Assembly (NCBI RefSeq): GCF_009176705.1
Contig: NZ_AP021846.1
Span: forward strand, 2,574,001 to 2,638,000
Direction of reading: 5' to 3'
DNA from: Pseudoalteromonas sp. A25
Lineage (GTDB): Bacteria; Pseudomonadota; Gammaproteobacteria; Enterobacterales; Alteromonadaceae
Length of the DNA stretch: 64,000 nucleotides
In this document: piece by piece, positions 1-64,000 of the stretch
How the letters are laid out: the number at the start of each line of letters is the position of its first letter
Position numbering within the stretch: position 1 is the first letter of the stretch
Translations under genes and position numbers: made by a program
The notes under the pieces: model-generated
What the model was told of the DNA's origin: nothing
The model's database searches: none
Seen by the model: the letters and a program-made list of their open reading frames with translations, nothing else

Positions 1-222
1 TAAATGCTCAGATATTTCTTTACAGACTAACACGGTATCTTTGTTACAAAACGGCGATTTACGACGACAATACAGCTGCATCTCAATACCGCTTTTAGCA
101 ACATGCCGAAGAGCAAACATTTTACTATCCAGGTGATTAAGCCCTTTATTCATAGCATCTATAAATGCTGCAGTGTGATCAAAGTCTAACTTTATTACAC
201 CCTCTGCCATAGGCTTATTCAT
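1..222 (-). CDS. Unrecognised protein, 3' end cut by window edge
   Basis: An open minus-strand frame of 74 codons starts MNKPMAEGVIKLDFDHTAAF and runs off the left edge without a stop, so its true length is unknown. The visible part is soluble and mixed in charge. It contains a Cys/Arg/Lys-rich stretch (YCRRKSPFCNKD) with cysteines about seven residues apart and a third shortly after, which could be structural or metal-binding. A second ATG at codon 5 is an alternative start. I do not recognise the family. The start lies about 210 bases from the end of the MscS-like gene, which is on the same strand and terminated before it, so it is probably transcribed alone. Confidence 0.5.
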   Translation of the reverse strand, partial: MNKPMAEGVIKLDFDHTAAFIDAMNKGLNHLDSKMFALRHVAKSGIEMQLYCRRKSPFCNKDTVLVCKEISEHL

Positions 223-356
223 CCAATTGAATTACACTAATTTAACTATAATGCTAATTTCATTTTATGCAAAATTAAATATTAACAGGCTGACAACTTA
301 TAACACAAAAGATTAAATAGAAAATTAGCATTTACTTAAAAATCAACATGTAATAA

Positions 357-386
357 AAAAAGAGCAAACCAAAATTTGCTCTTTTT
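357..386 (-). terminator. Rho-independent terminator after the MscS-like gene
   Basis: A 12-bp perfect inverted repeat (AAAAAGAGCAAA / TTTGCTCTTTTT, loop CCAAAA) lies about 50 bases past the stop of the MscS-like gene. Read on the minus strand the hairpin ends in a U-run. It has T/A tracts on both sides and could work in both directions. Confidence 0.75.
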
Positions 387-433
387 CCTTTAACACTCGA
401 CCAAAGTCTGAATTTAAAAAAATAATTGTGCAA

Positions 434-1300
434 CTAATTAACACAATCACCTGTCGGTGCGGGTGTGCGAATATGAATATCGCGTTGCGGAAATGGGATC
501 TCAATATCATATTTTCGCAGTGCATCATCTATCGCCCACAAATAGTCAGAAACCAGCGCTGTTGGCCGCTTTACTTGTTCTGGTTGCACCCAAACCCCAA
601 GTGTAAAATTCAAACTACTGTCGCCAAAACCTGTCATCCACACTGTTGGCTCTCGTCCAAGGCTATTTAAGGTGTATGGCACATTATCAGCAGCTTCTAA
701 AACGGCCTTTTTCACTAACGCTTTATCACTACCATACGCCACCGAAAAAGAAATTCTAAAGCGTCTTACTTTTTCAGCTAAAGTCCAATTTGTTACTAAT
801 CCAGACACCAGTTCAGCATTAGGAATAAGAATATCTACATTATCATTTGTGCGGATCAGGGTGGCGCGCATATAGATAGCAATTACCTCACCAACTACAT
901 CGTTAGACAATTCAACGAAATCCCCTACCTTAACGGTTTTCTCCAATAACAGAACGAGGCCTGATACAAAATTGTTTACCATCCCCTGCAGCCCCAGGCC
1001 AATACCGACCCCCAAAGCACTGGCAATAAGCGCAAGCTCTGTCATTTCCATCCCTAACGATGTCAATGCGATAATAAAGCCTATAAACAACACAATGTAA
1101 TGAATAAAACGCCCTATAACGTAAGCCGACGTATGTGCAATCATGCCCTGACGTGTCGCTAATCGCCCAAATGCGGCTCGTAATACACGAGATATAATAA
1201 AGGTGACTAACAACACCATAAAAAATGAAAGTAGTTCGCCAACAAGCAAAGAAAAATCACCAACTTTAATCAGTTCTTTATCAAGCCAACTCATATCCAT
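434..1300 (-). CDS. MscS-family mechanosensitive ion channel
   Basis: The 288-residue protein is close in length to E. coli MscS (286). It has three hydrophobic helices at about 18-42, 58-82 and 86-118. The third is the Gly/Ala-rich pore helix (ALGVGIGLGLQG) followed by VNNFVSG, the MscS signature. After it come the small beta domain (VGDFVELSNDVVGEV, LIPNAELVSG) and the mixed C-terminal cage. Such channels in the inner membrane open under membrane tension and release solutes on hypo-osmotic shock. The ATG follows a good GAGGA Shine-Dalgarno. It sits behind cysS on the same strand but a strong terminator separates them. It could be any of several MscS paralogues in the genome, so no symbol is given. 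Confidence 0.9.
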   Translation of the reverse strand: MDMSWLDKELIKVGDFSLLVGELLSFFMVLLVTFIISRVLRAAFGRLATRQGMIAHTSAYVIGRFIHYIVLFIGFIIALTSLGMEMTELALIASALGVGIGLGLQGMVNNFVSGLVLLLEKTVKVGDFVELSNDVVGEVIAIYMRATLIRTNDNVDILIPNAELVSGLVTNWTLAEKVRRFRISFSVAYGSDKALVKKAVLEAADNVPYTLNSLGREPTVWMTGFGDSSLNFTLGVWVQPEQVKRPTALVSDYLWAIDDALRKYDIEIPFPQRDIHIRTPAPTGDCVN

Positions 1301-1312
1301 TTATTTTTCCTC

Positions 1313-1344
1313 AAAAAAAACGCCACACTCATTGAGTGTGGCGT
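1313..1344 (-). terminator. Rho-independent terminator after cysS
   Basis: A 12-bp perfect stem (ACGCCACACTCA / TGAGTGTGGCGT) is followed, read on the minus strand, by eight T residues. It lies between the cysS stop and the start of the MscS-like gene, so the two genes are probably separate transcription units. Confidence 0.9.
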
Positions 1345-1379
1345 TTACCATTAAAATTGGCAACTAATTTTGCAAACCG

Positions 1380-2759
1380 TTATGCTTTTCGCCATGTGGT
1401 TTTTCCTGCGCTATCTTCGAGCACAACGCCCATGGCATTGAGGGCATCTCGCGCCTCATCGGCAGCCGCCCAATCTTTGCTTGCGCGGGCTTCGTTGCGC
1501 TTAACAATAAGCGCCTCTATTTTTGCCACTTCATCGTTATCTTGCTCACCTTGTAAAAATCGCTCAGGCTCTTGCTGTGCAATGCCTAACACACCTGCAA
1601 GTTGTACTAAGATGTAAGCCAGTTCGCCCGCCGATTTAGCCTCTTTGTCTTTAAGTAAGTTCACTTCTTTCGCAAGCTCAAAAATCACAGGCAATGCTTC
1701 TGGGGTATTGAAGTCATCATTCATAGCCGTTTCAAAACGCTTAGCGTATTCGTTACCCTCAAGTGACACTTCAACTAACTCTACTCCGCGAAGCGCTGTA
1801 TAAATGCGCTCTAACGATGAACGCGCTTGATCTAAGTTTTCTTGAGAGTAGTTTAATTGACTACGATAGTGACCATTGATCAAGAAGTAACGAACGGTTT
1901 CACGGTCGTATTGTTTTAATACTTCACGCACTGTAAAGAAGTTACCTAACGATTTAGACATTTTCTCTTTATTTACTTGCACCATACCTGTGTGGATCCA
2001 AGTATTTACATACTTGCCATTGTTGGCACAGCATGACTGCGCGATTTCATTTTCGTGATGAGGAAATTGCAAGTCAGAACCACCACCGTGAATATCAAAA
2101 AACTCACCTAAGTGTTTTGAGCTCATCGCACTACATTCAATATGCCAACCTGGGCGACCTTCACCCCATGGTGACTGCCAAGCAGGCTCACCTGCTTTGG
2201 CTTTTTTCCAAAGGACAAAATCTAATGGGTCGTCTTTATCGTGCGCTACTTCAACACGTGCGCCCGCTTGCAACATCTCTAAGTCTTGTTGTGACAGCTG
2301 GCCATATTGCTCAAAGGTTGAGACATCAAATAACACATCACCACTACCTGCAACATACGCATGGCCTTTAGCAATGAGCTTTTCAATCATCGCGATGATC
2401 TCATCCATGTGCCCCGTAACCGTAGGCTCAATATCAGCTGGTAAGATATTTAAGGCATCAAAATCTTCATGCATCGCTTTGGTCATACGCACCGTTAAGT
2501 CGTTAATTTCTTCTTTGTTCTCTGCCGCACGTTTAATTATTTTATCGTCAACATCGGTGATATTGCGTACATAAGTAACGTCATAACCTAAGTAACGTAG
2601 GTATCTGTTCATCACATCAAAAGATACATAGGTACGTGCGTGTCCCACATGGCAGAAATCATAAATGGTGATACCACACACATACATGTCGACTTTACCT
2701 TCGACTAATGGTTTAAACGGCGCTTTTTGGCGAGTTAGTGTGTTGTATATCTGCAACAT
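1380..2759 (-). CDS. cysS: Cysteinyl-tRNA synthetase
   Basis: This class I aminoacyl-tRNA synthetase charges tRNA-Cys in the cytoplasm. The 459-residue length fits the family. The HIGH-type motif is HVGH at residues 37-40 and KMSKS is at 266-270. The four zinc ligands of the E. coli enzyme are present at the same numbers: Cys28, Cys209, His234 and Glu238. The C-terminal part carries the anticodon-binding helical domain, and the end ([18 protein letters not shown]) is typical of bacterial CysS. The gene is divergent from ppiB, and the two share a 200-base promoter region. This cysS/ppiB/lpxH order is common in gammaproteobacteria. Confidence 0.98.
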
Positions 2760-2893
2760 GTAGTGTTATTCCTAAACAAAAAAGACATGAAGCGTAATCA
2801 TAACACTTGCCCCGCCGCTGCTCTATACCCAATTTGATACTGCTGGCATAAATTAACTGTTTTTTATTATGTACGATTAATTCTCTTTGAAAA

Positions 2894-2921
2894 TTGTCAG
2901 CCCCTACTCTTGTGCTATAGA
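2894..2921 (+). promoter_or_regulatory. Candidate sigma-70 promoter for ppiB-lpxH
   Basis: TTGTCA (2894-2899) and TATAGA (2916-2921) are 16 bases apart, 39 bases before the ppiB start. This is a prediction from hexamer match and position only. Confidence 0.4.
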
Positions 2922-2959
2922 ATACCGCTTTTGTAAATTCATTAGATTAGGAAGCCGAA

Positions 2960-3454
2960 ATGGTTGTTCTACACACAAACTATGGTCAGATCAGCGTTAA
3001 CTTATTTGCTGAAGATGCCCCTAAAACGGTTGAAAACTTTTTAAACTACGCAAAATCTGGTTTTTACGATGGTACAATCTTCCACCGTGTTATCGATGGC
3101 TTTATGGTTCAAGGCGGTGGTTTTGCGCCGGGTATGGAGCAAAAATCTGTTCAAGCGCCAATTGAAAATGAAGCAAACAACGGTCTAAGCAACAAAGTTG
3201 GTACGCTAGCGATGGCGCGTACACCAGATCCTCACTCTGCAACTGCGCAGTTTTTCATCAACGTCAATGACAATGACTTCTTAAACTTTAGCAGTGAAAC
3301 GTCACAAGGTTGGGGTTACTGTGTATTTGGTGAAGTCGTTGAAGGTATGGACGTAGTTAACAAGATCAAATCTGTTGCTACTGGTTCAGCTGGATTCCAT
3401 CAAGACGTGCCTCTTGAAGATGTGGTCATCGAAAAAGTAACTGTCACAGAGTAA
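2960..3454 (+). CDS. ppiB: Peptidyl-prolyl cis-trans isomerase B (cyclophilin)
   Basis: A single-domain cyclophilin of 164 residues with no signal peptide, so the cytoplasmic PpiB form. Active-site segments are present: [13 protein letters not shown] (about 41-54), with the catalytic Arg and substrate-pocket Phe/Met/Gln, and [17 protein letters not shown] (about 80-97). It speeds cis-trans isomerisation of Xaa-Pro bonds during folding. lpxH lies 49 bases downstream with a hairpin in the gap, so the two may be co-transcribed with partial termination. The start ATG has an AGGAAG Shine-Dalgarno. Confidence 0.97.
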
Positions 3455-3466
3455 TTAAAATATTTT

Positions 3467-3485
3467 AAGCGGGCTCTGCCCGCTT
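3467..3485 (+). terminator. Hairpin between ppiB and lpxH
   Basis: The stem AAGCGGG / CCCGCTT with loop CTCTG lies just after the ppiB stop. Only a weak T-run follows (TATTCT), so it may attenuate rather than end transcription, or act as an mRNA 3'-end stabiliser. Confidence 0.5.
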
Positions 3486-3503
3486 TATTCTAAAAGAAGA
3501 GCC

Positions 3504-4250
3504 ATGAGAAAAACCTACTTCATCTCCGACCTACACTTAAGTGACGACCACCCGCAAATTACCCAAGCCTTCTTTGACTTTTTAGCTAAACACATGAATG
3601 CAGATGTGGATGCTTTGTACATTTTGGGCGACTTTTTTGAGGTGTGGATAGGTGATGATGAGCAAAGTCCACTTGCTATTTCAGTAGCAAATAAGCTCAA
3701 GGCTGTTTCACAAACTGGCATCAACATTTTCTTTGTTCATGGCAACCGAGACTTTTTGCTCTCTAAACGTTATGCCAAACAAGCAGGCTTCAAACTACTA
3801 CCTGAGCAGCATATTGTCGATTTATACGGTACCCCGACGCTAGTATTACATGGCGACGAAATGTGTACTCAAGACATTGCCTATCAGAAGTTTCGTAAAA
3901 AAAGCCGTGGTTGGTGGTGGCCAAGATTAATTCTATCACTGCCTTTAAGTGTTCGCCGCAATATTGCTCGCAATGGTCGCGCAAAAAGCAAAGCCAACCA
4001 AATGGGTAAAGCCGCTGCAATTTTGGATGTTACATCCAGTGCCGTGATAGAAATGTTCGAGCGTTATAACGTGGAGCATATGATCCACGGCCATACCCAC
4101 CGCCCAAATGTACATGCTTACGAGCACAACAATAAAAAACTAACCCGCACCGTATTAGGTGACTGGTATAGCCAAAGCTCTTACTTAGTGGTGAACGAGG
4201 CTGGTGAACACACTTTAATAAAAGACAAGACAGCGCAGTCTAGCGAATAA
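3504..4250 (+). CDS. lpxH: UDP-2,3-diacylglucosamine hydrolase
   Basis: LpxH removes UMP from UDP-2,3-diacylglucosamine to give lipid X in lipid A synthesis, working at the inner face of the inner membrane. The 248-residue protein shows the calcineurin-type metallophosphatase motifs in order: SDLHLSDDHP (Asp9/His11), ILGDFFEVWIGDD, HGNRDF, LHGDEMC and HGHTHRP. The presence of an lpxH fits a lipopolysaccharide-bearing gammaproteobacterium. It sits directly after ppiB, as in E. coli, and converges on miaE. The C-terminal tail past the last motif is slightly longer than in E. coli and unremarkable. Confidence 0.97.
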   Translation: MRKTYFISDLHLSDDHPQITQAFFDFLAKHMNADVDALYILGDFFEVWIGDDEQSPLAISVANKLKAVSQTGINIFFVHGNRDFLLSKRYAKQAGFKLLPEQHIVDLYGTPTLVLHGDEMCTQDIAYQKFRKKSRGWWWPRLILSLPLSVRRNIARNGRAKSKANQMGKAAAILDVTSSAVIEMFERYNVEHMIHGHTHRPNVHAYEHNNKKLTRTVLGDWYSQSSYLVVNEAGEHTLIKDKTAQSSE

Positions 4251-4271
4251 ACCACGCCTAAGAAATATCAC

Positions 4272-5027
4272 TCAGATATTCGGCACGCCACTGTGAAACT
4301 TAAAGTCTTCATCGGGTGTTGCAATCAGTTCAGCTTCAACGTTACCAAAAAAAGCAACGCGCTCCGTGATATCAAATTCACTGATCTCTTGCGCCAATGT
4401 TAAGTAGTCTTGATAATGACGCGCTTCAGAGCGCAGCAATGAGATATAAAAATCCCCAAGGCGTTTATCAACATGTGGGGCAAGCTTGGCAAAGCGCTCG
4501 CACGAACGAGCTTCAATGTAAGCCCCTACGATTAGCTTATCAACCAACGCGTCAGGCTCATAGGTTTTAACGTGTCTGAGCATACCTTTTGCGTAACGAC
4601 ATGGCGTGATACTTTGGTATTCAACTCCATATTCGTCCATGATCTCTAAAACTTGATAAAAGTGGTGCAACTCTTCTTTAATCAACATCACCATTTTATC
4701 AATCAACTCTTGCCCATAAGGCGTGTTTGATTTGGGGATCATCGATTTAGTTAGTTTGTTCTTATCCGCTAAGTCACGCCAGTTTCCTTCGCGTTTGTAA
4801 ATCAGCGTTTCAAATGGCTTTAGCCACTCAAGCAACGCATCACCACTGTCTTTATCAACCGCATATTTACGTATTAAGAACATGGCTGACTGGGCTGCCT
4901 TCAATTCACAAATAAGATGATCAATTAAAACCACAGATAAATTTTGCGGCTTTATTGCTTCAGTTATCCAAGCATCTGGCGTTTCACACTGTAAAAAGTG
5001 CTTAATAGGTTTAAGTAATTCTTCCAA
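4272..5027 (-). CDS. miaE: tRNA-(ms2io6A37) hydroxylase
   Basis: MiaE is a non-heme di-iron monooxygenase that hydroxylates the isopentenyl group of 2-methylthio-N6-isopentenyladenosine-37 in tRNAs reading UNN codons. The 251 residues are all-helical with the ferritin-like ligand pattern: LICELKAAQ (about 38-46), KEELHHFYQV (about 116-125), YIEARSCERF and RSEARHYQDY. The gene is monocistronic and convergent with lpxH, only about 20 bases apart. MiaE is patchily distributed and fairly common in marine gammaproteobacteria. Confidence 0.93.
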   Translation of the reverse strand: MEELLKPIKHFLQCETPDAWITEAIKPQNLSVVLIDHLICELKAAQSAMFLIRKYAVDKDSGDALLEWLKPFETLIYKREGNWRDLADKNKLTKSMIPKSNTPYGQELIDKMVMLIKEELHHFYQVLEIMDEYGVEYQSITPCRYAKGMLRHVKTYEPDALVDKLIVGAYIEARSCERFAKLAPHVDKRLGDFYISLLRSEARHYQDYLTLAQEISEFDITERVAFFGNVEAELIATPDEDFKFHSGVPNI

Positions 5028-5306
5028 CGTAACTTTCTCTATTTACGGATTTGCTAAGTACAAACTCTTTATCTTGATTGCGCGCATTGTAACACAACTG
5101 ACTATTGACGGAATGAATCGAGATCATAGCTATTGAGAGATTCATATAAAAAATATATAACTGTTACTTAATGCCGCTCATTTAAGAGTTAAACTATTCA
5201 CCAAGAAGTAAGAATAAAAAGCTCTGCTCTAACGCGCAAAAATATATCCTTCTGACAAAGGTCAGGATCTCTCGCATTAGTCCAGCTCATTCTGCAAGGA
5301 AACCTT

Positions 5307-6101
5307 ATGAAGATAAAGATAGATATTATCGATGCCTTTACTGATACGCGCTTTAGCGGCAACTCCGCGGCCGTGGTTATCACAGATACTTGGCTAGCTG
5401 ATGATTTAATGCAATCAATCGCCACTGAAAACAACCTGTCAGAAACTGCATTTTTGGTAAAACGCGATGAGCAATATCATATACGCTGGTTTTCTCCCCT
5501 GACTGAAATCGACTTTTGTGGGCATGCAACGTTGGCAGCATCATACGTGATTTTTTCACGTTTTCCCGAGCAAACGTCAATTGTGCTTTATGCACAAGCT
5601 GTGGGAACCATGGTGATAGAAAAGTCCTTCGATGGACGCATTAACATGGACTTTCCAAATCGTATGCCGCAAGAGATTGAAACAGCCCCTGAACAGCTAT
5701 TTCTTGGGCTCTCAATAAAACCGGCAAAAGTTTTAAAAAACAAGCAGGCGTATTTTGCGATTTACGATAATGAACAAGATGTGTTGGCAGTCACTCAAGA
5801 TAAAGAACAACTGATGCAATTAGGGCCGCTTGATGTGGTAGTCAGCGCTCTATCTAACGGAGAGTATGAATTTGTCTCTCGCTACTTTTGGCCAGCCAAT
5901 GGCGGTGATGAAGACCCGGTAACGGGATCTATTCATACAGGCCTTGCCCCGTACTGGGCACAAAAACTAGGTAAAACAAACCTTGTCGCCTATCAGGCTT
6001 CCAAGCGCGGTGGCGTAGTATTCTGTGAGATAAAAAATGACCGAGTTGTGATCTCAGGGCATGCTGTACGCTACCTAAATGGCACAATAGACATACATTA
6101 A
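5307..6101 (+). CDS. PhzF-family isomerase-like protein
   Basis: A 264-residue protein of the PhzF/DapF-like fold. The N-terminus (DAFTDTRFSGNSAAVV) and the segment NNLSETAFLV, whose Glu is the family's catalytic acid, are clear, as are IDFCGHATLA and the second-half GDEDPVTGSIH. Named members catalyse phenazine-precursor isomerisation, but most chromosomal homologues outside phenazine clusters have unknown substrates. No other phenazine gene is nearby, so a phenazine role is not supported. It is a single gene with its own upstream region and a terminator-like hairpin after it. Confidence 0.88.
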   Translation: MKIKIDIIDAFTDTRFSGNSAAVVITDTWLADDLMQSIATENNLSETAFLVKRDEQYHIRWFSPLTEIDFCGHATLAASYVIFSRFPEQTSIVLYAQAVGTMVIEKSFDGRINMDFPNRMPQEIETAPEQLFLGLSIKPAKVLKNKQAYFAIYDNEQDVLAVTQDKEQLMQLGPLDVVVSALSNGEYEFVSRYFWPANGGDEDPVTGSIHTGLAPYWAQKLGKTNLVAYQASKRGGVVFCEIKNDRVVISGHAVRYLNGTIDIH

Positions 6102-6128
6102 TAAACGAGCCCTCTCAGTCTAAACCTC

Positions 6129-6168
6129 GGCCTGTATTATTTTAGCTAAAACCCAAACAGGCCTTTTT
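6129..6168 (+). terminator. Probable terminator after the PhzF-like gene
   Basis: GGCCTGT (6129-6135) pairs with ACAGGCC (6157-6163) and is followed by TTTTT. The loop itself contains the self-complementary TTTTAGCTAAAA. Confidence 0.65.
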
Positions 6169-6398
6169 GTAATTAATGCCCCGTAACAGCTTAAAACATT
6201 CACATTTGTTTTTTATACGTAACCAGATTTAAAGTGCGCTAAGTGTTGGTATAAAAACAACTAAACCAAATATTCATTTTTTTCTGAACATTTCAATTAG
6301 ACAAAAGTTTAACCTATTCTTGACAAAAATCGGACCGTCTCTCATAACTAAACAGACACAGTATAAAAATAACACAACAATATTATGAGGGGCAGGTT

Positions 6399-6998
6399 AT
6401 GATTTTAAACCATTTATGGGGCTTATATGCTCATCCACTCGAAGAGTGGCAAACTATCGACAATCGTCACGAAAGCATGAGATACAGTCTTTCTCATATT
6501 GCCCTAATTGCGCTGATCCCAAGCATTATGGGCTACTATTCATCAGTACACTTAGGCTGGCGAATTGGTGCAGGAGATGCCGTCTACCTTACTCATGACA
6601 GTGCAATAATGATTGGCGCTGCTATGTACATAGCTCTTATCATTGGTATTTTTGCACTCTCTTACTTATCTCACTGGATGGCGGTCACATTTGGTGCAAA
6701 ACCGACATTTACGCAAACATTAGAGTTATCAGCCTACACTGCTACCCCAATGTTTATGTCAGCATTTTCGGCTTTTTATCCTGAGCTGTGGTTTGTGGTA
6801 AGTGTGGGTTTAGTGGCGTTAGCCTATTCAGTGTATTTGCTGTATACAGGCGTGCCTATTTTGATGCACATTCCCGAAGAGCGTGGCTTTATCTACGCAA
6901 GCTCTGTGGTGACCTGCGGCCTAATACTGCTGGTAATTATTTTGGCCGCTACCGCTATCCTTTGGACTAACGGTATTATTAGCCCTACGTTTAGCTAG
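6399..6998 (+). CDS. Yip1-domain inner-membrane protein
   Basis: A 199-residue integral membrane protein with about five hydrophobic helices (roughly 30-48, 67-90, 105-125, 128-150, 165-188). The start, NHLWGLYAHPLEEWQTI, matches the beginning of bacterial Yip1-family proteins such as YohC, which open with a short amphipathic stretch containing P-x-x-x-W. The function of the bacterial family is not established. The ATG has a strong AGGGGCAGG Shine-Dalgarno. It is a single gene, with a bidirectional terminator separating it from convergent purF. Confidence 0.8.
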   Translation: MILNHLWGLYAHPLEEWQTIDNRHESMRYSLSHIALIALIPSIMGYYSSVHLGWRIGAGDAVYLTHDSAIMIGAAMYIALIIGIFALSYLSHWMAVTFGAKPTFTQTLELSAYTATPMFMSAFSAFYPELWFVVSVGLVALAYSVYLLYTGVPILMHIPEERGFIYASSVVTCGLILLVIILAATAILWTNGIISPTFS

Positions 6999-7020
6999 CA
7001 TTGATACAATAAAGTAAACA

Positions 7021-7047
7021 AAAAGGAGCGTTAAACGCTCCTTTTTT
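7021..7047. terminator. Bidirectional terminator between the Yip1-like gene and purF
   Basis: AAAAGGAGCGT / ACGCTCCTTTT form an 11-bp stem around a TAA loop, with T-run on the plus side and A-run on the other. It lies between two convergent genes. Confidence 0.9.
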
Positions 7048-7067
7048 ATGTCTTCAATAACTAACGA

Positions 7068-8594
7068 TTACTCGCCTTCACCGGTTTCTTGGTTATGCAG
7101 CTCTAGGCTCGACGACATCGCTTTTTCGCGAGTCGATTTTGCAGAGTCATTACGCAACGCATCAATACGGTTTAAATAATTTTGGTCAACATCACCAGTA
7201 ATGTACTGGCCATCAAATACCGATGTTTCAAAACGTGTTATTTCAGGGTTTTCTTCTCTTACCGCAGCAATTAAGTCTGGTAAAGACTGATAAATAAGAC
7301 CATCAGAGCCAATGCTTGCGTTGATATCTTCAACTTCTCGGCCATGGGCAATTAATTCCGCTGCTGATGGCATATCAATACCATAAACGTTAGGGAAGCG
7401 TACCTCAGGAGCTGCAGAGGCAAAGTAAACATTTTTTGCACCCGCTTCACGAGCCATTTCAACGATTTGAGCAGAAGTTGTACCACGAACGATTGAATCG
7501 TCAACAAGCAACACATTCTTACCTTTAAACTCGCTATCGATAGCATTTAGCTTACGACGTACCGACTTCTTACGCATTTCTTGCCCAGGCATAATGAACG
7601 TACGACCAATATAACGGTTTTTCACAAATCCTTGGCGATATGGTAAATCAAGCACTGATGCAATTTCTAACGCGATATCACATGAAGTTTCTGGAATAGG
7701 AATAACGACATCGATTTCTTTGTCAGACCAGTCTCTGGCTATTTTTTCGCCGAGCTTAGTCCCCATGTTTACGCGTGTTGCGTAAACAGACATTTTATCC
7801 ATCACAGAATCAGGTCGAGCGAAGTACACAAACTCAAAAATACATGGCGCATGAGTCGTTTTATCAGCACAAGATTGCGAGTAAAACTCACCATCTTCTG
7901 TCACATAAATTGCTTCACCTGGCGCAACATCACGTACAAAATCATAGCCGTCAATTTTTAAGGCGACGCTTTCGGATGCAAACATATACTCCGTACCATG
8001 TTCTGTTTCACGCTTACCAAATACCAGCGGTCTGATACCACTTGGATCCCTAAACGCCAAAATACCATGGCCGATTATCATCGCTATACTCGCGTAGCCA
8101 CCTGTTACTTGACTGTTAACTTCCGTAATAGCGGTAAACATATCTTGAGCATCTAGCTTCATTTTCTCTGGTTTGCCCAGCTCATGCGCTAAGATGTTAA
8201 GAAGTATTTCTGAGTCTGACGTTGTATTTACATGACGTCTCGCTGTTGTAAACAAACGCTCTTTTAAGGCTTCAGCATTGGTTAAATTGCCATTGTGGGC
8301 AAGCGCTATACCAAAAGGTGAGTTTACATAAAAAGGCTGAGCTTCAGCTGAGCTTGAAGAGCCTGCTGTTGGGTAACGCACATGGCCGATACCAATACTA
8401 CCTTGTAGGCGCTTCATATGGCGGGTGTGAAATACATCTTTCACTAAGCCATTCGCTTTACGCAAGCTAAACGTATTGTTGTCAATGGTAATAATACCTG
8501 CCGCATCTTGACCACGGTGCTGCAAAACAGTTAAGCCATCATAAATCGCCTGATTAACAGGAGACTTTCCGACTATCCCAACGATACCACACAT
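7068..8594 (-). CDS. purF: Amidophosphoribosyltransferase
   Basis: PurF makes 5-phosphoribosylamine from PRPP and glutamine, the first committed step of purine synthesis. The protein begins MCGIVGIVG, so Cys2 is the glutaminase nucleophile after Met removal and there is no propeptide, as in E. coli. The PRPP loop [16 protein letters not shown] is near residues 365-380. The length of 508 residues is normal. A GAGGAAAA Shine-Dalgarno precedes the ATG. It is the last gene of the run folC-dedD-cvpA-purF, with 17 bases between it and cvpA, which links cell-envelope, folate and purine genes as in E. coli. Confidence 0.98.
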
Positions 8595-8611
8595 TAAATT
8601 TTCCTCGCCGA

Positions 8612-9106
8612 TTAACGGTTTACTGAATTTAAAAAGCTGGAGTTATGCTCTAGATAGGAAAAAAACCATTCTATTACAAAGCCAAATTCAGGGATCAAAG
8701 TTGATGCTGGCCACCACTGCGTGCTTGGTGCATTGGTGAAAGCATCTAGAAAAAACAGTAAGGCGCTAACGACCAACACGCCCCTTAAAGCCCCAAACAC
8801 CAGTCCAAAGACTCTGTCTGTGCCGGTTAAGCCTGTGCGATGCACAATCTCACCTAAAATATAGTTAACAAATCCGCCCAACAGTAGCGTCGCAAAAAAT
8901 AATATGGCAATTGCGGCTGCATTTCTTAAAAGGGGTTCTGAAATGAAAGTTAGGAAGGTTGCTAGATACTGGTAAAACAAACTGGAGATGAAAAAGGCGC
9001 CAATCCAAACGGCTAATGACATCGCTTCTTTTACAAAGCCACGAATTAATCCAAATAAAGTCGATAATCCGACAATACCAAGAATGGTGTAATCAACCCA
9101 GATCAT
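8612..9106 (-). CDS. cvpA: CvpA family inner-membrane protein
   Basis: A four-helix inner-membrane protein needed in E. coli for colicin V production and linked to envelope stress and bile tolerance; its molecular role is not settled. The first helix ([19 protein letters not shown]) and the segment [15 protein letters not shown] are typical. The frame can be opened at a TTG at 9115, but ATG at 9106 giving [10 protein letters not shown] matches the family start, so it was chosen. It lies immediately upstream of purF, the conserved position. Confidence 0.93.
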
Positions 9107-9167
9107 AAAAACCAATAAGTCGTTAATTTGGGGCGCATTCTATAAGAGCTGCTAGTTAATTACCAGA

Positions 9168-9866
9168 TCATTTTGCAATTTCGAATTGTGTTAAACGGCC
9201 ATTTAACTTAGTTAACTTCTTTAGTTCTGGTAACTTAGCTTCAAGTTTAGCCTTATTTAAATCAGGCCCTACAAATACTTTTGTTAAAGTACCATTGGGT
9301 GTTTTAACCGGTCTTGTAAATGCTTTGAAACCACTTTTGTTAAGTTTAGCTACCAAAGCGTCAACATTAGGTTTATGTGAAAAGCTACCCAGCTGAATAA
9401 CATAAGCCATACTGGTTAAATTTGAGGTAGGTGTACGTTTAGGCACACTTTTTGGCTGTGCCTGTTGTGTTTCAAGGGCAGTTTCTTCAGGCTTTGATTT
9501 TGCTGGGGGGGCACTTGCTTGCACGCTGGGACTAGATTCACTTTCTCCAGGCGCTGTTTGAGGTGCTTCCCCAAGACCATCCTCGGTACTCGCAGCAACA
9601 AACTGGTGGTCATCTGGTTCGATATCTTCTACCGGCGCACCTTGCACCCTAGGTGCTTGCGACACCCGCTCATCGATAACAGCTTGCAAATCAACCGTAG
9701 CGAACTCAGGGCGTTCAGGGATAGCTTTGAACCCTTCTTTGTAATGTACTTTTTCACCATCAAGAATATTGGGGATAAAAATGATAGCTGCCACTACAAC
9801 AATACAGGTGCCTACTAACCGATTTACAAATCCTGAGTCCACATTACTACTCTCTATTTTTGCCAA
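9168..9866 (-). CDS. dedD: SPOR-domain cell division protein DedD
   Basis: A bitopic inner-membrane protein with a short cytoplasmic start, one transmembrane helix at about 15-34 (LVGTCIVVVAAIIFIPNIL), a long Pro/Gln/Ser/Glu-rich linker (about 75-150) and a C-terminal SPOR domain from about 152 (AYVIQLGSFSHKPNVDALVAK; ending GRLTQFEIAK). SPOR domains bind denuded septal glycan, and DedD supports septation in E. coli. The start codon would be TTG, overlapping the folC stop by 13 bases. A close coupled start is plausible, but the exact start is uncertain. Its place between folC and cvpA is the conserved one. Confidence 0.92.
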   Translation of the reverse strand: MAKIESSNVDSGFVNRLVGTCIVVVAAIIFIPNILDGEKVHYKEGFKAIPERPEFATVDLQAVIDERVSQAPRVQGAPVEDIEPDDHQFVAASTEDGLGEAPQTAPGESESSPSVQASAPPAKSKPEETALETQQAQPKSVPKRTPTSNLTSMAYVIQLGSFSHKPNVDALVAKLNKSGFKAFTRPVKTPNGTLTKVFVGPDLNKAKLEAKLPELKKLTKLNGRLTQFEIAK

Positions 9867-11116
9867 TATTGAATGGCTTCAGCCACAGTAACAAAGGAGC
9901 CAAATATCACCAACACGGTATCATCCGACTGCTTAGCAAGTATTTCATCAAGCGCTATCCTAACGCTAGTATAACTAGCCGATGCAGCTTGTGTTTGCGT
10001 ACTTAATATTGCCTGCAAATTACTCGCTTGCTCAGCTCTTGGACCTTGTAAAGAAGCACATGACCAAATATCAACCACATCAGACACTTCTTTGATTACA
10101 CTCGCTTTATCTTTGTCTGCCAGCATAGCGATTAAAGCGTGAATTTTAAACCCCTGAGCGCGTAACTGAGCGATTTTTTGCTTTAAATAGCGTGCAGATT
10201 CAGGGTTATGTGCAACATCAGTATACACTTTTGGCGATACACTCAGTTGTTGAAAGCGCCCTTCAACTGTTAACTTTGACAAGCAGGTGCTAATCACATC
10301 CTGCTTAGGCAATAAACTGAGTTTAGCAAGCAGTGCAAGTGCCGTTGCGACATTTTGTACAGGGATCGCGGGGGCTGCAAAGTCGTAATCATAATCCAGA
10401 TACTGCCATTTAAAGCCTGTATCGGTCACTGCATGCGTAAAGTCTTTATTAGCGAGCACTAAGTCCGCATCAATTTCTTTGCCGTAATCAGTTACAGTAT
10501 GTGGAATATTTAGATCGCCTACAACCGCCGGTGTATTAGCCCTAAAAATGCCTGCTTTATCATAACCAACAAGCTCTCTCGTATCTCCTAGGTATTCTTT
10601 ATGATCTAAGTCAACAGTTGTGATCACGCTTGCATACGGCGTAACAATATTGGTTGCATCAAAGCGCCCACCAAGACCAACTTCTAGCAGTACAAAATCA
10701 ACTTTATAGCGCTTAAAAATAGCCAAAGCGCCTAAAGTTCCGTACTCAAAAAATGTTAGCTGCGTGTCTTCTCGGCCCTGATCGAGCATATAAAACGCAT
10801 CAATATGATCTTGGTCATCAAGCTCTCGACCATTTATCCGTACTCGCTCATTGTAACGAATTAAGTGCGGAGAGGCATATGTGCCAACGCTATAACCTTG
10901 AGCTAGCAGTAACGACTCCAGACAACGCGCTGTTGTGCCTTTGCCATTAGTACCGCCTATAAGAATGATTTTGCTAGAAGTGTTGAGTAATTGGGTTTGC
11001 TCAGCAACGCGTTTAACGCGTTCAAGTCCCATTTCGATAGTACTGGGGTGAACACCCTCTAAATAACAAAGCCAATCATCAAGGCTTGATGATTGGCATG
11101 GAGTCTGAACTGTCAT
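9854..11116 (-). CDS. folC: Dihydrofolate synthase / folylpolyglutamate synthase
   Basis: FolC joins glutamate to dihydropteroate and then extends the polyglutamate tail of folates, using ATP. The 420 residues show the P-loop GTNGKGTT at about 55-62, the Mur-ligase-like segment TYASPHLIRYNERVR, and VLLEVGLGGRFDATN followed by TTVDLDHKEYLG. The C-terminal Mur-type domain has TDVAHNPESARYL. It lies directly after accD in the same direction (25-base gap) and before dedD, the standard gammaproteobacterial order. Confidence 0.97.
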   Translation of the reverse strand: MTVQTPCQSSSLDDWLCYLEGVHPSTIEMGLERVKRVAEQTQLLNTSSKIILIGGTNGKGTTARCLESLLLAQGYSVGTYASPHLIRYNERVRINGRELDDQDHIDAFYMLDQGREDTQLTFFEYGTLGALAIFKRYKVDFVLLEVGLGGRFDATNIVTPYASVITTVDLDHKEYLGDTRELVGYDKAGIFRANTPAVVGDLNIPHTVTDYGKEIDADLVLANKDFTHAVTDTGFKWQYLDYDYDFAAPAIPVQNVATALALLAKLSLLPKQDVISTCLSKLTVEGRFQQLSVSPKVYTDVAHNPESARYLKQKIAQLRAQGFKIHALIAMLADKDKASVIKEVSDVVDIWSCASLQGPRAEQASNLQAILSTQTQAASASYTSVRIALDEILAKQSDDTVLVIFGSFVTVAEAIQYWQK

Positions 11117-11141
11117 TTAAAAATAGCTTAACTAAAAAAAT

Positions 11142-12017
11142 TTACGCTACTCTATGCTCTTGTTCAGTAGAAGGCAAGTCCATAAACTTCGCTAGAATAC
11201 GCGCTAATGTATCACGCATTTCACGACGGTCTACAATCATGTCAATTGCACCGTGCTCTAATAAGAACTCGCTTCGCTGGAAGCCTTCAGGAAGCGTTTC
11301 ACGCACAGTTTGCTCAATAACACGGGGGCCCGCAAAACCAATGAGTGCTTTTGGCTCAGCGACATTAATATCACCTAACATTGCCAGCGATGCTGATACA
11401 CCACCCATAGTTGGATCCGTCAATACCGAAATAAACGGTAAGCCACGCTCAGACATTTTTGCAAGCGCTGCACTGGTTTTTGCCATCTGCATCAAAGACA
11501 TCAACGCCTCTTGCATGCGGGCGCCACCTGATGAAGAAAAACATACCAATGGCATATCATGCTTCAAACACTCATCAACAGCATCTACAAATCGAGCACC
11601 CACAACAGACGCCATTGAACCGCCCATAAATGCAAATTCAAACGCCACTGCCGCAACTGGCATACCTTTTAGGCGGCCTTTCATTGCTACTAGTGCATCT
11701 TTTTCACCGCTAACTTTTTGCGCTGCACTGATACGGTCTGAGTATTTTTTCGAGTCTTTAAACTTTAAAATATCTTTAGGTTCGTGATGTGCGCCTAATT
11801 CTTGACGATCCGCATCGTCCAAAAATAGCTCTAAGCGTTTTCTGGCGCTAAGACGCATATGGTGATCACACTTTGGACATACATTTAAAGACTTTTCTAA
11901 CTCTGCTTTGTATAAAATAGAGTCACAATCTGTGCATTTAGCCCAAACGCCTTCTGGAATTTCTTTTTTACCAGACGACTTCGTAGTCTTTGGTAATATT
12001 TTTTCTAACCAACTCAT
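11142..12017 (-). CDS. accD: Acetyl-CoA carboxylase carboxyltransferase beta subunit
   Basis: AccD with AccA transfers CO2 from carboxybiotin to acetyl-CoA, giving malonyl-CoA for fatty-acid synthesis. The N-terminal zinc ribbon is complete: Cys28, Cys31, Cys47 and Cys50 (E. coli numbering is one lower). The crotonase-like core follows, with [20 protein letters not shown] and [16 protein letters not shown]. The length is 291 residues. A GAGAG Shine-Dalgarno precedes the ATG. It begins the accD-folC-dedD-cvpA-purF run. truA lies upstream in the same direction with a 150-base gap. Confidence 0.98.
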
Positions 12018-12170
12018 TTGGCAACTCTCTTATTGCTAATCCTGTGTTGTAATGTCTGCATCTGCACAGACGAATTTCTCTAATTAAAACATGAATCAGA
12101 TGCCAGAGATATAAAAAACTGGTCTTAGTAGTCTATTATTTTTCAGCACTCTAACACCCACATAAAGAGA

Positions 12171-12956
12171 TTATTCGGGTAAAAACAATGGTCCAAGTGG
12201 GGTCGATGGAATTTGCCATTTTTCAGGGTAGTCAACATCCACTAAATACAAGCCATTTGGTTTTGCTGTAGCGCTCGCCTGAGTGCGATCTTTAATATTT
12301 AACAAGTGCTGCATCCACTCTGGCGACTCTTTGCCAATACCAATGTCTATCAAACACCCTGTAATATTTCTTACCATGTGGTGCAAAAATGCATTGGCTT
12401 TAATGTCTATAACAACATAGTGGCCAACTCTTTGTACTTCTAAATGATGAATATTGCGAAAAGGCGTATTTGATTGACAGTGTACCGCTCTAAAAGACGT
12501 AAAATCCTGCTCACCAATCATAGCAGGACAAGCTGCTTGCATGAGTTTTTCATCTAACTGATGATGATAATGCGTAACGCCACTGCGTAAAATACCTGGC
12601 CGATAAGGGTGATTATAAATCACATACCGATAGCGTCTTGCTGTGGCACTAAAACGTGCATGAAACTCTTCATCAACTTGCTGCGCGTAACGAATTGCAA
12701 TATCGTCAGGTAGTTGGGAGTTAAGGCCAAGTGTAAAGGCACTCATATCTCGTTGCGCGTCAGTATCAAAGTGCACCACTTGCCCTGTTGCATGTACTCC
12801 TGCATCAGTGCGCCCAGCACATACAATATCTACAGGGTGATTACAGATCCTAGAAAGTGCCGTTTCTAACTCTTGCTGAATACTGTTTACATGAGACTGT
12901 CTTTGCCAGCCACTATAATTTGCACCGTTATACTCAATACCTAATGCTACACGCAT
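12171..12956 (-). CDS. truA: tRNA pseudouridine(38-40) synthase
   Basis: TruA makes pseudouridine at positions 38-40 of the tRNA anticodon arm. The motif [16 protein letters not shown] contains the catalytic Asp (TDAG), near residue 51 from the chosen start, and the C-terminal [13 protein letters not shown] is characteristic. A GTG at 12962 is possible, but ATG at 12956 ([11 protein letters not shown]) matches the family start better. It lies just upstream of accD and behind the large GGDEF/EAL gene on the same strand. The usual fimV and usg neighbours are absent. Confidence 0.96.
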
Positions 12957-13080
12957 AGCCACTACTTACCTCTTTTCACAATAGCGCTGCATTTTATGCT
13001 ATCGAACATACGAATAAAAGCGCAGAACCGCCCACATCCGTGTTATTGCATATTTAAGTGAAAAATAACGTTTTGTTTTT

Positions 13081-16065
13081 CTAAATAGCGCGCTGTTTGA
13101 GGGTCTCAAAAAATGCTTCAACGTCAGACTGAGCAATTGGTGGACTATAAAAGTAGCCCTGCACCACATAACAGTTATTTTTTTGTAAGAAGTCCACTTG
13201 CTCTTGCGTCTCTACGCCTTCTGCCACCACTTGCAGTTGCAGCTTTTGCGCCATCGCGATGATAGCCGCGGTGATCTCCATATCATTTTGGTCATCAGGA
13301 ATATCTTTGACAAAAGATCGGTCAACTTTGAGCATATCTACAGGAAAACGCTTTAAGTAACTCAGCGAGGAATACCCTGTTCCAAAATCATCAATGGATA
13401 AAGCAACGCCAAGCTTTTTAATATCATGTAGCTGTTTAATAGCCGCTTCTACATCGCCCATCAACATACTTTCTGTTAACTCAAGGTGTAGTAAATGAGC
13501 AGGCATTTTAGTACGTCGTAAAACGTCCGCTAAAGTACTTATTAAGCGGTCATCCTTAAATTGCCTTGCAGATAAGTTAATAGACATGCTTCCAGCTTTG
13601 CCAACCGCTTGTAATTGCATTGAAAAATTACACGCTTCCTCTAACACCCACTCACCTAACTCGACTATAAGGCCAGTCGCTTCGGCTATATGAATAAACT
13701 TATCAGGTGGAATAAAACCTTGTTCAGGGTGATACCACCTTATCAAGGCTTCGTAGCCGATCACTTCTAAGGATTGGCTGTTGACTTGAGGTTGATAATT
13801 GAGCTTAAACTGCTTTTCTTTGATTGCAATGCGTAGCTCATTTTCAATATATAAACGTTCATTGGCTGCTGCATCCAACTCTTGAGAATAAAAGTGGAAA
13901 GTGTTTCGCCCTTTTGCCTTAGCTTCGTACATAGCTAAGTCAGCATGTTTAAGTAGTTGCTCTTCTTCTTGACTATCAAAGGGGGCCATCGTGATGCCAA
14001 TACTCGCACTGACTATCACTTCGTTGTTACCCAGTTTTATTGGCTTATTAATGGTACGTTGAATGGTATGGGCCACTTCCATCGCGTTATCTCGACTATC
14101 AATACCACTGAGTAATACCGCAAATTCGTCCCCCCCTAAACGCGCAATGGTATCTTCGGCACGTAAGCGGTTTTGCAACCTGTTTGCCACTTCAACCAAC
14201 AGCCTATCACCCGCATCATGGCCTAAAGTGTCATTAATTCGCTTAAATTCATCAAGGTCAAAATAAAACAACGCAAAAGCGTAGTGTCCTCGCCCTGCTA
14301 AAGCCATCGACTTACGCAGTTGCATTCTAAAAAATGTACGATTAGCCAGGCCTGTCAACGTATCAAAATAGGCTAACTCTTCCATTTTGCGCTGACTTTC
14401 TTTCACAAACGAAATATCTTGGGCAGAGGCGACATAGCTAGAAATAGTGCCGTCGGCTTCGCGAATTGGCGAAATGCTCAAGCTAACCCAAATAAGATCC
14501 ACACCGGAGCCTGCAAGTATTGTGTCACCACGCCAATAATTTCGGCTTCGTAAATCTATATCGATATCATCAACCAATATTGCCATATCAGAAGAAATAA
14601 TATCTAACAGTGGCTTACCAATAAAATGCGTTTCTTCAAACCCGGTCATTTCAATCATTTTTGGGTTTACATAATCGATTTCAAAATTACCGTTGGTGAT
14701 CGCCACTGCCGTGCCAGAAAACGACACTGCTTTAGACAAGCGATTCGCTTGTTTTTCAGCTTTTTCCTTTTCCGCAATTCGCTGATTTAGGCCACTGACG
14801 AGCGTTTTAATCTCACTACTCATTTTATTGACGGTGTCGTTAAGCAAACCAATTTCGTCATTACTAACCGGTAATTTAGGCGTTTCCCATTGCCCTTTGC
14901 CAAACCCACTCACCGCACCTACTAGCGCGTTAATACGACTTAACACCAGTTGATATAAAACCTGATGAAGTAATAAAGCAACAAACGCCGCATACAAAAT
15001 AAATAAGCCAAAAAACTTAATCTTTAATGCTTCTATCGACGATAAACTTGAGTCTCTTTTTTGGTAAACTCCCAAGTACCATCCTAGCTTTTTCAAGGTG
15101 GTGACATTAATGATGTGCGCCTGCCCATTACGTTCAAACTCCCCTTGAAAATCAGTTAATTTAGCTTCAAGAACAGGTTCAAAAACATTTTTTAATTCAG
15201 GAAAAAGTGTGGCTACAGATTGCTTAGTATTGTGGCTTTGTGCACTTACCTTGCCCATCGATGGTGCTGCAATGACCTCTCCTTGGGCGTTTAAAATAAC
15301 GTAGCCCTGATGCTCATCTGACAACAACAATTGAGACACCATATTCTTAACTTCAATATCCGATCCCGTGAAACCAACATATGCATCGTCATAATACAGC
15401 GGTACTAAAATGCTGATCACCCACTTATTCCAAACTTTGTCGAAATGAACGTCAGACCAAAGTGCCTCTCTAGTCGGGTTTAATTCTTCACGAAGTAAAG
15501 GCAAAAAATGTGAATTAAATCGCTCTTGTTTATTTTGTGTATTGATCAATACATTGGGCGGCGCTACACGCACAAATCCATCTTGTGTATTAACATAAAA
15601 ATTAAAAAAATCTTGTAACAAGGAGGGGGCAAGCACATTCCACAAAGCCTCAGACTGAACAAAAACTTGTCGCTGCCTTTCATTTAGTTCTGTGGTAGCA
15701 AATTGTGCAGCAGACAAGCCATTACTTGCAGTACTTTGAAATATCCCATCACTGAAATTAATATCTAACGACTGAGTGTGGGTAATATTATTTGCCTGAT
15801 ACCATAGCTCTTTTGCAACAATAGAATTAGCTTGTTCAGCAAGGTTAGATTTGTGATCCAAAAACTGATTAAATTGTTTAACTGATTGATTACTTATGCG
15901 CTTTAACTGAGCATACTCTTCATGGATCAACTGCCTTTCTTCAGATTTAAGCATTAATGCGGCAGCAAAAATACCAGCGATTACACACACTGCTGATATC
16001 AACACTGACAGCTTTACACTGAGCGAGTGCATCCCAAAACGCGAAGGGGGTCGGCGATTGACCAC
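13081..16065 (-). CDS. Membrane sensor with Cache-HAMP-PAS-GGDEF-EAL domains
   Basis: A 994-residue cyclic-di-GMP enzyme. A signal-anchor helix at about 16-36 is followed by a long periplasmic Cache-type sensor (about 45-340), a second transmembrane helix (about 346-370), a HAMP linker, a PAS domain (about 445-560, with PAC end SYVASAQDISF), a GGDEF domain with intact RLGGDEFAVL (about 643) and an EAL domain with intact EALIRW, NLSARQF, DDFGTGYSSL and VVAEGVETQEQ. Both catalytic signatures look complete, so it could make or break c-di-GMP depending on input. The start used is a GTG; an ATG twelve codons in is an alternative. The gene is flanked by its own promoter-size gap and is divergent from pheA. 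Confidence 0.93.
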   Translation of the reverse strand: MVNRRPPSRFGMHSLSVKLSVLISAVCVIAGIFAAALMLKSEERQLIHEEYAQLKRISNQSVKQFNQFLDHKSNLAEQANSIVAKELWYQANNITHTQSLDINFSDGIFQSTASNGLSAAQFATTELNERQRQVFVQSEALWNVLAPSLLQDFFNFYVNTQDGFVRVAPPNVLINTQNKQERFNSHFLPLLREELNPTREALWSDVHFDKVWNKWVISILVPLYYDDAYVGFTGSDIEVKNMVSQLLLSDEHQGYVILNAQGEVIAAPSMGKVSAQSHNTKQSVATLFPELKNVFEPVLEAKLTDFQGEFERNGQAHIINVTTLKKLGWYLGVYQKRDSSLSSIEALKIKFFGLFILYAAFVALLLHQVLYQLVLSRINALVGAVSGFGKGQWETPKLPVSNDEIGLLNDTVNKMSSEIKTLVSGLNQRIAEKEKAEKQANRLSKAVSFSGTAVAITNGNFEIDYVNPKMIEMTGFEETHFIGKPLLDIISSDMAILVDDIDIDLRSRNYWRGDTILAGSGVDLIWVSLSISPIREADGTISSYVASAQDISFVKESQRKMEELAYFDTLTGLANRTFFRMQLRKSMALAGRGHYAFALFYFDLDEFKRINDTLGHDAGDRLLVEVANRLQNRLRAEDTIARLGGDEFAVLLSGIDSRDNAMEVAHTIQRTINKPIKLGNNEVIVSASIGITMAPFDSQEEEQLLKHADLAMYEAKAKGRNTFHFYSQELDAAANERLYIENELRIAIKEKQFKLNYQPQVNSQSLEVIGYEALIRWYHPEQGFIPPDKFIHIAEATGLIVELGEWVLEEACNFSMQLQAVGKAGSMSINLSARQFKDDRLISTLADVLRRTKMPAHLLHLELTESMLMGDVEAAIKQLHDIKKLGVALSIDDFGTGYSSLSYLKRFPVDMLKVDRSFVKDIPDDQNDMEITAAIIAMAQKLQLQVVAEGVETQEQVDFLQKNNCYVVQGYFYSPPIAQSDVEAFFETLKQRAI

Positions 16066-16203
16066 AGCTAAACCCTTATTAGTTAGTTGTTATTCTTATA
16101 CTTAGTCGAGCAAATATAACAGATCCGTTAGCCATACGCCAAGCTCGGCGTTTTATCAACTTGTTACAATAAAGTGATATCTGTAATTTAACAAAACTAA
16201 AGC

Positions 16204-16233
16204 TTGTAGATTCGATTTAAAGTGTGCTAATAA
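16204..16233 (+). promoter_or_regulatory. Candidate promoter of the pheL-pheA transcript
   Basis: TTGTAG (16204-16209) and TAATAA (16228-16233), 18 bases apart, lie about 30 bases before the leader peptide. The rest of the 342-base gap 16066-16407 holds the leader and attenuator described below. Predicted from hexamers only. Confidence 0.35.
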
Positions 16234-16264
16234 TGTAGCCAGACTTTATTTTATCAGTTTAATT

Positions 16265-16321
16265 ATGAATTTAATTGTTACTCGCACTTACGTATTTTTC
16301 TTTTTTAGCTTCTTTGATTGA
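16265..16321 (+). CDS. pheL: Phenylalanine-rich leader peptide of pheA
   Basis: An 18-residue ORF, MNLIVTRTYVFFFFSFFD, has six Phe codons among its last nine residues. It ends at TGA two bases before the 5' arm of an antiterminator hairpin and about 40 bases before a rho-independent terminator. That is the layout of a ribosome-mediated attenuator: stalling at Phe codons when Phe-tRNA is scarce lets the antiterminator form and pheA be read. No good Shine-Dalgarno is visible before the ATG, which is the weak point. The sequence differs from E. coli PheL except for the Phe runs. Confidence 0.85.
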   Translation: MNLIVTRTYVFFFFSFFD

Positions 16322-16322
16322 A

Positions 16323-16387
16323 GAGGCTTATTTGTTTGCGCGTAACACTCACAAATAATAAGCCTCCCAACTGGGAGGTTTTTTTTT
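16323..16387 (+). promoter_or_regulatory. pheA transcription attenuator
   Basis: Two exclusive structures can be drawn. Antiterminator: GAGGCTTATT (16323-16332) pairs perfectly with AATAAGCCTC (16357-16366). Terminator: CCTCCCA (16363-16369) pairs with TGGGAGG (16372-16378), followed by nine T. They share 16363-16366, so only one can form. The antiterminator arm starts two bases after the leader stop codon. A ribosome finishing the leader would cover it and allow termination, while one stalled at the Phe codons would leave it free. Confidence 0.88.
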
Positions 16388-16407
16388 GCCAATGGGAATG
16401 AGGACCT

Positions 16408-17562
16408 ATGACTGAAGATACATTAAACGCCCTAAGAAGCGACATAAATGAAATTGACTCTGAGCTGTTAATCCTGCTTGCGAAACGCCGACGCATTAGT
16501 TACAGCGTGTTAGAGTACAAAATTGCCAACAAAAAACCGATCCGAGATGAGCGTCGCGAGCAGGCCTTACTTGAGAAGTTAATCGGCTATGGTAAATCAC
16601 TGGGCTTAGATGCCTACTATATTAATAATGTATTTCAAACCATTCTTGAAGACTCGGTTCTAAACCAACAAGCACTCCTACAAAAAAGTCTAAACCCAGA
16701 TGCCGTTGGAGATACACATCGCGTAGCCTATTTAGGTGGCCCGGGTTCATATAGCCAATTGGCATGTCACAAGTATTTTAGCCGCAGACCCGGCAAGTTA
16801 GTCGAGAATGGTTGTCAGAGCTTTGAGCAGATCACCGAACAAGTTGAAAAGGGCCAAGCTGATTACGGCTTACTACCGATTGAAAACACCAGCTCAGGCA
16901 GTATCAACGAAGTTTTTGACCTTTTACAACATGCACAAGTATCCATCGTGGGTGAAGTTACTCACACGGTTGAGCACTGTTTACTCGCCCAACCCGATAC
17001 CCAGTTAAAGGATGTGCACAAAATCTTTGCCCACCCGCAACCATTTGCTCAATGTAGCAAGTTTGTGCAGGGCCTAGGTGATGTGTTGCATGAAACCTGT
17101 GATTCAACATCAAGTGCATTACAAAGTACTTTAAATACCCCTAATAGCGCAGCAATTGGCTCTGCTCAAGCGGGCAAAGATGTTGGCTTAGAAGTAATAA
17201 AAACAGGACTTGCCAACCAAGCTGAAAACCATAGCCGCTTCATTGTAGTAGCCCGTAAGGCACTACAAGTCTCAACACAGATCCCAACTAAAACTAGCCT
17301 AATTATGGCGACCAAACAGCAGGTTGGTTCGTTAGCTGATGCACTTATGGTGTTTAAGCAGCACAACATTAACATGGTTAAACTAGAGTCGCGCCCAGTT
17401 CCAGGCAACCCATGGGAAGAAGTGTTCTATGTTGACTTGGTCGCTAATACGGCTGAGTCACACGTACAAAAAGCGCTAGAAGAGCTAAAGGATCATACTC
17501 AGTATATCCGTATTCTGGGGTGCTACCAAAGTGAGTCTATGCAAGCTGTTGAGGTGATGTAA
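16408..17562 (+). CDS. pheA: Bifunctional chorismate mutase / prephenate dehydratase
   Basis: The P-protein converts chorismate to prephenate and then phenylpyruvate for phenylalanine synthesis. Domains run in order over 384 residues: AroQ chorismate mutase (about 1-90, with RISYSVLEYKIANKKPIRD), prephenate dehydratase (about 105-285, starting VAYLGGPGSYSQLA and ending NHSRFIVVAR in the usual TRF position) and a C-terminal ACT domain (about 300-375) with the ESRP motif. The other Phe-binding motif, GALV in E. coli, reads GSLA here. The ATG follows a GAGGA Shine-Dalgarno directly after the attenuator. It converges on tyrA. Confidence 0.97.
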   Translation: MTEDTLNALRSDINEIDSELLILLAKRRRISYSVLEYKIANKKPIRDERREQALLEKLIGYGKSLGLDAYYINNVFQTILEDSVLNQQALLQKSLNPDAVGDTHRVAYLGGPGSYSQLACHKYFSRRPGKLVENGCQSFEQITEQVEKGQADYGLLPIENTSSGSINEVFDLLQHAQVSIVGEVTHTVEHCLLAQPDTQLKDVHKIFAHPQPFAQCSKFVQGLGDVLHETCDSTSSALQSTLNTPNSAAIGSAQAGKDVGLEVIKTGLANQAENHSRFIVVARKALQVSTQIPTKTSLIMATKQQVGSLADALMVFKQHNINMVKLESRPVPGNPWEEVFYVDLVANTAESHVQKALEELKDHTQYIRILGCYQSESMQAVEVM

Positions 17563-17574
17563 CAAGAACAACTG

Positions 17575-17608
17575 ATTGGGCCAAGTGAAGGTTTTCTCTT
17601 GGCCCAAT
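17575..17608. terminator. Terminator between pheA and tyrA
   Basis: ATTGGGCCAAG / CTTGGCCCAAT form an 11-bp perfect stem between two convergent genes. A T-run follows shortly after on the plus strand. Confidence 0.85.
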
Positions 17609-17617
17609 ACTTTTTAA

Positions 17618-18751
17618 TTAATCTAGCACTTTGGCGTCATTGGCTTTGTTTAACAAGCCGCGACTTTGTTTTAAAAATTGTGCAGCACTATCTGAAAAAT
17701 ACTGTTTGGCTTGGGTAAAGGCATCTATAAGCGCAGCTTTGTCGCCCTTTTGTAATTTATCTAAAGTATTGGCAAACGTATCTTGATAACTTGCCAGCAA
17801 CCCTTCTACATCGTCAAATTGTGCTAACATGATATCGGAATACAGCTCTGGTGATTGCGCAAACAAACGCCCAACCATCATCAGTTCCAACTGGTAAATT
17901 GGCGACGAGCAACTTCTTAGTTCCTCAAGAGTATGACATTGCTTTGACAAAAATTGTCCATATACGAATGTCGTCAAGTGACGCATTACTTGAATAATTT
18001 GCATCGCTTGGTCATGTTTTTTTGCATCAATTTCTACCAGCTGACTTCCCCAAATATTGAGTTGCTGTAACAAACCTTCACATGCTTTATGCATACGACC
18101 GTGACAAACCACAATGGTTTGTTTCACCCAGTGAGAAATATCTGGACCGAACATAGGATGTAAACCCACAACCGGGCCACTATGTTTGTCTAACAACACT
18201 TTAAGTGGTTTTTGCTTTACAGAGGTAATATCAGCTAAAACACAGTCTTTAGGTAGTTCTGGTAAACTATTTACAACGCTTTCAATTGCGTTGATTGGCA
18301 CACTGATCATCACGAGTTTAGCATCTGCTAACAATGTTTGAGCCTGAGACTGCTGCGCTCTATCCAATATTCGTACTTCATAACCTGAGCGCTGAAATTG
18401 CTTGGCAAAAAGCTGCCCCATCGCCCCTTCACCACCTACTATCACCACAGGAGATAAAGACGGCGCGGCACAGGCCAGTTTGCCCTGCTGGTTTTCATAG
18501 GCTTCTCGCATCATACGTCTGAGAATATCTTCTACCAGATCAGGGTTAACATTTAAGCTTTGGGCCTGCTCCCGTCTTGAGGCAATTAATTCAGCCTCTC
18601 GCTCTGGTGCATGCAATGGTGCACCCGTTTGTTGTTTAATAATACCGACTTGCTCAGTCAAAGCGCGACGCCTAGCCAACAAATTGACCAGCTCAGTATC
18701 GCACGCATCAATGCCGTGTCTTAATTCGTTTAAATCCATTGTACTCGCCAT
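17618..18751 (-). CDS. tyrA: Bifunctional chorismate mutase / prephenate dehydrogenase
   Basis: The T-protein makes prephenate and oxidises it to 4-hydroxyphenylpyruvate for tyrosine synthesis. An N-terminal AroQ mutase (about 1-88, LLARRRALTEQVG) joins an NAD-binding domain with VVIVGGEGAMGQLFAK (about 106-121), then the dehydrogenase core with VVGLHPMFGPD and a C-terminal helical dimerisation part. The length of 377 residues fits the enterobacterial fusion. A second ATG at codon 5 has a GGCGAG Shine-Dalgarno and may be the real start. It lies upstream of, and facing away from, the end of the rpsP operon on the same strand, and is convergent with pheA. Confidence 0.97.
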   Translation of the reverse strand: MASTMDLNELRHGIDACDTELVNLLARRRALTEQVGIIKQQTGAPLHAPEREAELIASRREQAQSLNVNPDLVEDILRRMMREAYENQQGKLACAAPSLSPVVIVGGEGAMGQLFAKQFQRSGYEVRILDRAQQSQAQTLLADAKLVMISVPINAIESVVNSLPELPKDCVLADITSVKQKPLKVLLDKHSGPVVGLHPMFGPDISHWVKQTIVVCHGRMHKACEGLLQQLNIWGSQLVEIDAKKHDQAMQIIQVMRHLTTFVYGQFLSKQCHTLEELRSCSSPIYQLELMMVGRLFAQSPELYSDIMLAQFDDVEGLLASYQDTFANTLDKLQKGDKAALIDAFTQAKQYFSDSAAQFLKQSRGLLNKANDAKVLD

Positions 18752-18871
18752 GAGGTGTAAAGATTAAATTACAGCAGTAAAAAATATGATACAGTCAGTC
18801 TATCAAGATAGCTAAAATGAAGAAAGCGTAAAGCGCTTATATGTTAGTTGAATTTTTTGTGTTTATAAACC

Positions 18872-18903
18872 AAAACAGGCCACTCAAAGAGTGGCCTGTT
18901 TTT
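18872..18903 (-). terminator. Terminator of the rpsP-rimM-trmD-rplS operon
   Basis: AAACAGGCCACTC / GAGTGGCCTGTTT form a 13-bp perfect stem around AAA, about 20 bases past the rplS stop. T-runs exist on both strands. Confidence 0.9.
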
Positions 18904-18924
18904 TTAGCGGGGTAAACGCGCGTA

Positions 18925-19284
18925 TTAGTTAAGTTTCTCTTTAATACGTGCTGATTTACCTGAACGCTCACGCAAGTAGTAAAGCTTAGCACGGCGAACT
19001 GCACCGCGACGCTTAACTGAAATGCTGCTGATTAGAGGGCTGTGCGTTTGGAATACACGCTCAACACCTTCACCGCTCGAGATTTTACGAACTGTGAAAG
19101 CTGAGTGTAGACCACGGTTACGCTTAGCGATTACAACACCTTCAAAGGCCTGTAGACGCTCTTTTTCGCCTTCTTTTACGCGTACCTGTACAATTACTGT
19201 GTCACCAGCGCCGAACGCAGGTACGTCTTGCTTAAGCTGTTCAGCTTCAAGCTCTTTAATAATATTTTGGTTTACTTTTGCCAT
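18925..19284 (-). CDS. rplS: 50S ribosomal protein L19
   Basis: L19 sits at the 30S-50S interface. The protein from ATG at 19284 starts [18 protein letters not shown] and has the conserved segments [32 protein letters not shown] and [19 protein letters not shown]. An upstream in-frame start four codons earlier is not family-like and was rejected. It is the last gene of the conserved rpsP-rimM-trmD-rplS operon, 33 bases after trmD. Confidence 0.98.
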
Positions 19285-19317
19285 TTTATTTCTCACATTC
19301 CTAGGTGTAACTGTCTT

Positions 19318-20085
19318 CTAGCCACAAGCTTCTTGGTACTCTTGCTGAAACTCAGCGAGTAGTGTCGCTTGCTCCTCAGTCAGAGCTAGGTTACGCAACA
19401 AGTCTGGACGTCGTAACCAAGTTCGACCTAATGACTGCTTAGTGCGCCATTTGGCTATCTCTTGGTGGTTACCGCTGAGTAATACAGCAGGTACCTTTTT
19501 GCCATCCAATGTTTCTGGCCGAGTATAGTGAGGACAATCTAACAAGCCATCCGAAAATGAGTCTTGCTCCGCAGATTGGTTATGACCTAACACCCCTGGC
19601 ACTAATCGAGCTACTGCATCAATTAATGTCATGGCCGGTAGTTCACCACCACTGAGGATAAAATCACCAATGGACCATTCTTCGTCTACATGAGACTCGA
19701 TGATCCGCTCATCTATACCTTCATAGCGACCAGCTACTAAAATCAATTTTTCTGACTTGGCCAATTCGGCCGCGCCTTGTTGATCTAGTTTTCGCCCTTG
19801 AGGAGACATATAAATTACTTTAGCGCCTTCGCCTGCTGCCGCTTTGGCTGCAAGTATTGCCTGCTGTAATGGTTGCACCATCATCAACATGCCAGGACCA
19901 CCACCGTAAGGTCTGTCATCCACAGTTCTATGCTTATCAGTGGCATAGTCTCGTGGATTCCAACAGTTAAAATCGATTAAACCGTTTTTAACCGCACGGC
20001 CTGTAACGCCTTGTTGGGTTATCGCATCAAACATTTCAGGAAAGAGCGAAATCACTCCAATCCACAATGGATTTTGCTGGCTCAT
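19318..20085 (-). CDS. trmD: tRNA (guanine-37-N1)-methyltransferase
   Basis: TrmD methylates G37 of tRNAs reading CNN codons with S-adenosylmethionine, which prevents +1 frameshifting, and is essential in most bacteria. It is a SPOUT/trefoil-knot enzyme. [25 protein letters not shown] and [18 protein letters not shown] form the knot and SAM site. The start at 20085 ([19 protein letters not shown]) was chosen because its ATG overlaps the rimM TAA by one base, a coupled start. The longer frame would extend six codons into rimM. Confidence 0.98.
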
Positions 20086-20618
20086 TAAAAGCCTGGATCC
20101 CAATCAACAATAATTTGTCGTTCATCGTGTTTAACTTCTTTGATAACTGAATCAGTTAAAAAAGGAATTAAACGCTCCGACTGACCAAATGCATCTTTTT
20201 TGTTTGCTTTCACAACCAAAACATCATTTGATCCTGTTTCCATCAAGTCATCAACCTGTCCTAAGTCGTAACCTTTATCAGTCACAACAGACATGCCAAT
20301 GAGATCTCGCCAATAGAACTCCCCTTCAGGAAGCTCTGGCAGTTGCGCAGCATCTACAGAAATTTCCGCATTGGTGAAAGCCATTGCTTGGTCTCTGTCA
20401 TTTACTTGCGCAAACTTGGCGATAAAGCCCTTGTTGTGGCGACGCCAGTCGCTTACTTCAAGGGTTTGCCATTTACCTTGTTGCCCTATCAACCATGGGC
20501 TGAAATCGAAGATCCCTTGGGGATCATCAGTAAATGAATGCACCTTAAGCCAGCCCTTAATACCATAAGGGGCACCAAGCTTACCTACTACAATAATCGA
20601 GGTGTTTTCTTGACTCAT
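20085..20618 (-). CDS. rimM: Ribosome maturation factor RimM
   Basis: RimM binds S19 and helps maturation of the 30S head. The 177-residue protein has the N-terminal RimM barrel ([24 protein letters not shown]) and the C-terminal PRC-barrel ([21 protein letters not shown], ending IIVDWDPGF). It stands between rpsP (17-base gap) and trmD (1-base overlap) in the usual operon. Confidence 0.98.
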
Positions 20619-20635
20619 GGTTACACTTACGCCTA

Positions 20636-20884
20636 TTAAGCCGCTTTACGAGCGTCTTTAACTAACTTAGCTACACGATCAGAAAGACCTGCACCTTGAC
20701 CTACCCAGTGATCAACACGGGCAAGGTCTAGACGAAGTTTTTCTTCTTGACCAGCAGCGATAGGGTTAAAGAAACCTACTTTCTCGATGAAACGACCGTC
20801 ACGCGAGAAACGGCTATCCGCAACCACAATTTGATAGAAAGGACGCTTCTTAGCGCCACCACGTTGCAAACGAATAGTTACCAT
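20636..20884 (-). CDS. rpsP: 30S ribosomal protein S16
   Basis: S16 is an early-binding 30S subunit protein. The 82 residues begin [25 protein letters not shown] (shown here as family-typical start [20 protein letters not shown]) and continue with [14 protein letters not shown]. It is the first gene of rpsP-rimM-trmD-rplS. In many gammaproteobacteria ffh lies directly upstream in the same direction. Here ffh is about 22 kb away, with accessory genes between, so this operon must be read from its own promoter region upstream of 20884. Confidence 0.98.
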
Positions 20885-20927
20885 ACCGTCCTCTAAATAG
20901 ATTGACTGTTTTCATTAATAAGATTTA

Positions 20928-20945
20928 CTTCCCACTATTGGGAAG
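20928..20945 (-). other. Hairpin in the rpsP leader
   Basis: CTTCCCA / TGGGAAG, a 7-bp stem with a CTAT loop, lies about 45 bases upstream of rpsP. It could be a leader structure for operon control or a relic of an ffh-rpsP intergenic terminator. No T-run follows on the minus strand. Confidence 0.4.
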
Positions 20946-21104
20946 CTGGGGAATTGTACGAGTTTTTTTCAACAATGCAAGTAAGAATTACGTTTTCTGC
21001 TTTTGGTAGAACAATTCATTACTGTTTACACCTAAGGTATAGCCTAAGTGTATAAAAAATACGATGAGAGCGCCTTATAGCCTCACAGACGCTCTCAAAA
21101 GAGG

Positions 21105-23195
21105 TTAAAAGATATATTTCAGTTTTGCAGCAATATGTCTACCTGGCTGCGTGTATTGGCTCAGACTAGTGTCCTTGTCTTGCCCTGCGACATCTTGATA
21201 GGAGATGTATTCTTTATCAAATACATTAAACACCCCACCATTAAATTGCCATTTACCTAGTTGATACTGTGCAAACAAGTCAGTTGTACCCCAGCCACTG
21301 GTTTGTACCATCGTTTCATTAGGTACTTTATCCATGCTTTTGGCACCACGAATAGCAGCAGTGACCGACAAATCACCAAAGTCATAACGGGCTTTTAGAT
21401 AACCATTCAATGGACTCATTGACTCTATATATTGATTTGCCACCGTATCTTTGCCATCTAAGTACGTTACACCCGCATCAATCGCAAAACGGTCATTAAG
21501 CCATAGTGTATAGCTGGCCTCAACGCCCTTTATTTCAACGTCAGACAAGTTCTGATATTGATAATAAGATTTGTTGACTCTTGGGATCCGTGTTGGCTGC
21601 GTTTTTACAACTTTAGAGGTGATAAAGCCATCAAAGTCAGTATTAAATACTGATAACGCAAATTGATGATTTTCAAAGTCGCCTTTTAAACCCAACTCGA
21701 TGCCTTGGCTATATTCAGGGTCAAGATCTGCATTAGGTAAGATTTGATAAAATGGTTCTACTCCATGGCTTTGATATGCTTGGTCATGAGGAGGAATTTT
21801 AAACCCTTCTGCATACTGTACATAAGCCCGCAAATGACGATTAACCGAATAAACCAGCCCTACTTTTGGAGAAAATGCAGTTTTGTCGATACCTTTAAAG
21901 TCTGCGCCCTCATATAGTGCACTGTCTTTAGCTTGCATATCATAATGGTCCCAACGTACCGCCATTTGCAATTCAAGCAGTTCATCTATTAACGTCATAT
22001 TACTTTGCGCAAAAATACCTAGCATGTCTGTATCGGCACCAGGAAATGCCTTTTGCGGCTGGTTAGCAAAGAGCGTTTGCCCAGTTGCATCTATGCGAGT
22101 TTTAAAACGCGGGCGTGTAGTGTCGTAACGTTCAAAGTCAAACCCATAAACTATTTGCTGAGCCACGCTGCCAGTCATCAGCTTTTTATCAAGCAACAGC
22201 TTAGCGCCCCAAATTTGCTGTTCAAAGCGGTAATCATTGTGATCTACATAAGCGCCCGTTCGACCATTTCCGGCTCTTATTTGTGCACTCTTTTGTTCAA
22301 AATCGGTTAAGTAGATTTGCGCATCTAAGTTATCGTATAAATAAGTAGCCGCTTGAGTGCTGTAACCCAAAGAGAACGATACGCTATTGTTGTCATCAAC
22401 CGTTTCTTGCAACGCTTTAGACACAACTTGATTGGTTTGCTGCTCAAAGTAATCCACCGTTACTAATAAAGTGTCGGTGCTATTCAAGCGCTGTTGTGAT
22501 TTTAAAACCACGGCATTGCTGTCGTAATCAAAGCCAGGCAGGTCCTCTGCGTAGTTTTGCGTTTCTTCACCGTCTCGGCGCGTCAAAACGATGGATGTTG
22601 CGTTATCACCAAAACGTCTTGCAAACGTACCAGTGAAAGACGATTCATCACTTAAACCATTAAAACCAGCCTGAATACTTGCAAATTGTGACTGTTCAGC
22701 CAAATAGTCTTCAGGGGTTTTACTAGAAATAACAACAATACCGCCCAGTGCGTCAGAGCCATATAAAGAAGACGCAGCACCCTTTGCTACTTCTATTTGT
22801 CTTATCCCTTCAATATCTAAGTAGCCACGACCTACTAACAAGCCACTGCCACCTTGATAGGCATCATTAAGCCTGCGACCATCTTTTACATAAACCACGC
22901 GGTTGCCACCCATGCCGCGAATATTTAACGCTTGTGCCTGCCCCGCTTTCCCTGTTGCGCTAATACCGGTTTGATAGCGAAATGCCGTTGTTAAATCTAC
23001 CGCCAATTCACCATCAATATCTTGCTCGGTAACCACATTAACGCTTCCAGCAACATCTGATAACTTTTGGTCGATACGCGAGCCCGTAACAACGATTACA
23101 TCGCTATTTTTTTCAAATTCTTCAGCTAACACACTCATCGAGTTAGTCATAGCCATAATCAAACCAAAAGAAATTGCTGAGTGTTTAAATACCAT
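21105..23195 (-). CDS. TonB-dependent heme/hemoglobin-type outer-membrane receptor
   Basis: A 696-residue outer-membrane receptor with a signal peptide (about 1-24, ending SVLA), a TonB-box-like segment DVIVVTGSRI (about 32-41), a plug domain (RGMGGNRVVYVKDGRRLND) and a beta-barrel ending with aromatic KLKYIF. The stretch YAEGFKIPPHDQAY followed by ILPNADLDPE resembles the FRAP...NPxL region of heme receptors, which supports heme or heme-protein as ligand. It is divergent from the hmuTUV-hugZ heme operon, with a Fur-like site between, which is strong context. A siderophore ligand is less likely. tonB, exbB and exbD are not in the window. Confidence 0.88.
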   Translation of the reverse strand: MVFKHSAISFGLIMAMTNSMSVLAEEFEKNSDVIVVTGSRIDQKLSDVAGSVNVVTEQDIDGELAVDLTTAFRYQTGISATGKAGQAQALNIRGMGGNRVVYVKDGRRLNDAYQGGSGLLVGRGYLDIEGIRQIEVAKGAASSLYGSDALGGIVVISSKTPEDYLAEQSQFASIQAGFNGLSDESSFTGTFARRFGDNATSIVLTRRDGEETQNYAEDLPGFDYDSNAVVLKSQQRLNSTDTLLVTVDYFEQQTNQVVSKALQETVDDNNSVSFSLGYSTQAATYLYDNLDAQIYLTDFEQKSAQIRAGNGRTGAYVDHNDYRFEQQIWGAKLLLDKKLMTGSVAQQIVYGFDFERYDTTRPRFKTRIDATGQTLFANQPQKAFPGADTDMLGIFAQSNMTLIDELLELQMAVRWDHYDMQAKDSALYEGADFKGIDKTAFSPKVGLVYSVNRHLRAYVQYAEGFKIPPHDQAYQSHGVEPFYQILPNADLDPEYSQGIELGLKGDFENHQFALSVFNTDFDGFITSKVVKTQPTRIPRVNKSYYQYQNLSDVEIKGVEASYTLWLNDRFAIDAGVTYLDGKDTVANQYIESMSPLNGYLKARYDFGDLSVTAAIRGAKSMDKVPNETMVQTSGWGTTDLFAQYQLGKWQFNGGVFNVFDKEYISYQDVAGQDKDTSLSQYTQPGRHIAAKLKYIF

Positions 23196-23261
23196 TTTTA
23201 TACCTCAAAAAGGGAAACGAGTTATTTGCCGACACTATAAAAGCACAAAGACACAAATGCA

Positions 23262-23281
23262 AATGAAAATAGATATCATTT
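23262..23281. promoter_or_regulatory. Candidate Fur box between heme receptor and hmuT
   Basis: AATGAAAATAGATATCATT resembles the 19-bp Fur consensus (about 10 of 19 positions by eye) and lies in the divergent promoter region of two iron/heme operons, about 70 bases from the receptor start. The match is moderate. The position is the better argument. Confidence 0.5.
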
Positions 23282-23327
23282 AGGTGTAGATTTAAAAACC
23301 CATTTTCTGTACACTTCACACATCAAA

Positions 23328-23379
23328 AAGCGCGTGCTTAAAAACTGGGCTAGACAAACAAAGTATGCCCCAGGCGCTT
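23328..23379 (+). other. Structured leader before hmuT
   Basis: Nested inverted repeats AAGCGC...GCGCTT (23328-23333 / 23374-23379) and CTGGG...CCCAG (23345-23349 / 23369-23373) lie about 35 bases before hmuT and are followed by GAGTTTTTAT. It could be an attenuator-like or regulatory leader. No known motif is recognised. Confidence 0.35.
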
Positions 23380-23411
23380 ATCCGTGAGTTTTTATATAAA
23401 ATGAGAAACAG

Positions 23412-24227
23412 ATGAAACAACGTATCTATTTATTTTTTACACTGTTGATATTGAGTTATAACGTGCAAGCTGAGCGATTGGTTATCGCAGGCGGGACGCT
23501 CACAGATATTGTTTTTGCGCTCGGCGCAGGGGAACAAGTTGTTGCCGTAGACACTTCAAGTACATGGCCACAGCAAGCACAGTCGTTACCCAAAGTAGGT
23601 TATTATCGAGATTTAGCAGCTGAGGGCATTTTGGCGCAGTCCCCTACACACGTGTTAACACTCGAAGGCAGTGGCAGGCCTGAAGTTTTAACGCAAATTA
23701 AAAGTACAGGTGTTCAAGTAAAGCATTATCCTAAACCAACCAAAGTTACTGAATTATTTGCCCTGATCAATATGCTTGGTGAGGACTTAGATAAGCAAAA
23801 TAGTGCGACACAACTGATCAGAAAGCTCAAACAGCAGTTACCAACAACGCAAAAACAAACGCCCTATAAAGCACTCTTTATATTATCCGCCAGTGACCGA
23901 GGTGTATTGGTTGCAGGCAAAGAAACAGTACCTGAGGTGTTGTTTAATTATGCCGGAATTGAAAACCTTGCTAATGGCTCAGGTTTTAAACCCTACAACT
24001 TAGAATCGCTTTTAGCCAGCAACCCCGACTTCATCGTTGCGCCAAGCCATAGTGTGTATGCATTAGGTGGAAAAGACGCATTTTGTGCACAAGCATCACT
24101 TGCGCTTATCCCTGCGGCACAAAAATGCCGTGTTTTGGTGATGGATTCATTAAGCTCGATCGGCATGACCACTCGACTCCCTGAAGCCATTGCAACCTTA
24201 TCTGACTATGTACAAACAGCTTTATGA
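23412..24227 (+). CDS. hmuT: Heme ABC transporter periplasmic binding protein
   Basis: A class III periplasmic binding protein of 271 residues with a signal peptide (about 1-20, SYNVQA|ER). The segment LPKVGYYRDLAAEGILAQSPTHVL places a Tyr at the position of the heme-ligand Tyr in ShuT/HmuT proteins. It picks up heme delivered through the outer-membrane receptor and passes it to HmuUV. Its last four bases (ATGA) overlap the start of hmuU, indicating one operon. HutB is an equivalent name in Vibrio. Confidence 0.92.
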   Translation: MKQRIYLFFTLLILSYNVQAERLVIAGGTLTDIVFALGAGEQVVAVDTSSTWPQQAQSLPKVGYYRDLAAEGILAQSPTHVLTLEGSGRPEVLTQIKSTGVQVKHYPKPTKVTELFALINMLGEDLDKQNSATQLIRKLKQQLPTTQKQTPYKALFILSASDRGVLVAGKETVPEVLFNYAGIENLANGSGFKPYNLESLLASNPDFIVAPSHSVYALGGKDAFCAQASLALIPAAQKCRVLVMDSLSSIGMTTRLPEAIATLSDYVQTAL

Positions 24228-25273
24228 ACAATATTGCACACCCATTACTGCACGATAGGCAGCATATTCAGTGGTACTGGTTAAGTGCTGCCATACTTGT
24301 CTTGTTAACTTGGTTATCACTAAGCAGCGGAGCAATTGGTTGGGATTTAAAAATGCCAATTGTTTGGTTGTTGCCTGAGTCAATGACTGCCGATGTTCAA
24401 CCTCTGCATGTTAGCGTGATGACGCAAATTCGCTTGCCTAGGTTAGCGCTCGCTATTTTAGTCGGTTCAGTATTAGCCAGCGCTGGTGCTGCAACGCAAG
24501 CGCTGTGCCGAAACCCACTTGCAGATCCTAGTTTAATGGGTGTAACGGGCGGGGCTGCCATGGCCGCAGTGGCTGTGATTGCACTTAATGCAAAAGTAAG
24601 CTTTATCCACGAAGCGATGGTAACACCAGCAGCATTTTTAGGCGCAATTAGTGTTACAGCATTAATTTATAAAGTTGCAAGCCATCAGGGGCAAGTGCAG
24701 ATCACCACTTTATTGCTTGCCGGTGTTGCTATTAATGCCATGGCTATGGCTGTCATTGGTTTGTTTAGTTTTTTTGCTGATGATAGCGCCCTGCGTTTAA
24801 TGACCTATTGGCAAATGGGGTCGCTTGGCGGTGCAAGTTGGTCAGCAATGAAATACGCGGCCCCGCTCATTGTACTGAGCGTATTTGCTTTATTTATACG
24901 TCGTAAAAAAATCAATGCATTGATGCTTGGCGAGCTTGAAGCGCGTCACCTTGGTGTAAACGTTAAAAAGCTAAAAATGGAAATTGTTGTGATTGTTGCC
25001 TTAGGTGTAGGCAGCGCCGTTGCTCTGGCTGGCATGATTGGCTTTGTTGGCCTGTTAGTCCCTCATGTGGCACGCTTGCTCGTTGGCCCCGACTTGAGAC
25101 GTATGCTGCCATTGAGTATGTTGCTAGGTTGCGTGTTAATGTTATTAGCAGATTGGATATCACGCCTTATTGTTGCGCCATCAGAGCTGCCTATCGGTAT
25201 TGTAACTGCGCTATTTGGTAGCCCATTTTTTGTCTATCAATTATTGAAACAAAAACGAGGTCAACATGCTTAG
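24224..25273 (+). CDS. hmuU: Heme ABC transporter permease
   Basis: A FecCD/BtuC-type permease of 349 residues with about nine or ten transmembrane helices. Signature stretches include RLPRLALAILVGSVLASAGAATQ (recognised from RLPRLALAILVG), LADPSLMGVTGGAAMA and the coupling helix GELEARHLGVNVKKLK. Near the end, GFVGLLVPHVARLLVGPD is typical. It overlaps hmuT by 4 bases and hmuV by 8, so translation is probably coupled. Together with HmuV it moves heme across the inner membrane. Confidence 0.93.
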   Translation: MNNIAHPLLHDRQHIQWYWLSAAILVLLTWLSLSSGAIGWDLKMPIVWLLPESMTADVQPLHVSVMTQIRLPRLALAILVGSVLASAGAATQALCRNPLADPSLMGVTGGAAMAAVAVIALNAKVSFIHEAMVTPAAFLGAISVTALIYKVASHQGQVQITTLLLAGVAINAMAMAVIGLFSFFADDSALRLMTYWQMGSLGGASWSAMKYAAPLIVLSVFALFIRRKKINALMLGELEARHLGVNVKKLKMEIVVIVALGVGSAVALAGMIGFVGLLVPHVARLLVGPDLRRMLPLSMLLGCVLMLLADWISRLIVAPSELPIGIVTALFGSPFFVYQLLKQKRGQHA

Positions 25274-26063
25274 CTGCCAGCATTTATCTATTCAACGTGG
25301 CCAAAAACGCATCCTTGAAAACGTCAATTTTACCTTAAAAGAAGGTGAGTTTACGGTATTACTAGGAGAGAACGGCGCAGGTAAATCAACACTATTAAGT
25401 GCAATTTGTGGCGATATCCCTTTTACAGGTAACATATTACTAGAAGGTAAAGCACTGTACGCTATGGATGATCATGCGCTTGCTACCAAACGTGCTGTGC
25501 TTTTACAAAATAACCGTATCAACTTTGCGTTTTCTGCCGCACAGCTTATTGCCATGGGCCGTTATCCATATAATGAGTCGATGCAACAACAAGCAGAGGT
25601 GGTCAATCAAATAATTGAACAACTGAGCTTAGAGCAACTTGCATCCCGAGATGTTACAGCGTTGTCGGGCGGCGAATTTCAACGTGTTCAATTTGCCCGC
25701 TGTTTGGCACAGCTAAATGCCCACAAAAGCTCAACGCAAAGTAAACTGATGTTGCTGGATGAGCCCACCTCAGCGCTTGATATGCACCATCAACACTTAA
25801 CACTATCAAAAGCTAAAGCGTTTGCTAGACAAGGCAATACTGTTGTTGCAGTGCTACATGACCTAAACTTAACCTCTTTGTATGCAGATCGTGTGCTGCT
25901 ACTCAATAAAGGCAAGCTAAGTCATGACGGCAAGCCTCAGGATGTTTTACAACACTCTGTTTTGCAACCAATTTATAGAGCAGGCATGCAAATCACACCG
26001 CATCCTGATCACCAAATACCCATGATATTTTCAGAACCACAACGAGGAGTAACTCATGCGTGA
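25266..26063 (+). CDS. hmuV: Heme ABC transporter ATP-binding protein
   Basis: A 265-residue ABC ATPase with Walker A GENGAGKST (about 35-43), Q-loop LLQNNRINFAFSA, signature LSGGEFQRVQFAR (about 136-148), Walker B LMLLDEPTSALD and the H-loop in VVAVLHDLNL. It powers HmuU. It overlaps hmuU by 8 bases and hugZ by 8, fixing it in one transcript. HutD is the Vibrio name. Siderophore ATPases are similar, but the operon context points to heme. Confidence 0.93.
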   Translation: MLSCQHLSIQRGQKRILENVNFTLKEGEFTVLLGENGAGKSTLLSAICGDIPFTGNILLEGKALYAMDDHALATKRAVLLQNNRINFAFSAAQLIAMGRYPYNESMQQQAEVVNQIIEQLSLEQLASRDVTALSGGEFQRVQFARCLAQLNAHKSSTQSKLMLLDEPTSALDMHHQHLTLSKAKAFARQGNTVVAVLHDLNLTSLYADRVLLLNKGKLSHDGKPQDVLQHSVLQPIYRAGMQITPHPDHQIPMIFSEPQRGVTHA

Positions 26064-26808
26064 ACAAGCGGCCTTTGAGGCCCGAACTTTAGTCAGACAA
26101 TCTAATGTTTGCGTAATTTCAACCATTTCTAAGAACCTAGCTGGTTACCCGTTTGGTTCGGTCTCACCTTTTATGAGTGATAATGAAGGCCGATTAGTCT
26201 TTTACATTGCAGGCATTGCGCAGCACTCACGCAACCTCTGTGAAAACAGTAAAATGTGTGCCACCGTATTTGATGCGGCCGAGCAAGGTGACCAAAATGC
26301 GCATGCCCGTGTAACTGTGGTGGGTGACGCAGCGCCGGTGCCTGTAGAGGAACATGACGCCCTCTTAGCCCGCTATGAGCGCCAGTACCCTGAAGCTGTA
26401 AGCTACCGCCAAGCCCATGATTTCCAGCTGTGGCGCATGGAAGTTAAACGCGTACGCTATATCGGCGGCTTTGGTCATATTTTTTGGATTGAAAACGATG
26501 AATGGCGACAAGCGCAATCACAATGGGATTTAAACGACGAAGCCAATATGGTTACCCATATGAATGATGACCACAGCGATGCTAATCGTCTGATCTTAAA
26601 GCTCACTCATGGCATTGCTAGCGATAGCGTCACCATGACAACCATAGTCAGCGATGGCTGCTACTTGCGCGCCAACGAGAAAAACTACTATGTGCAATTT
26701 GAGAAAATCTGCTTAGATAGCACCAGTGTGCGTAAAGAGTTAGTGAGATTAACCAAAGCAGCGAGAGAGCAACTAGCTGAAGAAAGTGCCACTGAGCACA
26801 GTGAATAA
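26056..26808 (+). CDS. hugZ: HugZ/HutZ-family heme utilisation protein
   Basis: A 250-residue protein with an N-terminal FMN-binding split-barrel (pyridoxamine-phosphate-oxidase-like) fold (about 5-150: VCVISTISKNLAGYPFGSV, FYIAGIAQHSRNL, ARVTVVGDA) and a C-terminal DUF2470-type helical/beta domain (about 165-235: MVTHMNDDHSDANRLI). HugZ/HutZ proteins bind and degrade heme in the cytoplasm. As last gene of the heme operon it would process imported heme to free iron. A GAGGAG Shine-Dalgarno precedes the ATG inside the end of hmuV. Confidence 0.92.
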   Translation: MREQAAFEARTLVRQSNVCVISTISKNLAGYPFGSVSPFMSDNEGRLVFYIAGIAQHSRNLCENSKMCATVFDAAEQGDQNAHARVTVVGDAAPVPVEEHDALLARYERQYPEAVSYRQAHDFQLWRMEVKRVRYIGGFGHIFWIENDEWRQAQSQWDLNDEANMVTHMNDDHSDANRLILKLTHGIASDSVTMTTIVSDGCYLRANEKNYYVQFEKICLDSTSVRKELVRLTKAAREQLAEESATEHSE

Positions 26809-26819
26809 AGCCTTTAACT

Positions 26820-26861
26820 GGCGCATATTGTCGGAGTTTAACTACCATCATGCGCCTTTTT
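26820..26861 (+). terminator. Terminator of the heme operon
   Basis: GGCGCAT (26820-26826) and ATGCGCC (26850-26856) form a 7-bp stem with a long loop, followed by five T. It lies 11 bases past the hugZ stop. Confidence 0.7.
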
Positions 26862-26956
26862 AAATAATTAAGTGAAATAAAACAATATGCTACCAACATC
26901 ATTTTAAGACGAAACCATGTAAACTACAGCGACCGTATTTAGTTTCTAGGTTCACA

Positions 26957-28165
26957 ATGAAAAACACTCTTCTACCCGCCATGTTGGCAACCGCATTATT
27001 AAATATAGGTTGTCAAAGTATTCAAAATAAGCCAGCCACAAAGGTGCCAGAAGACTCAAATAACCTGAGAGTGGCGACTTTTAACGTCAGTATGGAAGCG
27101 ACTAATTACAAAATAGATCAGCACCTCGACGTATCCGGCAATGCGTTAACCACTGCTTTAATCAGCGGTCAGTTCAAGCAAATAAACAATATTGCTCAAA
27201 TCATTCAACGCACACGCCCAGATGTGATTTTACTCAATGAATTTGATTACATCAGCGACCCAGAACAAGGGATTAATTTGTTTAAAAAGCGATATTTAGA
27301 AGTATCACAAAATGGTTTTGAGCCCATTTTCTACCCACACATTTACCTAGCTCCTGTAAATACAGGCGTCAAAACGCCTTTGTTGGGCGAAAAAACAAGA
27401 CTAACGCATTTTGGGTTTGGTCATTACCCCGGCCAATATGGCATGGTTTTACTTTCTAAATTTCCCATTGATAATAAGAATGTGCGTACTTTCCAGCGCT
27501 TTTTGTGGCAAGACATGCCCGACAACTTCATGCCTAAAACGCAAGATGGACGCAGCTGGTATTCAGAACAAGAACGCAACATCATGCGACTGTCTTCTAA
27601 ATCACATTGGGATGTACCTATCAATGTATGCGGCAAAAAAATCAACATACTGGCAAGTCACCCAACGCCGCCTGTATTTGATGGACCTGAAGATAGAAAT
27701 GGTCGCAGAAACCACGATGAAATAAGATTGTGGAAAGACTACATCAGTGAAACAGGCAACAGCTACCTGTATGACGACAATGGTCAATCAGGTGGTTTTA
27801 ACGGTAGCTCATTCGTGATTTTAGGCGATTTAAACGCCAGTGCAGTTGATGGTGATGCACACCCAAAAGCCATCAGCCAGCTTCTGGAGCACCCACGAGT
27901 TAGCAAATATCCAGCCCCCACCTCAAAAGGTGGCTTACTGAATAAACCAAGTAACACAAATGCGGCAACGCATACCGCTCATTGGGGCATGAGAGCAGAC
28001 TATGTGCTGCCATCAGCAGATTTAACGCTCACCAACAGCGGCGTATTTTGGCCAACAAAAGATGAAGCTGGCGCTGAATTGGTTGCTGATAGACGCGCGT
28101 CTTCAGATCATAGGCTGGTATGGGTAGATATTGAGTTATCAATTGATACGCTACAATGCGAATGA
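26957..28165 (+). CDS. Endonuclease/exonuclease/phosphatase-fold lipoprotein
   Basis: A 402-residue predicted lipoprotein (LLNIGC lipobox, Cys19), so exported and membrane-anchored. The mature part has the EEP-fold motifs in order: LRVATFNVSMEA (about 41), VILLNEFDYI with the metal-binding Glu, ILASHPTPPVFDG, FVILGDLNASAVDG and the terminal SSDHRLVWVDI. These proteins hydrolyse phosphodiesters or phosphoesters. Substrates of the bacterial secreted members (DNA, phospholipid head groups, sugar phosphates) cannot be told from sequence. It stands alone after the heme operon terminator. Confidence 0.88.
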   Translation: MKNTLLPAMLATALLNIGCQSIQNKPATKVPEDSNNLRVATFNVSMEATNYKIDQHLDVSGNALTTALISGQFKQINNIAQIIQRTRPDVILLNEFDYISDPEQGINLFKKRYLEVSQNGFEPIFYPHIYLAPVNTGVKTPLLGEKTRLTHFGFGHYPGQYGMVLLSKFPIDNKNVRTFQRFLWQDMPDNFMPKTQDGRSWYSEQERNIMRLSSKSHWDVPINVCGKKINILASHPTPPVFDGPEDRNGRRNHDEIRLWKDYISETGNSYLYDDNGQSGGFNGSSFVILGDLNASAVDGDAHPKAISQLLEHPRVSKYPAPTSKGGLLNKPSNTNAATHTAHWGMRADYVLPSADLTLTNSGVFWPTKDEAGAELVADRRASSDHRLVWVDIELSIDTLQCE

Positions 28166-28197
28166 CCACCAAAGCGAATAATGCAGTGCGGTAGTCG

Positions 28198-29085
28198 CTA
28201 CCGCGCTAGTTTATGTGCTAAAAAATCATAAACGGCTCTAATACGCCTGTTGCTGCGTAGCTCTCGATGGGCAACCAGCCACTGCTCACCGACAAAAGGG
28301 GCAATATCTTTAAACACACGGGTCACGCACGGCTCGTTATCACCAACTGATGTGGCCATTATCCCGATCCCAAATCCCATTTTAACCATTTCCCATTGCA
28401 CCAGATGGTTTTCACAAACAATCGAAAAGTTTTTATCTGTCGCAGGGATCTCTCTTTTGTTCAGTTCATTAATCATCATATCGGTGTGATCAAAACCAAG
28501 GAACGACAACGAGTTAAAGTCGGTGGCGTTAACAGAGCAATCGACACCAGCTAGGTAACTTGGTGATGCATAAAAGCCAAACTCCATATCCTTAATACGC
28601 CTAGCTATTAAATCAGGTTGATGTGGCCGAAAGCCCCTAATAGCGATATCTGCTTCTCGTCTTGTTAAATCACTGGCGGCGTTTGAAGCAAGTAACTGCA
28701 ATGAAATACCCGGATGTAACGCTCTAAACGGCAGCAATATTTGTGGCAGTATAAAAGCTGATGTGGCTTCAGATGCTGAGATCACCACGTTGCCTTCGAT
28801 AGAATCAGACTGCCCCGATGCTGCCAGCGAAAATAGATTAGCCGCTTCGCTCATCGCTTCTACATGTTCAACTAATTTCAACCCGGTTGGCGTTAAGCTT
28901 AACCCTCGTCCAACCCGTTCAAACAAAGCAACACCCAACTCAGCTTCTAACGATGCAACTTGACGACCTAACGTCGGTTGAGTAAGCCCGAGTGCACGTG
29001 CGCCCGCTGACAAAGAGCCTTCTCTTGCGGTAACCAAAAATGACCGCGCATGATTCCAATCAAAATTCACTGAACGCCAATCCAT
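28198..29085 (-). CDS. LysR-family transcriptional regulator
   Basis: A 295-residue LysR regulator: winged helix at about 10-70 (FLVTAREGSLSAGARALGLT, QPTLGRQVASLEAELG), then a periplasmic-binding-like effector domain (about 95-290). It is divergent from the methyltransferase gene at 29228, the common arrangement in which a LysR protein controls its neighbour and itself. The effector is not predictable. Confidence 0.92.
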   Translation of the reverse strand: MDWRSVNFDWNHARSFLVTAREGSLSAGARALGLTQPTLGRQVASLEAELGVALFERVGRGLSLTPTGLKLVEHVEAMSEAANLFSLAASGQSDSIEGNVVISASEATSAFILPQILLPFRALHPGISLQLLASNAASDLTRREADIAIRGFRPHQPDLIARRIKDMEFGFYASPSYLAGVDCSVNATDFNSLSFLGFDHTDMMINELNKREIPATDKNFSIVCENHLVQWEMVKMGFGIGIMATSVGDNEPCVTRVFKDIAPFVGEQWLVAHRELRSNRRIRAVYDFLAHKLAR

Positions 29086-29227
29086 CCTGTCTCCATCGCT
29101 CTACTACCTTTTAAATCAATATACCAACCCATGCAAATATGTATATTTAAAATGCAATTTTCGGCCAATTAATATTAATTTGTGCATGCTAATATGCACC
29201 TAAATCCCTTTTACGGCTGGAGTCAAC

Positions 29228-29872
29228 ATGCCTACACATTCTTTTTTCTGGAATTGCATCGCCAACAATTACGCAAAACAACCGGTTGCCGACGAAGTGT
29301 CATATCAAAAAAAACTAGATCATACTGAGCAATACCTTTCGAGCGACACACGTGTGCTTGAATTTGGCTGTGGTACAGGTTCAACGGCGATATATCACGC
29401 CCCCAAAGTTAAACATGTTCACGCAACAGACTTTTCTTCAAAAATGCTTCAGATCGCAAAAGAAAAAGCAGACACAGCTAATGTAACCAATATTAGTTTT
29501 GAGCAAACGCAACTGCTTGATCTCAATAGCCCTAATGGCAGTTGGGACGTAGTACTGGGCATGAGTATTTTACACCTACTACACGATTGGCAAGCTCACA
29601 TTGCCAAGGTATTTGAACTATTAAAGCCTGGTGGCGTTTTTGTGACAAGCACAGCCTGTATTGGTGATATGGGCACTCGGTTTAAATTATTTGCACCACT
29701 TTTTAAAGTGCTGCCATTTATGCCCAGTGTTCAAATTTTTAGCCAAAAAGCATTAAAAGAGTCCATGGAAAATGCAGGCTTTACCATTGAATATGAGTGG
29801 TGCCCAGGCCCCAATAAAGCCGTATTTATGGTGGCTCGAAAACCCGAAGAGCACAATGCTAATGTAAAGTAA
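29228..29872 (+). CDS. Class I SAM-dependent methyltransferase
   Basis: A 214-residue methyltransferase with motif I VLEFGCGTGSTAIYHAP (about 40-56), the acidic loop HATDFSSKMLQIAKEKA (motif II), motif III DVVLGMSILHLLHDW and post-III LKPGGVFVTSTACIGD. Substrate is unknown. The end of the protein has two or three hydrophobic stretches (FKLFAPLFKVLPFMP), as in some ubiquinone/menaquinone-type or small-molecule methyltransferases. It is divergent from the LysR gene, its likely regulator. Confidence 0.87.
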   Translation: MPTHSFFWNCIANNYAKQPVADEVSYQKKLDHTEQYLSSDTRVLEFGCGTGSTAIYHAPKVKHVHATDFSSKMLQIAKEKADTANVTNISFEQTQLLDLNSPNGSWDVVLGMSILHLLHDWQAHIAKVFELLKPGGVFVTSTACIGDMGTRFKLFAPLFKVLPFMPSVQIFSQKALKESMENAGFTIEYEWCPGPNKAVFMVARKPEEHNANVK

Positions 29873-29884
29873 GCAGTTAAGCCA

Positions 29885-29910
29885 CCGCAGCGTATTTTAC
29901 ACCGCTGCGG
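29885..29910. terminator. Hairpin between convergent methyltransferase and YD-repeat genes
   Basis: CCGCAGCG / CGCTGCGG, an 8-bp GC-rich stem with a ten-base loop, lies 12 bases past one stop and about 20 before the other. No long T-run is present. Confidence 0.5.
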
Positions 29911-29928
29911 CCAACTGCAACACACTAT

Positions 29929-31149
29929 TTAGCGAGCAGCGGGTTGATAAACCTCCCCTTTTGCAAGATAACGCTGTGACCCTTTTTGCACATGCTTTTC
30001 ATCGTATGTAAAAGTTTGTCTGGCATAACCGCTCCATGCGTCGTTGACTAAATTGTCATGTTCATCGGTATTACGCATTTCAATTAATAAGCCCTGCATA
30101 TTGTAGATAAAGTGAACTTTAGCCACGCCGTCAATGTTACGCGTCAATTGATTATTATGGTCATAGTACTCATGGCGCAACAGCTTTAGCCCTGTGGTGT
30201 CCCACACTGACACTCGTTTATGAAAGCCATACTTCCCGTTAATGGGCTGGCCTTGTGCATCCGTAAACCAACGTTCAGTTAGATTTCCGTATTGATCATA
30301 TTGCGCATGCCAATGTACCGCCCCCGAATCGTGTATTGCAGGTTGCCCGTTAACGCCAAAAAACGCAATTTGAGTCCAATTATTCTTATCAAACGTATAT
30401 TGCTCACCCGCTGTACCTGTTGGACCTAGCGCGGCCTTCCCCTGCTTATCGAGCACCTCCCAGCGCTCAAACCCCTGACGAGCGTTGTAAAAGTAACGAT
30501 ATTGCGCAGCCCCAGAGGTCGATGTTAGCAAATTGTTCTGCTCATCCACGTTCTGCATTAATCGTAAGTTTCCCCGCCCATCAAAAAGTAATCTAATGCG
30601 CTCAAATTCAAAGCCAGGCCGATGGGGTTTAAGCTCGCCAGATTGACTTACTCGGGTTTCAACAACACTGCCGTCACCTGGATGTGACCAATGATAGGCC
30701 GCCACACCCCAACTGTTTTCAATAGCCTCGTTGTCTTTATTAAAAAACTTAAGGCTCAGATAACGTCCTTTGCCATCTTTTTTATAGCGTTGTTCCCACA
30801 CATCGCCCCATGCTGTGATTTGGTTGCCGAACGAATCAAAAAAACGATGTATTTCATACTTATCCTGATATGTAATTTGAGTATGAACCGCGTGCACGTA
30901 CAAAGATGGAATACGTTTATAATGCTTACCCAGCTTAGTTTTGATCTCGACCAAACGATTGTATCTATCATAACCTGCCTGAATATGAATACGCTTTTGT
31001 GCATCTGCTTTGCTAAGCGGTGTAGTGCCAATAAAAGGCTGATAAGGTGACTCCCAAAAATGAAAATCAGCAAAATACTCAGTGCGATAAGGCTGTGACC
31101 AAACATTGGCGCTCAGTGTAAAAAAAAGCCAAAAAATAATTCGAAACAT
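29929..31149 (-). CDS. Secreted YD/RHS-like repeat protein of unknown role
   Basis: A 406-residue protein with a signal peptide (about 1-18, ending NVWS|QP). The mature part consists of repeated segments with aromatic-Asp-x-x-Gly/Asn turns such as YDRYNRLVEI, FDGRGNLRLM, YDQYGNLTERW, YDHNNQLTRN and YNMQGLLIEM, alternating with aromatic beta strands. This resembles the YD repeats of RHS proteins, but it is short, lacks the RHS core end and any toxin tail, and no immunity gene follows. A periplasmic or surface beta-repeat structure is inferred. No function is proposed. It is divergent from the LytS/LytTR pair. Confidence 0.8.
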   Translation of the reverse strand: MFRIIFWLFFTLSANVWSQPYRTEYFADFHFWESPYQPFIGTTPLSKADAQKRIHIQAGYDRYNRLVEIKTKLGKHYKRIPSLYVHAVHTQITYQDKYEIHRFFDSFGNQITAWGDVWEQRYKKDGKGRYLSLKFFNKDNEAIENSWGVAAYHWSHPGDGSVVETRVSQSGELKPHRPGFEFERIRLLFDGRGNLRLMQNVDEQNNLLTSTSGAAQYRYFYNARQGFERWEVLDKQGKAALGPTGTAGEQYTFDKNNWTQIAFFGVNGQPAIHDSGAVHWHAQYDQYGNLTERWFTDAQGQPINGKYGFHKRVSVWDTTGLKLLRHEYYDHNNQLTRNIDGVAKVHFIYNMQGLLIEMRNTDEHDNLVNDAWSGYARQTFTYDEKHVQKGSQRYLAKGEVYQPAAR

Positions 31150-31307
31150 GCAAATACTCCGGGTTAAGTTATGCCCTTAACGTAACGATCTCAAAGGAAA
31201 AGGCACAGTCATTTGCGAAATTCGGTCACCCTTTTGCGGATTTCGGTTTTTAACCTAGGGCCCTGCACGCTATGATGCCATCAGGCCAAAATCATAATGA
31301 GGATAAT

Positions 31308-32345
31308 ATGTTCACAAGTCTTTTTGCTCGTCGTTTTGCTTGGGGACAACTACTGCTATGGGGGGCGTTAGCGCTGTTAACACGCTTTACTTGGTTAGAT
31401 GTAAGACCCCCTGAGTGGATATGGATCTTCAGCTACATGGCATTAGGCGCACTTTTTTCGTCTTTATTATTCGTCGCTTACCAGCCCATACTGCGATGGC
31501 ACGTCGCAGCTCAGCTAGCCATCGCCTTAGCGCTGTCAGTAGTTGCAGGGCTGGCTTGGCGAGCTAGCTTCAACGCGCTTGAGTACCATGTACTGGAATC
31601 TGCCAATAACCAGTTTCATTTTTGGGGCTATTTTCATAATGGTAAGTCAGCGGTCACGCAATTATTACTTTGGAGCTGTGGCTTTTGGCTTTGGCATTAT
31701 CAAAAACGTACACAACTTCAATCTAAACAACAGGAGAAATTACAGCAGCAAGCGCGTGATGCGCAGTTAAAGCTTTTACAATTTCAAATCGATCCGCACT
31801 TTTTGTTTAACGTGTTGGCAAGTGTAGACACACTACTACTTAAAAAAGACAGCAACACCGCACGTAACATGCTGAATAAACTCAGTAGCTATCTTAGGCA
31901 CACCTTGACACTTGAGCCTCCTCTTACTCAACCACTATCAAAAGAGCTTATGCGGTGCAGACACTATCTAGACATTGAAAAAATGCGCTTTGCCGATACC
32001 CTCTCGATAGAATGGCACGTACCAGAGTCTTTACCACAAGTGACACTACCGACGGGCATACTTCTACCGCTACTAGAAAACGCGGTAAAACATGGTGCAG
32101 CGGCACAAACGTCACACTCGAGCATTGGTATGGCACTCGAAACCCAGCCCCATTCCCTTATAATTAAAATGAGTAATCCATGTGCTTCACTCAGCGCAGC
32201 CAAAAATATAAACAATAACAAAGGAACAGGCATGGGACTGTATAACACCAAGCAAAGGTTACAGACCTTTTACGGCAATTCGGCAACATTGGCATATGGC
32301 CAACAAGGCGACCTTTTTATTGTGACCATGACGGTGCCACTATGA
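31308..32345 (+). CDS. LytS/AlgZ-type sensor histidine kinase
   Basis: A membrane kinase of about 345 residues from ATG at 31308, chosen because of the AATGAGG Shine-Dalgarno; an earlier ATG at 31272 lacks one. Four transmembrane helices occupy about the first 130 residues. A coiled-coil linker (QSKQQEKLQQQARDAQ) leads to the His_kinase domain with LLQFQIDPHFLFNVLAS, containing the phospho-accepting His. The ATP-binding part has PLLENAVKHG and GTGMGLYNTKQRL. It overlaps the response regulator by 4 bases (ATGA), so the two form a two-component system. The inducing signal is unknown. Confidence 0.92.
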   Translation: MFTSLFARRFAWGQLLLWGALALLTRFTWLDVRPPEWIWIFSYMALGALFSSLLFVAYQPILRWHVAAQLAIALALSVVAGLAWRASFNALEYHVLESANNQFHFWGYFHNGKSAVTQLLLWSCGFWLWHYQKRTQLQSKQQEKLQQQARDAQLKLLQFQIDPHFLFNVLASVDTLLLKKDSNTARNMLNKLSSYLRHTLTLEPPLTQPLSKELMRCRHYLDIEKMRFADTLSIEWHVPESLPQVTLPTGILLPLLENAVKHGAAAQTSHSSIGMALETQPHSLIIKMSNPCASLSAAKNINNNKGTGMGLYNTKQRLQTFYGNSATLAYGQQGDLFIVTMTVPL

Positions 32346-33082
32346 AGCCCCTAAAAGCCTTAATTGTTGACGATGAACCATTAGCCCGTGAAGCGCTTCG
32401 CCTGCGCCTAGAGGTTGCCAACGATATAGAAATAGTAGGCGAGGCTGACAATGGTGAAGACGCCTTATTGTTAGCTGCTCAGCAGCAACCCGATGTGGTG
32501 TTTCTAGACATTAATATGCCCAGGCTCTGCGGCATAGAAGCCGGTGCATTGCTCGCACAGTACTGCAACGCATACATCGTTTTTGTTAGTGCCTATCAAG
32601 AACATGCTATAGAGGCATTTCGTCTCAATGCAATCGATTACCTAACAAAACCAATTAACGATGAATTTTTTGCACAAACACTTACTCGTCTGCGACAACG
32701 TCAAATAAATCATCCCAAAGATAAGCAGGTAATAACGCCTAAGCACCAGTATCTTAAACGAATAGCTCTCAAAGAAGGGGGCGAAACCCGCATGGTAGAT
32801 ACGCAAAGTATTATATCTGTGGAGTCTGCTAATGATTACCTGTGTATTAAAGTCGCAAACCAGACCATGGTAATACGTAAAACCATGAAGCAACTAAGCA
32901 CATTGTTAGACCCACAGCAGTTTATACGGTGTCACCGCTCCCATTTACTAAATATCAGCATGATAGAAAGCATGCAACAAACAGACGAAGGGGTATATCT
33001 GTGTTGCCAAGGACATATGCACCCCGTTAGCCGACGCTATCTTGGGCAGGTAAAAGCCAAACTGAAGGCTTTTTACCCCTAG
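32342..33082 (+). CDS. LytTR-family response regulator
   Basis: A 246-residue regulator with a receiver domain (about 3-120: IVDDEPLAREALRLRLE; phospho-acceptor Asp in DVVFLDINMPRLCGIE; FVSAYQEHAIEAFRLNAIDYLTKP) and a LytTR DNA-binding domain (about 145-245: IALKEGGETRMV, SANDYLCIKV, FIRCHRSHLLNISMI). LytTR proteins bind DNA by beta-strands. Coupled to the upstream kinase, it probably controls this locus or distant genes. The divergent YD-repeat gene is the nearest candidate target. Confidence 0.94.
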   Translation: MKPLKALIVDDEPLAREALRLRLEVANDIEIVGEADNGEDALLLAAQQQPDVVFLDINMPRLCGIEAGALLAQYCNAYIVFVSAYQEHAIEAFRLNAIDYLTKPINDEFFAQTLTRLRQRQINHPKDKQVITPKHQYLKRIALKEGGETRMVDTQSIISVESANDYLCIKVANQTMVIRKTMKQLSTLLDPQQFIRCHRSHLLNISMIESMQQTDEGVYLCCQGHMHPVSRRYLGQVKAKLKAFYP

Positions 33083-33182
33083 TAGTTATACAAAAATAAC
33101 TGACGATGATAACGCCTGCCAACAACTAAGCTGCCCGCTAGTTGGTATATGCTGTATTAAAAGTGGCTGCCAGACACTTTGT

Positions 33183-33746
33183 TCAAGCGCATTTTGCGGC
33201 CCAGTGTTCTCTCGAGATCTTATACAAACAATGTTCTCTTAAGTGCTCTGGGGCTGGCACATCAGGATGCATAAATGTCTTACCGGTATTGTGCATGTTG
33301 ATCCGTTCCATAACTGCGCGTGAGGGGTGATTATTAACTACCGCAAATGAGACAATTTCCTGCAAGTTAAGTTGCTCAAAACCAACCCTGAGCGCTGCAG
33401 CTGCGGCTTCTGTTGCATATCCTTTGCCCCAATGAGGTCGTGCTAGGCGCCAAAGCACTTCAACACTTCCAGAACTAGGTAAATCTGCTGACGGCTTATG
33501 TAATCCAACCATTCCAATGAACTCGTTAGTTTCTAGCAATTGCGCGGCCCATACTCCCCAGCCATTTTCAGCTATCAGTGACTGACACTTATTGGCTATA
33601 CCATCACTTTCAGAGCGACTCAAAGTAGCTGGAAAATATTTCATCACTTGTTTATCTGACGACATTGTAAAAAACGGTTCTAAGTCGCTCGGCCTCCATT
33701 GGCGAAGCTGGATACGCGCGGTTTTTGGTTCAATGATTTTAGCCAT
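33183..33746 (-). CDS. RimJ/RimL-type GNAT acetyltransferase
   Basis: A GNAT-fold N-acetyltransferase of about 187 residues from ATG at 33746 (MAKIIEPKTARIQLRQW); sixteen earlier codons open the frame but are not family-like. The acetyl-CoA loop region is WRLARPHWGKGYATEAAAA, followed by VVNNHPSRAVMERINM. Homologues acetylate ribosomal protein N-termini or small molecules; here the substrate is unknown. The gene stands alone, convergent with the LytTR gene. Confidence 0.88.
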   Translation of the reverse strand: MAKIIEPKTARIQLRQWRPSDLEPFFTMSSDKQVMKYFPATLSRSESDGIANKCQSLIAENGWGVWAAQLLETNEFIGMVGLHKPSADLPSSGSVEVLWRLARPHWGKGYATEAAAAALRVGFEQLNLQEIVSFAVVNNHPSRAVMERINMHNTGKTFMHPDVPAPEHLREHCLYKISREHWAAKCA

Positions 33747-33837
33747 AAGCTGTCCATATTGTGTATTTTGCAGCAATAGGAGTGATATGCTCACTTCCTA
33801 AAATGGAAGATATCCTATTGTTTATTTTAAATAATTC

Positions 33838-34006
33838 TTATACCAATTGCATTAAATTGGTGATCAGATATTGCGACAGATAAATGGCTTAGTAACAAGG
33901 CAAATATTTCGATATGTAGTTATTCTACATGAGAAATATTTAACGCAGTTAATGAGTTATTTAGCCCGCTAGAATGATCAATGTATTAATAAAATTGGTA
34001 TTATAA
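33838..34006. repeat. Palindromic interspersed repeat (TTATACCAATT-bounded)
   Basis: The 471-base gap 33795-34265 is mostly this element. It begins TTATACCAATT (33838-33848) and ends AATTGGTATTATAA (33993-34006), so the ends are inverted repeats. The centre is a second inverted repeat, AAATATTTCGATATGTAG ... CTACATGAGAAATATTT, so the whole can fold as one long hairpin. I recall elements with these ends and this centre as frequent in Pseudoalteromonas and Shewanella genomes. It encodes no protein. The remaining 260 bases before the CadC-like gene show nothing recognisable. Confidence 0.8.
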
Positions 34007-34265
34007 CAAGCACAAAGCTAATCAGAGATAAAGTCTTTAAGGCAGGGCGCTCTAACAATGTTCGCGTTTACTTATTGTGTTTTCACTGAGAAACAGATTA
34101 TCAGCACAAAGAACAAAAGTGCTTTCACGTAACATCCTTAATTTGTATTCTGAGTGTTGTTAGAATGTGTAATACTAACTCATTCTCCACGCATTCAAAG
34201 CAAGCAAATAGTTACTCACTGATTGATAAAATAAAACTATTTCATTTATACGGGATCTACATCAC

Positions 34266-35738
34266 GTGCTGTACAACACTTTACATTACAAAATCGACTC
34301 TCAAGCATTAACGATTAAAACGCACAGCGGTGATAATGTCTCAATACGCCCCAAAACCTGCCAACTCTTAGTTTTATTACTCAAAAATGCAGGTCAGCCC
34401 GTAAGCAAGCAAACGATTCTAGCGAAGGTTTGGTCTAATTCGGTTGTTGCTGATCAAGTTGTTTTTCAATCTATCAATGAGTTGCGCCAGCTTTTTAATA
34501 ATGAAGAGGTGATCAAAACAATCCCTAAACAAGGGTATGTTTGGCTACCAGCAGTAACTGCGGCAGCTACAGCAACTCACAAAGTAGCTCGCTACAGTCA
34601 CTTGTGGCTCATTGGCAGCCTGGTATGTTGTCTGGCGATTACAGCCTTTATCATTAATTACTTATCTTCCGATACACTCGTTCCTGAGCAACAATCACAG
34701 CTAATTTCAGGCTCTGTCGTCATTCTTCCCGTGCAGAACACCATTGAAGGAAATGACCACAGTTGGGTACGTCTTGGCATGATGGACCAAGTAATACAGC
34801 GCTTACCTAATAACCAAGAGCATGGCGTGCTCCAGACAGATTACGTACTCGAAGTGTTAGAGCGAGCCGGTGCACCTTTGATTGATGTAAAGTCTGCACA
34901 TATAAACCAGCTATTTACCGTATCAGGCGCAGAGATAATTGTCTCTTCTAAACTCTCAGGAACGCCCCACGATTATCAACTCAGTTACGTTTTACACTTT
35001 AAGAATACCGAACAAAAAGGTGTCATTTTTGCTAGAGATATTCAAACCATCACTGATCAGTTTAGCGCACTTGTTGCTAAGCACATTGGTACTAATGCGG
35101 TTGTTGAACCCCATAATTACCATGCAGACTTTAATAATGAAATGCTTGGTGTTGCGATAGATTTAAAACTAGAGGGTCAATATCAAGCCGCTAAGCCTTT
35201 ATTGGAAAGCATTGTCATCAGTGATCCGAAAAACCTCACCGCGCAACGTATATTAATAGAGATACTATTTGAGGCAAATAACCTCGATGCAGTAGCACAA
35301 AGGCTAGCTCTTGCGATCCCTATTGCTGAAAACCTCAATGATAAAGCCGAACTAACCAGGCTGTATTACCTCAAGGCAATATTTCACCTTGTCAAAGACA
35401 ATAATCACCAAGCAAAGCAACAAACAATTAATGCTCTTAACGTCGCAAATAGCAGTAATGACTGGCTGTTTATGGCCTACTCGAAAGACTTGCTTGCTCG
35501 TATCGCACAAACACAGGGAGATTATGATAGCGCCAAGCGATTTTACCTAGAAGCCAAAGCACATCATCAAGTATTGAAGTGCCCAGTTGGAGAAAGCAGT
35601 GTTTGGGCAAGTTTGGCACTGCTTGCCAAAAAACAAAACAAGTTTGATGAGTTCAACGCCGCACTAAACAAAGCAAAACAAATTGCCAAAAGCCGAGCCC
35701 TCACTGAGCAACTAAAGTATTTAAACACCATCAAGTAA
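34266..35738 (+). CDS. CadC/ToxR-like membrane transcriptional regulator
   Basis: A 490-residue one-component regulator. An OmpR-type winged helix spans about 10-98 (VSIRPKTCQLLVLLLKNAG, VFQSINELRQLF, IKTIPKQGYVWLP), followed by a single transmembrane helix (about 112-134) and a periplasmic part. The periplasmic region has a FlgO/TolB-like N-half (VVILPVQNTIEGND) and TPR-like helical repeats in its C-half (about 330-490). Such proteins sense periplasmic or membrane signals directly. The gene precedes the SGAT-motif membrane protein in the same direction with a 105-base gap, so that gene is a plausible target. Confidence 0.88.
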   Translation: MLYNTLHYKIDSQALTIKTHSGDNVSIRPKTCQLLVLLLKNAGQPVSKQTILAKVWSNSVVADQVVFQSINELRQLFNNEEVIKTIPKQGYVWLPAVTAAATATHKVARYSHLWLIGSLVCCLAITAFIINYLSSDTLVPEQQSQLISGSVVILPVQNTIEGNDHSWVRLGMMDQVIQRLPNNQEHGVLQTDYVLEVLERAGAPLIDVKSAHINQLFTVSGAEIIVSSKLSGTPHDYQLSYVLHFKNTEQKGVIFARDIQTITDQFSALVAKHIGTNAVVEPHNYHADFNNEMLGVAIDLKLEGQYQAAKPLLESIVISDPKNLTAQRILIEILFEANNLDAVAQRLALAIPIAENLNDKAELTRLYYLKAIFHLVKDNNHQAKQQTINALNVANSSNDWLFMAYSKDLLARIAQTQGDYDSAKRFYLEAKAHHQVLKCPVGESSVWASLALLAKKQNKFDEFNAALNKAKQIAKSRALTEQLKYLNTIK

Positions 35739-35843
35739 AATTATTACCTTTAAAATCAATAGCATTAGATAATTTTAGAAAGCTTTAGTGGCTTTTAACA
35801 CCAGAAATAAGCGACAAGAGAATTATTCACAAAAGGAGTCTCT

Positions 35844-36965
35844 ATGTCGTTTTTTAATGCCCGTGTATTCATCGGCACCCTACTGTTTTTAGCTTTTACT
35901 ATTATGTTGGTTACTTCTGTACTAATGTACAGCCAACAACATGACACTGTGGTTGCCCTAATACATACCCTCATTGGTGCCGCAATGATTTTGGTTGTAG
36001 TATGGCACTTGTTCAAAAATTTTAAGCCTTTACTCAGCTATTTAAACCCCTTCAAAAAGCACATGGGTAAAATAAGTTTTGCCATGCCACTGGCTGTTTT
36101 ATTAATGGGCTATTTATTGGCTTCTCCCTTTTTGGCGCTTCCACCCGCGATGCAAGTGTATACTTGGGGGCAAACACTCAAAGCGGCCGACAAGGCTGAT
36201 CAAGATAAAGAACATAAATATGTCGAGCGAGCCATTACACCTGACAATGCTAGCGGGCAAACTATCACCATAGAACTTAAAAAAGGCCCATATTTTATGT
36301 GGCCGCAATATGCATTTTGGTTAGAGACCTTAGAAGGTGAATTTGTGCAGCCTTTGTATGTCACACAAGCCATTGCGACTAATAATTTCACCAATAAGGT
36401 TTCTAAAGCAGACCCGGAGCAAGTATTCACTGACCACTTACTAATTGGTGAAAATGCCATTGGCAGAGATGCCTTGGTTGGCGGACAAGAGCCCGAAACG
36501 AAAGATACTCGTATGCGTCCGGAGTCTTTGCCTGTATTTTTGCATCAGCTAGGCGTACAAGCTAGCAATGGCTACTTTCTGCCTACCGATAACAAGTTGG
36601 TTGTTGATGGCTTTAGTGGCGCAACGATGACCGATAATTTTATTTACTCGATTCAACTTTCCAATGCACTGACAGGTAAATACCGTATTCGCTTCGAAAT
36701 TAATCATTCGTTCGATTACAACAGCTATTACAGCAGTGACCGATTTCCTGATGATCCTATCTACTCTGGCGACGGATATACAGCACAGCCTTCGTTGATT
36801 TATCAAGCTGAATTAGACTTTGATCAACCCAATAAGCTACAGCAAATGCAGTTAATTGGCCATGGTCACCACTCAGGAAAAAATGGCAATGTTCACTCTG
36901 ATCTTAGTAACTTTACATCCGCATTAGAGCTAGTTGATAGGATCTTAGTTTCTCATTCTCTGTAA
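35844..36965 (+). CDS. Membrane protein with heme-b-like helices and periplasmic domain with SGAT motif
   Basis: A 373-residue protein. Three N-terminal transmembrane helices (about 8-28, 36-56, 77-97) carry His at 41 and 55, a pattern like the DUF4405-type cytochrome-b-like modules. The periplasmic remainder (about 100-373) has KGPYFMWPQYAFWLETLEG, reminiscent of DUF2271 proteins, and DGFSGATMT with SGAT at 258-261, which matches the motif where ApbE attaches FMN to Thr in NqrC/RnfG-like proteins. No ApbE gene is nearby. Extracytosolic electron transfer is inferred, not shown. A strong AAGGAG Shine-Dalgarno precedes the ATG. Confidence 0.7.
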   Translation: MSFFNARVFIGTLLFLAFTIMLVTSVLMYSQQHDTVVALIHTLIGAAMILVVVWHLFKNFKPLLSYLNPFKKHMGKISFAMPLAVLLMGYLLASPFLALPPAMQVYTWGQTLKAADKADQDKEHKYVERAITPDNASGQTITIELKKGPYFMWPQYAFWLETLEGEFVQPLYVTQAIATNNFTNKVSKADPEQVFTDHLLIGENAIGRDALVGGQEPETKDTRMRPESLPVFLHQLGVQASNGYFLPTDNKLVVDGFSGATMTDNFIYSIQLSNALTGKYRIRFEINHSFDYNSYYSSDRFPDDPIYSGDGYTAQPSLIYQAELDFDQPNKLQQMQLIGHGHHSGKNGNVHSDLSNFTSALELVDRILVSHSL

Positions 36966-36972
36966 CAAAAAA

Positions 36973-36992
36973 GCGCAGCGTTCTGGCTGCGC
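36973..36992 (-). terminator. Terminator after the sigma-associated membrane gene
   Basis: GCGCAGC / GCTGCGC form a GC-rich stem. Read on the minus strand it is followed by six T. It lies just past the stop of the gene at 37005-37646 and also separates it from the convergent SGAT-motif gene. Confidence 0.75.
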
Positions 36993-37004
36993 CATGCTAC
37001 CTCT

Positions 37005-37646
37005 TTATGCTTTCAAAGCGCGCATATCCGCTAGTAATTCTTCAAGCTTTTTGAACTGTCGACCATAGATAATGTATAAATCGAAGCGATATAAAGCTTC
37101 AGAGTATTTAATAACCACTAGTAGAAATGCCGTAATAATTACCCATATATAACCTGGGATATCTAAAAAAACATAGTCTGTCGGATATTTTGTTAATAAT
37201 AATGACATCACTTTACCACCCGATTGGCTGGCAAGCCCTTGTGCCACCATACCGATATAAAATAAAGGGTAGAAAAACTGATAGTACTTAGAATAATTTG
37301 AAATTGACTGCTTAAGCCAAGCATCAAAGCTTTCTAAATACTCTAAGCTACTCTGCCCTTTTGATAAGTTATACGACTTATCTAGCTCTCTTTTTGCTAT
37401 TTGTATTAACGGAGCCAATAACAGGCAGATATATAAACCTAGCCAAGGGATGCCAATTAAACTCATCGCTACTAGCATTATCAATGCGCCAATCGCGATT
37501 GCTTTAATATTCACAGCAAACATGTTTTGTAGCTTATCAACTATGTTCTGTGACTTTCTATTGTATAAATCGTTTACCTTTGGCGCTGACAACTCGCCTT
37601 CACTGACAAACCCCTGTTTCCACATTTGTTCAATAGATTTACTCAT
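37005..37646 (-). CDS. Membrane protein paired with ECF sigma factor (putative anti-sigma)
   Basis: A 213-residue protein with a cytoplasmic N-terminus (about 1-42, MSKSIEQMWKQGFVSEGEL) and four transmembrane helices (about 44-60, 62-82, 125-145, 160-182), and a charged C-terminal tail. Its start overlaps the end of the sigma gene by 8 bases and has an AGGAG Shine-Dalgarno, so translation is coupled. Position and topology suggest it controls the sigma factor. It does not show the HxxxCxxC zinc anti-sigma motif, so any anti-sigma role would be by another mechanism. Family not recognised. Confidence 0.72.
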   Translation of the reverse strand: MSKSIEQMWKQGFVSEGELSAPKVNDLYNRKSQNIVDKLQNMFAVNIKAIAIGALIMLVAMSLIGIPWLGLYICLLLAPLIQIAKRELDKSYNLSKGQSSLEYLESFDAWLKQSISNYSKYYQFFYPLFYIGMVAQGLASQSGGKVMSLLLTKYPTDYVFLDIPGYIWVIITAFLLVVIKYSEALYRFDLYIIYGRQFKKLEELLADMRALKA

Positions 37647-38139
37647 GTGTTAACTCCTGCGCTTGTATAAACTTGTTTAATCTGCCTTTTATACGCGTAA
37701 TGCGTACGCCAATTGAATTTTTATTAGCACCAATTATTTCTGCAATCTCACCATAAGACTTCTCTTCTAGATAGAGTAAAATCACCGCTCTATCTATCTC
37801 TGATAAATGCTTAATCGCGTTATAAAGCATATTAATATCTTCTGAACTAAACGCTTTCACATCATCATTCACTTCATCAGGCAAAGCATCAGATACAAAC
37901 CGCTGCTCGCCTTTTTTACGCTGCTTTAAGTTGGTTAAACACACATTTAAAGCAACTTTGTAGACCCATGTTGACCATTTAGATGCTGCATTAAAGCTAT
38001 CTCTACTGCGCCAAATTTGCAGACAAACTTCTTGATAATAATCATCAAAATCCGCTTGGCTGTTTGTATATGCACGACATATTTTGATGATTATCCCTGC
38101 ATAAGGCATTATCGATTGTTGATAAAAATCGCTTCCCAT
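37639..38139 (-). CDS. ECF RNA polymerase sigma factor
   Basis: A 166-residue sigma-70 family protein with sigma2 (about 12-80: DFDDYYQEVCLQIWRSRD, STWVYKVALNVCL) and sigma4 (about 110-160: LSEIDRAVILLYLEEKSYGEIAEIIG), with no sigma3 or region 1. It would redirect RNA polymerase to a small regulon. It is upstream of, and overlapping, the membrane gene likely to be its regulator. Divergently across 550 bases of decayed DNA lies a small ORF and a secreted CHAT-domain gene, which might or might not belong to the regulon. Confidence 0.9.
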   Translation of the reverse strand: MGSDFYQQSIMPYAGIIIKICRAYTNSQADFDDYYQEVCLQIWRSRDSFNAASKWSTWVYKVALNVCLTNLKQRKKGEQRFVSDALPDEVNDDVKAFSSEDINMLYNAIKHLSEIDRAVILLYLEEKSYGEIAEIIGANKNSIGVRITRIKGRLNKFIQAQELTHE

Positions 38140-38418
38140 TCACCTCAATCCATTTTGTGTTTTACTGGTTAGTAGTTAACAAGCGTTATTTATTACAGCC
38201 TTTGGGGAAATTTTTTCACACGAAAAGAGTTTATACCAATTATCAAAACAGAACGTTAGGAGCAGCCCACTGTCACAGTGTGTTTTTAAGTAACAAGCCG
38301 GAAACTTTAGCAAGGCTCGGGCTGCTTAGTGGACAATGTTATCAAAGCCAGTCCATCAAAATGATGATGCACAATCAACGTTAAAAAATGACTGTGCATG
38401 TCTACTCTGAAGCGTTTG

Positions 38419-38639
38419 TTAGCGTTTTAGCTTGTACTTACGACGAATTTCATCAACTAAGCGATGACGAGAACTTTTTCCCTCTCATGAGGCCCAAATA
38501 AAGCGCTAACAGAGCCTAAAAGGTTAACTGCACGTTCTAAGCGTTTTAATTGCACCGCATCTATGTTCGACTTTTCAATAATTTCACTTATCTTCAGTAT
38601 TGCAAGCTCTTTAGCTGCTATACCTTCTGGCAAACCAGA
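38419..38639 (-). pseudogene. Frameshifted remnant of a small protein gene
   Basis: In the 555-base gap 38140-38694 a minus-strand frame reads SGLPEGIAAKELAILKIS and continues with IIEKSNIDAVQLKRLERAVN, LLGSVSALFGPHERE, then hits a stop. Coding resumes in another frame as SSRHRLVDEIRRKYKLKR followed by TAA at 38419-38421. The amino-acid composition looks like a real charged helical DNA-binding-type protein, and the upstream side is closed by TAA at 38640-38642, so both ends look damaged. The family is not recognised. The rest of the gap shows only one half-palindrome and an unassigned long-range repeat AGCAGCCC / GGGCTGCT (38261-38268 / 38319-38326). Confidence 0.55.
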
Positions 38640-38694
38640 TTACTTTTCAAATATTTGCTGACAATTCAGTAGTTGGTAAAAGCTGGGAAGTCCA

Positions 38695-38934
38695 ATGAGT
38701 TATATACCTAAGTGGCTTTTACTCCCCCTGTTGGTAAGCACAGAGTTTCCAAACTCATTCTCAATGGCCATGAATCAGCTCGAAAAGTATGTTGCCATAT
38801 ACCAACTAGATGATACGCATGAAATAAAAACTTATTTAAGAAATGACAAGCTATTTTCGCGTCAATTAGGGTCTTTTATTTTTGAACTGACTCCTAAGTC
38901 TGAAACAGAGTTTGACTTTCATACATGGATATAA
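38695..38934 (+). CDS. Small hypothetical protein with export-like N-terminus
   Basis: A 79-residue ORF with a hydrophobic N-terminal segment (PKWLLLPLLVSTEF) that could be a signal peptide, then MNQLEKYVAIYQLDD, an ordinary soluble sequence ending DFHTWI. A GGGAAG Shine-Dalgarno precedes the ATG. It lies 273 bases before the CHAT-domain gene in the same direction in a low-GC patch. It may be a fragment of a longer gene, since no domain is recognised and the 38935-39207 gap shows no continuing frame. Real expression is uncertain. Confidence 0.45.
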   Translation: MSYIPKWLLLPLLVSTEFPNSFSMAMNQLEKYVAIYQLDDTHEIKTYLRNDKLFSRQLGSFIFELTPKSETEFDFHTWI

Positions 38935-39207
38935 AATGACCACCTTATTTTTAACTATCTCCAAGTGTGCTGTAAAACGTCTATCGACCATGTTAGTTAA
39001 AGATGGGTGATACTCTTCTCGGATTAAGCAAAGGATATGGAAGAAAATTTGACCTATCGCTTAATATTATTTCTCTAATCACCTTACGCTTTTATAAACG
39101 AGCAAGTATAGTTGATGCTTTCTGACTTAGTTAGGAAGCATCGATAGTCTCTATTTTTATGCTGTAAAAATACAAGGCTATCATTTTATAATTATATAAG
39201 GACAGTT

Positions 39208-40197
39208 ATGATAAAAAGAATTTTCACTTTTATTTTACTATCTCTCTCCATATCAAGTTCAGCTTTCTACTCAACCAATAGAATACTCTATTTAAATTTA
39301 ACATCATCTGAAGAAACTATATCGATCGAAGCCAAACTAGATGGAAAAACAAAAAAATTCAGACTTGACGAAGATAGCAATATCACAAAAAGGAACTTTA
39401 AATCCATTTTAGAAAAGCTGAACGAATGGGAATTAAGCAAGAAATATTTTGAAAATAATCTTGCACATTATGAAAAAACTATATTCAATCCAATTTCAAC
39501 AATGCTAGATGAATCGAATCAGGTTCATTTTATTTTAGATGAAGGAAGCTTTGCTTTTGCTTTAGATCTGATACCCTATAAAGGAAAACCGCTATTTTTA
39601 CAACGCCCTACCTCATTCAGTAGCAAACCAATTAGAGTCGTTAAGAATTATAAATTTAACCCAGATGGTTTAGGATTAACTATAAAAGATAAAACCACCG
39701 ACCCAGAAAGCGCGTCATTAATCTTGTCAAAAATAATGCCTAATACTGTAAATTATAATATGGAAAGTATATCTAAGGATCAGTTAGCACAGCTCAGCAA
39801 CTTAGATATGGCATTAATTAGTTTGCATGGAATTGCATCTGATGGCGTAGCTTTTATGCAGCTCAATGATGAAGAGGTCTATTCTTACGACCTTGCTCAG
39901 TTAAATAGTCGACTGCTCTATTTGGACTCTTGCCAAATAGGATCCTCGTTTAATTTTGCAGAGCAAGTATCAAAAAGTGCGAATCAGTTTATTATAGCGC
40001 CACTATTCGATAATGAAGCTGGCGACTCATCAACCTTAACTATTCAGTCATTTTTTACTCAATTGAATAATGGTAGCACCCCCGCGAATGCCATGTACCA
40101 TACTCGCAAGTCACTTTTCGAGGGATATAACAATACTTATGGTTTCAAAACAGCAATTTGGAAAGCTTACCCATTCAGAGTAATTCAAAGCAACTAG
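39208..40197 (+). CDS. Exported CHAT-domain (caspase-like) protein
   Basis: A 329-residue protein with a signal peptide (about 1-19, MIKRIFTFILLSLSISSSA). The N-terminal half is not recognised. The C-terminal half fits a CHAT/caspase-HetF protease fold: strand plus His dyad residue in MALISLHGIASDG (His207), then the ligand-turn region MQLNDEEVYSYDL, then LLYLDSCQIGSSF with Cys242, then AEQVSKSANQFIIAPLFDNE and a helix ending AMYHTRKSLFEG. CHAT proteins are usually cytoplasmic in bacteria (often with TPRs), so an exported form is unusual. AAGGACAG Shine-Dalgarno before the ATG. Base use is more AT-rich than the core genes around, suggesting acquisition. Confidence 0.75.
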   Translation: MIKRIFTFILLSLSISSSAFYSTNRILYLNLTSSEETISIEAKLDGKTKKFRLDEDSNITKRNFKSILEKLNEWELSKKYFENNLAHYEKTIFNPISTMLDESNQVHFILDEGSFAFALDLIPYKGKPLFLQRPTSFSSKPIRVVKNYKFNPDGLGLTIKDKTTDPESASLILSKIMPNTVNYNMESISKDQLAQLSNLDMALISLHGIASDGVAFMQLNDEEVYSYDLAQLNSRLLYLDSCQIGSSFNFAEQVSKSANQFIIAPLFDNEAGDSSTLTIQSFFTQLNNGSTPANAMYHTRKSLFEGYNNTYGFKTAIWKAYPFRVIQSN

Positions 40198-40350
40198 CAC
40201 ATTAGCTTAGACAACACCCCAACATGCAAACTAGTGTGCAAATATAGAATGTCAGCTTCAGATGGTCACGTCCCACAGCATCACAATGTGCCGTGATTGA
40301 AGTGACCATATATGTTTACACAGACATTCACTAATAATTAGGAGCCGTTA

Positions 40351-41097
40351 CTACGGCTTTAAAATTATCATTTCTTTTGCTACAAGTGCAGCTGAAGGCA
40401 AAAACATTGTTGAGACAATACGTTGATCAGCAACCACTGCATGTTTATCTTTTAGTGTTTTCTTATTTTGCGCAATTGCACCATTCTTATTAAGCTGACT
40501 TTCAATAAGAAAAGGCAAAAGTGTTCCTTGCTTAGCCCATGACTTAGATGTTTCGGTAGAGTTAGGAAATCCGGCTATTTTTTTCCCTTTCACCAAAAAC
40601 TCCCCGTTAGATAATGTCACGTTTGCAATGCCAGCTGAACCATGACCACCCACACCGATAATACCGCCAGACTCATATACACTACTGATAATAGAGTGAA
40701 TTTTTTTGTTATCTGCAACGTCAAACATTACACCATAACCACCACCAATAAACACACCCCAATAGTCATTAGGATCAATTTGAGAGGGCGAGAATGAACT
40801 GTTCGCTTTGTCTAAGAATCCTTCATATTTGATGGTGTAACTACTTATGCCAAGAGGATCCATCATAAACCGAACTTCTCCACCTTTGGGTGATACAAAA
40901 TCAACGTCAAAGCCGTGACTGACAAAAATGTGATAAGGAGGCGCAAATTCCCATAAATTATTTCTGGCGTCATGCTTTTCAGGATCTCCCATATCTACCA
41001 TATTAGAGGCTACGATTAGCACTTTCTTATTAGGCTCTGCTATCGCATTGGTGGCAAAAAAGGCTGCAGTGAGTAAAATCGTGATTAAGAGTTTCAT
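40351..41097 (-). CDS. Exported DJ-1/PfpI-family protein lacking the catalytic cysteine
   Basis: A 248-residue protein with a signal peptide (about 1-20, ATNAIA|EP). The class I glutamine-amidotransferase-like fold is shown by KKVLIVASNMVDM, FVSPKGGEVRFMMDPLG, WGVFIGGGYGVMFDVADN and the nucleophile-elbow region GIIGVGGHGSAGI. In active members the elbow reads AxCHGP; here the residue before His152 is Gly151, so the nucleophile is missing. A normal hydrolase or glyoxalase function is therefore unlikely unless another residue serves. Chaperone or binding role, or decay, are possible. It sits next to an IS110-type remnant. Confidence 0.78.
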   Translation of the reverse strand: MKLLITILLTAAFFATNAIAEPNKKVLIVASNMVDMGDPEKHDARNNLWEFAPPYHIFVSHGFDVDFVSPKGGEVRFMMDPLGISSYTIKYEGFLDKANSSFSPSQIDPNDYWGVFIGGGYGVMFDVADNKKIHSIISSVYESGGIIGVGGHGSAGIANVTLSNGEFLVKGKKIAGFPNSTETSKSWAKQGTLLPFLIESQLNKNGAIAQNKKTLKDKHAVVADQRIVSTMFLPSAALVAKEMIILKP

Positions 41098-41178
41098 TGG
41101 TTTCCTTTATAAATAACTAAAATAATCCTTTAGACGAGACAAATGACGAAAAGGTTTAAATGCTGAATTCGCGGGCGC

Positions 41179-41436
41179 ATTGACCTAGCAAAAACGCATT
41201 TCGATTACTAGGTGTTGATAGTCACGGCCATCCTTGTTTATCCAAACGTCTTTCTCGAAGCTAGCCTGCCGCCTTGTGAAATTGTTATGGGAGCCTTTGT
41301 GTCTTCTCCATTTTGGGCAGAACATGTTTGGCAGCAAGTCAACTTAATCCCTGCACAACATGTTACCGTTTTCGCGAAACACAGGGCATATATGATCACA
41401 GAGACTCTTTTCGCTCTTTATCCAAAGTTAGAGTAG
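41179..41436 (+). pseudogene. Remnant of an IS110-family transposase
   Basis: One plus-strand frame reads IDLAKTHFDY, a TAG stop (41209-41211), then continues in the same frame with VLIVTAILVYPNVFLEASL, PPCEIVMGAFVSSPFWAEHV, WQQVNLIPAQHVTVFAKH and ends at TAG. IDLAKT..., ..LPPC..-ME-type.., ..WA.., ..V.LIPAQ.V..F.K.. is the order of segments in the N-terminal DEDD domain of IS110/IS1111-type transposases. No catalytic core beyond this, no C-terminal half and no terminal repeats were found, so it is a dead fragment. The gap 41098-41522 holds nothing else. Confidence 0.75.
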
Positions 41437-41522
41437 CTAACAATGTTATTTTCGGTTGTTCTCCAATCATCGTCCAAAAATAAAAGCGGGTGGCCACGCA
41501 AGTTACTTGAGGAAAGGCTTTG

Positions 41523-42329
41523 CTAGTGTTTAATACGCGACAACAACTCCACTATTTCTGCCACTACCATGTCTGGCTCATCATTTTGTGGGAAGTGATA
41601 ACTCTTATTTGTCAAAACGACTTTACCTTGTGGAAAAGCAGTAGCCCAATTTGAATTCAGTTTGCCCCACATATCACGAGCTTGATCCGTAAAAAATAAA
41701 AGTTGGGGCTCTTCAAACTTTTTTGTAGACGCTATTACTGTTACTGGAATATTTGGAATTTCAGGATAGTCTGGCAGCGGTCGTTTTGACCAGAAGTCAA
41801 GATACTGATTTGACATACCGTTAGCTAAATCATCAAGTTTTACTTGAGCTATTTGCTTTTCAGCTAACTCTAAATCAATTTTACGCATAATATCAACGTC
41901 ATGCTCTGAGGCTGGCTCAATCAACATTAATGCTAAAACTTTGTCGGGATACGTTGACGAAAACCTCCTTGCGATATACGCCCCATAAGAATGGGCGACA
42001 TAAACAACAGGTTGATCAATTTTCAAAGCGGTTAGAAGTAATGAAGCCTCTTGAGCATATTCTTCAGATGTGTAGTTTTTTTTGATTTTTTCAGAGCCAC
42101 CATTACCAATTCTCGAGTAACGAATAACTTTAGTTTTCTTAGCTAGCTTTTCAAAGATTAGGTCCCAATCAGACAACCCAGCAGAGCCACCAGCCTCTAA
42201 AAAAACAATATGCTCACCACTACCTTTGATTTCATATTCAACATCATAACCTTTCACTTTGATGAAGCTAACTTCAGAAGAGGCGTTAAAAGAAAATAGA
42301 AAGAGTAAAAGCAATAATATGAGTTTCAT
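41523..42329 (-). CDS. Exported alpha/beta hydrolase
   Basis: A 268-residue alpha/beta-hydrolase with a signal peptide (about 1-18, MKLILLLLLFLFSFNASS). The oxyanion-strand EAGGSAGLSDWDLIFEKL, the nucleophile elbow VAHSYGAYIA (Ser114), and late segments EPASEHDV and LTNKSYHFPQNDEPD (probable catalytic His) are visible. Substrate is not predictable; homologues include peptidases, lipases and haloperoxidase-like enzymes. It lies between the IS110 remnant and an interrupted membrane ORF in the patch next to ffh. Confidence 0.82.
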   Translation of the reverse strand: MKLILLLLLFLFSFNASSEVSFIKVKGYDVEYEIKGSGEHIVFLEAGGSAGLSDWDLIFEKLAKKTKVIRYSRIGNGGSEKIKKNYTSEEYAQEASLLLTALKIDQPVVYVAHSYGAYIARRFSSTYPDKVLALMLIEPASEHDVDIMRKIDLELAEKQIAQVKLDDLANGMSNQYLDFWSKRPLPDYPEIPNIPVTVIASTKKFEEPQLLFFTDQARDMWGKLNSNWATAFPQGKVVLTNKSYHFPQNDEPDMVVAEIVELLSRIKH

Positions 42330-42438
42330 ATGACATCCTTAAAGATAATGCTTGCCGTAAACAGTACAAAATAGCAGGCTTAACTAAGCAAAGAATGAGC
42401 GCAAGCCTGCTGTTTTGCGTCCTTTTTTAACAACTTTG

Positions 42439-42978
42439 TTAGTGTTTTTTGTTAATTTCATCGACTATATCATAACCCCAAAATCCGGCTCTTAATTTTA
42501 CCTTTAGCTGGTCACCAACTTTATAGGGATTACTTGTATCTGTGCCTAGACTATAACTAGTTTCCGATATTCCATCTGATATTCGCACATATTCAAAAAG
42601 ATCGTAACGAACACGCTATTGACCAACTCCGGTTACTCTGAATTCTTTGTGGGTCACCTCATTAGATGAAAACTTATGATTCGTGACAGCAATAAACCCC
42701 ATGCTGCCAATTGTAGTAAGCACCGCAATCGCCGGGAAATTTAGTATCTTATGGTGGAACGGTGTTGAATCCGGCTTATATTCAATAATAATATTAGCCG
42801 ATTTATCATGCCTCCATTTTTGATAAAGCCGAAGTACTGGCGCAGCCAGTAAGCCTAAACCTACCGCTACATAAGTTAAAACACCATCATCAAGAACATC
42901 ACTAAATACCAAAAAACTTAGTTGGATAATGGCGGCACCATAAAGTCCAATAAAAGCTAATGAAAAAAGATGATTCAT
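42439..42978 (-). pseudogene. Membrane protein ORF interrupted by an in-frame amber codon
   Basis: The minus-strand frame from 42978 encodes 120 residues (two hydrophobic helices at about 3-24 and 33-53, a charged loop RLYQKWRHDKSANIII and a third helix at about 80-98), ends with VTGVGQ at TAG (42616-42618), and then stays open in the same frame for another 58 codons (RVRYDLFEYVRISDG, NPYKVGDQLKVKLRAG, YDIVDEINKKH) to TAA at 42439-42441. The tail has good coding character and its beta-rich look recalls DUF3592-type membrane-protein domains. The likely explanation is a CAG-to-TAG change; a sequencing error is possible. Confidence 0.68.
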
Positions 42979-43170
42979 TGTACCTCTTGAGCACTAACAG
43001 CTTATCCTCTCCCACAATGTGGGGGTAAATACTGACAAAACGGGTTATATTACGTGCCTCAATCTTCCCACGTCAAAAATTCAGTGTAAACAGGATTTTA
43101 GAGATCTCCAAAATCTGTTTCTGTCAAAATAGAGCAAGGCGACGCGTAATAATGTTATCAAGCAAGCAAC

Positions 43171-43199
43171 AAAAAACCCGAGCTTGGCTCGGGTTTTTT
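43171..43199 (-). terminator. Rho-independent terminator after ffh
   Basis: AAAAAACCCGAGC / GCTCGGGTTTTTT form a 13-bp perfect stem around TTG, immediately downstream of ffh (stop at 43215). It has U-runs in both directions. Confidence 0.95.
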
Positions 43200-43214
43200 G
43201 ACAATTTTTATCGC

Positions 43215-44594
43215 TTAAAACTTCGGGCCACCGCCGCCCATCATGCCTGGCGGTAACATGCCTTTCATGCCGCGCATCATTTTTTGCATGCCGCCTTTGC
43301 CTTTCATCTTTTTCATCATCTTTTGCATTTGCGTAAATTGCTTAAGCAGCTTGTTGATATCTTGCACTTGAGTGCCAGAGCCTGCCGCAATACGCTTTTT
43401 GCGTGAGCCTTTGATTATTTCAGGACGAGCACGCTCTTTTGGCGTCATTGAGCTGATGATGGCTTCCATCTGGTTAAAGGTTTTATCTCCAACCTGACCT
43501 TTTACCGCATCTGGTAAGTTATTCATACCCGGCAGCTTTTCCAACATCGACATCATGCCGCCCATGTTTTTCATTTGGCGTAACTGCTCAGCAAAGTCTT
43601 CTAGGGTAAAGCCGTCGCCTTTAAATACCTTTTCAGCTACTTTGGCCGCTTTATCTTTATCAACCTTCATCTCAACTTCTTCGATAAGCGACAATACGTC
43701 ACCCATTCCCAAAATTCGAGATGCAATACGGTCTGGGTGGAATGGCTCTAGCGCGTCTGTGCGCTCACCCACACCAATAAATTTAATTGGTTTGCCAGTA
43801 ATATGACGAATTGACAACGCCGCACCACCACGGGCATCACCATCGGTTTTGGTCAAGATCACACCGGTCAGTGGCAGCGCTTCATCAAAGGCTTTAGCAG
43901 TATTTGCCGCATCTTGACCTGTCATCGAGTCTACAACAAACAGCGTTTCTATTGGATTAATAGCACCGTGCAGTGCTTTAATCTCATCCATCATATCGCT
44001 GTCTACGTGCAGACGACCTGCAGTATCAACAAGCACAACATCGATAAACTTTTTCTTGGCGTGGCTAATTGCATTGGTGGCAATATCTACAGGCTTTTGT
44101 GAAATATCACTGGGGAAAAACTCGACATCTACTTCGCTGGCCAATGTTTCTAGCTGTTTAATTGCTGCGGGGCGATATACGTCGGCACTGACCACAAGCA
44201 CAGACTTCTTTTTGCGCTCTTTTAAAAACTTAGCCAATTTACCGATACTGGTGGTTTTACCCGCACCTTGCAGACCCGCCATCATCACAACCGCAGGTGG
44301 CTGCGCCGCTAGGTTTAGCTCTTCATTCGATTCGCCCATGGCTTTTTCAAGCTCTTCGCGAACAATTTTAATGAATACCTGACCCGGGCTTAAACTTTTG
44401 GTGACCTCTACGCCAACCGCGCGCTCTTTTACTTGTTTAACAAACTCACGAACCACAGGTAACGCGACATCGGCCTCAAGCAGCGCCATACGTACTTCGC
44501 GCAGAGTTTCTTTAATATTATCTTCGGTTAGGCGGCCTCGGCCGCTGATGTTTTTTAGCGTTTTACCTAAACGTTCCTGGAGGTTTTCAAACAT
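43215..44594 (-). CDS. ffh: Signal recognition particle GTPase Ffh
   Basis: Ffh binds 4.5S RNA and targets membrane proteins co-translationally to FtsY and the translocon. The 459 residues show the helical N domain, the G domain with P-loop GLQGAGKTTSIGKLA (about 107-121), DTAGRLHVD, TKTDGDARGG and the GVGERTD end, and the methionine-rich M domain with the RNA-binding KGSRKKRIAAGSG and the Met/Gly tail. Downstream, where many gammaproteobacteria carry rpsP, this genome has a terminator followed by accessory genes. It is divergent from ypjD. Confidence 0.98.
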   Translation of the reverse strand: MFENLQERLGKTLKNISGRGRLTEDNIKETLREVRMALLEADVALPVVREFVKQVKERAVGVEVTKSLSPGQVFIKIVREELEKAMGESNEELNLAAQPPAVVMMAGLQGAGKTTSIGKLAKFLKERKKKSVLVVSADVYRPAAIKQLETLASEVDVEFFPSDISQKPVDIATNAISHAKKKFIDVVLVDTAGRLHVDSDMMDEIKALHGAINPIETLFVVDSMTGQDAANTAKAFDEALPLTGVILTKTDGDARGGAALSIRHITGKPIKFIGVGERTDALEPFHPDRIASRILGMGDVLSLIEEVEMKVDKDKAAKVAEKVFKGDGFTLEDFAEQLRQMKNMGGMMSMLEKLPGMNNLPDAVKGQVGDKTFNQMEAIISSMTPKERARPEIIKGSRKKRIAAGSGTQVQDINKLLKQFTQMQKMMKKMKGKGGMQKMMRGMKGMLPPGMMGGGGPKF

Positions 44595-44757
44595 GTATTA
44601 GGTTCCAATAATTCGTAATTGTTTTGCATTATACTGATATGGCCCCGACTAATACAGTGTTCAAGTGCATACAAAGTTTCTTTTTGGAAACTCTATGCAA
44701 GAAGCAGTGCTTAAAATACAATAGCTTTTATAAAGGAAATTTATTAGTGGGCACACT

Positions 44758-45567
44758 TTGATGTTGATTGTTAGCTTGTCTTTATTTGCCAGCCTGTTTT
44801 ATGTACTTGCGACGGGTCATGTTTTATCAAGGCTATTTCACAAAGAAGGGCCAAATCAAAAGCTCACAATTATTTTAAGCACCTTGGCTATTTTGGGTCA
44901 TATGCTGTTGTTGGTAAATTCAGTATTCACCCACGACGGACAAGATTTAAGTACGGTCAATGTGGCAATGCTTACTTGCTGGGTGATAGTCGTGAGCGTG
45001 ACAACCGTATCGCTAAAGTTTCCTGCAACCTTGTTACTTCCAGTAGTGTACGGCTTTGCCGCCATATTATTAATTTCCAGTTTATTTATCCCGCACCATA
45101 TTGTGATGCACACCATTAATGTTGACTTAGGCTTAGTGGTCCATATTTCTCTTTCTTTGCTGGCTTATTGCGTACTGATCATCGCAACACTGTACGCAGT
45201 GCAGTTTTTTTATATTGATAACCGACTAAAACACAAAGATTTAGCCATTATGCACAGCCATTTGCCACCACTTATGCAAGTTGAAAGGCAACTTTATCAG
45301 CTACTTACTATTGGCACAGCCTTGCTTACACTTGCGTTGTTGTCGGGGTTCGTATTTTTAGACGGTATGTTCGCAAAAGAGTTTATTCACAAAACTGTAT
45401 TATCGTTAGTAGCATGGACCATATTTGCAGCAGTTACCCTTGGCCACCATAAATTTGGTTGGCGAGGTAAGGCTGTGGTAGTGTCAATCATGACTGCTTC
45501 TGGATTGATTACATTGGCTTATTTTGGCAGCCGATTTATTCAAGAAGTCATCCTAGGGAAGTTTTAG
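44758..45567 (+). CDS. ypjD: CcsA/YpjD-type inner-membrane protein
   Basis: A 269-residue integral membrane protein with about eight helices, of the cytochrome-c-assembly (CcsA-like) superfamily. Segments include LDLGLVVHISLSLLAYCV-like GLVVHISLSLLAYCVLI (about 127-143) with a conserved His, and YAVQFFYIDNRLKHKDL. Bacterial YpjD has no proven function; involvement in heme handling is inferred from the family. It is divergent from ffh and followed by the corB-like gene in the same direction, the conserved E. coli-type arrangement (yfjD-ypjD-ffh). Confidence 0.9.
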   Translation: MMLIVSLSLFASLFYVLATGHVLSRLFHKEGPNQKLTIILSTLAILGHMLLLVNSVFTHDGQDLSTVNVAMLTCWVIVVSVTTVSLKFPATLLLPVVYGFAAILLISSLFIPHHIVMHTINVDLGLVVHISLSLLAYCVLIIATLYAVQFFYIDNRLKHKDLAIMHSHLPPLMQVERQLYQLLTIGTALLTLALLSGFVFLDGMFAKEFIHKTVLSLVAWTIFAAVTLGHHKFGWRGKAVVVSIMTASGLITLAYFGSRFIQEVILGKF

Positions 45568-45628
45568 CTTGACTCTTGCCGCCAGCTAACGCTTAATACA
45601 CGTTCGTAAGTTTGAAAGGGATCCACTG

Positions 45629-46885
45629 TTGGACGACATATCAACAAGCACCTTATTTATAATATTGGGCTTGCTTATCATGATCTCGGGCTATTTCTCT
45701 AGCTCTGAAACGGGGATCATGTCAATAAACCGCATTCGATTGCGACATCTAGAAAAAGAAAACCACCGGGCAGCAAAACGCGTAAGTAAACTGCTACGAC
45801 GCCCTGATAGGCTCATCGGCCTGATCCTCATCGGTAACAACCTCGTTAATATTGCAGCTGCGCAAGTTGCCACCATCATAGGTTTACGTTTATACGGCGA
45901 TATGGGTATTGCCATCGCAACGTTTGTATTAACACTCGTGGTACTTATTTTTGCTGAAGTTACGCCAAAAACACTCGCTGCTTTATACCCCGAGAAAGTT
46001 GCTTTTCCGAGCTCAATTATATTAAAAGGGTTACTTAAAGTATTATTCCCATTGGTTATTACCGTTAACTGGATCACCAATGGCATGCTTAAATTGTTTG
46101 GTATTTCAAGCAAACAAATTGCAGAGCATAGTTTAAGCAAAGAAGAGCTAAAAACCGTGGTGAATGAATCAAGCGCCCTACTACCGTCTAATCACCAAAA
46201 CATGCTGACTTCTATTTTAGACTTAGAGCAAGTAACTGTTGAAGATATTATGATCCCGCGAAACGAGATCAACGCCATTGATATCAACGATGATTGGAAG
46301 GATATTTCACGCCAGCTTACTCATGCACAGCATACCCGCGTACTATTGTACCGCGACCAAATTGACGATGCAGTTGGCTTTATTCACTCACGTGATGCGC
46401 TGCGCCTACTCACTAAAGAGCAATTTGATAAGCCTTCTTTGCTACGTGCAGTACGCGAAATTTACTACATACCTGAGGGCACCTCACTCAATACCCAATT
46501 GCTTAAGTTTCAACAAAGCAAAGAACGTATCGGCTTAGTGGTTGATGAGTATGGTGATATTCAAGGTTTGGTAACACTTGAAGACATACTTGAAGAAGTG
46601 GTTGGTGACTTCACCACTACGCAAACGCCTGCCGCCAGTGACGAAGTAAACATTCAAAGCGATGGCTCGGTGCTTGTTGATGGTGCGGCGAATATTCGTG
46701 ATATCAACAAAGAAATGAACTGGGAGCTGCCAACAGAAGGCCCTAAAACGTTAAGTGGTTTAATTGTTGAGCACCTTGAAGACATTCCTGATGCGCCACT
46801 TAGCTTAGTGATCGCTGCTTACCAAATGGAAGTAGTTGAACTAAAAGAAAACATGGTTAAGTTAGTTAAAGTAACTAAACGCTAA
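45629..46885 (+). CDS. CNNM/CBS-domain protein, CorB/YfjD-like
   Basis: A 418-residue membrane protein: CNNM (DUF21) domain with four helices (about 5-170: SETGIMSINRIRLRHLEKEN, LVNIAAAQVATIIG, AEVTPKTLAALYPEK), a CBS pair (about 200-330: VEDIMIPRNEINAID, RIGLVVDEYGDIQGLVTLED) and a C-terminal CorC_HlyC domain (about 345-418). The family is implicated in Mg2+/Co2+ efflux or transport. The frame opens at TTG, 61 bases after ypjD, with a GGGAT Shine-Dalgarno-like stretch upstream; no nearer ATG gives a family-like start. It ends at a good terminator. Confidence 0.93.
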   Translation: MDDISTSTLFIILGLLIMISGYFSSSETGIMSINRIRLRHLEKENHRAAKRVSKLLRRPDRLIGLILIGNNLVNIAAAQVATIIGLRLYGDMGIAIATFVLTLVVLIFAEVTPKTLAALYPEKVAFPSSIILKGLLKVLFPLVITVNWITNGMLKLFGISSKQIAEHSLSKEELKTVVNESSALLPSNHQNMLTSILDLEQVTVEDIMIPRNEINAIDINDDWKDISRQLTHAQHTRVLLYRDQIDDAVGFIHSRDALRLLTKEQFDKPSLLRAVREIYYIPEGTSLNTQLLKFQQSKERIGLVVDEYGDIQGLVTLEDILEEVVGDFTTTQTPAASDEVNIQSDGSVLVDGAANIRDINKEMNWELPTEGPKTLSGLIVEHLEDIPDAPLSLVIAAYQMEVVELKENMVKLVKVTKR

Positions 46886-46910
46886 CTTTTAAGCCAAATT
46901 ACCATAAAAG

Positions 46911-46935
46911 CCGAGCTCCGATAGCTCGGTTTTTT
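46911..46935 (+). terminator. Terminator after the CorB-like gene
   Basis: CCGAGCT / AGCTCGG stem with loop CCGAT, followed by six T. The following 150 bases up to the collagen-like lipoprotein gene show no recognisable site. Confidence 0.88.
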
Positions 46936-47089
46936 ACTTTTTAAAATGTCTAACCACTATTGCAACTAACAAAATACTCATCAGCTCATCGCAATACACA
47001 AAAATGAAATAATACAGTCACATCAAAGTCATTAAGCTATGTTTGACTGTCCCCTTTTTGAAATCAATAAAATTTAAAAAGGGTCACAC

Positions 47090-48964
47090 ATGTTACAACA
47101 TTCGTTAAAACGTTCATTGCAGCACTCTCTTATTGCTTTATCTATTACATCTGTTTTGGCTGGCTGTTCACTCGATGGTGATGATGGCAAAAATGGCGCA
47201 CAGGGGCCACAAGGTGTTGCCGGTGAGCAAGGGCCTACTGGCACAAATGGTCAAGATGGACAAAACGGTACGAATGGTCAAAACGGCATCGACGGGCAAA
47301 ATGGTAAAGACGCCAATCGCTTACTTGATATTCAACTGGTTGGTCGCGCTGTATTGAATGCACAAAGCCCAGAAGGGGCTGCTGAAATCGTAGCATATCA
47401 AGCGTCTAAAAAGTGGATTTATGCCATTAACAGCTCAGGCGAACAAGCAGTTGTAGATGTTATTCCCGCCACAAGTTTTGACAGCACAGCGCTGGCTCGA
47501 AACAACGAGAATGTAACCACCAGCACCAACTTAACAAGTGCCCTAACTTTAAAATTAAACGACCACACAGCGGGAGACGCAAACAGTATTGCGATTGACA
47601 GTAACAATCAACTACTTGCTGTAGCCATGGCTGCAAAAGTTACGGGTCAAGCGGGCCAAATTGCATTTTATGATATCTCTGGCAATACACCCACATTTAT
47701 CAAAAATGTTCAGGTTGGTGCCTTACCTGATATGGTTACCTTTAGTCATGATGGCGCAAAAGTAGTGGTTGCAAACGAGGGCGAACCGGCTGGCGATTAC
47801 AGTGTAGACCCAGAAGGCACCATCAGCGTCATCAGCATCACTAACGGCACAATTGCCGATACTGCTACACACATTGACTTTAACGCATTTAACGACAAGC
47901 AGGCCGAGCTTGAAGCGCAAGGCATGGTGTTTGCTAACCCAACAGGCCGAACAATTAATGGCAAGCTCATTAATACAACTGTGGCGATGGATCTAGAGCC
48001 TGAATACGTGAGTATTTCAAAAGACAACCGTTTTGCGTATGTCTCTATTCAAGAAAACAATGCCATTGCAGTGGTTGATTTAAGCGACAACAGCGTAAAG
48101 CTGATGGGCCTTGGTTTTAAAGATTGGTCAGAGCTAAGCATGGATGCCTCTGATAAAGATGGCAAAATTAATTTTAGAAACTACCCTGGCCTGTACGGCA
48201 TGTACCAACCCGATACCATCGCCAACTTTACTTGGAAAGGTGCCAACTTTATTGTTAGTGCCAACGAAGGGGATGGTCGTGAATACTTTTTTGATGCCAA
48301 AGATGAAGCCGACTGTACGGCAAAAGGTGGCTTAGACTACGATAAAGACGATGGTTGCCTTGCATACATTGATGAAAGCCGCGCTAAAAAGCTGACCCTA
48401 GCGGATAACTTTGCCTACCTAAACAATGACAACGACGACATTGGCCGTTTAAAAGTTACCACTGTGAAAGGCGATAACAACAACGATGGTCAATACGAGC
48501 AACTATACACTTACGGTGCTCGCTCATTTACCATTTGGGATAGTAATGGCATGGTGGTATTTGACTCTGGCGACCAAATCGAACGTATTACCGCATCAAT
48601 TCACGGTAGTGCATTTAATAACGACGAAGATGAAAACGAAGGTGATACCCGCTCAGATGCCAAAGGCCCAGAGCCTGAAGCGCTGGCACTGGGTAAAATC
48701 GGTGAGCGCCTGTTTGCTTTTGTTGGCTTAGAGCGCATGGGTGGCGTTATGGTGTACGACATTACCAACCCGTATGATGTGAAATTTGCTGACTACTTCT
48801 ACAACCGCGGTACGGTTGAAGGCGCGGATATCAGCGGAGACTTAGCACCTGAGGGCATGGCGTTTGTACCAGCCGAGCAAAGCGCAACAGGCAAGCCGCT
48901 ATTGATCGTTGGTAATGAGATCTCAGGCTCAGTAGCCGTATGGCAAATCGCGTTAAAAGACTAA
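47090..48964 (+). CDS. Collagen-like-repeat lipoprotein with choice-of-anchor-I/beta-propeller domain
   Basis: A 624-residue exported lipoprotein (SVLAGC lipobox, Cys26). Directly after it are about 15 Gly-x-x triplets (about 30-74; Gly every third residue with Asn, Gln, Asp, Pro), a collagen-like rod. The rest (about 80-624) has beta-propeller-like repeats (ISKDNRFAYVSIQENNAIAV, DMVTFSHDGAKVVVANEGEP, ALGKIGERLFAFVGLERMGG) with many Asp/Asn-rich loops (DKDDG, DNDDI, DGDDG) suited to Ca2+. This matches the choice-of-anchor I family of secreted proteins. A structural or surface role with calcium is inferred; no enzyme residues were identified. Confidence 0.85.
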   Translation: MLQHSLKRSLQHSLIALSITSVLAGCSLDGDDGKNGAQGPQGVAGEQGPTGTNGQDGQNGTNGQNGIDGQNGKDANRLLDIQLVGRAVLNAQSPEGAAEIVAYQASKKWIYAINSSGEQAVVDVIPATSFDSTALARNNENVTTSTNLTSALTLKLNDHTAGDANSIAIDSNNQLLAVAMAAKVTGQAGQIAFYDISGNTPTFIKNVQVGALPDMVTFSHDGAKVVVANEGEPAGDYSVDPEGTISVISITNGTIADTATHIDFNAFNDKQAELEAQGMVFANPTGRTINGKLINTTVAMDLEPEYVSISKDNRFAYVSIQENNAIAVVDLSDNSVKLMGLGFKDWSELSMDASDKDGKINFRNYPGLYGMYQPDTIANFTWKGANFIVSANEGDGREYFFDAKDEADCTAKGGLDYDKDDGCLAYIDESRAKKLTLADNFAYLNNDNDDIGRLKVTTVKGDNNNDGQYEQLYTYGARSFTIWDSNGMVVFDSGDQIERITASIHGSAFNNDEDENEGDTRSDAKGPEPEALALGKIGERLFAFVGLERMGGVMVYDITNPYDVKFADYFYNRGTVEGADISGDLAPEGMAFVPAEQSATGKPLLIVGNEISGSVAVWQIALKD

Positions 48965-48981
48965 CTAAAAGGTTAGCAACA

Positions 48982-49000
48982 AAGCGCGCTGTGCGCGCTT
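48982..49000 (+). terminator. Hairpin after the collagen-like lipoprotein gene
   Basis: AAGCGCGC / GCGCGCTT with loop TGT, 18 bases past the stop. There is no good T-run, so it may be a stabilising 3'-end hairpin or a weak terminator. Confidence 0.5.
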
Positions 49001-49006
49001 ACATCC

Positions 49007-49090
49007 CTTTTACGCAAGGTGAATTAGGTGTAAAAGGTTAGCGACTTGAGCGAAGCGATTACGCTCTTTTTACGCAAGGTGAAATTAGCC
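49007..49090. repeat. Short direct repeats TTTTACGCAAGGTGAA
   Basis: The core (T)TTTTACGCAAGGTGAA occurs near 49008 and 49067, and a diverged copy (TTTTTACCCAAGGTGAAA) near 49320. All lie in the 491-base gap 48965-49455, which is otherwise filled by the tandem repeat listed next and holds no gene. Confidence 0.55.
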
Positions 49091-49160
49091 ATTGTAACCA
49101 CCGCTGAGAGACTCTCAATTTCGGGTGGCGCTTCGCTTAACCGACCTACACAACCCGTAG

Positions 49161-49188
49161 GTTAAATAAGCCAAAGGCGCCATCTAAC
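49161..49188. repeat. REP-like palindrome copy 1
   Basis: GTTAAATAAG...CGCCATCTAAC, 28 bases, the imperfect arms GTTAAAT / ATCTAAC. One of five related copies between 49.1 and 51.9 kb. Confidence 0.65.
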
Positions 49189-49254
49189 AAAAATACAAGA
49201 CAGAGTCACAAACGTCGGGTGGCGCTTCGCTTAACCGACCTACATAACCCGTAG

Positions 49255-49282
49255 GTTAGATAAGCCAAAGTCGCCATCTAAC
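49255..49282. repeat. REP-like palindrome copy 2
   Basis: GTTAGAT / ATCTAAC arms 14 bases apart (AAGCCAAAGTCGCC between). Confidence 0.7.
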
Positions 49283-49455
49283 AAAAGTGCACAACACTTG
49301 CGACACGCTGTGAGTACACTTTTTACCCAAGGTGAAATGCACAAACCAACAGCTGCTAAAAAAGAACTAAGAGAGGAGGACTTAAAAAAGCTGGGCAGAC
49401 AGAACTCTGTATAATCGTTGCCAAAAAACACACTTCAAGCTTTTTAGCTGTAACC

Positions 49456-50022
49456 TTACGCTTCTTTCTCTTTGTTAAAATACGCCAAAGTCTGCCTAAT
49501 TGGATAAAGTGACATAGCAAACACAGAGACCAGATTAGAAACCCAAGTAACTGCTTTATACAGAACTTTCAATTCATGGTAATCATAATACCCCCTTGCA
49601 ATGAGCTGCATAAAAGAAACAGATATAGATACTAGTAGCATATACAAACAAGCTCTGGTTGAACCCGAAAATATGCACTCAGACAATTTATGGATAAGAA
49701 ATACGATGACAACATTAATAGTATTTATAGCCATCAATACTAGGTAAAAGGTTTTGATTTTACTATTTAAACCAAAGTCTAGCGTTAATAAATAGAATTC
49801 TAAAGAATCAACGACTACCCAAATCAAAAAAAAGCAAACCACAGTAATAAAACAAGAATACATTTCATGCTGCTGTAAAGACGTGATTTGCCCTTTCCTT
49901 GCAAAAAATAAACGCCAGCGATAGACAGGAAACTGAGTAACCAAAAACCACAGTATCAGCATTCCAATGTAGACTGAAATAGAAACAGTTAGCTGATTTA
50001 AAAACTCACTCAAATTACTCAA
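49456..50022 (-). CDS. Unrecognised five-helix membrane protein, array copy A
   Basis: A 188-residue integral membrane protein with five predicted helices (about 15-35, 53-73, 90-110, 122-142, 152-172). After helix 1 is the conserved basic segment YRWRLFFARKGQITSLQQHE, and the C-terminus is MSLYPIRQTLAYFNKEKEA. It is the distal copy of three tandem paralogues (A, B, C) with an exact 824-base spacing of starts. The start is TTG, with GAGAG about 10 bases upstream. The middle of the protein differs from B and C; the ends are nearly fixed. No known family recognised, so no function is proposed. Confidence 0.75.
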   Translation of the reverse strand: MSNLSEFLNQLTVSISVYIGMLILWFLVTQFPVYRWRLFFARKGQITSLQQHEMYSCFITVVCFFLIWVVVDSLEFYLLTLDFGLNSKIKTFYLVLMAINTINVVIVFLIHKLSECIFSGSTRACLYMLLVSISVSFMQLIARGYYDYHELKVLYKAVTWVSNLVSVFAMSLYPIRQTLAYFNKEKEA

Positions 50023-50159
50023 AACTAACGACTCTCATTGATTAACTTGGCAAGCAATATAACACTTGAGCATTGCCTTTGTGGTGTATTTTACTTATAA
50101 AAAGTACAACGAGGCATGTGTGCTTTTACGCTATAATCTATCTATGTAACTCACCGTAG

Positions 50160-50187
50160 GTTAGATAAGCCGACCGCGCCATCTAAC
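50160..50187. repeat. REP-like palindrome copy 3, in the A-B spacer
   Basis: GTTAGAT / ATCTAAC arms with AAGCCGACCGCGCC between. It lies in a spacer (50023-50273) almost identical to the B-C spacer. Confidence 0.7.
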
Positions 50188-50273
50188 GCTGTGCAAAACA
50201 GTTTATCAGCAGCAAACACATTTACGATTGCCAAGGGCTACTCTGTCGTTACACAAAAATTTACTCAAGCTCT

Positions 50274-50846
50274 TTAGTCTTTCGCTTCTTTCTCTTTGTT
50301 AAAATACGCCAAAGTCTGCCTAATTGGATAAAGTGACATGGCTGATATTGCAATTAAAATTGCCAACCAAATACCTAGAGAATAAGCATTGTTAAACCCA
50401 TGAAAATTAACGTAACCTCTGGCGCCTAATTGTAAAAAAAACAAAGACATTACCAACAAAGTCGCATATAAGCATATGCGCGACGCTTTCGAAAACAAGC
50501 AGCTTCGTAGTTCATGTACAACGAAAATCATAGTTATTAGTGCGGTGTTAATTACTATGCCCGATAGATAAAAAACCTTTATTCGACTATTCATACCTGA
50601 GTCGAACATCAACAAATATGGTGTCATTAAGTCATTCGTAAAACGCACCATAAGAAAACAAACCGAGGTAATAAAACCAGAGTATATTTCATGTTCCTGT
50701 AAAGACGTGATTTGCCCTTTCTTTGCAAAAAATAAACGCCACCGATACACAGGAAGCTGCGTAACCAAAAACCAAAACACAATGAGTCCAATATAAATAT
50801 CGACGATATTACCTAATCGGCTCAAAAGTTCATTCAAAGGGCTCAA
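50274..50846 (-). CDS. Unrecognised five-helix membrane protein, array copy B
   Basis: A 190-residue paralogue of A and C with the same five-helix plan, basic YRWRLFFAKKGQITSLQEHE segment after helix 1, and C-terminus AMSLYPIRQTLAYFNKEKEAKD. Compared with A and C it has clearly different sequence between about residues 70 and 160 (for example ARGYVNFHGFNNAYSLGIW). The start is TTG, 824 bases from the start of A. The last 60 bases of coding DNA are almost identical in all three copies, as are the flanking spacers. Confidence 0.75.
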   Translation of the reverse strand: MSPLNELLSRLGNIVDIYIGLIVFWFLVTQLPVYRWRLFFAKKGQITSLQEHEIYSGFITSVCFLMVRFTNDLMTPYLLMFDSGMNSRIKVFYLSGIVINTALITMIFVVHELRSCLFSKASRICLYATLLVMSLFFLQLGARGYVNFHGFNNAYSLGIWLAILIAISAMSLYPIRQTLAYFNKEKEAKD

Positions 50847-50983
50847 AACTAACGACTCTCATTGATTAACTTGGCAAGCAATATAACACTTGAGCATTGC
50901 CTTTGTGGTGTATTTTACTTATAAAAAGTACAACGAGGCATGTGTGCTTTTACGCTATAATCTATCTATGTAACTCACCGTAG

Positions 50984-51011
50984 GTTAGATAAGCCAAAGG
51001 CGCCATCTAAC
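50984..51011. repeat. REP-like palindrome copy 4, in the B-C spacer
   Basis: GTTAGAT / ATCTAAC arms with AAGCCAAAGGCGCC between. It is the same place in the spacer as copy 3. Confidence 0.7.
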
Positions 51012-51103
51012 GCACTGCAAAAAAGTTTATCAGCAGCAAACACATTTACGATTGCCAAGGGCTACTCTGTCGTTACACAAAAATTTACTCAAGCTCTTTA
51101 ACC

Positions 51104-51670
51104 TTAGGCTTCTTTCTCTTTGTTAAAATACGCCAAAGTTTGCCTAATTGGATAAAGTGACATGGCAGCAGTTGCAATTAAAATGCTCATTAAAACACCT
51201 GTTTTATAGATAACCTTCAGCTCATGATAAGAGAAGTAACCTCTTGCAATGAGCTGCATAAATAATAACGACAAAACGATTAATATTGAATAAAAACAAA
51301 CGCGAGTTGAAGCGGAGAACAAACACTTCCTCAATCGATGATTAATAAATATGACTAAAATAAGCATAGAACTCATGGCTAGATGAGATAGATAAAACAC
51401 TTTGACTTTCCCATAAAGCTCAAAATCTAGACTAAGTAAGTAGTGCTCCATCTCACCACCAAAATGGCGAAATATAACAAACCAGAAAACAGTCATGAAA
51501 CAAGAATACAGCTCATGTTGCTTTAGAGATTGAATTTGCTCTCCTCTAGCAAATAACAACCTCCAGCTACATTGCCTAAAATAAACAACCAAAAACCAAA
51601 GTAGAATAAGTGTCAGATAGCCATTAATAATGGCTGCAAGTTCATTTAATAGCTCAGATAATGGGCTCAA
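51104..51670 (-). CDS. Unrecognised five-helix membrane protein, array copy C
   Basis: A 188-residue paralogue of A and B, first in the direction of transcription. It has the most different N-terminal third (VVYFRQCSWRLLFARGEQIQ instead of the YRWRLFFA segment) and a C-terminus close to A (SYHELKVIYKTGV, AMSLYPIRQTLAYFNKEKEA). Start TTG at 51670, 824 bases before the B start. The DNA upstream of its start does not match the B-C and A-B spacers, so it is the outer end of the array. No terminator or Shine-Dalgarno beyond GAGAA was found. Confidence 0.75.
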   Translation of the reverse strand: MSPLSELLNELAAIINGYLTLILLWFLVVYFRQCSWRLLFARGEQIQSLKQHELYSCFMTVFWFVIFRHFGGEMEHYLLSLDFELYGKVKVFYLSHLAMSSMLILVIFINHRLRKCLFSASTRVCFYSILIVLSLLFMQLIARGYFSYHELKVIYKTGVLMSILIATAAMSLYPIRQTLAYFNKEKEA

Positions 51671-51780
51671 GATTAGTTATTCTCATTTTTGACTTCTACA
51701 CTCAATCTATCATTTAAACACGACCAGTAAAATAACTCCCTCCAAAGATGCACCTCAAAAAAGTACACACCAACCCCTAG

Positions 51781-51808
51781 GTTAGACAAGCCGACCGCGC
51801 CATCTAAC
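51781..51808. repeat. REP-like palindrome copy 5
   Basis: GTTAGAC / ATCTAAC arms (one arm base changed) with AAGCCGACCGCGCC between. It lies just upstream of array copy C. Confidence 0.65.
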
Positions 51809-51988
51809 CTAATCGCAAAGCTGCCTTACTCGTTAAAATCGCACTTATACACATCACACCGCGCGGTTATTGGCTCGCTCAGTAGGCGTGCCGCTTAAAA
51901 ACCGCCACACTTTTCATCACAAGCATTTGCAGCCCACCTGCATTTTACCGTAAACTCGATAATTATATTGCAAAATACCGAGGCGTAC

Positions 51989-52684
51989 GTGTCAGCAACC
52001 AATAACAAATCTTCTGGTTTTTTTAGCCAGATTCTTTTTAACATTGTTATTCCCGCTATTATTTTAACCCGTTTCTCTGGCGAGGCGCATTTAGGGCCAA
52101 CGTTGGGCGTTATTATCGCGTTGTTGTTCCCGCTAGGGTTTGGCCTTTGGGAGCGCCATAAAACGGGCAAGTTTAACTTTTTGTCGGGCCTTGGCTTTGT
52201 ATCCGTTTTACTAACTGGCGGCATTAGCTTGCTTGAGTTAGATGCCAAGTATATTGCAATTAAAGAGGCGGCTATTCCGGGCCTAATTGGGATTGCCGTA
52301 ATTGTGAGTCAATACACTAAGTATCCATTACTTAAAACCATGCTATTTAACGAAAGCGTGATGGACATAAAAAAGATAGAGCAGGCACTTGAGCAAAAAG
52401 GCAACAGCGAAAAGCTCTCTAAAGTACAAGTTGTTGCTTCAAATATTCTGGCAGGCTCGTTCTTTTTATCTTCTGTACTTAACTATGTATTGGCAAAAAT
52501 GATTGTTGTCAGCCCTGCAGGCACTGAGGCTTTTAACAACGAGCTCGGTCGCATGACCGCATTAAGCTACCCGGTAATTGCATTGCCTACTATGGTGTTG
52601 TTTTTTGTTGCGCTGTTTTACCTGTTTTCATCTTTGAAAAAGCTAACAGGGTTAAAAGTTGAAGAAATGCTCGTTGAGCAATAA
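51989..52684 (+). CDS. VC0807-family membrane protein
   Basis: A protein of about 231 residues from GTG at 51989 (MSATNNKSSG), chosen because GAGG lies 5-8 bases upstream; a TTG seven codons earlier is less likely. Six or so hydrophobic helices, with FNIVIPAIILTRF, LGVIIALLFPLGFGLWE, FLSGLGFVSVLLTGG, a charged central loop (DIKKIEQALEQKGNS) and two C-terminal helices. This pattern fits the VC0807 family of unknown role. It stands alone between the membrane-protein array and the DAB locus. Confidence 0.75.
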   Translation: MSATNNKSSGFFSQILFNIVIPAIILTRFSGEAHLGPTLGVIIALLFPLGFGLWERHKTGKFNFLSGLGFVSVLLTGGISLLELDAKYIAIKEAAIPGLIGIAVIVSQYTKYPLLKTMLFNESVMDIKKIEQALEQKGNSEKLSKVQVVASNILAGSFFLSSVLNYVLAKMIVVSPAGTEAFNNELGRMTALSYPVIALPTMVLFFVALFYLFSSLKKLTGLKVEEMLVEQ

Positions 52685-52775
52685 AACACGGTGTTGCTGC
52701 TCAACGCATAATTGGGCAGCTCTCACTTGCCGTTACGTTTAGCTAAATGGTTGCTTCGCTTTAGTACACTTTATA

Positions 52776-53663
52776 TCACAAACTACTTTCATCCAGCCTG
52801 AGTAAATCTAGTACCGCCTCAGAGTGGTGTTTTTTGGGCAATGAAATTGCGTAAAAATGCTCGTAAGTATTAGGGAGTACCTGATACTCCTCTAGCACGC
52901 CACTTTTAAGTTCATCTAACACCACCAGCGGTGGTAACACTGCACAAGCGCCGCTATCTCTGCTTAGCAATCGCAACATGGCCATATCATCCGCTTCGGC
53001 GAGTATGGTTGCTTTATATTGATTAACCGCGCAAATAGAATCAAACGCAGAGCGCACCTCGGTGTTGGTGGCAGGTAGCACCCAGTTTATATTTTCATAA
53101 CCTTGTGGAAACGGCGTAGTTGGCTTTTTACCCGCAGGACCGACTATCGAAATCGCTTGACGACGCAGTAACTGATGTTGCCATGCCTGTTGGTTGTTAT
53201 CGTTGCCAACCATACGATTTGTAAGCACAAAATCAAATTCATGATTAACAAGGCCATCAAGCAAATTGATTAACCCTCTGCTTGAGAGCTTTATTTGCAC
53301 ATTTTGTTTGGCCAATAAAGGCGAAATAAAACCTTCAACAAAGTTTCGTGATAGGTGAGTGAGCACCCCTATTGAAATAGACTGCTTAGTCGCAACAACA
53401 CCAAACTTAAGTACCTGCTCAAGTTCATCGCCCGTGTTAAAAATATCTTGCGCATACTTTAATACTCGCAGACCCGCATCGGTTAAGCGCAACGTACGCC
53501 CGACCCTATCAAACAGTTTTACCTCATAACGCTGCTCTAACGCCCTAATTTGCGTAGACAAAGCAGACTGCGATAGGTGCAGCTCTTTGGCTACTTGCGT
53601 TAAGTTGCCTACCACAGCAACACGCCAAAAATAATACAAATGATGATAATTGAGTCTACTCAT
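52776..53663 (-). CDS. LysR-family regulator divergent from the DAB genes (NhaR-like)
   Basis: A 295-residue LysR protein beginning with a winged helix (YFWRVAVVGNLTQVAKELHL, SQSALSTQIRALEQRY), similar in look to NhaR proteins, then an effector domain (about 90-290). It is divergent from dabB with about 97 bases between, so it probably controls the inorganic-carbon operon, as LysR regulators do in other DAB loci. The inducer (CO2/bicarbonate limitation, pH or Na+) cannot be read from the sequence. Confidence 0.9.
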   Translation of the reverse strand: MSRLNYHHLYYFWRVAVVGNLTQVAKELHLSQSALSTQIRALEQRYEVKLFDRVGRTLRLTDAGLRVLKYAQDIFNTGDELEQVLKFGVVATKQSISIGVLTHLSRNFVEGFISPLLAKQNVQIKLSSRGLINLLDGLVNHEFDFVLTNRMVGNDNNQQAWQHQLLRRQAISIVGPAGKKPTTPFPQGYENINWVLPATNTEVRSAFDSICAVNQYKATILAEADDMAMLRLLSRDSGACAVLPPLVVLDELKSGVLEEYQVLPNTYEHFYAISLPKKHHSEAVLDLLRLDESSL

Positions 53664-53760
53664 AATCGTTCTCTTATATAGAACGTTTAATTAAAATATA
53701 TGTATTTTATTTTATCAAGCACATTCAAGCACAATGTATGAGATGTATATGGAGGCACCC

Positions 53761-55293
53761 ATGCTTGATTATGTTGTTTTTGCTTTACTACTGTTAGTTC
53801 CGCTTGCGCCTGCCGTTGTTGGTTTTTGGGCGGGTTGGACACTGCAAACTGACTCTAAAATTGCCAAAAAAGCACTACTTGGCATACAGATGAGTATTGT
53901 TAGCTTTGCATTACTTGTTTTAATGTATGCAGTTTTTCCCTCCTCTGGCACACTTGAGCTTGCGCGCTTAACCCCCTTAACCTGGGTTATAACCAGCTTA
54001 GTGCTTGGTATTGGCTGGGTAGTCACGCGATTTAGTCGCCAGTACATGCGTGGCGAACCTCGACTTGGTTACTACTATCGTTGGCTGCTGTTTACCCTAT
54101 CTGCGGTACTTATCACCGTTTTGGCTAATAACCTACTATTGCTATTGTTTGGCTGGGTAATGATCAGCCTATCGCTACATCGCTTATTGGTGTTTTACCC
54201 TAACCGAGCACGCACACTATTAGCAGCACACAAAAAATTCATTATCGCCCGAGTGAGTGAGGTAAGTTTAGCCATCGCATTTTGGCTAATTTACGAACAA
54301 ACTGGCACAGCAAACATCTCTGCTATTTTCGACATGGTAAATAACGCTCAGCTTGTCTCTTCTAGCGAGCTTACCGTGGCTGCCTGTTTGATTGCCTTAA
54401 CAGCCATCCTAAAATGCGCCCAACTTCCTGTGCATGGCTGGCTTATTCAAGTTGTTGATGCGCCCACGCCAGTGAGTGCGCTACTACATGCAGGGGTTAT
54501 TAACCTAGGTGGTTATTTGCTAATTTTATTTGCCCCAGTGATGCAGCTAAGCCCAGTCGCAAACGGCCTATTGTTAGCAATTGCTGGCATAAGCTTATTG
54601 TTAAGCGCACTGATCATGCAAACCCGAGTGAGTGTTAAAGTAAAACTTGCTTGGTCAACTAGCGCACAGATGGCCTTTATGTTGATTGAGTGCGCGCTGG
54701 GTTTTTACGAGCTAGCGCTGCTGCATTTAATCGCTCACTCACTTTACAAAGCCCATGCGTTTTTATTTGCAGGCAGCACAGTGCAGCAATACCAAAATGT
54801 GCTACTTGCTAAATCATCAACTCATTCACATTTAAGGCTCGTGTTTAGCATCATCGTCTGTGCGCTCTTGGTCGGGCTTGCGGCTACACTGGTGCACAGT
54901 GCCCTATCGCTGTGGTTATTACTCGGTATTGGATTGAGTTTTCATTTGTACGGCCAAGCACACAGTGTTAAAAACCAACTGATTGCCTTGTTAAGTGCAA
55001 TCATGATGATTGCACTTATTGTGGTTTGGAAGTCATTCGCAAGTCATTGGTTTAACTTGCCAAATTCAGGCAATGTAAACATATGGGCAGATGTTTATCT
55101 TATTTGTATAGTCACATTGTTGCTGCTGTGTGCTAACCAACTACATAAAAAGCAAGCCAGCGGCATTACGTCACGTTTTCAAAACGCATTTTTTGCCGGT
55201 CTCTATCTAGATGAGTGGTTAACACGATTTACCCAACGCGTATGGCCAACCAGATTGACCCCAGCATACCTAAACGACAGTAGTCGTAGCTAA
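53761..55293 (+). CDS. dabB: DabB, NuoL-like proton-translocating subunit of the DAB carbon accumulator
   Basis: A proton-conducting antiporter/complex-I subunit-like membrane protein of about 510 residues from ATG at 53761, chosen for the GGAGG Shine-Dalgarno; three in-frame ATGs lie just upstream. About 13 helices. The characteristic segment APTPVSALLHAGVINLGGYL and SLYKAHAFLFAGST are present, and lysines on helices in the NuoL proton path are recognisable. With DabA it forms the DAB complex, thought to use proton motive force to drive CO2 hydration and accumulate bicarbonate. No complex I genes are near, so it is not part of nuo. It ends 16 bases before dabA. Confidence 0.9.
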   Translation: MLDYVVFALLLLVPLAPAVVGFWAGWTLQTDSKIAKKALLGIQMSIVSFALLVLMYAVFPSSGTLELARLTPLTWVITSLVLGIGWVVTRFSRQYMRGEPRLGYYYRWLLFTLSAVLITVLANNLLLLLFGWVMISLSLHRLLVFYPNRARTLLAAHKKFIIARVSEVSLAIAFWLIYEQTGTANISAIFDMVNNAQLVSSSELTVAACLIALTAILKCAQLPVHGWLIQVVDAPTPVSALLHAGVINLGGYLLILFAPVMQLSPVANGLLLAIAGISLLLSALIMQTRVSVKVKLAWSTSAQMAFMLIECALGFYELALLHLIAHSLYKAHAFLFAGSTVQQYQNVLLAKSSTHSHLRLVFSIIVCALLVGLAATLVHSALSLWLLLGIGLSFHLYGQAHSVKNQLIALLSAIMMIALIVVWKSFASHWFNLPNSGNVNIWADVYLICIVTLLLLCANQLHKKQASGITSRFQNAFFAGLYLDEWLTRFTQRVWPTRLTPAYLNDSSRS

Positions 55294-55309
55294 AAATATG
55301 GAGCTGACC

Positions 55310-57715
55310 ATGAATATTGCTTTAGACCCTACACAACTAGCAAACACCCCGACGCTGTTAGACACGTTACAGCAAGTCAGCCAGCAAGTAGCCCCTAATT
55401 GGCCACTTGATCAAATGATTGCGGTTAACCCATATTGGCAAATGCGCGACATGCCAATCAGCCAAGTTGCAGCGCAATTAAAAGCCGTTGCCAATATCAA
55501 TGTAGTTTGGCCCTGTGCGCGTTATGTAAAGCACTATCACCAAGGTGGAATTTCTGATCAGGCGCTCAAACAGGCGATTAGCGAACACCCAACACTTAAT
55601 CATTTAACTTTGGGCGAATTGATTGCAGCATCAACAAATATCAGTGTAACAGATGCCCAGTGCTTATCATTTACCGCATATGTTGAGCAGCAAAACTGCC
55701 AAACTCAGCTTAGCCTTTCACAAGAGCTCAACTCTCATATCAGTCAGTTTTGTGCTTGGTATTTTCAGCATTACGACAGTTGCCCAACCAAGCAAGAATC
55801 AGGGCATTTATATCAGCAATATCAAAATTTTGTAGCACAAGACAAAGGCATTTCACTGCTTCTTGATATCAAAGGGTTACACAAAAAATATGCCGCCTTG
55901 CCCAAATCTGTCGAAGCTTTAATAACTAAATGTGAACACAGCTTTGCCCTGCCCCCAAGCGCATGGCCTTTTTACAGCAAAAACTTATTGTTACAGCTCA
56001 ATGGTTGGGCAAGCTGGATAGCCTATTTAAACTGGCAGGCCAACCTATATGCAAAACCCGCTGCATGGCACCTAGACCTAATAGCCATCAAACTCGGATG
56101 GGAGTTGGTGTTATTTGAGCACTTACAAAGCACCAATAAAACAGTGTTTTCGCATATCAACAAACAATGGCAATTTGAGCAAGCGCACGTTCAAGAGCGT
56201 GTAAAAACAATTAGTGAGCAACAAGCCTATCAGTTTATCTGGTGGCGCGCTAAAGAGATACAATATCAAAATGAACTTGCGGCTCAGCTCACTAAAACCG
56301 AAGGCACAAACATAACATCAGATACACAATTACAAGCGGTGTTTTGTATTGATGTGCGCTCAGAAGTGTTGCGCCGACATTTAGAAGCGCAAGATGACTC
56401 AATAGAAACCCACGGTTTTGCCGGGTTCTTTGGTTTACCGCTTGAGCTAAAGCTTAAGCACAGCCCTTTAACTCGTCCACAACTTCCTGGGCTACTCGCT
56501 CCTATTTTGTCGGTATCGCCTCTAAACACGCCTCATTCATTATTGGCTTCAAGGCATCAAGCTGGGCATTGGGATCAAGTTTATAAACACCCAGCCAGTT
56601 CGCTACCGATTGTTGAAACCGCGGGCTGGATGGCGCTGGCTAAAATCATCAAACGGACTTTTAAACCAAAACGCTCTAACAAAGTACTGTGTGCAGCAGG
56701 TAAAACGGATGAATGGCAAATAGAACAAGCTGGTGTCGCTTTAAGCCTTGAGCAAAAAGCAGATTTAGCACAAAAAGTGCTACATTTGTTGGGCTTTAAA
56801 GCCTTTGCCCCTCTAGTGCTATTGGTAGGTCATGCCAGCCACAATGAAAATAACTTGCACGCCGCTAGTTTAGACTGTGGTGCTTGTGGTGGGCAAAGCG
56901 GCGAAGTGAACGTACGCGTATTGTGTTCACTACTTAATGATAGCAGCGTGCGTAAAGCGCTTGCCTCCAGAGGAGTTACGCTGCCCGAAACTACCCGCTT
57001 TGCACCAGCAATACACAATACCACCACCGATGAGGTCACTATTTTGTCAAAAGTCGACTCTCACATCAGTCATTGGTTTGAACATGCCACTAAAGCGACG
57101 CAAAATGAACGTGCGGTCCGTCAATCTCAGGCCGACGAGCGAACATTATCGTCATTACCCCAAGAGCTTAATCGCCGTCAACTTGATTGGTCAGAAACCC
57201 GCCCTGAATGGGGGTTGGCAAACAATGCAGCATTTATTATCGGCCCTAGAATATTAACACGTAATGTAGATTTTAACGGCCGCACCTTTTTACACACTTA
57301 TGATGAAACACTCGACCCTGATGGTAGCACCCTAGAGTTGCTCCTTACCGCGCCAATGCTGGTCACTAACTGGATCAATATGCAATACAATGCCTCGGTG
57401 AGCGCACCAGATAAGTTCGGCAGTGGTAACAAAGTGCTGCACAATGCAGTGGGCGGGCACATTGGTGTATTTGAAGGCCAAGGTGGCGACCTTAGAGTCG
57501 GGTTACCGCTGCAGTCGGTTCATGATGGGCAAAAATGGATGCACGAACCAATGCGCTTAACCGTTGTGGTGCGCGCTTCAAAATCGTTGCTGGAGCGCAT
57601 TATTAACAAGCACCCTGATGTTCAGCAACTCATTAACAACCAATGGCTGTATCTATGGCAGTGGACAGACGAAGGGCTGCAACAATATGCTAACGGTACT
57701 TGGACAAACCTATAG
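55310..57715 (+). CDS. dabA: DabA, zinc-dependent CO2-hydrating subunit (DUF2309)
   Basis: A soluble protein of about 801 residues from ATG at 55310, chosen for the TGGAGC Shine-Dalgarno. DabA carries a beta-carbonic-anhydrase-like zinc site. The four ligands known from Halothiobacillus DabA are present and correctly spaced: Cys346 and Asp348 in VFCIDVRSE, His508 in LLVGHASHNEN and Cys523 in SLDCGACGG (numbered from the chosen start; His and Cys are 15 apart as in the known enzyme). So it should be active. It couples to DabB in the inner membrane to trap CO2 as bicarbonate, useful to a heterotroph at low CO2 for anaplerotic carboxylation. Confidence 0.93.
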   Translation: MNIALDPTQLANTPTLLDTLQQVSQQVAPNWPLDQMIAVNPYWQMRDMPISQVAAQLKAVANINVVWPCARYVKHYHQGGISDQALKQAISEHPTLNHLTLGELIAASTNISVTDAQCLSFTAYVEQQNCQTQLSLSQELNSHISQFCAWYFQHYDSCPTKQESGHLYQQYQNFVAQDKGISLLLDIKGLHKKYAALPKSVEALITKCEHSFALPPSAWPFYSKNLLLQLNGWASWIAYLNWQANLYAKPAAWHLDLIAIKLGWELVLFEHLQSTNKTVFSHINKQWQFEQAHVQERVKTISEQQAYQFIWWRAKEIQYQNELAAQLTKTEGTNITSDTQLQAVFCIDVRSEVLRRHLEAQDDSIETHGFAGFFGLPLELKLKHSPLTRPQLPGLLAPILSVSPLNTPHSLLASRHQAGHWDQVYKHPASSLPIVETAGWMALAKIIKRTFKPKRSNKVLCAAGKTDEWQIEQAGVALSLEQKADLAQKVLHLLGFKAFAPLVLLVGHASHNENNLHAASLDCGACGGQSGEVNVRVLCSLLNDSSVRKALASRGVTLPETTRFAPAIHNTTTDEVTILSKVDSHISHWFEHATKATQNERAVRQSQADERTLSSLPQELNRRQLDWSETRPEWGLANNAAFIIGPRILTRNVDFNGRTFLHTYDETLDPDGSTLELLLTAPMLVTNWINMQYNASVSAPDKFGSGNKVLHNAVGGHIGVFEGQGGDLRVGLPLQSVHDGQKWMHEPMRLTVVVRASKSLLERIINKHPDVQQLINNQWLYLWQWTDEGLQQYANGTWTNL

Positions 57716-57775
57716 CCCCCCAACGGTCAACGGCGCGAGTCGTTGGCCAACCAACTCTCAATTAACATCAACATT

Positions 57776-58609
57776 ATGAAACAAGCACACACGCACATTG
57801 ATTGGTCAACCAGCACCATTGCACTACTGACTAAGCACCATAAGCAACCAATGATAGAGCCTGCATTGTCTCAATTGGGGGTTAGATTATTCACCACCGA
57901 TCAGTTTGACACCGATACTTTAGGGACATTTTCAAAAGAAATACCGCGCACACTCAATGCCCTCGAGTGCGCTAAAAAAAAGGCATATTTAGCAGCTAAA
58001 ATGACCGGTGAACGCTTTGGCTTGGGCAGTGAGGGGAGTTTTGGTGGTGGCCCCTATCCAGGCATTGTGCAATGGGATGATGAAATTTTAGTGTTGCACG
58101 ATAGCGATGCTAATGAAGATATTGTCTCAATCGCATCAGGCCCGGTGCCGCTGCGCTCTGTTGAGTTTAAGCATATTGATCAGCTAAGCGAAACGCTTTG
58201 GCAAACTCCAACTCAAGGCTGGATGTTAAACATCAATAACGCTTGGTTTAAAGGGATCACAACACAGCAGCAACTTAAGACTATTTTGAAGCAACATCAT
58301 TGGGAGTCAGGGCAACCGCTTACATTGCAGCCCGACTTAAGAGCAATGCATTGTCCACCCAGACAACACATGATAAAAAAAGCCGCAGAGCAACTAGCCA
58401 ATAGAATGCAAAGTCGTTGTCCTCAATGTAATACACCTGATTTTTGGGTATCTAAAACACGCTCTGGCTTACCCTGTAAAACATGTCAGCTACCTACTCA
58501 AGTGGCGCGCTGTGCAATCAAGCAATGCAAATTTTGTGACTTTACTCTGGAGCAGCCCAACGAGCATAAGTATGCAAATCCGTCACACTGTCAGTTTTGT
58601 AATCCTTAA
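57776..58609 (+). CDS. DUF6671-like protein with zinc-ribbon C-terminus
   Basis: A protein of about 277 residues from ATG at 57776, chosen over TTG at 57743. The first two-thirds is unfamiliar alpha/beta sequence with KEIPRTLNALECAKKKAYLA and GSEGSFGGGPYPGIVQWDDE. The end has four Cys pairs, SRCPQCNTPDFW, LPCKTCQLP, AIKQCKFCDFT and SHCQFCNP, fitting a double zinc ribbon. I recall such proteins as DUF6671, with no established function. It follows dabA by 60 bases in the same direction and may be co-transcribed, so a role around the DAB complex is conceivable but not supported otherwise. Confidence 0.75.
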   Translation: MKQAHTHIDWSTSTIALLTKHHKQPMIEPALSQLGVRLFTTDQFDTDTLGTFSKEIPRTLNALECAKKKAYLAAKMTGERFGLGSEGSFGGGPYPGIVQWDDEILVLHDSDANEDIVSIASGPVPLRSVEFKHIDQLSETLWQTPTQGWMLNINNAWFKGITTQQQLKTILKQHHWESGQPLTLQPDLRAMHCPPRQHMIKKAAEQLANRMQSRCPQCNTPDFWVSKTRSGLPCKTCQLPTQVARCAIKQCKFCDFTLEQPNEHKYANPSHCQFCNP

Positions 58610-58676
58610 ATTTTAACAAAGTAAAAACTGACAATGTAAAGCGCAACGATTAGTGAAAATAACACAACAGGTAATT

Positions 58677-59096
58677 TCACTTATTGATTGCTCTTTGCAT
58701 TATCGCCAGGAGCTTTTTGCTAGGTACCGAAAAGCCCCCCGCTATCGATTCAGGCGCAATAACTTGCGCTAGTTTCCAACCAGCTTGACCATGTTTATTA
58801 AGCTGAGTATTTAACTCCAGTGCCAAGGGGCTGTTAAGCTCCAAAGAAATGTTGCTATCAAATGCAATTTCGAGCACTTTAAATTCATATTGGTTTGTTG
58901 GTGATGTTTTATCCAAGTCGCTGGAACTCAAACCAAAAACATCAGCGAGTGCATTCTTTGATTTAGTGGAGGCGACGCCCTCTCGCTCAATTCTTTGCAC
59001 AGTTCGTAAATTCAACCCAGCAAGCCGGGCCAACTCACTTTGCGACCATGACCTACTTTTTCTCAGCTCAACAACCCTATTAGCGCTTATTTTCAT
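58677..59096 (-). CDS. XRE-family regulator with DUF4177-like C-terminal domain
   Basis: A protein of about 139 residues from ATG at 59096 (nine earlier codons open the frame but look like untranslated leader). An HTH_3 helix-turn-helix occupies about 4-58 (RVVELRKSRSWSQSELARLA, LNLRTVQRIEREG). The remainder (about 72-139: YEFKVLEIAFDSN, LNTQLNKHGQAGWKLAQVIAP) looks like the DUF4177 small beta-domain. It is divergent from the large TonB-dependent receptor, with a 397-base gap, and could regulate it or itself. The gap 59097-59493 shows no clear operator. Confidence 0.8.
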   Translation of the reverse strand: MKISANRVVELRKSRSWSQSELARLAGLNLRTVQRIEREGVASTKSKNALADVFGLSSSDLDKTSPTNQYEFKVLEIAFDSNISLELNSPLALELNTQLNKHGQAGWKLAQVIAPESIAGGFSVPSKKLLAIMQRAINK

Positions 59097-59493
59097 ACCT
59101 TTAAACCACTCAATAACCAACAACTGTTGCTAAATATGTACACTTTATAAAACCCGCCATTACGACACCATTACGACAAAAATAAGAGTATAAAAATCAA
59201 TTTCAAATCAGGTTTCCTCTCGCCTCCCAGGTAACGCTACACACCAAAAGCAAATAAAATATCTGCCGTATACAACACAAAAAGCTATATATGTTTTTAT
59301 AAAAAGGTGCATAAGCAAACACTCACTTCGTGTAAAAAATAGTGCCGTAATATTTCAAATTAGACCCTCAAAGATAAATATAGTGTAAACAAAAACTAAC
59401 ATTTCAGAATATTGTATTCATTATCCCCTAATATCCCCATATAAGAAACTGTAATACAGTAGTACCTCTGACAACAACAAAAAAGGTATAAAC

Positions 59494-62439
59494 GTGCAAA
59501 AATACAACAAAATATGCATAAGTATGCTAGGCATGTTCGCTACTTGCGCAACAACTTACGCACTGGCCGCAGAAGCCAATAACGATATCGATAATGTCGA
59601 ACGCATAGCTGTTACTGGTAGCCGCCTGCTGAGCATTGAAGCTGCATCTCCGTCTCCTGTTACAGTTATTGGCGAAGATTTGATCCAAGCAAGCGGCGCT
59701 ACAGATATTGCCGAGCTACTGAATAAACTCCCTTCAATGGCACCTGGTTTGAGTTCAGCGACTAGTAACTACAACGGTAACGCGGGTATGAGCACGCAAG
59801 ATTTGCGAGGACAAGGAGCAAAGCGTACATTAACTTTGGTTAATGGACGCAGACATGTAGGCTCTATTCCTGGTGAAAGCACTGTTGACATTAGCTCTAT
59901 CCCAACCGGGCTTATCAAACGCATCGAAATACTAACGGGTGGTGCATCATCAGTATATGGTGCCGATGCAGTTGCGGGTGTGATAAACATCATCACTAAA
60001 ACTGACTATGTGGGCTCAAAGCTTAACGTCTCAGCGGGCATATCATCTCGCTCTGACGGTGAAAAACACGGTTTTAATTTTCTTCATGGATTAAATTTCA
60101 ACAACGATAAGGGTAACGCAACTTTTTACTTTTCCTATGATAAAGAAGATGAAATCAATGCCAAAGACCGCCCTTACACGAATTCAAACTGGGCCTATTT
60201 GCCAAACCCTGAACACCTTGCTCTCAAAGAAAAGTTATTCGCTGAAGGAAAAACCTCACAACAGGTCACAGACATAACTGATAAAGATAATATACCAAAT
60301 AACTTATCAGCCAGACGCTACTCAATATCTGCCAGCCCAACTACCGTTGTATTCATAGGTGGTGTTGCCTATACGTTCAATGTTGATGGCTCTATGCGGC
60401 CCGTTAAGCTGGGTAACAGCGGTGAACTCTATCGCCCTGAAAACGGCTTAACGGGAATACAAACCGATGAAGGGGGCGAGCAGCTAGGCGCTTATGAGTT
60501 CCAACGTTTGCGTGTGCCCGTCGAAAAAGCCATATTCAACAATACCATCAATTATGAGTTTGACTCCGGTTACTCCTTCTCATTGGATACAAAGTATGTG
60601 AAAACAGAGTCAGAATCGCGCGTTTTTCCAAACTCACTTTATGGCAGCGTACCACTGAGTAGAGATAACGCGTTTATCCGCCCTGACCTCGGCGCTAAAA
60701 TGGATGAGTATGAAATGAGCTACTTACCCATAGCGCGTCACTTCACTGAAATGGGTTTACAAGGTACTGATTATAAACGTGATGTATTCCAAGTGGTCGC
60801 GTCATTGCAAGGGGCTTTTTCCAACAACTGGCAGTGGGAGTTTTACGCGCAATATGGTAAGGCAAGCTCAGACGACACAACTGTAAATAGCTACTATGAA
60901 GACCGCTGGCGCGCCAGCCTAGACTCGATAAGGGACGAAAACGGTAATGCGGTATGTCGCGCTTCTGTTGATGCCAGTGCTGCGCCAATTCCTGGTAGAG
61001 ACTATAGCAATTGCATCCCACATGACGTATTCACCCCCATGTCTGATGAGCTACTAGACTACGTTAAGTTGGAACACACCTCAACAGAGTCTCAGACGCA
61101 AAAAGTAGTTCATTTCAACACCAGTGGTGATTTATTTGAAGGTTGGGCTGGCCCTATTGCACTGTCTGTGGGTGCTGAGTATCGAAAAGAAAGCAGTGAA
61201 ACATCACCTTCGGATGTGTTACGCGACGGTATTGGCGCATCATACGCCATAGAAAAGCCTGTTATTGGGGCATATGATGTAAAAGACCTATTTCTAGAAA
61301 CCAACATACCGCTGCTAAAAGATGTATTTATGGCTTCAAAGCTTGATTTAAATCTATCAGTTCGCTCCGCGCACTATAGCGAAGCGGGTCAAAATACCAG
61401 TTGGAATGTAGGCACAGTCTGGCAACCGATTGAAGATATAACGCTACGGGTATCGCGCTCTCGCTCAGCTCGCGCTCCCAATATTAATGAACAATTTACC
61501 ACTGAAGGCGAAGGCTTTGAATGGCTTTACCAACCATGTAGCCAAAACCGTATAAAGTCTGCAAGTGCTCAAGTGGTCGAAAACTGTAAAAAGCTGGGTG
61601 TAAATGTGTTTACCGACCAAACAGGCGAAACAACCAGTGATATCCGCTGGTATCAACCGGGTACCATCGTAAACTCAGGAAACCGAGACCTTGACGTAGA
61701 GACCGCCAATACTCTCACTGCGGGATTCGTTATCACGCCAACAGCAATAGACAACTTAGAGCTTACATTTGACTATTGGGATATAAGACTTTCGGGGCTA
61801 ATTGATAACTTTAATGTAGCGACAGTTGTTGATTCTTGTGTTGAACAAAGCTCTTTGGATAACCAATTTTGTGCATTATTAACACGCCAACCTGATGGCA
61901 TTATCACCCATGTTAATTTAAAAACACTCAACCTAAATCAAAGACGCACAAGTGGCTTAGATATTATCGCTAATTATAAATTTGATGCTTTGGGCGGCAC
62001 ATTTGCAATCAATACGATTGTACAACGGCTGATCCGTCGTGATATTCAAACCGATCCAACACTAGATCTCGAGCCCACTGTAAGCTTATTTGCGCATCCA
62101 GAATGGAAAGCAACGGTTAATTTAAGTTATGAAAACGAGCAATTTAGAGTGGGTACAGCCACACGGTATATAGGCGAACAGCGATATAGAGAGAATTATA
62201 CCGCATCAACCGTCAACCCGCATGAAACACCAAGCATGTTTTATACCGACCTAACCGCATCATATAACATCAGTGAGACCATGCGCTTAAACGTGGGAGC
62301 AAATAATGTTTTTGATAAAAAGACACCGCAAATGCCCAACGCGTACAGCGGCGGCGCTAACTACTACTTAGGCACTGATGGCGGCCTGTTCGACACACTC
62401 GGCCGCACTTACTTCGCCAGCTTTAACTGGGAGTTTTAA
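59494..62439 (+). CDS. Large TonB-dependent receptor
   Basis: A 981-residue outer-membrane receptor starting at GTG with an AAAGGT Shine-Dalgarno. Signal peptide about 1-25 (TYALAAEA), TonB-box-like VERIAVTGSRL (about 35-45), plug domain (about 55-165: RGQGAKRTLTLVNGRRHVGS, GGASSVYGADAVAGVINIIT) and a barrel of about 800 residues ending RTYFASFNWEF with the aromatic C-terminus. Receptors with this plug (VGSIPGESTVDISSIP) are abundant in marine gammaproteobacteria for polymers, peptides or sugars, but no degradation or transport genes are adjacent, so the ligand is unknown. The upstream 370 bases show nothing recognisable. Confidence 0.93.
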   Translation: MQKYNKICISMLGMFATCATTYALAAEANNDIDNVERIAVTGSRLLSIEAASPSPVTVIGEDLIQASGATDIAELLNKLPSMAPGLSSATSNYNGNAGMSTQDLRGQGAKRTLTLVNGRRHVGSIPGESTVDISSIPTGLIKRIEILTGGASSVYGADAVAGVINIITKTDYVGSKLNVSAGISSRSDGEKHGFNFLHGLNFNNDKGNATFYFSYDKEDEINAKDRPYTNSNWAYLPNPEHLALKEKLFAEGKTSQQVTDITDKDNIPNNLSARRYSISASPTTVVFIGGVAYTFNVDGSMRPVKLGNSGELYRPENGLTGIQTDEGGEQLGAYEFQRLRVPVEKAIFNNTINYEFDSGYSFSLDTKYVKTESESRVFPNSLYGSVPLSRDNAFIRPDLGAKMDEYEMSYLPIARHFTEMGLQGTDYKRDVFQVVASLQGAFSNNWQWEFYAQYGKASSDDTTVNSYYEDRWRASLDSIRDENGNAVCRASVDASAAPIPGRDYSNCIPHDVFTPMSDELLDYVKLEHTSTESQTQKVVHFNTSGDLFEGWAGPIALSVGAEYRKESSETSPSDVLRDGIGASYAIEKPVIGAYDVKDLFLETNIPLLKDVFMASKLDLNLSVRSAHYSEAGQNTSWNVGTVWQPIEDITLRVSRSRSARAPNINEQFTTEGEGFEWLYQPCSQNRIKSASAQVVENCKKLGVNVFTDQTGETTSDIRWYQPGTIVNSGNRDLDVETANTLTAGFVITPTAIDNLELTFDYWDIRLSGLIDNFNVATVVDSCVEQSSLDNQFCALLTRQPDGIITHVNLKTLNLNQRRTSGLDIIANYKFDALGGTFAINTIVQRLIRRDIQTDPTLDLEPTVSLFAHPEWKATVNLSYENEQFRVGTATRYIGEQRYRENYTASTVNPHETPSMFYTDLTASYNISETMRLNVGANNVFDKKTPQMPNAYSGGANYYLGTDGGLFDTLGRTYFASFNWEF

Positions 62440-62459
62440 GTTTAAATTTCCAAACTACA

Positions 62460-62486
62460 CGGCGCTGACATGGTAGCTCAGTGCCG
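62460..62486 (+). terminator. Hairpin between the TonB receptor and the DUF2834 gene
   Basis: CGGCGCTGA / TCAGTGCCG stem with one G-T pair, 20 bases past the receptor stop and ending just before the convergent gene's stop. The T-run is short (TTCT). Confidence 0.45.
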
Positions 62487-62488
62487 TT

Positions 62489-62815
62489 CTATCCCCGTTG
62501 CAATAACGCTCTACCATTGACACACTTTAAATATAGATAAAACGGCAACCCAAAAGAAACACCTATGCATAGGGTACCAAGTATGGCGAATTGATACCCA
62601 GTAACTTGCCGCTTTTTAGCATCTACCGTAATGAATACAATCAGTACAATCGCAGCGATGAGCACATCTAACCAAGCGAATAAGCTTATCGGATTTGCAG
62701 CAACATTGTGATAAAAAAGCCCTATATTAATGCCATTATCAAACAACCAAGGTATAAATACACCAAGCGGGATAATGGCACCAAGCAAAGCAAGCATTAA
62801 GTAACAGTGTTTCAT
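62489..62815 (-). CDS. DUF2834-type small membrane protein
   Basis: A 108-residue membrane protein with three helices (about 3-22, 42-62, 77-97). The stretch ISLFAWLDVLIAAIVLIVF followed by VDAKKRQVTGYQF is typical of DUF2834 proteins, whose function is unknown. It follows the lipoprotein gene by about 22 bases on the same strand and is probably co-transcribed. It is convergent with the TonB receptor. Confidence 0.82.
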   Translation of the reverse strand: MKHCYLMLALLGAIIPLGVFIPWLFDNGINIGLFYHNVAANPISLFAWLDVLIAAIVLIVFITVDAKKRQVTGYQFAILGTLCIGVSFGLPFYLYLKCVNGRALLQRG

Positions 62816-62837
62816 TCAATCATCCTTGATATCAAAG

Positions 62838-63671
62838 TTATTTCTTTAATGATGTGAGGTCGTCAATCAATTCATCAAGCTGTGCAATCAAATGCGTTCG
62901 TTGTTTGTCAGATAAGCTATCATACACATTCGCAAGAAATTGATATTCAGCCTGTTTATTATGTAAAATTCGTTCTTGTAGCGCAGCGGGTCGAAACTGT
63001 TCTGGCTGGGTAAGCAAGCGCTGTAAATCACTTACAAACGAAGCGTCTCTGTTGGGCTGTTCAAACAACGTTTTCAGCTCAGTTTGGTAGGTTGCACGAT
63101 ACGTATACCATAAGTCAGCGGTGCTGAGCTGTTGCTCAAAAAGTTGCGCTATTAAGCTTTGTTGCTCATCACTGACGCTACCAAGCCAGCGCTCTAAGTT
63201 GCTGTTTCGACTTTTTAACCAACGTTTTTTGCGCTTTTGCTCTGAGCGCTTTTGACGCTTTTCCATCGATTCAGCTTCAGACTCAGCTAAGGCATCAAAC
63301 AATTCGTCCACTTGCGCTTTGCTAAGCAAAGGTGCCATTGCGGCTAAATCTGGCGCAACTTTATCTCTTAATCTATACCAGTGCGCTTGCATTTTACGTT
63401 GATGATACGCAACCCGTTCTGCGTTGATACTGCCTGCTAACACATCTGTTTTAATTTCATTTAGTTGCATTATGTATGTGTCTAGTTCTTGCGCTTTATG
63501 CCAGTCTAGCCATGTCAATAAATGTTCGTCAAAACGTGCTTCTTGCTCATCCGACAATGAGATATAATCATCCACATACCAATAAGTTAGCCAATCTAAA
63601 TTTTTATATACAAACTTTGTTGAGCAACCGGCCATAAATAATAGTGCGGTCAGTATAAATATGTTTCTCAT
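62838..63671 (-). CDS. DUF6279-like lipoprotein
   Basis: A lipoprotein of about 277 residues from ATG at 63671 (MRNIFILTALLFMAGC; lipobox FMAGC, Cys at 16). The mature part is helical and highly charged (KRQKRSEQKRKKRWLKSRN, LSKAQVDELFDALAESEAES), with recurrent Leu/Arg-rich helices and DEQEARFDEHLLTWLDW. I associate this architecture with DUF6279 lipoproteins of gammaproteobacteria, which are uncharacterised. The start is chosen for the canonical lipoprotein signal; five codons upstream are open. It precedes the DUF2834 gene. Confidence 0.78.
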   Translation of the reverse strand: MRNIFILTALLFMAGCSTKFVYKNLDWLTYWYVDDYISLSDEQEARFDEHLLTWLDWHKAQELDTYIMQLNEIKTDVLAGSINAERVAYHQRKMQAHWYRLRDKVAPDLAAMAPLLSKAQVDELFDALAESEAESMEKRQKRSEQKRKKRWLKSRNSNLERWLGSVSDEQQSLIAQLFEQQLSTADLWYTYRATYQTELKTLFEQPNRDASFVSDLQRLLTQPEQFRPAALQERILHNKQAEYQFLANVYDSLSDKQRTHLIAQLDELIDDLTSLKK

Positions 63672-63788
63672 TGTTATAGCATCCAATTACTGAATCTTTT
63701 GAGTCTATACTCCTTACTCTAAAAAATGGATTAAAAAAGTGTCTGTAAATGTTTCAAGGATCCCAACAATCCAACTCTGGATTTTTGC

Positions 63789-64000
63789 CTAAATTGACTT
63801 AAGTGCCGCCATTGCCTGCTGTGCTTTGGCGCATTGTACAAAAATATGGTCATGATAGTACCCTGCTATCACGTTTGCGCTAATATCATGCTCGGCCAAC
63901 TTACTGGCAAACGCAGCTGTTAACCCTACCGCATCAAGACTTGAGTGCACTTTGAGCGTAATACACTGAAAAATAGACTCATACTGGTGCCCAAACTCAT
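63789..64000 (-). CDS. ACT-domain-like protein, 5' end cut by window edge
   Basis: An open minus-strand frame of 69 codons plus part of another ends at TAG (63789-63791), with its start beyond the right edge. It reads EFGHQYESIFQCITLKVHSS, then LDAVGLTAAFASKLAEHDIS, ANVIAGYYHDHIFVQCAKAQ and QAMAALKSI. The beta-alpha-beta layout with LDAVGLTAAFASKLAEHDI and ANVIAGYYHDHIFV is characteristic of ACT-type regulatory domains (small stand-alone ACT proteins). Amino-acid binding is inferred; partners are not visible. Confidence 0.65.
   Translation of the reverse strand, partial: EFGHQYESIFQCITLKVHSSLDAVGLTAAFASKLAEHDISANVIAGYYHDHIFVQCAKAQQAMAALKSI

Follow-up and report, generated by a model that had tools for sequence, protein, structure and literature searches.

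How can three neighbouring genes differ clearly in their middles when the non-coding DNA between them, and their 3′ coding ends, are almost identical? The question is raised by a tandem array in the window, by which is meant the 64,000-nucleotide stretch of the Pseudoalteromonas sp. A25 genome analysed here (GCF_009176705.1, contig NZ_AP021846.1, positions 2,574,001 to 2,638,000). An earlier note on this DNA offered three suggestions, namely gene conversion between spacers, cassette exchange, and diversifying selection on the protein middles.

Organization of the tandem array

The array harbors three genes of one family on the reverse strand, as judged from the open reading frame list and trees. 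Gene C (51104–51670, 188 aa) is the first in the direction of transcription, followed by gene B (50274–50846, 190 aa), the most divergent copy, and gene A (49456–50022, 188 aa), a predicted membrane protein for which hydropathy suggests five helices. Trees and hydropathy identify gene A as the orthologue of gene L056:3974 of Pseudoalteromonas sp. CIP111854. The start points of A, B, and C (50022, 50846, and 51670) lie exactly 824 bp apart, as the earlier note had stated. B exceeds A and C by two codons (KD) and the spacer below it is 6 bp shorter (251 vs 257 bp), such that the exact period reflects units without insertions or deletions. Beyond the array, similarity between the outer flanks is limited to short stretches, and the 238-aa gene flanking it is present in four of the eight genomes searched for a closer relative and absent from genome G035.

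Identity between units is concentrated in three zones. At an offset of 824 bp, blocks score 57 (49459–49515), 57 (49844–49950), and 270 (50018–50342), compared with a maximum of 29 when the match vector was shuffled 1000 times. The largest block (reverse strand) comprises the 3′ end of B, the spacer, and the start of A, and is equal to 50842–51166 at 314 of 325 positions. Within it, the spacer between B and A (50023–50273) matches the spacer between C and B (50847–51103, both reverse strand) at 245 of 251 unit positions. The second block, common to A and B at about codons 25–60, equals 50668–50774 at 97 of 107 positions and is a putative conversion tract. The third is the 3′ coding end of A, identical to B over 57/57 positions; A and C agree at 63/65 positions over 49451–49515. 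Across coding bases 501–567, 61–62 of 67 positions are equal in all three gene pairs. In contrast, the gene middles (coding bases 191–500) agree at only 154, 182, and 166 of 310 positions (50–59% identity), so that coding and spacer identities are far from equal. The earlier description of few spacer differences, matching coding ends, and clearly different protein middles is thus accurate in coordinates and substance, although it missed the internal A–B block.

Crossed relationships with an orthologue

The array is syntenic with locus L056 of CIP111854, where the flanking proteins are 80–90% identical. The dS of neighboring genes ranges from 1.4 to saturation between the two genomes and from 0.26 to 0.67 between the window's genome and S16_S37. 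The earlier note proposed a comparison with orthologues, which, made here with another species, yields opposite answers for the two parts of gene A. Compared with its CIP111854 orthologue, the synonymous difference of A is 0.44 in the middle and 0.65 in the last 22 codons; compared with B, it is 0.79 and 0.13, respectively. The middle of A is therefore nearer to the CIP111854 gene and its end nearer to B, and the relationships cross (Fisher p 1.4e-5 and 0.0078, on rounded counts). In the last 22 codons, copies within the genome differ at 0.13–0.26 of synonymous sites versus 0.54–0.73 against CIP111854; paralogues are nearer than the orthologue, the mark of concerted evolution. The A–C middle difference, 0.59, is not far above the 0.44 between A and the CIP111854 gene.

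In trees, A joins the CIP111854 gene and not B or C, with support of 100/88 for the whole protein and 98/90 for the middle only. However, a single clade of A, B, and C is not rejected (AU p 0.28 for the whole protein and 0.40 for the middle), so the argument that the window genes are older than the species split depends on these support values and on the synonymous distances.

A second array in the same genome

At E < 1e-3, the genome encodes 14 members of the family, located in three arrays and two single places. Array II contains six genes (C1:687913–691621), and its spacers are 92–100% alike in all 10 pairs. Its genes have dS values of 0.93–2.4 in 13 of 15 pairs, the remaining pairs (2–3 and 5–6) being recent copies. 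This array is syntenic with loci of S16_S37, P. caenipelagi, and CIP111854. A single clade of its genes is rejected for all six (AU p 1.8e-4), for genes 2–6 (2.1e-5), and for the middles of genes 2–6 alone (3.9e-6). Array II spacers are 80–84% alike to the S16_S37 spacer, with an additional 11–21 gap columns, and nearby intergenic stretches differ by 4–21% between the two species. Spacer 1 differs from the other array II spacers by 6–8%. Recent homogenization in array II thus appears clearest for spacers 2–5. Upstream of array II is an open reading frame that looks integrase-like by eye (L009:3462–4514); it has no counterpart among the flanking frames shared with S16_S37.

The third array, of three genes (C1:2778737–2780669), shows no spacer similarity. 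Across 19 distinct multi-gene loci, obtained from 21 by removing two duplicates, the pattern is found in four, being strong in two, partial in two, and absent in the rest. The partial cases are site III of CIP111854, where 92 bp after the stop codon are 95% alike and the genes 69%, and genes 2–3 of locus L131, where 225 bp upstream are 94% alike and the genes 86%. At site III (L058:3983–5545), the common 3′ flank of about 92 bp of the two divergent family genes carries a different repeat.

An exchanged internal segment

Mosaic tracts, a further mark of concerted evolution, were sought with a custom-written GENECONV-like test that uses 10000 site permutations and takes no account of protein constraint on the conserved segment. 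The A–B tract covers bases 85–148, with agreement at 26 of 31 polymorphic sites. In array II, tracts are found between genes 4 and 6 (bases 84–150, 25/26 sites) and genes 2 and 6 (bases 78–150, 23/29 sites). None of these three scores was reached in 10000 permutations. Weaker tracts are seen for A–C and B–C (324 and 30 of 10000 permutations), and the test finds no tract between genes 4 and 5 or 2 and 4 of array II.

In array II, genes 5 and 6 show 0/71 synonymous differences in the middle and 11.8/17 in the segment, in which gene 6 is the same as gene 4 (0/15.7 synonymous differences). In the sequence itself (L009:7444–8625), the two genes are near-identical save for about 70 bp. Of 47 sampled genes, none comes close to the gene 5 segment (best 67%), which may be an import or stem from a lost copy. 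The internal segment, at about codons 29–52, was exchanged in both arrays. It corresponds to codons 28–49 in the numbering of the script and to about 31–52 of B. Located between predicted helices one and two, it contains a conserved W..LF...HE..S motif. The homology common to the segment may make exchange easier there.

Recombination between copies as the best explanation

The three identity zones, the synonymously saturated middles, the crossed orthologue relationships, the mosaic tracts, and the second array together favor one reading, to which a probability of roughly 0.78 is assigned: recombination between tandem copies, by gene conversion or unequal crossover, homogenized the spacers and ends surrounding older genes. 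On this reading, homologous recombination among the three tandem, paralogous membrane-protein genes would recently have made the spacers, the 3′ ends of the coding sequences, and a single short internal segment alike, whereas the gene middles would keep an older divergence under purifying selection. The enzymology is probably RecA-type recombination, and a direction of copying between units is likewise presumed. Over most of their length the genes may be too diverged to recombine, with exchange confined to the remaining islands of identity. Gene conversion between spacers is accordingly the best supported of the earlier note's three suggestions, on the strength of the crossed relationships, the mosaic tracts, and the second array.

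Cassette exchange, the second suggestion, has partial support for the short segment at about codons 29–52. In its larger form it remains a rival in which a gene with its spacer, for example B, arrived from another strain by crossover in the spacer, leaving near-identical spacers around a divergent gene. Consistent with such an arrival, B sits on the longest branch among the three genes and has no close relative in 43 tree rows, gene number varies among species at syntenic sites (six, three, and one found at site II), and the gene 5 segment of array II indicates that imports or lost copies do occur. Yet B falls inside the clade of A, C, and the CIP111854 gene (100/100), the A–B internal tract would demand an additional exchange, and array II would demand several such insertions, which leaves the arrival of a whole unit rather unlikely.

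The mechanism of recombination between copies is ordinary; the outline of the locus is unusual, and its family is unnamed and phage-linked. The locus is a clear-cut example of homogenized non-coding DNA and gene ends next to older coding middles that differ. With two such arrays in a single genome and orthologues for comparison, one could measure how long the tracts are and how much identity recombination requires.

Spacers and palindromes

Near-identity of the spacers could also reflect purifying selection on a required regulatory sequence or RNA unable to change, an idea to which the presence of a palindrome in every spacer and the position of each spacer before a gene lend some appeal. However, upstream of C the similarity to the spacers extends over only about 60 bp, at roughly half identity, and the orthologous array of CIP111854 has a spacer unrelated to those of the window. 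A structured RNA was rejected as a candidate with no Rfam match at E up to 1, and promoter-like sites in the spacers number 6 versus 7.5 expected. The palindrome as a terminator or functional hairpin was likewise discarded, the predicted RNA folds being unexceptional (z-scores between −1.69 and 1.09). Such constraint is very improbable. The spacer as a mobile element was ruled out because the genome contains no further full-length copy; its six other matches are palindrome cores of 32–34 bp. All six differences between the spacers fall at unit positions 648–675 (28 bp), in or just beside the palindrome.

The palindromes have a GTAG head and resemble REP elements. On the forward strand, they occupy 50156–50187 in the B–A spacer, 50980–51011 in the C–B spacer, and, with 2 mismatches, 51777–51808 upstream of C. 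Below A, two REP-like palindromes in opposite orientation form a BIME-like pair (49121–49188), and a second such pair lies 94 bp further (49215–49282). The second palindrome type of these pairs (49121–49282) occurs nowhere else in the genome. The GTAG-headed palindrome is found in both window spacers, in the outer flanks of the window array, and in four spacers of the six-gene array, and it occurs in 6 of 36 other genomes searched, with one to three matches each. The palindromes fit REP elements carried along by array duplication.

Divergence of the gene middles

Were the duplication recent, with selection diversifying the protein middles, as the third suggestion would have it, the 35–42% of nonsynonymous sites at which the middles of A, B, and C differ would be accounted for. 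The synonymous sites of the same middles, however, differ at 0.59–0.79 (59–79%), which protein selection does not cause. The spacers differ at 6/251 positions versus synonymous differences of about 90/131 (B–C) and 80/132 (A–B). Over whole genes, dS/dN is 1.24/0.38 for A–B, 1.00/0.39 for A–C, and 1.88/0.41 for B–C, giving dN/dS of about 0.31, 0.39, and 0.22; in no pair does dN exceed dS. Even in the recent pair of genes 2 and 3 in array II, dN is 0.019 compared with a dS of 0.076. The middles of A, B, and C are old, with synonymous divergence near saturation and not accelerated protein change. Because dN over whole genes is below dS and synonymous sites are near saturation, diversifying selection fails to explain the pattern and is scarcely credible here.

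Near-identical repeats are prone to misassembly, and the earlier note allowed for a collapse, but an artefact is very unlikely, since the genome comprises two contigs and is rated 100% complete, three clearly different genes separate the repeats, and an independent array has the same pattern.

The protein family and its phage relatives

The family has no match reaching the cut-off in Pfam or, for three proteins, in NCBIfam; PHROGs and PADLOC match 0 of 22 members, and PDB sequences give a single match at E 1.8. No match was obtained among 24 genomes of other genera, and all 38 loci retrieved from a bacterial and archaeal species collection by two peptide patterns belong to Pseudoalteromonas. 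Within this genus, 36 of 108 genomes, including that of the window, have a family match at E up to 1e-6. Within the collections searched, the family is found only in Pseudoalteromonas and its phages. A single phage-type member searched against plasmids gave no match.

One branch is distinguished by a small downstream partner gene, present for 27 of 104 distinct family proteins. An opposite-strand Xre-type gene lies within 4 kb in 20 of these 27 loci, the other seven of which end before 3.4 kb, and in none of the 77 unpartnered members, many of which also have short flanks. Four Xre-type proteins were scanned, and all match the phage regulator family phrog_147. Loci L097:157–2520, L080:3893–6480, and L087:3337–5331 show the trio of family gene, partner, and opposite-strand Xre-type (phrog_147) gene; in P. 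luteoviolacea (L087), the trio sits between genes reading like recR and htpG. In the window's own genome, locus L012 has partner-like frames on both sides, beyond the distance limit. The window array consists of family genes only, with neither downstream partner nor opposite-strand Xre-type gene. A toxin–immunity array was considered and rejected, as the flanking frames in this genome, read by eye, include no obvious toxin.

Relatives are also carried by temperate phages of Pseudoalteromonas, five phage records encoding one (C5a twice, ACA1, ACA2, and proACA1-A). In these, the relative is gp6, followed by gp7, between an integrase or SOS-protease and the immunity repressor. In the Peduoviridae phages C5a (L141:3759–4655) and ACA1 (L142:2870–3766), gp6 and then a 114-codon partner are seen near the repressor. 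Over 165 aa, gene A and C5a gp6 share 30% identity (E 2e-24, profile probability 99.9), and the homology covers most of the protein. A word search found no mention of gp6 or gp7 in the main text of the ACA1 paper (PMC10612066).

The genome position of gp6 near the repressor suggests a role in lysogeny, such as exclusion. The array proteins are, tentatively, phage-linked membrane proteins, perhaps of the superinfection-exclusion type. A more speculative and distinctly unlikely extension is that the arrays are host repertoires of a membrane exclusion (immunity) protein shared with phages; the homogenized spacers, ends, and codon 29–52 segment would then act as recombination anchors that shuffle units and segments within an array and import others from other strains or prophages, letting the repertoire track the phages. 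A functional phage link would tie recombination in tandem arrays to phage–host conflict in an abundant marine genus. A non-exhaustive literature search found no description of the family; the process is known, and what appears new is the family together with its link to phages.

Comparison with known systems

Integron cassette arrays repeat a gene and a short palindrome head to tail, and the core order of attC is RYYYAAC...GTTRRRY. The window units likewise repeat a gene and a short palindrome head to tail. In contrast, read directly, the window palindromes do not have the attC core order but its reverse, GTTAGAT...ATCTAAC, and the homology of the window spacers runs into coding sequence.

REP elements and BIMEs share with the window a GTAG head, an imperfect palindrome, a position downstream of genes, and paired inverted copies (PMC2817692, PMC3733652). 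RAYT-associated REP elements have a high copy number, over 100 (PMC2817692). Here, only 15 matches to the searched form occur genome-wide when up to 2 mismatches are allowed, and two arrays of the gene family account for 9. No palindrome copy lies beside the Y1_Tnp gene of this genome, nor do inverted copies flank it as a cognate rayt within 583000–595000. These two differences make for a poor fit to a typical RAYT-driven family.

The gp6–gp7 module of C5a and ACA1 encodes a homologue of the window proteins. Unlike the window genes, the phage copies are single, directly followed by the 114-codon partner, and near an immunity repressor; both partner and repressor are missing from the window array.

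The window array also resembles the concerted evolution of tandem arrays described in prokaryotes (PMC6053082), Trypanosoma brucei (PMC1855330), and Caenorhabditis paralogues (PMC3966223). There, too, stretches of paralogues in one genome are closer to each other than to the orthologue, copies are chimaeric, and the outermost flanks differ. Unlike the arrays described there, most of each gene here keeps a near-saturated synonymous divergence, and it is the spacers and ends that are homogenized.
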